Shown piece after piece: positions 1 through 5,278 of a DNA stretch of 5,278 nucleotides (positions are counted from its first letter, which is position 1; each line of letters starts with the position of its first letter). The translations under genes were made by a program, and so were the position numbers. Origin of the DNA: Deltaproteobacteria bacterium (GTDB lineage Bacteria > Desulfobacterota > Dissulfuribacteria > Dissulfuribacterales > UBA3076); contig JAUXDR010000092.1 of assembly GCA_030618205.1 (NCBI GenBank), positions 1 through 5,278 on the forward strand. Reading direction: 5' to 3'. The notes under the pieces are model-generated. The model ran no database searches and was not told the origin of the DNA. It saw only the letters and a program-made list of their open reading frames with translations.

Positions 1-5
1 CAAAA

Positions 6-620
6 ATGATCTACCTCAACCCTCTTACAGTGAGGATATGGCATTGGATCCACGCCATTGGAATAACAACTCTGTGCATTACAGGGGCTCAGATCAGGTT
101 TCCTGAGTATATTAGTCTGTTCGGCTATAGGACAGCGGTGCTGATTCATGATTTTACCGGGATCTTTGTGTGCCTCGATTGGTTGTTATGGTTTTTCTAT
201 TACGTGTTCATTGATAAGAGCCTGATAAAGCTCTATGTCCCCAACATGTATGACCTGAAGACGGGAATCATAAAACAGATGCTGTTCTATGGCTTTAACT
301 ACTTCAAAGGTGGACCGAACCCTCATCATTCCACGCCTGATGCCAAATTCAACCCCATGCAGAAAGGGGCATATCTGATGATCATGATGACTCTTGTACC
401 GATCATCCTGTTGTCCGGCCTGTTGCTTCTGCTGATTACGCAAAAATGGATGGTGTTTTTGGGCGGGGTAAAAATAGTAATCGGGCTACATTTCCTGGTA
501 GCCTGCTGTTTCGCTGCCTTTCTCTTTGTCCACATGTACCTGGCTACCCTGGGCCATACCTTCTGGGCTCATATCATAACCATGATAACCGGTTGGGAGG
601 AAGAGGTAGAAGATCACTAA
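6..620 (+). CDS. Membrane cytochrome b subunit (FdnI/PhsC/Ni-hydrogenase cytochrome b type)
   Basis: Integral membrane diheme cytochrome b that would pass electrons between the quinone pool and a periplasmic or membrane redox partner. The 204-residue protein has four hydrophobic segments at about 11-30, 44-68, 120-146 and 154-182. Candidate heme ligands are His13 (in the R-I-W-H-W motif), His48, His162 and His176. The 14-residue spacing of the last two on helix 4 matches the FdnI-type arrangement. The loop before helix 3 has the family signature N116-x-x-Q119-K120-x-x-Y123, followed by P132 and S137-G138. The length is close to family members (about 200-220 aa). The frame is open to the window edge, so an upstream start cannot be excluded, but the N-terminus looks complete for the family. 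Catalytic and iron-sulfur or cytochrome partners would lie upstream, outside the window, so the substrate cannot be named. The family is secure; the exact complex (formate, thiosulfate/polysulfide, hydrogen or multiheme cytochrome) is unknown. Confidence 0.87.
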   Translation: MIYLNPLTVRIWHWIHAIGITTLCITGAQIRFPEYISLFGYRTAVLIHDFTGIFVCLDWLLWFFYYVFIDKSLIKLYVPNMYDLKTGIIKQMLFYGFNYFKGGPNPHHSTPDAKFNPMQKGAYLMIMMTLVPIILLSGLLLLLITQKWMVFLGGVKIVIGLHFLVACCFAAFLFVHMYLATLGHTFWAHIITMITGWEEEVEDH

Positions 621-636
621 CCAATAAATCAATAGG

Positions 637-667
637 GATTGAGACGACCTCTGAGGTCGTCTCAATC
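637..667. terminator. Strong hairpin, likely bidirectional terminator
   Basis: A perfect 14-bp stem (GATTGAGACGACCT at 637-650, its complement at 654-667) closes a CTG loop, 17 bases after the cytochrome b stop codon. The tract after the stem is only moderately T-rich on either strand (TATTATT on +, CCCTATTGATTT on -), so it is not a textbook intrinsic terminator. Its position between convergent genes, cytochrome b (+) and the receiver gene (-), supports a shared terminator. Confidence 0.7.
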
Positions 668-756
668 TATTATTCAAGAAGCCGGTCTTATCGATTTGTA
701 TAGAGCAGAGGAATTTCTGCAGGATTGGATCTACAGAGCACTTCACGAACGGAACG

Positions 757-842
757 TTGAAATTAGAAATTTGGCCTTCATGCTTTTGTGTATACTCGTT
801 TCATCTCTCCCCAATTTCTACTTTCCAATTTCAAGTTTCAAG
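757..842. repeat. AT-rich imperfect inverted repeat, copy 1
   Basis: The left arm at 757-774 (TTGAAATTAGAAATTTGG) is imperfectly complementary to the right arm starting at 809, with TAGAAATT at 764-771 pairing exactly with AATTTCTA at 813-820. The right arm is built of 7/14-bp units: CCAATTTC occurs at 811-818 and again at 825-832, then TTTCAAG. The last 18 bases (825-842) are identical to 1605-1622 in copy 2. It lies just beyond the 3' end of the receiver gene. No coding potential is visible; this is a dispersed-type intergenic repeat. Confidence 0.6.
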
Positions 843-852
843 CCGTGAACGG

Positions 853-1287
853 CTACGTTTCTTTTAAGGCTTTCTTAACTTCTTCAATCAACTCGACAGG
901 ATCAATTGGTTTTTCAATATAGCCGTCTGGAATAGTATATTTTGTCAATCCCGTGCTCTCGACAAATTTCTTTTCATCCTGAAGCGGTTGTTTAAACATG
1001 AAGTTCCTGAAATCGACCCCTGTGACCTCAGAGACCCCGGTCTGCACGATCACGGGAGTATCGCTCATGTCCGGATCCGACCTTAACTCTTGAAACATGG
1101 CAATGCCACTTTTTTTGGGCATCATCAGGTCGAGCAGAACTAGATCAGGCTTCTCCTTGCGCAAGAGTTCCAGCCCCTCGATCCCATCACTGGCACTTAT
1201 GCTTGAATAACCGTTCTCTTCAAGGACTGCACTGATAAAGGTCCTTATATCAGGCTCATCGTCCACGATAAGTATCTTTTTAGCCAT
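853..1287 (-). CDS. Stand-alone receiver (REC) response regulator with beta4-beta5 insert
   Basis: Cytoplasmic single-domain response regulator of 144 residues; the whole protein is one receiver. The acidic pocket is D9-D10, the phosphoacceptor is D53 (in L-L-D-L-M-M-P), the switch threonine is T83 and the conserved lysine is K126 (E-K-P). In CheY-type receivers T and K are about 22 residues apart; here they are 43 apart, because of an insert of about 20 residues (roughly 90-118, containing V-D-F-R-N-F-M-F-K-Q-P) in the alpha4 region, normally part of the output/dimer face. There is no DNA-binding or enzymatic domain, so it should act by protein contact or as a phosphorelay intermediate. ATG at 1287 is preferred over an in-frame GTG at 1299 because GAGGAAG (1297-1291) sits 3-5 nt before the ATG but overlaps the region just after the GTG. 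It is divergent from the kinase pair at 1672-4892, a likely source of its phosphate (inference). Confidence 0.93.
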   Translation of the reverse strand: MAKKILIVDDEPDIRTFISAVLEENGYSSISASDGIEGLELLRKEKPDLVLLDLMMPKKSGIAMFQELRSDPDMSDTPVIVQTGVSEVTGVDFRNFMFKQPLQDEKKFVESTGLTKYTIPDGYIEKPIDPVELIEEVKKALKET

Positions 1288-1290
1288 TTT

Positions 1291-1297
1291 CTTCCTC
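1291..1297 (-). promoter_or_regulatory. Ribosome binding site deciding the receiver start
   Basis: GAGGAAG on the minus strand, with its GAGGA core 5 nt before the ATG at 1287. The alternative GTG at 1299 has AGGA directly abutting it with no spacer, so the ATG is the better start. Confidence 0.65.
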
Positions 1298-1353
1298 ACT
1301 CCTATAATTACTGAGAAAGCCCTTAGTCAAGCCTATTTTTTCATCTGAACGAA

Positions 1354-1382
1354 TATATAGCACAGAATGCTGCGCTTTGAAA
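1354..1382 (-). promoter_or_regulatory. Candidate sigma70-type promoter of the receiver gene
   Basis: On the minus strand TTTCAA (1382-1377) and TATATA (1359-1354) are separated by exactly 17 bp, and the -10 is preceded by TGC, giving an extended -10 element. It would give a 5' UTR of about 60 nt. The -35 is weak. A second possible -35 (TTGACT, 1330-1325) lies nearer the gene, but its matching -10 (TATAGG, 1306-1301) would put the transcript start inside the ribosome binding site. Confidence 0.35.
1359..1376. promoter_or_regulatory. 18-bp dyad inside the candidate receiver promoter (possible operator)
   Basis: The sequence reads AGCnCAGnATnCTGnGCT, in which 7 of 9 half-site pairs are complementary. 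It fills the spacer between the candidate -10 and -35 of the minus-strand promoter, the place where a dimeric regulator would block or modulate initiation. No DNA-binding protein is encoded in this window, so the ligand is unknown. It could also be chance or a small RNA hairpin. Confidence 0.3.
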
Positions 1383-1436
1383 GACAAAATGGCAATAAAT
1401 GAAGTTTTTTGCTTCCCCGGCTCGTTCTGCTTCAAT

Positions 1437-1466
1437 TTAACAAAGATGCAATTGCTGAAATATAGT
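1437..1466 (+). promoter_or_regulatory. Weak candidate promoter for the kinase operon
   Basis: TTAACA (1437-1442) and TATAGT (1461-1466) with an 18-bp spacer resemble sigma70 elements. It would give a leader of about 200 nt carrying the hairpin at 1500-1520 and the heptad inverted repeat. In such AT-rich DNA this match could be chance. No sigma54 -24/-12 element with correct spacing was found. Confidence 0.25.
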
Positions 1467-1499
1467 ATAAGATTATTGGCGTCCTTTATTCACCAGTTT

Positions 1500-1520
1500 A
1501 CACTTTTTTCGAAAAAGTGT
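1500..1520. other. 9-bp hairpin in the kinase leader
   Basis: ACACTTTTT (1500-1508) pairs perfectly with AAAAAGTGT (1512-1520) around a TCG loop. The stem is AT-rich and is not followed by a T-run on either strand, so it is not a good terminator. It could be a regulatory stem in the leader or part of the neighbouring repeat-rich DNA. Confidence 0.45.
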
Positions 1521-1553
1521 GTATTATCGAATTTAATGCCGATGTCGAAACTG

Positions 1554-1635
1554 GAAATTCGAAATTCGAAATTAGGTAATGCATCTACATCTTTGCGTTT
1601 TTTCCCAATTTCAAGTTTCAAGTTTCAAATTTCAC
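1554..1635. repeat. Heptad inverted repeat, copy 2
   Basis: The left arm consists of three tandem 7-mers (GAAATTC, GAAATTC, GAAATTA at 1554-1574). The right arm (1609-1635) consists of TTTCAAG, TTTCAAG, TTTCAAA and TTTCAC. The arms are imperfectly complementary and enclose about 30 bases. Positions 1605-1622 repeat exactly the 18 bases at 825-842. It lies about 40 bp before the kinase start, on the opposite side of the receiver gene from copy 1 and in the same orientation. It matches the look of dispersed intergenic repeats rather than any coding region. Confidence 0.65.
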
Positions 1636-1671
1636 TGCCAAAAGAAATGCAGTCAGCTTCAGAAAGAGTGA

Positions 1672-3672
1672 ATGATGGAAGAGCATAAAGGACTTAAGGT
1701 CGCAATTGTGGGTGGTAGTACCGGGTGCAAGGCGATTATGGATATGATATTTGCTGAAACGCTCCGCCAGCTTCACATGGAAATCATAGCGGTCGCAGAT
1801 ATCAATCCAGAGGCTCCGGGTTATCGCTATGCCCAGGAAAACGGTATCTATACGACAATGGATTACCGTGATCTATACAAGCTCAAAGATCTCAACATGA
1901 TCCTCGAGCTGACCGGCCGTGATGATATAGCCAATGAAATCTCCCGAACCAAGCCGGAGTACGTCCGGCTGATGGACCACGTCGCCGCCCGGGTCTTCTG
2001 GGATGTCTTTGAGATTGAAGAAGAAAGGCTTGCCGAGGAGGAACGGGTAGAGGAGGCGCTCAGGGAGAGCGAGGAGAGATATCGTACGGTGCTGGACGCG
2101 TCTCCCGACCCTGTTGTTGTCTATGATATGAAGGGTAAGGTTACCTATATAAATTCGGCATTCACGCGGATTTTCGGGTGGATATCAGGCGAGCTTGAGG
2201 GAAAGAAATTACATTATGTCCCGGATGAGAACTGGCCTGAGACCCAAATGATGATTGATAAGGTGCTGGCAGAAGAGAGTTTTTCTGCTATCGAAAGCCG
2301 TCGATATACCAAAGGAGGAAATATTATTGACGTCAGTATAAGCACAGCTATCTATTTGGATCGGGATGGGAAACCGGCGGGCAGTATCCACACTTTAAGA
2401 GATATCACCGCGCGTAAGCAATCACAAGAGGTGCTGAAAAAGGCTCGCGACGAGCTGGAGCAACGCGTCAAAGAGCGCACTACCGAATTAACGGTAGTAA
2501 ATGAGCAACTGCGGCGCGAGATAGAAGGAAAAAAACAGGTCGAAAAGGGATTGAAGGCCTCGGAAGAAAAATATCGCGTCCTGTTCAACTACGACCCAAA
2601 TTGCCTGTTTATGGTCGAAATGGATTCAGCAAATATCCTTGACTTGAACAAGGCGGCCACCAAGGTATATGAATATGACCGGGAAGAGTTACTGGGAATG
2701 TCCCTTTTCGATCTATTAGATAAGGAAGACGCTCAGCGGCTCAGGAAAGAGCTTGGCCGCCTTGCCAAAGAGGGCGATTACGTGTTTGTACCCAAGCTGC
2801 GGGTCAGGAGGAAAGACAGCGATCATTTCTATATTGATTTTCATGCCAGTGTCGGGAAATTCCGGGAAAGAGAGCGTGGATCACTTGGTCTGTCCCTGAT
2901 TGTCAGGACTGTGGATATTACTCTCGGCCTTGAACGGCAGGCCCAACTGGTTCAGGCCAGCAAGATGGCGACCCTTGGTGAGATGGCGACCGGTATGGCC
3001 CATGAGCTCAATCAGCCCTTGAATGTGATGCGGATGGGGGCCGATTTTGTTGCCAAGATGATACGGCGCGGCCAGGAGATTTCAGACGAACAGCTATTGA
3101 CAGTGAGCCGTAACATAAGTGAGCAGGTGGAAAGGGCCACGAATATCATCAACCATTTGCGTGAGTTTGGCCGGAAGGGCGATTTCAGGGTTTACCCGGT
3201 TGACCTGAACGAACCCATCAGAGATGTGTTTACGATCATGGGCGAACAGTTCAGACTGCGTGACATAGAGGTTAATCTGGACCTGGACAAAGCCATCCCC
3301 AAGATCATGGCCGGCAGGAACCGGCTGGAGCAGATATTTCTGAACCTGATGACTAATGCCAGGGATGCGATGAAAGAAAGAGGGATGGAGGATGTCAAGA
3401 AGATCACCGTTACCACTTATCCGGAAGGAGATTTGGTCGTGGCTGAGGTCTCTGACACAGGTAAGGGCATCCCGGAAAGAATACAGGAAAAGATGTTTGA
3501 GCCCTTCTTTACGACAAAAGAAGTGGGAAAGGGGACTGGCCTGGGGCTGTCTATTACTTATGGCCTCGTAAGGGATTTTAAGGGCGGTATTGACGTGGAA
3601 TCGACCCTGGACGTCGGTACTACATTCAGGGTCCGTTTTCCGGCATATAAAGAGGAGAGGAAATCAGAATGA
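1672..3672 (+). CDS. Soluble histidine kinase: Rossmann-like domain, PAS, PAS, HisKA, HATPase
   Basis: Cytoplasmic sensor kinase of 666 residues with no membrane segment. Residues 7-112 form a Rossmann-like nucleotide-binding fold: beta1 V-A-I-V-G-G-S-T-G (G14, G15, G18), an acidic residue ending beta2 (A-D43-I-N, favouring NAD(H) over NADP(H)) and I-L-E-L-T-G (77-82), as in homoserine-dehydrogenase-type domains. A charged helix (113-135) leads to PAS1 (about 133-248, ending R-D-I-T-A-R-K), a coiled coil (249-295) and PAS2 (about 296-420, ending V-D-I-T). The kinase core has the H-box H444-E-L-N-Q-P-L (HPK4-type), N-box N562, G1 box D595-T-G-K-G, F-box F-E-P-F-F and G2 box G621-T-G-L-G-L, so it looks catalytically intact. 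Neither PAS domain shows an obvious heme- or flavin-binding signature. ATG codons at 1672 and 1675 are both possible; upstream only a weak purine tract (AGAAAGAG) is seen. Its stop overlaps the next gene by 4 nt, so the two proteins are probably made together and act as partners. NAD(H) sensing is inferred from the fold. Confidence 0.93.
3653..3660 (+). promoter_or_regulatory. Ribosome binding site of the REC-kinase inside the upstream gene
   Basis: AGGAGAGG lies in the last codons of the PAS kinase, 8 nt before the ATG at 3669. Together with the ATGA stop/start overlap it indicates translational coupling and fixes the start of the second gene. Confidence 0.7.
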
Positions 3673-4892
3673 AGAAAGTGTTGGTTGTTGACGACGAACG
3701 GCCCATCCTGGATATGCTGGATCTTTCCCTATCCAGTGAAGGGTACGAGGTGGTAACTGCCGAAAGTGGCGAAAAGGCCCTGGAAATTTTCGAGAAACAG
3801 CGCCCCAAGCTCGTCTTGACCGATATCAAGATGCCTGGAATTGACGGTATAGAGGTACTAAAAAGGATCAAAAAAATCGACAGCCAGGTGGAAGTCATTG
3901 TTATCACCGGCCACGGTGACATGAACACAGCCGTCGGCGCACTCAAGCATGGGGCCTCTGATTTCGTAACCAAGCCGCTCCGGGATGAAGTCCTGATGGT
4001 TTCAATAGAAAGGGCATGGAAGAAAATAGCCATGAGCGAGCAATTGCAGGATTATACCGAGAATTTGGAGCTCAAGGCAGAAAAGTATAAAGAGGACCTC
4101 AAAAAGGCCCAGGACGAAATGATAAAAGCTGAGCGCCTTGCCTCTATAGGGGAGACTGTGGCCAGCTTGGCCCATTGTATAAAGAATATCTCCACCGGCC
4201 TGGGCGGCGGCATGTACATGGTCCACACAGGCATGGCTAAAGAAAAACCCGATATGATAGAGGAAGGCTGGTCCATGTTCCAGCGCAACTTGGAGAAGGT
4301 CTCGGATCTCATCCTGGATCTATTAAGGTATGCGAGACAGACAAAACCTCAACGAACGCCGTGCAGACTTAATGATATTGTATCCGAGGTTGTGAGAACC
4401 TTCAAAAAGCATGCTGATAGCCACCAGATCAAGCTGAATAAGGTCCTGGCCTCAAACCTCACCGACGTCTACATTGAACGGAACGGCATACATCGGATGC
4501 TAGGGCACTTAGTCTCAAACGCCATTGACGCATGCATCTATGATGCAGATACGTCAAAGAAATGGGAAGTCACAGTTACGACCAAGACAGAAACGGCTGC
4601 CGGCTCTGGCGAGACGATTCTTATTGAAGTCACTGACAACGGATGTGGGATGACAGATGAGGTAAAGGCGCATCTCTTTCAGAGGTTTTTTACTACAAAA
4701 GCAGGGCGTGGCATAGGCCTTGGCCTTCTGGTTACGCAAAAGATCATTCACGACCATGACGGCGAGATCTTCATCAAGTCAGAGGACGGGAAAGGGACGA
4801 AGGTGTTAGTTCGACTGCCGGCAAAGGTGCTTGAGGATTATTCTCAGGCCCTTTCAGGTACTGGAGAAACACCCACAGGCAACAACGAATGA
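3669..4892 (+). CDS. REC-histidine kinase fusion (response regulator with kinase output)
   Basis: Cytoplasmic 407-residue two-component protein. Residues 1-118 are a receiver with acidic pocket D8-D9, phosphoacceptor D52 (T-D-I-K-M-P), switch T80 and K102-P. A coiled-coil linker (about 119-158) leads to a kinase core: H-box with A-H169-C-I-K-N followed by a G-G-G stretch, N-box N284 (S-N-A-I-D-A), G1 box D323-N-G-C-G-M, F-box F-Q-R-F-F and G2 box G346-R-G-I-G-L-G-L. All catalytic motifs are present. The order REC then kinase is the reverse of the usual hybrid kinase, so the receiver probably controls the kinase, likely accepting phosphate from His444 of the upstream PAS kinase. Its own His169 could then phosphorylate the divergent receiver (inference). 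There is no DNA-binding domain and no membrane segment. The C-terminal 20 residues are polar and probably disordered. No clear terminator follows the stop codon. Confidence 0.93.
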   Translation: MKKVLVVDDERPILDMLDLSLSSEGYEVVTAESGEKALEIFEKQRPKLVLTDIKMPGIDGIEVLKRIKKIDSQVEVIVITGHGDMNTAVGALKHGASDFVTKPLRDEVLMVSIERAWKKIAMSEQLQDYTENLELKAEKYKEDLKKAQDEMIKAERLASIGETVASLAHCIKNISTGLGGGMYMVHTGMAKEKPDMIEEGWSMFQRNLEKVSDLILDLLRYARQTKPQRTPCRLNDIVSEVVRTFKKHADSHQIKLNKVLASNLTDVYIERNGIHRMLGHLVSNAIDACIYDADTSKKWEVTVTTKTETAAGSGETILIEVTDNGCGMTDEVKAHLFQRFFTTKAGRGIGLGLLVTQKIIHDHDGEIFIKSEDGKGTKVLVRLPAKVLEDYSQALSGTGETPTGNNE

Positions 4893-4922
4893 AAATAGCC
4901 TTCTTTGGCAGGACAAAAGCCC

Positions 4923-4951
4923 TTTTATAAACCCAAAAGCGTTGCTATAAT
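4923..4951 (+). promoter_or_regulatory. Extended -10 promoter for the cytochrome c gene
   Basis: A perfect TATAAT (4946-4951) is preceded by TGC (4943-4945), giving a consensus extended -10. The -35 region at 17-bp spacing (TTTTAT, 4923-4928) is poor, as is common for extended -10 promoters. Predicted initiation is near 4958, leaving a leader of about 110 nt before the cytochrome start. This suggests that the cytochrome is transcribed separately from the kinase operon. Confidence 0.55.
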
Positions 4952-4960
4952 AGGGTATTT

Positions 4961-4997
4961 GGCATGGAGATACCGGGTGCAAGTTTACCCGTCATGC
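4961..4997 (+). promoter_or_regulatory. Structured 5' leader element of the cytochrome c gene
   Basis: Two nested helices can form: the outer GCATG (4962-4966) with CATGC (4993-4997), and the inner CGGGT (4974-4978) with ACCCG (4987-4991). The inner loop is GCAAGTTT and there is a 7-nt bulge on the 5' side. GGTAT (4954-4958) could alternatively pair with ATACC (4970-4974), competing with the inner helix, if it is transcribed. The element begins almost at the predicted transcript start. It does not match the riboswitch families I compared it with, including the GEMM type that often precedes cytochrome genes in this lineage. It may be a regulatory leader or a protein-binding site. Confidence 0.35.
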
Positions 4998-5055
4998 TTT
5001 GCGCCATAGGTTAAAATGCTATTTGTTTCCGGATCTTCGATGTGGATTCTGGTCA

Positions 5056-5061
5056 AAGGAG
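5056..5061 (+). promoter_or_regulatory. Ribosome binding site of the cytochrome c gene
   Basis: AAGGAG lies 7 nt before the ATG at 5069, an optimal spacing. It fixes the start even though the gene is cut by the window end. Confidence 0.75.
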
Positions 5062-5068
5062 CTTGAAG

Positions 5069-5278
5069 ATGAGAATGAAAAAACTATTTATCACCATGAC
5101 CACCGGGCTTTTTGCTTTATATTTCTTTGCCTTGAATACACCGTATCTTTGGGCTGAAAAAGAGAAGGGGGCTAAAAAAGAGAAGGCCACCTATGTTGGA
5201 ATGGACAAGTGCAAAGAATGCCATCCAGGGCACGTAGATAGCTACCTTTCATGGAAATACGCAAAAAATTTTCGGGTC
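5069..5278 (+). CDS. Exported c-type cytochrome, N-terminal part (cut by window end)
   Basis: The first 70 codons of a longer gene. Residues 1-29 form a Sec signal peptide: M-R-M-K-K, a hydrophobic core and a likely cleavage after L-W-A (residue 29). A short lysine/glutamate-rich linker follows, then Y-V-G-M-D-K-C48-K-E-C51-H52, a covalent heme c attachment site (CxxCH). The Y-V-G-x-x-x-C-x-x-C-H context, followed about ten residues later by a W/S-K-x-A-K-x-F stretch, is typical of the cytochrome c554-like multiheme family. At the position where relatives often have S-K-H-A, this protein has W-K-Y-A. Further heme sites would lie beyond the window. The product would be periplasmic or outer-surface and take part in electron transfer. 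The number of hemes and the partner are unknown. Confidence 0.85.
   Translation, partial: MRMKKLFITMTTGLFALYFFALNTPYLWAEKEKGAKKEKATYVGMDKCKECHPGHVDSYLSWKYAKNFRV

Follow-up and report, generated by a model that had tools for sequence, protein, structure and literature searches.

Rossmann domains are already known as redox sensors from Rex, in which such a domain is combined with an N-terminal winged-helix DNA-binding domain. In general, Rossmann proteins bind their ligands in the loops past the C-terminal ends of the strands. A GxGxx(G/A) loop is common, if not universal, in NAD(P) dehydrogenases; an acid at the end of strand 2 binds ribose and is typical of NAD preference, and Ser-Arg following strand 2 is known to mark a preference for NADP. 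Among the enzymes, the acylating acetaldehyde dehydrogenases use both NAD and CoA. To our knowledge, the coupling of the two-component networks of deltaproteobacteria, which are large and belong to anaerobes, to the internal redox state is poorly understood. Rex itself is described (PMC8836258) as a redox-sensing repressor and sensor of NADH/NAD+.

Here, we analyze a window, by which we mean the whole stretch of 5,278 nucleotides taken from Deltaproteobacteria bacterium GCA_030618205.1 (contig JAUXDR010000092.1, positions 1-5,278, forward strand), that encodes a histidine kinase beginning with a Rossmann half. No description of such a domain was found in the open-access literature, as judged by titles and abstract openings in one library; judging by these searches, the use of a Rossmann half as a swappable input by two-component and σ54 proteins is undescribed.

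Gene layout of the window and architecture of the kinase

Five genes are readable in the window from the list of open reading frames and the Pfam scan:

6-620, + strand: cytochrome b561-type protein (PF01292)
853-1299, - strand: single-domain response regulator with D57, divergent to the kinase; nearest model DVU0259, below its cut-off (97.4 bits, cut-off 160)
1672-3672, + strand: histidine kinase of 666 aa that carries the Rossmann domain
3669-4892, + strand: REC-kinase of 407 aa with D52, H169 and a HATPase domain; 4-base overlap with the kinase stop
from ~5069: CxxCH protein, start only, truncated by the window end

The CxxCH fragment at the window end gave no family match on its own, and its full-length homologues at a pair of orthologous loci (L001 and L002) are recognized by PF13435 (cytochrome c554). 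At gathering scores, Rfam returned no match in the window. An inverted repeat with perfect 15-nt arms and a 1-nt spacer lies at 637-667, directly 3' of the cytochrome b gene, and is terminator-like in appearance. Imperfect T-rich repeats of 45 nt, 76% identical to each other, occupy intergenic positions 796-840 and 1590-1634, thus flanking the response-regulator gene on both sides; the product of this gene has, by eye, about 30 additional residues ahead of its last strand.

The kinase is built in the order Rossmann domain, signaling helix, PAS, PAS, HisKA and HATPase, with the following parts:

1693-1974, + strand: Rossmann half, residues 8-101 (AlphaFold2, Foldseek, VIA-align and a profile match to acetaldehyde dehydrogenases)
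1978-2100, + strand: continuous helix, residues 103-143, from the Rossmann domain to PAS A (AlphaFold2 of residues 1-261); a putative transmission helix
2074-2421, + strand: PAS A, residues 135-250 (domain scan)
2638-2853, + strand: PAS B, residues 323-394, the Pfam PAS_3 stretch (domain scan)
2974-3177, + strand: HisKA, residues 435-502, with phospho-acceptor H444 at 3001-3003 (domain scan and motif)
3316-3645, + strand: HATPase_c, residues 549-658, N and G boxes present (domain scan and motif)

With its phospho-acceptor histidine and the N and G boxes of the HATPase domain, the protein has the features of a HisKA/HATPase kinase. The initial annotation had described it as a soluble PAS kinase with the Rossmann domain in the N-terminal sensor position. 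This position is borne out by the domain scan and the predicted structure, and solubility fits the hydropathy of the protein: its highest 19-residue Kyte-Doolittle mean is 1.38, compared with 2.78 for the neighboring cytochrome b, and by this measure no transmembrane-like stretch was found in the 666 residues. At E≤1, the Pfam scan of the kinase lists 16 families, none of them an HTH family.

Fold and conserved residues of the Rossmann half

AlphaFold2 predicts residues 8-101 as a confident Rossmann half (pLDDT 89.4, pTM 0.83) in which five strands (residues 8-13, 36-42, 60-62, 76-79 and 99-101) follow the alternating beta-alpha arrangement. The top PDB matches by Foldseek, VIA-align and the family profile are NAD(P) dehydrogenases, with acylating acetaldehyde dehydrogenase first. 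The dehydrogenase-type Rossmann half that had been read from the residues is thus recovered consistently by AlphaFold2, Foldseek and VIA-align; structure prediction and fold search had been proposed as a check, and the contrary outcome named there, a fold other than Rossmann, was not returned. PDB relatives by sequence were obtained through the family profile and not from the single window domain, whose sole match, an Np95-like ring finger protein at E 0.19, was taken as chance. The module has no model of its own in the copies of Pfam and NCBIfam that were scanned. On the predicted model, we place the domain under the Rossmann fold and not as a proven NAD-binding family.

The catalytic half, which would carry the active-site cysteine, is absent, as had been claimed earlier: residues 103-143 form one predicted helix, which occupies the place where the catalytic half of the enzyme would start, and the PAS domain begins at about residue 135. 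In the model of residues 1-261 (pLDDT 86.4), this helix connects the last Rossmann strand to PAS A without a break; the pTM of 0.55 makes the placement of the domains in this model loose.

The residues that stand out within the domain are located as follows:

1711-1728, + strand: putative nucleotide loop GGSTGC, residues 14-19; the family form is GGGxxC, and Ser replaces the middle Gly in the clade of the window protein
1798-1800, + strand: D43, just after strand 2 (structure, conservation and tree)
1906-1917, + strand: E79-L-T-G82, end of strand 4 (E79 in 64/64 non-redundant copies)
1975-2001, + strand: D102-H103 ... F109-W110, end of strand 5 and start of the exit helix (W110 in 59/64)

Although G14, G15, G18, D43 and E79-L-T-G were found in the open reading frame at 1672-3672 exactly where the initial annotation had placed them, its loop register, G14-G15-x-x-G18, was corrected to G14-x-S16-x-x-C19 by alignment with the GSGNIG of acetaldehyde dehydrogenase. 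The family loop accordingly reads G14-x-G16-x-x-C19, that is, GxGxxG with the third glycine replaced by cysteine in 58/64 copies. This set of 64 was derived by omitting copies with more than 12 gaps (291/342 kept) and then applying a 75% identity cut. Four short proteins from the alignment search (P0178, P0211, P0216 and P0164) are apparent misassembled chimeras; P0178 was retained in set A2 and is the source of the lone P5CR_dimer match in the Pfam scan. Conservation across the 64 copies is high at G14 (64), G15 (61), G16 (62), E79 (64), T81 (63), D102 (56), H103 (54) and W110 (59), and C19 is replaced by Gly or Ser in five copies and by Phe in one. The positions of highest relative entropy are W110, C19 (second), P95, H103 and T81. 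Conservation is stronger in the loops at the C-terminal ends of the strands than in the loops opposite (2.94 versus 2.13 bits, p 0.006, for sets picked after the alignment had been viewed).

The window protein departs from the classic GxGxx(G/A) loop at both S16 and C19. Ser occupies position 16 in 27/342 copies, comprising 24 members of a near-identical set that includes the window protein, one gene of another lineage entered twice (L009 and L059, on contigs of equal length) and the fragment P0162; the L001 and L002 orthologues keep Gly, their loops reading GGGIGC and GGGNGC. For the window protein itself, S16 weakens the case for tight dinucleotide binding more than any other observation.

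Position 43, where the window protein has an acid at the end of strand 2, is D in 49, E in 2, C in 8 and S in 3 of the 64 copies (D or E in 51/64). In a tree of 174 copies, the deep branches mostly carry D43, which the window protein keeps, and all 70 Cys-43 and all 28 Ser-43 copies group in a single set of 103 rows that is poorly resolved (support 90/83, unstarred) and also contains one D43 copy and four others. Because this midpoint-rooted tree was built from few columns, column 43 itself included, and its bootstrap was unsettled, we can only infer that D43 may be ancestral. Cys-43, a feature of this large derived clade, is found in 75/186 copies in a set cut at 90% identity under the same gap limit, and a disulfide or metal site with C19 on neighboring strand ends is conceivable in such copies (e.g., P0123 and P0138). 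A redox switch through C19 and Cys43 is likewise conceivable in the derived clade and not in the window protein, since C19 is the sole cysteine within residues 1-122 of the latter.

The multi-copy entries include kinases that carry two to four Rossmann copies in tandem, with linkers between them (P0001, P0002, L004:5921-8923 and others). Their 38 copies, a tally that contains near-duplicates, include none with D43; residues 43-44 are S-R in 16, S-T in 12, C-R in 3, C-T in 3 and T-T in 1, with a gap in 3, so that S43-R/T44 copies dominate the tandem arrays. Since S-R is an NADP signature, our guess is that the copies may be split into NAD-reading and NADP-reading kinds.

Spread of the module and its gene neighborhood

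In a search of a 5.8-billion-protein database, 449/543 candidate proteins matched residues 1-120 at E≤1e-3. A chance motif is ruled out by these homologues and by the confident AlphaFold2 model, and the Rossmann half is a conserved, reusable module and not a one-off. By their precomputed Pfam labels, the 120 matches listed out of the 449 (the one from the window included) comprise 99 proteins with a kinase domain, 13 σ54 activators, three with LuxR-type HTH, one HD-GYP protein and four with PAS domains only. The domain order, which had been considered unlike that of standard PAS kinases, is therefore not unique, the module being widespread on many architectures. Tandem copies (2-4) occur in 10 of the 120 listed proteins by a stricter profile and in 12/120 by phmmer; the stricter profile adds the multi-copy L004 and the fragment P0162 (spurious).

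An alignment search yielded 181 proteins, including short proteins and N-terminal fragments, and the lowest identity among the 120 matches listed was 36%. Two tight peptide patterns searched over the genome collection gave 69 stretches and 58 confirmed loci. With a Myxococcales MAG as the single exception, the source MAGs bear the titles deltaproteobacteria, Desulfobacteria, Desulfobacterales or Proteobacteria. Eight genomes picked as carriers contain one to nine matches each at E≤1e-5. In even samples, with seeds included and E≤1e-10, the module was detected in 83/297 genomes of the deltaproteobacterial phylum to which the L027 genome belongs and in 2/140 genomes of the phylum of the L054 genome. 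At L008:3344-7636, three module-bearing genes lie in a row on one chromosome.

The initial annotation had also emphasized that the kinase lies between two electron-transfer genes. This is correct for the window, given the PF01292 gene at 6-620 and the gene at ~5069, which is c554-type by its homologues; as a general link it is not supported, for the recurrent neighbors are response regulators. Within 400 bases of 60 module ORFs (56 of the 58 named loci), response regulators, recognized by clustering and by eye, account for 25 ORFs in 20 loci, and every other neighbor cluster contains two ORFs at most. As the neighbors are response regulators and no particular metabolic enzyme, a general cofactor signal fits better than a pathway-specific ligand. 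Directly after the Rossmann gene and overlapping its stop, a single-domain response regulator of about 150 aa, which we take to be Rcp1-like, is found at L004:3322-3771, L011:2410-2871, L012:8216-8680, L018:7586-8047 and L045:7375-7836.

The kinase/REC-kinase pair of the window is kept in both orthologous loci (86%/82% in L001 and 88%/86% in L002), where the next genes are the c554-type gene, then a second kinase and then a REC gene truncated by the locus end. The divergent REC gene is likewise kept, at 94% in L001 and, over the 70 residues that remain at the edge of L002, at 94% too. At the upstream place of the cytochrome b, L001 has a flavodoxin gene instead; L002 ends short of that place. 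In L020:83-5777, the orthologous neighborhood is re-cut: residues 294-663 of the kinase correspond to a separate 375-aa PAS kinase (63%), which lacks the Rossmann-PAS part, and residues 1-268 to the front of a σ54 activator adjoining the REC gene (45%; 67% for the domain alone). This re-cutting implies that the Rossmann-PAS unit behaves as an exchangeable input.

Proposed function and comparison with known systems

We propose, with a probability of about 0.5, that the N-terminus of the kinase is a cytoplasmic dinucleotide sensor, most likely for NAD(H), which would drive a phosphorelay through the neighboring REC-kinase. This model builds on what was observed: a Rossmann fold and an uninterrupted helix (both predicted), no catalytic half, a conserved face, kinase motifs, and a gene pair retained at two orthologous loci. 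The first domain would have been recruited for ligand sensing in the cytoplasm from an acylating-acetaldehyde/homoserine-dehydrogenase-like enzyme, of which it would be the cofactor-binding half. A nicotinamide dinucleotide, presumably NAD(H) in the D43 copies, would sit at the C-terminal ends of the strands, in contact with loop 14-19, D43, E79-T81 and D102-H103; NAD(H) binding by the window domain is plausible from its residues, being favored by D43 and G14, whereas S16 and Cys19 depart from the textbook loop. Binding would move helix 103-143, which may continue as a dimeric coiled coil into PAS A, and this shift would alter autophosphorylation at H444. The phosphate would then pass to D52 of the REC-kinase at 3669-4892, probably the next relay step, and perhaps to D57 of the divergent response regulator.

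Other readings of the same domain appear less likely. The Rossmann half could sense another nucleotide-type ligand, such as CoA or acyl-CoA, ADP-ribose or an adenine nucleotide; we consider this unlikely, yet it draws on the acylating acetaldehyde dehydrogenases being the nearest relatives by fold and profile, on residues 16 and 19, which depart from the standard NAD loop, and on the Cys or Ser at position 43 in a large clade. Against it stands D43, the NAD-typical acid, which occupies the deep branches of the midpoint-rooted tree and is kept in the window protein. We give a little less credit to a degenerate Rossmann fold that binds no small ligand and is retained for dimerization or protein contacts. 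The serine at position 16 of the window protein, where the family has its middle glycine, would agree with this, as would the location of the top conserved residue, W110, on the exit helix outside the pocket, but a pure scaffold would need neither a pocket side that is the more conserved loop face nor G14, E79 and T81 at 63-64/64.

A thiol switch, in which oxidation, persulfidation or acylation of C19 would set kinase activity with or without a nucleotide, seems improbable. It would account for the second rank of C19 in relative entropy and suit the lineages that carry the module, which we assume rely mostly on anaerobic sulfur metabolism; in the derived clade, the second cysteine at position 43 would make a disulfide conceivable. 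However, the cysteine may be just a small residue tolerated by helix packing, given the Gly, Ser and Phe replacements listed above, and D43 copies like that of the window lack a second conserved cysteine.

Extending the dinucleotide-sensor reading to the whole family is more tentative, and we lean somewhat against it: the GGGxxC Rossmann module may be an undescribed family of interchangeable sensors across deltaproteobacteria, through which kinases, σ54 activators, LuxR-type and HD-GYP proteins would read the nicotinamide pool, with D43 for NAD(H) and S43-R/T44 for NADP(H). If so, a cell with up to nine of these domains would gauge several cofactor ratios at once. More broadly, the module probably lets its carriers read metabolic cofactor state such as NADH, and it provides a concrete candidate for redox coupling, namely, a soluble domain, some 135 residues long, that has a predicted pocket and comes in a series of naturally occurring position-43 variants.

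Among known systems, acylating acetaldehyde dehydrogenase (DmpF/MhpF/AmnH; TIGR03215; PDB 1nvm, 8ih7, 4lrs) shares the Rossmann half, with a profile match over residues 8-104; 1nvm_B aligned with the module profile at the segment following strand 2 (DxxxxGLxxA) and at strand 5 (RLID). Unlike the enzyme, the module lacks the catalytic half, has Cys as the third loop glycine and is fused to signaling domains. Membership in TIGR03215 was rejected, as the catalytic half is absent and the window domain, the one of the 72 members to which this score refers, reaches 17.9 bits against a cut-off of 282.25. Similarity to Pfam DUF7231 (PF23877) is weak and confined to residues 6-45 (17.2 bits for the window domain, cut-off 27); five of the 72 members match at E≤0.01, and the PF23877.2 label appears on three of the 120 matches listed, all of them tandem-copy proteins.

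The likeness to Rex lies in a Rossmann domain that serves sensing and not catalysis. In Rex membership, which was also rejected, an HTH family would be expected ahead of this domain, whereas the Rossmann domain of the kinase begins at residue 8 and the Pfam scan of the protein at E≤1 lists no HTH family; the module instead stands at the N-terminus of two-component and σ54 proteins. Finally, the kinase resembles the soluble PAS histidine kinases with an AtoS- or FixL-like core in its PAS, PAS, HisKA and HATPase domains with the usual motifs, to which it adds a putative N-terminal Rossmann sensor on a single long helix.
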